A stretch of DNA of 6,395 nt from Candidatus Tectimicrobiota bacterium. GTDB lineage: Bacteria > JACPSX01. The DNA is taken from the NCBI GenBank assembly GCA_016193065.1, contig JACPSX010000048.1:1-6395 (forward strand), read 5' to 3'. Within the stretch, counting starts at the first letter, position 1, and the number at the start of each line of letters is the position of its first letter. Shown here in pieces: positions 1 through 6,395 of this stretch. A program made the position numbers and the translations under genes. The notes beneath the pieces were generated by a model, which saw only the letters and a list, made by a program, of their open reading frames with translations, did not search any database and was not told the DNA's origin.

Positions 1-543
1 ACGGATGTAGGCCACTCCGGCATGGCGGTCAGCGCTTTCTGTGGAGTCCACCGACGGATCAACCACCAGGTCGGAGACGTTGCGTGAGCCGCTCTCAGGA
101 ATCCGCATGTTACGGAAATAGCCGAGCACCTGGTGCGTCCAGTCCTTCACCTCGGGGTCAGTCAGGGGCTTCTTGTCTTTCTCCCACTCTTGCAGAATCC
201 GCTTTGCCTCGTCGCGGACAGTCGGATGGAGCCAAGTGGCTTCGTTGGCCGCATGCGAGAGGGAAACAAAGCCCCGGTTCTCCGGCTTGCGGGTCAGGTC
301 GGTTTGCACGTGCATCGTGCGTTCAGGATGTCCAGGAGGTGTCAGGAATCCACCCGCCCCGCTTGTCCGGTCAACCCGTCCTGGGTCTCCTTCGGCCCGC
401 GACATCCCGCCACGGTTGCCATGCGTGCTCTGGTCGTGATCCCCGTGCTTCTGAAGGTCATGCGCTTTGCGGATCATCTCAGCCAGAGACCTGGAGGCGA
501 TACCGGCCAGATGTCGAAGCTCGTCAAGTGTTGTTTTGTCCAT
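1..543 (-). CDS. Partial phage protein with HGDHDQSTHG motif, probably structural (N-terminal 181 aa)
   Basis: An open frame starts at ATG 543 and runs off the left edge without a stop, giving 181 residues of a longer protein. It opens with a helical stretch (MDKTTLDELRHLAGIAS, then AEMIRKAHDLQK), followed by HGDHDQSTHG at residues 33-42 and a Gly-rich, probably flexible linker. Residues from about 105 are again globular and Trp-rich (RILQEWEKDKK, VKDWTHQVLGYFRN). From memory, HDQ-x-THG-type motifs recur in portal, head-morphogenesis or other structural proteins of tailed phages, which suits a gene downstream of TerL; I could not check this. The start overlaps the preceding gene by 20 nt with no strong SD, so translational coupling is likely. 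An in-frame stop lies eight codons upstream. The gene is very likely real; the structural role is inference. Confidence 0.75.
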   Translation of the reverse strand, partial: MDKTTLDELRHLAGIASRSLAEMIRKAHDLQKHGDHDQSTHGNRGGMSRAEGDPGRVDRTSGAGGFLTPPGHPERTMHVQTDLTRKPENRGFVSLSHAANEATWLHPTVRDEAKRILQEWEKDKKPLTDPEVKDWTHQVLGYFRNMRIPESGSRNVSDLVVDPSVDSTESADRHAGVAYIR

Positions 544-691
544 TGGTCTTGCCAATGAGTTTCTTCAGGCCGTCCCTGACGATTTTGGCTACGTCAGCAC
601 GGACCAAGAGGCGCGGCCGAAATAAGGACGGCTTCGACTCGAGCATCTTGGTAAGTTTCTCGTCCTGTTCTTTGCTGGGTCGGTAGTACAT
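524..691 (-). CDS. Small basic protein, possible ribbon-helix-helix (55 aa)
   Basis: The protein has 55 aa and starts MYYRPSKEQDEKLTKMLES. ATG 691 is chosen over an upstream ATG at 730 because a purine-rich SD (GGGAGGGAG) ends about 9 nt before it and the upstream gene stops at 697, six bases away. The layout is a short N-terminal strand-like stretch, an amphipathic helix (SKEQDEKLTKMLES), an RPRLLV segment and a second helix (RADVAKIVRDGLKKLIG). This resembles the CopG/Arc-type ribbon-helix-helix plan, but the match is by eye only. It is basic at the C-terminus. Its stop lies 20 nt inside the next gene. A DNA-binding role, for example on the TGGTATCCA sites at 5774-6038, is possible but speculative. 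Confidence 0.65.
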   Translation of the reverse strand: MYYRPSKEQDEKLTKMLESKPSLFRPRLLVRADVAKIVRDGLKKLIGKTNGQNNT

Positions 692-696
692 CCTGG

Positions 697-981
697 TTAT
701 CTCCCTCCCGCTCCATCCCCGATCGTCCAACTCCCAAAGGGCAGCCCCTGCCCGGACGTGTCTCCTGACATGCGGTGCTCCTGTCGTCGGTTGGGCCTGT
801 GCAGTCCGGTGATCGTTGGGCTGACCTCCGCCTCCCTGACCACCCTCTCTGGCTCATCTGGTTTGACAGGTGGACTGTAGCGAAGGGTCTGAAGAAGATT
901 GGTCAGGTCGCTTTTGGTCATGCCGCTTCGCTGGAGTTGTCCGAGGACATTGCGGAGTTTTTCCAGACCCTCGTGCGTCAT
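697..981 (-). CDS. Hypothetical protein with helical N-terminus (94 aa)
   Basis: I do not recognise this protein. Residues 1-35 (MTHEGLEKLRNVLGQLQRSG, then MTKSDLTNLLQTLRYS) predict two amphipathic helices. The rest is Pro-, Arg- and Gly-rich (VKPDEPERVVREAEV) and probably disordered, ending GDGAGGR. ATG 981 has only a weak SD. The gene begins 128 nt inside the end of the upstream zinc-finger ORF, in another frame, and ends 5 nt before the start of the 55-aa gene. The ordered helical start looks far more protein-like than the competing frame over the same bases, so I take it as the true coding frame there. It belongs to the same co-directional run as its neighbours. Function is unknown. Confidence 0.6.
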   Translation of the reverse strand: MTHEGLEKLRNVLGQLQRSGMTKSDLTNLLQTLRYSPPVKPDEPERVVREAEVSPTITGLHRPNRRQEHRMSGDTSGQGLPFGSWTIGDGAGGR

Positions 982-1228
982 GGGGTGCGTGACCGATGAA
1001 TCTTCCAGTGTCCCTTGCGGGCTTTGGGCTGGTCTTCCACCTGCCGTACCTTATGGTGACTTTGCGCTGGAAGGCGATCAGGCACTCATCCGAACAGAAG
1101 TGGCTGGCGCCATCCGCCGAGTCGTTGCAGTGGCCGTAGGGATAGAAGACGATGATGGCCAGGCCGGGCATCTCCCTGACGCAGTAATCGCAGACGTAGA
1201 CGATGTCTGGGTTGTAGTGTTTGATCAT
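854..1228 (-). CDS. Treble-clef / FCS-type zinc-finger protein (124 aa)
   Basis: The start at ATG 1228 is supported by GGGAG 8 nt upstream. Residues 1-65 look globular. CDYC (Cys13, Cys16) is followed by a hydrophobic strand (LAIIVFYPYGHC) and then HFCSDECLIAF (Cys45, Cys49). CxxC followed by FCSxxC at the start of a helix is the pattern of FCS/TRASH-like treble-clef zinc fingers, which bind one zinc through four Cys. After about residue 80 the sequence becomes low-complexity and basic (KRHDQKRPDQSSSDPS). That stretch overlaps the start of the 94-aa gene in another frame, so the tail may be non-functional read-through. The gene is the first after a 409-bp gap and probably depends on a promoter there. 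Function is unknown; a DNA- or protein-binding zinc protein is the reasonable guess. Confidence 0.7.
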   Translation of the reverse strand: MIKHYNPDIVYVCDYCVREMPGLAIIVFYPYGHCNDSADGASHFCSDECLIAFQRKVTIRYGRWKTSPKPARDTGRFIGHAPHDARGSGKTPQCPRTTPAKRHDQKRPDQSSSDPSLQSTCQTR

Positions 1229-1374
1229 CGTCGCCACTCCCTTCGGTCTCATGCGGTGGAGTCCCGTTTCCTTTCTAGGGTCCCCCCACCCGTTCCACCC
1301 TGCCGGTGGTGGGCCCCCAAACACCTTTTCGGATTTTTCTGGACGGCACCCCGCCTGCCTCGTTCTCCTGCTTG

Positions 1375-1395
1375 TTTCCTTAGCGGGGGCTTAGC
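1375..1395 (-). repeat. Bipartite motif GCTAAG-N5-GCTAAGGAAA, copy 1
   Basis: On the minus strand two GCTAAG units are spaced 11 bp apart, and the second continues as GCTAAGGAAA. The same arrangement with the same spacing occurs at 6237-6257 beside the tmRNA. The five bases between the units differ between copies except for the last C, so the constrained part is the two units plus GGAAA. Here the motif is also bracketed by a CCTGCT/AGCAGG inverted repeat, which copy 2 lacks. A spacing of about one helical turn suggests a protein binding two half-sites on one DNA face. Confidence 0.6.
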
Positions 1396-1515
1396 AGGGG
1401 AGATTGTTCTTATGCGGAAGGTTCCTGTAACCGCTTGCTGCTCAATAGGTATTGGCGAGCCAGGGTGCCGATGACTGCCTGACTGCTTATCATGTGGCAG
1501 CTCGGAAAACCGTTT

Positions 1516-1600
1516 TGTGCGGTCATGTGCGGTCAACCCGCGCCCGTCGTCGTTTCCCATGTGCGGTTCCGTGTGCGGTCTTGTGCGGTCATGTGCGGTC
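1516..1600. repeat. Six-copy TGTGCGGTC/T array (iteron-like)
   Basis: Plus-strand copies lie at 1516-1524, 1526-1534, 1560-1568 (TGTGCGGTT), 1572-1580, 1582-1590 and 1592-1600. Spacings are 10, 34, 12, 10 and 10 bp. Five of six copies are identical over 9 bp. A weaker match (GGTGCGGTA) lies at 1661-1669. Because the period is 10 rather than a multiple of 3, the repeat is not a protein repeat; it fits helically phased protein-binding sites. Arrays like this occur as replication iterons or as activator and repressor arrays. The location in a gene-free gap agrees with either. Confidence 0.85.
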
Positions 1601-1637
1601 AGGCGTGGATGAGACGTGTCGCGCCCAGTTTTTGTGC

Positions 1638-1868
1638 TTAGCCGCGCTCGATTTTCTCAAGGTGCGGTACGTCAAGCACCCACCAGTGGTCTGGCTTCGC
1701 TGTTTCCCACGCAAACAGGCTGTCTGTCTGTATCAAATCCACGCAGACCCGTTTATATGGATTCCCAAGACAAGCTCCGTTAATCAACGCGCCAGGCCAA
1801 TGACACACGTGGCAGCGACTCCAGATGCACCCACTGAATCGTTCAATGCGGGGGTTGAATTCCATCAT
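1638..1868 (-). CDS. Cys-rich small protein (76 aa)
   Basis: The frame starts at ATG 1868. A second ATG directly follows at 1865, and the AAGG upstream sits better for that one, so 75 aa is equally likely. The protein is rich in Cys and aromatic residues. Cys14, Cys19, Cys22 (CIWSRCHVCHW), Cys33 and Cys42 could hold a zinc ion. The C-terminal half (VDLIQTDSLFAWETAKPD, then HWWVLDVPHLEKIERG) looks globular. I do not recognise the family. It lies 25 nt after the 23-aa membrane peptide and is the last gene before the 409-bp gap, so it probably closes the TerL operon, although no terminator is evident after its stop. Composition argues for a real gene; function is unknown. Confidence 0.65.
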   Translation of the reverse strand: MMEFNPRIERFSGCIWSRCHVCHWPGALINGACLGNPYKRVCVDLIQTDSLFAWETAKPDHWWVLDVPHLEKIERG

Positions 1869-1893
1869 CGCCTTGCCACTCGGTCAGAACGCC

Positions 1894-1965
1894 TTATTTC
1901 TTGTACTTCCGGTACACCACAACGGCGACTGTCACTACCACTGCAATCAGTACGAGTGTCCACAT
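1894..1965 (-). CDS. Very small single-span membrane peptide (23 aa)
   Basis: This gene is easily missed because of its size. ATG 1965 is preceded by a strong SD (AGAGGAGA, about 7 nt upstream). The product begins MWTLVLIAVVVTVAVVV and ends YRKYKK: one hydrophobic helix of about 16 residues with a basic tail. By the positive-inside rule the C-terminus should be cytoplasmic. It lies 50 nt after the stop of the 59-aa membrane gene and 25 nt before the 76-aa gene. The strong SD and the clean hydrophobic helix followed by a charged tail are hard to explain by chance. Role is unknown; a holin partner, an exclusion factor or an accessory membrane peptide are possible guesses. Confidence 0.7.
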   Translation of the reverse strand: MWTLVLIAVVVTVAVVVYRKYKK

Positions 1966-2015
1966 CGATGTTTCTCCTCTTTGGTTGTGTCCTGCGTTTT
2001 ACGCTGCCCACGTAG

Positions 2016-2195
2016 TCAGTTCCTGAGATCACGGAAGATGTCCTCAATCCGATGCTGGCCCACCCTGAACGGGTTTTGCTGCCTGGTCATCCTCGTGAGC
2101 TGCCATACCCACCACAGCCCTATCACGCTCGTCCCGCAGACGAACCCACCCAGGAACAGGGTCAGGCCCAATAAGGTCAATGCCTGCCCGTCCAT
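2016..2195 (-). CDS. Small single-span membrane protein (59 aa)
   Basis: ATG 2195 shares its A with the stop of the upstream gene (TGATG), and AGAGG lies 7 nt before it, so translation is coupled. An upstream extension to 2288 in the same frame is rejected because it overlaps the previous gene and lacks hydrophobic or ordered character. Residues 6-30 (LTLLGLTLFLGGFVCGTSVI, then GLWWVW) form one long transmembrane helix. The rest (LTRMTRQQNPFRVG, then HRIEDIFRDLRN) is basic and polar and should be cytoplasmic. One helix with a short charged tail is compatible with a small holin or spanin-like accessory protein, but no family is recognised. Together with the 23-aa peptide it forms a tandem membrane pair after TerL. 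Confidence 0.75.
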   Translation of the reverse strand: MDGQALTLLGLTLFLGGFVCGTSVIGLWWVWQLTRMTRQQNPFRVGQHRIEDIFRDLRN

Positions 2196-2392
2196 CACTT
2201 TGCCTCTTTCCAGCCGCTGTCCTGCAGGGTCTGGTAGGTAATCTTCATCACGGTCTTTCGTTCTCTGGTGGCGGGACAATGACGGCACCGTTCGGTTTCA
2301 GTTTCTACCACGGTCCCATCCGGCTCGTTGTAGCCGGCCGTCCCGTTCCGCTCCCAGCAGTGCTCGTTGCCGCCCAAGACACACAGGGTCAT
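2195..2392 (-). CDS. Cys-rich small protein, putative zinc finger (65 aa)
   Basis: Two starts are possible. GTG 2413 overlaps the TerL stop (GTGA, 72 aa). ATG 2392 has an ideal AGGAG 9 nt upstream and is chosen here, giving 65 aa. Candidate metal ligands in the 65-aa form are Cys4, His11 and Cys12 (CVLGGNEHC), then Cys36 and Cys39 (ERCRHC). The CxxC followed by a basic stretch (PATRERKTVMK) is typical of small phage zinc proteins. Its C-terminal tail (ITYQTLQDSGWKEAK) ends in a stop that overlaps the start of the membrane gene. Position just after TerL within a coupled chain supports expression with the packaging genes. Function is unknown. Confidence 0.7.
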   Translation of the reverse strand: MTLCVLGGNEHCWERNGTAGYNEPDGTVVETETERCRHCPATRERKTVMKITYQTLQDSGWKEAK

Positions 2393-2409
2393 CGCCTTGT
2401 TCTCCTGAT

Positions 2410-4239
2410 TCACCAGGGAAATCGCTTGTACCAGCTCGGGGGTTTTTCGCCGTGGCGGACCAATTCTTCACTCTCGAAGCGGTACATATCCCGCATCTTC
2501 CGCATGAGGTCTGGTCGGTCTTTGAGGGGATCTCCATCACCTGCTGACCAGAACTGGAAGTTGTTCTTGCCCTTGTCGATGCAGGTCTTGATGCAGCCGG
2601 CCACCGCATCCGCCACATCCTTACTGGCCCTGATGACCCCGCCTTCCGCCGAGGCGTAGCGGCTACCATAGTCAGGATGGTCAACCTTTCCCCGATTGGT
2701 CACAATGAGTTCTTCAAGTTCGCGGATGAGAGTCGGGTGGTAGTAGGCTTCAAGGATGCCGCGGTAGAGCAGGGATTTCAGCGTGTCGTAGGCGGAGTTG
2801 TTGCGGTCGACACTCAACTCTTCCGCGTGGGCGCCGTCTTTGCGCAGGAGCTGGATGGAGTCGGTGGACTGCCAGCCGTCAAACGTCACCTGCTGGATGG
2901 AAAACTTCAGCTCGTGTTTGATCCGCTTGATGAACTCGCGGATTTCATCGAAGATGATCTCCCCGCCCGGGGCGGCTTTGATCTGCAACACCAGGTCCAG
3001 CACCACCCCCAACTCTTTCCGTCCCACAGCGGCGCTGAGATCGTAGTTCTCGTAGCGCTTCACCGCCTCAATCAGGCTTGGGGGAAGGGTGACTGGCATA
3101 TCCCGCTTGAAATGTCCCATGGCCAGCCCACAGGCATCCCCCTTGCCGTCCTTGTCCTTGGCCAGGTCGACGTGGATGAAGTACGCCGTATTGGACTCGG
3201 GCTTGAACCAATCCTTGAACTGCACCCCACGCAGATTGATGATGCGCCAGAGGTCGCTGACGACAGGGTTCTGCCGGCTCGCTGCGTTGATCACCTCAGC
3301 AATCCGATTCTTGAACTTGATGTAACCGCCTTCCGAGGTGCTGCCCAGACATTCATACACCCGCTGCGCCCCTTCGGGATCGCGGGCGTACTCGTCCACC
3401 AAGTCTTCCTTTTTCCTGAGCTCGTTCACCTCCCACGTGGCAGCCCGAGTTCGATAGGTCTTGGATTCATAGGCCGCCTCGTCGTAGCGGATCATCATGT
3501 AGTCCGTGTCATTCCGTTTGTAGGAGAGCAAGAGCAGCTTCATATGCTGCGGAAAGCGGGAAGCACACGTGCTGCGTAGCGCAGCGTACAGTTCCCGTGC
3601 CTTGGCCGGGTCAAAGCCCGCGATCTCATCGAAGATGACAAAGAACAAGTTGAGGCCTTCGCCGGTGTACTCCTCACTATCCAGCGAATAGGCGGTGATA
3701 TGCTTGGGGAACTTAATCTCCCGCGTGAGGATGTCCTTCTTGAGGTTCAGCCCCTTTTCCTCAAACCAGTTCTTGCCCGTCTGGGGATTGGTAGTGCTTT
3801 TCACCATCTGCCTGAAGTATTTGAAGAACACCGCCTTGGCCAGGTGCGCATTGATGCACACATTCGCCACTTCAATCTTGTCCGCCAGCCGTGAGCGGTA
3901 TTCGGGCGCAACTTCCCGTTTGAAGTACGCGGCCGGGTCTTTCATACACAGGAGCTTGTAGCAGACGTAGGTGAGAATCTTCGCCGCGGTCCGGTCCTTG
4001 CCGCTGCCCTTGCCCCAGAGAGCGATCCCCTCGGTGTAGCGGGTGTCCCACTCCCGGGGATCGGTGCCCAGCATGGCGTCCACGAACGCCTGCTGGATGG
4101 GAAAGAACGGCTCCTTCATAAACGTCGAGAAGAACGTCCGTGTGTCCACAGGCTCTTCTTCCCAGACACCGTCTGATTGGACGGTTGATGGCTGGTCCAA
4201 CTGGAGAGCTTCCTCTTCACGTTTGCGTTGTTTAGCCAT
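2410..4239 (-). CDS. terL: Terminase large subunit (ATPase and nuclease)
   Basis: TerL is the motor that packages phage DNA into the empty head and cuts it. The chosen start, ATG 4239, gives 609 aa and overlaps the upstream stop by 8 nt. An in-frame ATG at 4293 is less likely because it lies deeper in the upstream gene. Walker A is GKGSGKDR (about residues 76-83). The Walker B strand is NLFFVIFDE (about 197-205), with Asp204 and Glu205 as Mg-binding and catalytic residues. LLLLSY (about 235-240) fits the coupling motif III. The RNase-H-fold nuclease half follows, with acidic residues at FIHVDLAKD (Asp358), VTFDGWQS (Asp454) and SKDVADAVAG (Asp541 or Asp544). Both domains and all key acidic residues are present and the length is normal to slightly long, so the protein should be active. 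It is embedded in a coupled gene chain. Confidence 0.95.
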   Translation of the reverse strand: MAKQRKREEEALQLDQPSTVQSDGVWEEEPVDTRTFFSTFMKEPFFPIQQAFVDAMLGTDPREWDTRYTEGIALWGKGSGKDRTAAKILTYVCYKLLCMKDPAAYFKREVAPEYRSRLADKIEVANVCINAHLAKAVFFKYFRQMVKSTTNPQTGKNWFEEKGLNLKKDILTREIKFPKHITAYSLDSEEYTGEGLNLFFVIFDEIAGFDPAKARELYAALRSTCASRFPQHMKLLLLSYKRNDTDYMMIRYDEAAYESKTYRTRAATWEVNELRKKEDLVDEYARDPEGAQRVYECLGSTSEGGYIKFKNRIAEVINAASRQNPVVSDLWRIINLRGVQFKDWFKPESNTAYFIHVDLAKDKDGKGDACGLAMGHFKRDMPVTLPPSLIEAVKRYENYDLSAAVGRKELGVVLDLVLQIKAAPGGEIIFDEIREFIKRIKHELKFSIQQVTFDGWQSTDSIQLLRKDGAHAEELSVDRNNSAYDTLKSLLYRGILEAYYHPTLIRELEELIVTNRGKVDHPDYGSRYASAEGGVIRASKDVADAVAGCIKTCIDKGKNNFQFWSAGDGDPLKDRPDLMRKMRDMYRFESEELVRHGEKPPSWYKRFPW

Positions 4240-4606
4240 GTATTTTCCGTCGGGTCGCCCACGCAGTTTCCAGATCGTCGATCCACCGGCCAATCGCCAC
4301 CAGAAGAGCTTTCCTCACCCTCAACTCAGGAACATGCTTGCTCACCAGCTCTTTCAGGGTGTTCCAGACAACCACTGTGGATACTGTGCACGACCGCCCC
4401 TTCTGCGCCTGCCTGCCAGCCACACCCAGTTTTCCACCCGTGAAATCCTGATGAGGTCCACAGAGCGTCCCGTCTGTCTTCACCTGGCAATAGGCCCAAT
4501 GCGCCCTCTCTCCTGTCTCTTCGTTCGCTCTGACCCGCTCGCGGAAATTGCAGGTTACGTCAGGGGGTTTCGGTGGAAGATTACATGGGGGGATTTTAAA
4601 TCTCAT
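4232..4606 (-). CDS. Hypothetical protein upstream of TerL (124 aa)
   Basis: I do not recognise this protein. Its start overlaps the upstream stop as ATGA (4606-4603), with GGGA about 8 nt upstream, and its stop overlaps the TerL start by 8 nt, so it is firmly part of the operon. The N-terminal two thirds carry Cys8, Cys19, Cys40 and Cys49 (VTCNF, WAYCQVKTDGTLCG), which might bind a metal, and Gly/Lys/Arg-rich stretches. The C-terminal 50 residues predict helices (VVVWNTLKELVSKHV, then RVRKALLVAIGRWIDDLETAW). The gene directly before TerL often encodes the small terminase subunit, but I see no classical helix-turn-helix here, so that assignment would be by position only. Confidence 0.7.
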   Translation of the reverse strand: MRFKIPPCNLPPKPPDVTCNFRERVRANEETGERAHWAYCQVKTDGTLCGPHQDFTGGKLGVAGRQAQKGRSCTVSTVVVWNTLKELVSKHVPELRVRKALLVAIGRWIDDLETAWATRRKIHG

Positions 4607-4872
4607 AACGTGATCCCGTTCTGGAGGGCAATGGCCCTGATGAGTTCGATGGTGTTTTTCAGTCCGAGCCGGAACACAAGGTTGATGAACGCCTGGTCAC
4701 TGAGCTCTTTGGCAAAAATTCTGGACACCTGGTAATGGACAGCCTCCTGTCCTTCCAGGAGCGCCTCAAGCTGGATTCTGACCAGTTCGTGGCGGATGCC
4801 GGTTTCAGCGCCTACGCGGTGGCGCAGGCTGGTCAGGTCGGCTTCAATGCGGGTCTTGGTCTGGGTGTCCAT
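4603..4872 (-). CDS. Hypothetical all-helical protein (89 aa)
   Basis: ATG 4872 is preceded by GGAGGG, about 14 nt away and longer than ideal; no better in-frame start is visible. The protein is nearly all predicted helix: residues 1-45 (TKTRIEADLTSLRHRV, then IRHELVRIQLEALLEGQEAV) could form a coiled coil, and residues 55-85 (KELSDQAFINLVFRLGLKNT, then IELIRAIALQ) form two further amphipathic helices. It has no Cys or obvious catalytic residues. It sits 52 nt after the sigma-like gene and is translationally coupled to the 124-aa gene. An oligomeric, helical protein of this size shortly upstream of TerL could be a small terminase subunit. That is inference from position and fold type only. 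Confidence 0.75.
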   Translation of the reverse strand: MDTQTKTRIEADLTSLRHRVGAETGIRHELVRIQLEALLEGQEAVHYQVSRIFAKELSDQAFINLVFRLGLKNTIELIRAIALQNGITL

Positions 4873-4924
4873 GCGGCTGCTACTATCCCTCCACCCTTCG
4901 CCTTTTCAGACCGCCCTTTTTAAC

Positions 4925-5410
4925 CTATTTCGCCGACGGCCTGGCCTTCGGCTGCACACTCGCTTTGACCAGCCTCGACAACTCTTTGCGGATGAGCACC
5001 TTGAGCTGCTTTCTGGCCCGGTCAGGGTATTTGGCCGCCATGCGCTGGGAGGACAGCCCCAGGTCCCCGGCAATCTCCGGCTGGCTCCTGGCTTCCTTGC
5101 CGATGCCGTAGTATTTCTTGATGGCCAACTGCTGCATCAGGCTGAGCTTGGGCAGGCAGTTGTGCAGCGCCTGGGTGAACAGCTGCATCCTAGGACTGGG
5201 CTTCATGCGCTGGTAGTCCGCAGGCAGCCGTTCGGCCAGAAATTCCAGTTTGCGGGGGCTGACCAGAATCTCAGAGTGGGAGCGGCTACCCGACTCATCC
5301 ATCTGGGAGCGCAGGTATTTCTCCCACGCCTCCTGAAGCTGCTCGGGCGGCAGGTCATCTGGTGGACGCTGCACCTCGTCTTGTTCTCGTTTCTGATTGT
5401 CGCGTTCCAT
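4925..5410 (-). CDS. Sigma-70 region 4-like helix-turn-helix protein (161 aa)
   Basis: The first gene of the terminase operon. ATG 5410 is chosen although the frame is open back to 5494, because the extension would have to be read through a strong terminator hairpin (5480-5437). The SD (GGAC) is weak. Residues 1-60 are charged and helical (QREQ-type, then LQEAWEKYLRSQ). Residues 86-145 match sigma-70 region 4: LPKLSLMQQLAIKKYYGIG, then SQPEIAGDLGLSSQRMAAK (helix-turn-helix about 107-130), then RARKQLKVLIRKEL. In sigma factors this domain reads the -35 element. Region 2 is absent, so it is not a complete sigma factor. It may be a late-gene regulator, an anti-termination or appropriator-type factor, or the small terminase subunit, which also often has a helix-turn-helix. 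The basic tail (VQPKARPSAK) fits DNA binding. Confidence 0.8.
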   Translation of the reverse strand: MERDNQKREQDEVQRPPDDLPPEQLQEAWEKYLRSQMDESGSRSHSEILVSPRKLEFLAERLPADYQRMKPSPRMQLFTQALHNCLPKLSLMQQLAIKKYYGIGKEARSQPEIAGDLGLSSQRMAAKYPDRARKQLKVLIRKELSRLVKASVQPKARPSAK

Positions 5411-5436
5411 CGTGGATCGTCCGTGTTGCTGACCAC

Positions 5437-5480
5437 GACAAAAAGGCCGAGAGCATGACCCTTTCGGGCCACACTCTCGG
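5437..5480 (-). terminator. Strong intrinsic terminator (attenuator) before the TerL operon
   Basis: On the minus strand a 15-bp stem with no mismatches (three G-U pairs) is formed by bases 5480-5466 and 5461-5447. It is closed by a GAAA tetraloop and followed by CCTTTTTGTC. It starts about 45 nt after the predicted start site of the promoter at 5558-5530 and ends 26 nt before the first gene, so it should block the operon unless overridden. A weaker alternative pairing, ATGACC (5486-5481) with GGTCAT (5461-5456), would be exclusive with the terminator stem. Confidence 0.9.
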
Positions 5481-5529
5481 TCATTCACCGCCAAGTGCGG
5501 GCCTTACCTGTTCCTAGCTTGTCACCTCA

Positions 5530-5558
5530 AGTATACCGTCGACACCTCATGATGATAA
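5530..5558 (-). promoter_or_regulatory. Sigma-70-type promoter for the TerL operon leader
   Basis: On the minus strand TTATCA (5558-5553), a 17-nt spacer and TATACT (5535-5530) match the -35 (4/6) and -10 (5/6) consensus with ideal spacing. Transcription would start near 5523 and meet the terminator at 5480-5437 after about 45 nt. No other good promoter was found between here and TerL. Confidence 0.65.
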
Positions 5559-5581
5559 GGGCTGATTCAGGTTGTACAACA

Positions 5582-5621
5582 AACGCTCTGGTTGGCTTGA
5601 GAGCTGTCCCTCAAGAGCGTT
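5582..5621 (-). repeat. Nested inverted repeat after the zinc-ribbon gene
   Basis: Arms AACGCTCT (5582-5589) and AGAGCGTT (5614-5621) enclose a second pair, TTGAG and CTCAA. On the minus strand the structure begins 3 nt after the 46-aa gene's stop and is followed by TGTTGTAC, a poor U-tract. It may be a weak terminator or an mRNA-stabilising stem; I cannot decide. Confidence 0.5.
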
Positions 5622-5623
5622 GT

Positions 5624-5764
5624 TCAGGGGGTTTTATGTCGGGGAGGACGATCCCAGTAGGGGCTGCGGCATTTTGGACACCGAAGCGGACGGCCAGGCT
5701 TGCGGGGAAACCATCGGGCTCCGCATCGGAGACACCGCATTTCCTCGATCGTGGGCTTCGCCAT
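5624..5764 (-). CDS. Zinc-ribbon small protein (46 aa)
   Basis: A short gene found by translating the minus strand by hand. It begins MAKPTIEEMRCLRCG and carries two CxxC knuckles, Cys11/Cys14 (CLRCGARWFPRK) and Cys29/Cys32 (RCPKCRSPYWDRPPR). A CLRCG...W.PR...RP.RCP.C.SPYWD pattern is, as I recall, common in small bacterial and phage zinc-ribbon proteins, where the ribbon binds one zinc and is thought to mediate nucleic-acid or protein contacts. It lies in another frame inside the tail of the 119-aa ORF; the knuckles make this the more credible frame here. No SD is visible. The upstream promoter would start transcription about 3 nt before the ATG, so translation may be nearly leaderless, or coupled when read from the upstream promoter. 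Confidence 0.8.
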   Translation of the reverse strand: MAKPTIEEMRCLRCGARWFPRKPGRPLRCPKCRSPYWDRPPRHKTP

Positions 5765-5993
5765 TCTGCACTATGGATACCATATCTGGTATCCAGTTGT
5801 CAAGCCGAGCATGGCAGAAGCACCCACAGTAGCGGCGGACTCTCTGACGCGGATCTTCGCGGGTGATCTCCAGCCAGGGACACCGCTCACACCGCAGCAG
5901 ATAACGAACCTCCCCATTGGCCCGCTGAAACCGCTTGAGGCTCAGCTTATGCCTGAACCAGCACCGCCAGTTGGCTTCCCTCGTCTCGGTCAT
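5634..5993 (-). CDS. Zinc-finger-type small protein (119 aa; tail may be spurious)
   Basis: ATG 5993 is chosen because GAGGTG (6008-6003) lies 9 nt upstream. The frame is open back to 6101, but that part covers the promoter and operators. Residues 9-61 are convincing: WRCWFRH (Cys11, His15), a strand pair (FQRANGEVRYLLRCERCPW with Cys35 and Cys38), then YCGCFCH (Cys56, Cys58, Cys60, His61). Two zinc sites are possible. From about residue 63 the frame runs through the second promoter-operator block and the 46-aa zinc-ribbon gene, and the text (MRSPMVSPQAWPSASVSK) looks like out-of-frame shadow. Either the tail is tolerated or a base error removed an earlier stop. The gene is probably controlled by the operators around its promoter. 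The exact role is unknown. Confidence 0.65.
   Translation of the reverse strand: MTETREANWRCWFRHKLSLKRFQRANGEVRYLLRCERCPWLEITREDPRQRVRRYCGCFCHARLDNWIPDMVSIVQNGEAHDRGNAVSPMRSPMVSPQAWPSASVSKMPQPLLGSSSPT
5774..5803 (-). promoter_or_regulatory. Promoter 2 with palindromic operator
   Basis: On the minus strand TTGACA (5803-5798) is a perfect -35. TATCCA (5779-5774), preceded by TGG as an extended -10, follows after 18 nt. The spacer and -10 are occupied by a 20-bp palindrome, GGATACCA-N4-TGGTATCC (5794-5775), so a bound protein would block RNA polymerase. Transcription would start near 5767, just before the 46-aa zinc-ribbon gene. The block is a diverged copy of promoter 1 at 6046-5996. Confidence 0.7.
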
Positions 5994-5995
5994 CC

Positions 5996-6046
5996 TGGTA
6001 TCCACCTCTACATATATGGATACCATACATGGATACCATTTGTCAA
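5996..6046 (-). promoter_or_regulatory. Promoter 1 with three operator sites
   Basis: On the minus strand TTGACA (6046-6041), an 18-nt spacer and an extended TGG-TATCCA -10 (6022-6017) precede the 119-aa gene. TGGTATCCA sites lie at 6038-6030 (spacer) and 6025-6017 (overlapping the -10). The inverted form, TGGATACCA, lies at 6004-5996 between the SD and the start codon. Each 9-mer is itself a pseudo-palindrome (TGG-TAT-CCA). Sites on the -10 and beyond the start site fit repression. Confidence 0.7.
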
Positions 6047-6060
6047 GGGGCCCTGGCATG

Positions 6061-6107
6061 AAAAACAACAACCGAGAGCACAGCCCATCCCTGAGCTGCA
6101 CTCTCGG
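6061..6107 (-). terminator. Intrinsic terminator upstream of promoter 1
   Basis: On the minus strand a 12-bp stem (6107-6096 with 6083-6072, including two G-U pairs) closes a 12-nt loop and is followed by TTGTTGTTTTT. The outer arms CCGAGAG/CTCTCGG are the same as in the terminator at 5480-5437. It ends transcription coming from the tmRNA side and insulates the operator block. Confidence 0.85.
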
Positions 6108-6199
6108 TTCGTATACCGCGGAGTGCCTACTTGGCCACTAACTTCTCAGAGCCGTGAGCGATTTTCCCGACTCATGCGTTTGTGGCGTCGTTCACGTCC

Positions 6200-6274
6200 C
6201 GCTGTCGGGCGGCGTGTTCCTTGCTCTACGCGACGCTTTCCTTAGCGCCACCTTAGCTGGGAAACCCGACAGCG
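6200..6274. repeat. 10-bp inverted repeat flanking the bipartite motif
   Basis: Plus-strand arms CGCTGTCGGG (6200-6209) and CCCGACAGCG (6265-6274) are perfect inverted repeats separated by 55 bp. The GCTAAG bipartite motif (6237-6257) lies between them. The arrangement of outer inverted arms around inner direct repeats is seen at recombination and origin sites, but could also be an RNA stem. Confidence 0.55.
6237..6257 (-). repeat. Bipartite motif GCTAAG-N5-GCTAAGGAAA, copy 2
   Basis: On the minus strand GCTAAG (6257-6252) is followed 11 bp later by GCTAAGGAAA (6246-6237). This is the same architecture as the copy at 1395-1375, with four of the five spacer bases changed. It lies 35 bp beyond the tmRNA 3' end, inside an inverted repeat. 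Confidence 0.6.
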
Positions 6275-6292
6275 CGGAGCGCTTGTTGTAAG

Positions 6293-6395
6293 TGGTGGAG
6301 GCGCCGGGAGTTGCACCCGGGTCTTCGGACCGAGCGCCGTGAGCCCTCTACATGCTTAGCTTCACATCAAACCATCCACCATAGCCCGTCTGTGA
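6293..6395 (-). ncRNA. ssrA: tmRNA, 3' part (partial, runs off the right edge)
   Basis: Read on the minus strand, the last 103 nt carry the hallmarks of a tmRNA 3' end. AGCTAAGCATGTAGA matches the conserved segment after the last pseudoknot. A GGTCCGAAGA stretch follows, then a T-arm with stem CCGGG/CCCGG around the 7-nt loop TGCAACT, then the acceptor 3' strand CGCCTCC, discriminator A and an encoded CCA ending at 6293. tmRNA rescues stalled ribosomes with SmpB by acting first as alanyl-tRNA and then as a short messenger. The 5' half, the tag reading frame and most pseudoknots lie outside the window. Position 2 of the T-loop is G where U is usual. The gene may be phage-encoded or be the host ssrA bordering an integrated phage; the window does not decide. 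Confidence 0.9.

Follow-up and report, generated by a model that had tools for sequence, protein, structure and literature searches.

The window analyzed here, which is the entire 6,395-bp contig C284 of a 2.9-Mb MAG (294 contigs), carries on its minus strand a 33-bp block in two copies, which probably represent one sigma70-type promoter duplicated together with an operator embedded in it, and which the terminator T1 would shield. Read along this strand, the elements are ordered as T1, block 1, an SD together with the putative operator O1c, the ATG of znA, block 2, the ATG of znB, the promoter P3, the terminator T2, a sigma-like gene and the terminase operon (Table 1). Five exact TGGTATCCA/TGGATACCA words lie inside 265 bp of this region, two in each block and one downstream of block 1, all of them at the positions given by the first-pass annotation, whose description leaves T1, the sigma-like gene and the tmRNA gene unmentioned. 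Their local enrichment is clear: the mean count in shuffled sequences was 0.01, five copies were reached in none of 200 shuffles, and allowing one mismatch revealed no extra site in the window.

Table 1. Features of the window relevant to the two blocks, with the observation on which each rests.
Feature	Coordinates	Strand	Basis or remark
Terminase large subunit (TerL)	2410..4239	-	PHROG E 1.2e-12, 609 aa; served as bait for relatives
Sigma70-region-4-like gene, upstream of TerL	4925..5410	-	candidate regulator, conserved in relatives
Terminator T2, stem ends matching T1	5447..5480	-	-28.8 kcal/mol, z -5.9
Putative promoter P3, TTATCA-17-TATACT, no 9-mer site	5530..5558	-	sole consensus-scan promoter of the window
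ORF znB, 46 aa, two CxxC pairs, zinc-ribbon-like, ATG at 5764	5624..5764	-	Zn_ribbon_4 E 0.0011, below curated cut-off
ORF znA, 119 codons, first ~64 residues Cys/His-rich, ATG at 5993	5634..5993	-	no family match
Block 2, CTTGACAACTGGATACCAGATATGGTATCCATA, putative promoter-operator P2	5772..5804	-	repeat comparison
Putative operator O2b, TGGTATCCA, over candidate -10 TATCCA	5774..5782	-	exact word
Putative operator O2a, TGGATACCA, in spacer	5787..5795	-	exact word
P2 -35 TTGACA	5798..5803	-	exact hexamer
Putative operator O1c, TGGATACCA, just past predicted transcription start, over end of SD	5996..6004	-	exact word
znA SD, AGAGGTGG	6009-6002	-	end overlapped by O1c
Block 1, CTTGACAAATGGTATCCATGTATGGTATCCATA, putative promoter-operator P1	6015..6047	-	repeat comparison
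Putative operator O1b, TGGTATCCA, over candidate extended -10 (TGG-TATCCA)	6017..6025	-	exact word
Putative operator O1a, TGGTATCCA, in spacer	6030..6038	-	exact word
P1 -35 TTGACA	6041..6046	-	exact hexamer
Terminator T1, 18-bp stem, GTTGTTTTT tail, just upstream of block 1	6070..6109	-	-32.1 kcal/mol, z -6.6
tmRNA gene, 3' part, cut by contig end	6293..6395	-	Rfam RF00023, 34.4 bits, E 3.9e-11; below gathering score because the gene is incomplete at the contig end

The word is not equally frequent elsewhere, a possibility that the first-pass annotation had raised against its own proposal. The whole MAG contains 17 copies, of which 12 lie outside the window versus ~15 expected from composition, and all 12 are solitary, the tandem form being restricted within the MAG to this contig. 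The fetched sequences of the other MAG contigs that carry the word have no gene in common with the phage relatives of the window, except a general AAA ATPase. In viral contigs, tandem 9-mers occur in at least 120 stretches, mostly coding repeats, and among the matches listed none has the arrangement of the blocks; among the literature matches listed for the word, none concerns phage regulation. The clustering of 9-mer copies in two AT-rich islands of a contig of 58% GC would also suit a replication origin with iteron-like or DnaA-like sites. However, the copies accompany TTGACA and gene starts without regular spacing, none matches TTATNCACA even with one mismatch allowed, the DnaA-like boxes of the window are at chance level, and no replication gene was recognised in the window, so that we give very little credence to an origin.

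The presence of two homologous blocks ahead of two small Cys-rich ORFs, as initially described, is borne out by the repeat comparison. The blocks form a direct repeat with a period of exactly 243 bp and are identical at 27 of 33 positions, beyond the best values reached in dinucleotide shuffles, i.e., 24/33 in 12 shuffles of the whole window and 23/33 in 200 shuffles of positions 5001-6395. Each block opens with CTTGACAA, and the stretch TATGGTATCCATA was correctly reported as common to both. Neither of these stretches nor the TGG/CCA arms contain any of the six differences. Three of these affect the core of the first word, which reads TAT in one block and ATA in the other, a change that preserves symmetry; one lies ahead of this word, after TTGACAA, and the remaining two are in the gap before the second word.

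This symmetry determines how the sites should be compared. TGGTATCCA is a pseudo-palindrome, TGG-N3-CCA, whose TGG and CCA arms are symmetric and of which only the TAT core is directional. Both blocks contain two such elements, 13 bp apart from centre to centre. Since the word itself is pseudo-palindromic, the "direct pair" of one block and the "palindrome" of the other represent a single geometry in which one core has been turned over; the earlier proposal that the two operators differ in strength on account of this orientation therefore loses its basis. In block 2 the inverted repeat has 9-bp arms and a 4-base loop, and in block 1 the arms are 5 bp only. The one real difference in site arrangement between the blocks is the third site at block 1, O1c.

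Two readings that attribute no regulatory role to the repeat bear on the same comparison. First, the 33-bp repeats flanking znA could be sites of recombination or what is left of a tandem duplication, as their direct orientation, their exact period and the small gene between the copies would allow; yet similarity ends sharply at the promoter-like block, the flanking genes are dissimilar and the isolated third site before znA is left unexplained, which makes a recombination cassette very improbable. Second, a frame of 155 codons (6101-5634) runs through the two blocks in phase, encoding LDKWYPCMVSI and LDNWIPDMVSI, respectively, so that the repeat could be one of protein rather than of DNA. However, the three codons that differ between the copies each specify another amino acid, and no difference is synonymous; together with the preserved symmetry of TAT and ATA, this points to a constraint on the DNA and not on the encoded peptide. 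The strong terminator hairpin also overlaps the upstream end of the frame, and searches of viral, phage and genome sets returned no homologue. We regard a protein-level repeat as scarcely credible.

As promoters, the blocks combine strong and weak features. Both -35 hexamers are perfect, TTGACA occurring only three times in the whole window, and TTGACA followed by two bases and TGGNNNCCA is found nowhere else in the MAG. The candidate -10 of each block, TATCCA preceded by TG at a spacer of 18 bp, scores 1.8 bits versus 8.5 for TATACT of P3; at a 17-bp spacer the hexamer would read GTATCC, which is very poor, and the -10 is weak at every usual spacing in both blocks. TATGGT was ruled out as a normal -10, its spacer being 13 bp. 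A consensus promoter scan of the window called neither block. In the phage relatives, promoters with TTGACA and 17-18-bp spacers are present. An ATG lies shortly downstream of each block, and the SD of znA is a good one. From these motifs, we take the blocks to be weak or regulated promoters of the sigma70 type, a reading that we find half convincing.

A good -35 with a weak -10 is also what would be expected of activator-dependent promoters, at which a protein bound to the sites, or the sigma-region-4-like protein of the phage, would recruit or remodel RNA polymerase and thereby turn on the small genes at one stage of infection. The site in the spacer would suit a spacer-binding activator, and the sigma70-region-4-like protein is encoded ~0.4 kb away and conserved in relatives. 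Against this, one site covers the -10 and another lies past the start, positions that are typical of repression; the sigma-like protein is also kept in relatives that lack the blocks; and the spacer, at 18 bp, is shorter than in MerR-type promoters, which typically have 19-20 bp. We consider activation unlikely, and we infer repression from the placement of the sites.

The mechanism that we favor is thus that of a repressed promoter pair. A dimeric DNA-binding protein, encoded by the phage or by its host, would recognise (A)TGG-N3-CCA(T). With one of the paired sites in the spacer and the other over the -10, its binding would exclude RNA polymerase. The third site at P1, located 21 bp further and covering the transcription start and the ribosome-binding site, would make repression tighter. 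T1 would block transcription arriving from upstream, on the side of the tmRNA gene, and znA, perhaps also znB, would be expressed only upon release of the protein. T1 and T2 are both strong terminators, ~620 bp apart, with stem ends in common (CCGAGAGTG...GCTCTCGG). T2 lies between P3 and the sigma-like gene, in a position as for an attenuator or an antitermination target.

The reading frame of znA, uninterrupted across block 2, shares ~130 bp (5634-5764) with znB, which is in another frame. znB has no SD; if made from P2, whose predicted transcript would start ~3 bases before its ATG and be practically leaderless, it would be translated in leaderless or coupled form. A search of 386 genomes for relatives of znA returned three weak matches, of which two have broken frames, and viral contigs yielded no match. 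As neither ORF has confirmed homologues, the genes themselves are uncertain.

The 609-aa terminase large subunit marks the contig as a fragment of a tailed phage. The nearest relatives of TerL, found in IMG/VR, are 46-56% identical, and the best matches among isolates are terminases of Streptomyces phages such as LukeCage, at ~28% identity. We take LukeCage and similar Streptomyces phages to be of the BE type. Published BE1 phages possess one tmRNA gene each (PMC5764925). No tmRNA was found in the searched records of the relatives (0/9). The tmRNA of the window is clearly unlike the complete tmRNA that the MAG itself carries on C259; the contig therefore probably belongs to a phage with its own tmRNA, or is a fragment that was binned in, rather than being a simple ssrA-integrated prophage of the MAG genome.

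Conservation was assessed in eight contigs whose TerL is 46-56% identical to that of the window. The sigma-like gene is clearly similar and located before TerL in five of the eight (tblastn), and in two others, L175 and L158, a more remote homologue occupies this position. In three relatives, an AAA ATPase gene lies shortly upstream of the sigma-like gene (22-1053 in L154, 3944-5305 in L160 and 3308-4699 in L175), in the position that znA, znB and the tmRNA gene occupy in the window. In L015 (5974-8705), the terminase is interrupted by an intein-like stretch with an endonuclease, which starts with CIAGDT and has HN before the rest of the terminase. znA, znB and the blocks were not detectable in any of the eight, and the records from which their loci come, including four of 95-105 kb, do not contain the paired-site pattern. 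The available parts of the relatives contained no convincing inverted-repeat promoters of a similar kind. Nowhere in IMG/VR, nor in the GTDB contigs that were scanned, does the complete block pattern occur, and comparison with phages and plasmids returned DNA similarity at the level of chance fragments only. The conservation of the sites in related phages that the first-pass annotation had called for was thus not observed, the nearest of these relatives being only 56% identical in TerL. Because relatives this distant are not expected to have retained an operator, the missing conservation is weak evidence against a function.

Among possible regulators, the sigma70-region-4-like protein is the clearest DNA-binding candidate of the window. 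Alone, it matches an NCBIfam model at E 0.0034, below the cut-off, and has no Pfam match; three aligned relatives exceed the cut-off of Pfam Sigma70_r4 (1.1e-13 to 1.6e-7), and the profile of the family matches sigma-factor chains of the PDB at 4.5e-8. Because relatives without the blocks also have this gene, it is at most a candidate regulator. A 55-aa protein (ORF 524-691) had been put forward as a ribbon-helix-helix regulator, an assignment that finds no support here: no match was found in Pfam, PHROG or NCBIfam, and the protein aligns to the N-terminus of a larger phage protein, of 281 aa, in L154. Of the two zinc proteins that had also been named as candidates, znB is zinc-ribbon-like by a weak match and znA has no match. 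Next to the blocks there is no gene recognisable as that of a repressor, and a repressor encoded in the part of the phage not covered by the contig is no less likely than the sigma-like protein. A more ambitious proposal makes the two blocks the signature promoters of an undescribed phage regulon: either a small zinc-binding protein or the nearby sigma-like protein, which has region 4 only, would act at paired TGG-N3-CCA sites 13 bp apart to switch an early module next to the tmRNA on or off. This proposal seems to us distinctly improbable.

Three known systems help to place the proposed promoter-operator pair. First, in the OR and OL regions of lambdoid phages, each of two neighbouring promoters has two or three sites that overlap its -35 and -10; these sites are ~17 bp long and flank a divergently transcribed repressor gene. 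The putative sites of the window are likewise found in twos and threes at two nearby promoters, which are here oriented in the same direction. Second, the operators and stoperators of L5 are short words that recur along the genome of a phage, a promoter being one of the locations, and for which, as in the present case, one regulator is presumed. With GGTGGMTGTCAAG taken as their consensus, the window contains ten matches, none with fewer than 3 mismatches, and one of them is at the blocks (5994-6006, 3 mismatches). The sites of L5, a cluster A phage, are 13 bp long and asymmetric, exceed 20 copies per genome and are oriented along with transcription (PMC9283540), whereas the word described here is nearly symmetric, occurs in both orientations and is confined to 265 bp of the contig.

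Finally, the extended start-associated sequences (ESAS) of cluster K mycobacteriophages such as TM4 and Adephagia, elements without an established role, consist of SigA-like -35 and -10 hexamers 17-18 bp apart and an imperfect inverted repeat, and some are accompanied beside the start codon by a start-associated sequence (SAS); in Adephagia there are seven ESAS, their repeats measuring 15-17 bp, and the SAS at the start codon is 13 bp long, GGGATAGGAGCCC (PMC3203893, PMC11373665). Neither block contains a 15-17-bp imperfect inverted repeat of this type, and the SAS, which would be expected 3-9 bp before start codons, has with up to 2 mismatches one chance-level match in the window, at 4057, inside the terminase gene. 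Like ESAS, the present element is a repeated, intergenic phage element that combines putative sigma70-like hexamers with an inverted repeat and precedes genes mostly of unknown function; unlike ESAS, it comprises two blocks built of 9-bp words, the same word recurs before the start codon and the arms of the repeat are shorter. ESAS are the nearest described kind, which the element resembles without being a member. If its sites bind one protein, they will provide a ready-made probe for the regulator of a poorly known phage group, and the element would stand as a second, unrelated case beside the ESAS-type promoters of mycobacteriophages. Most likely, it belongs to an ordinary kind of phage control region, in which a new word serves a known device.
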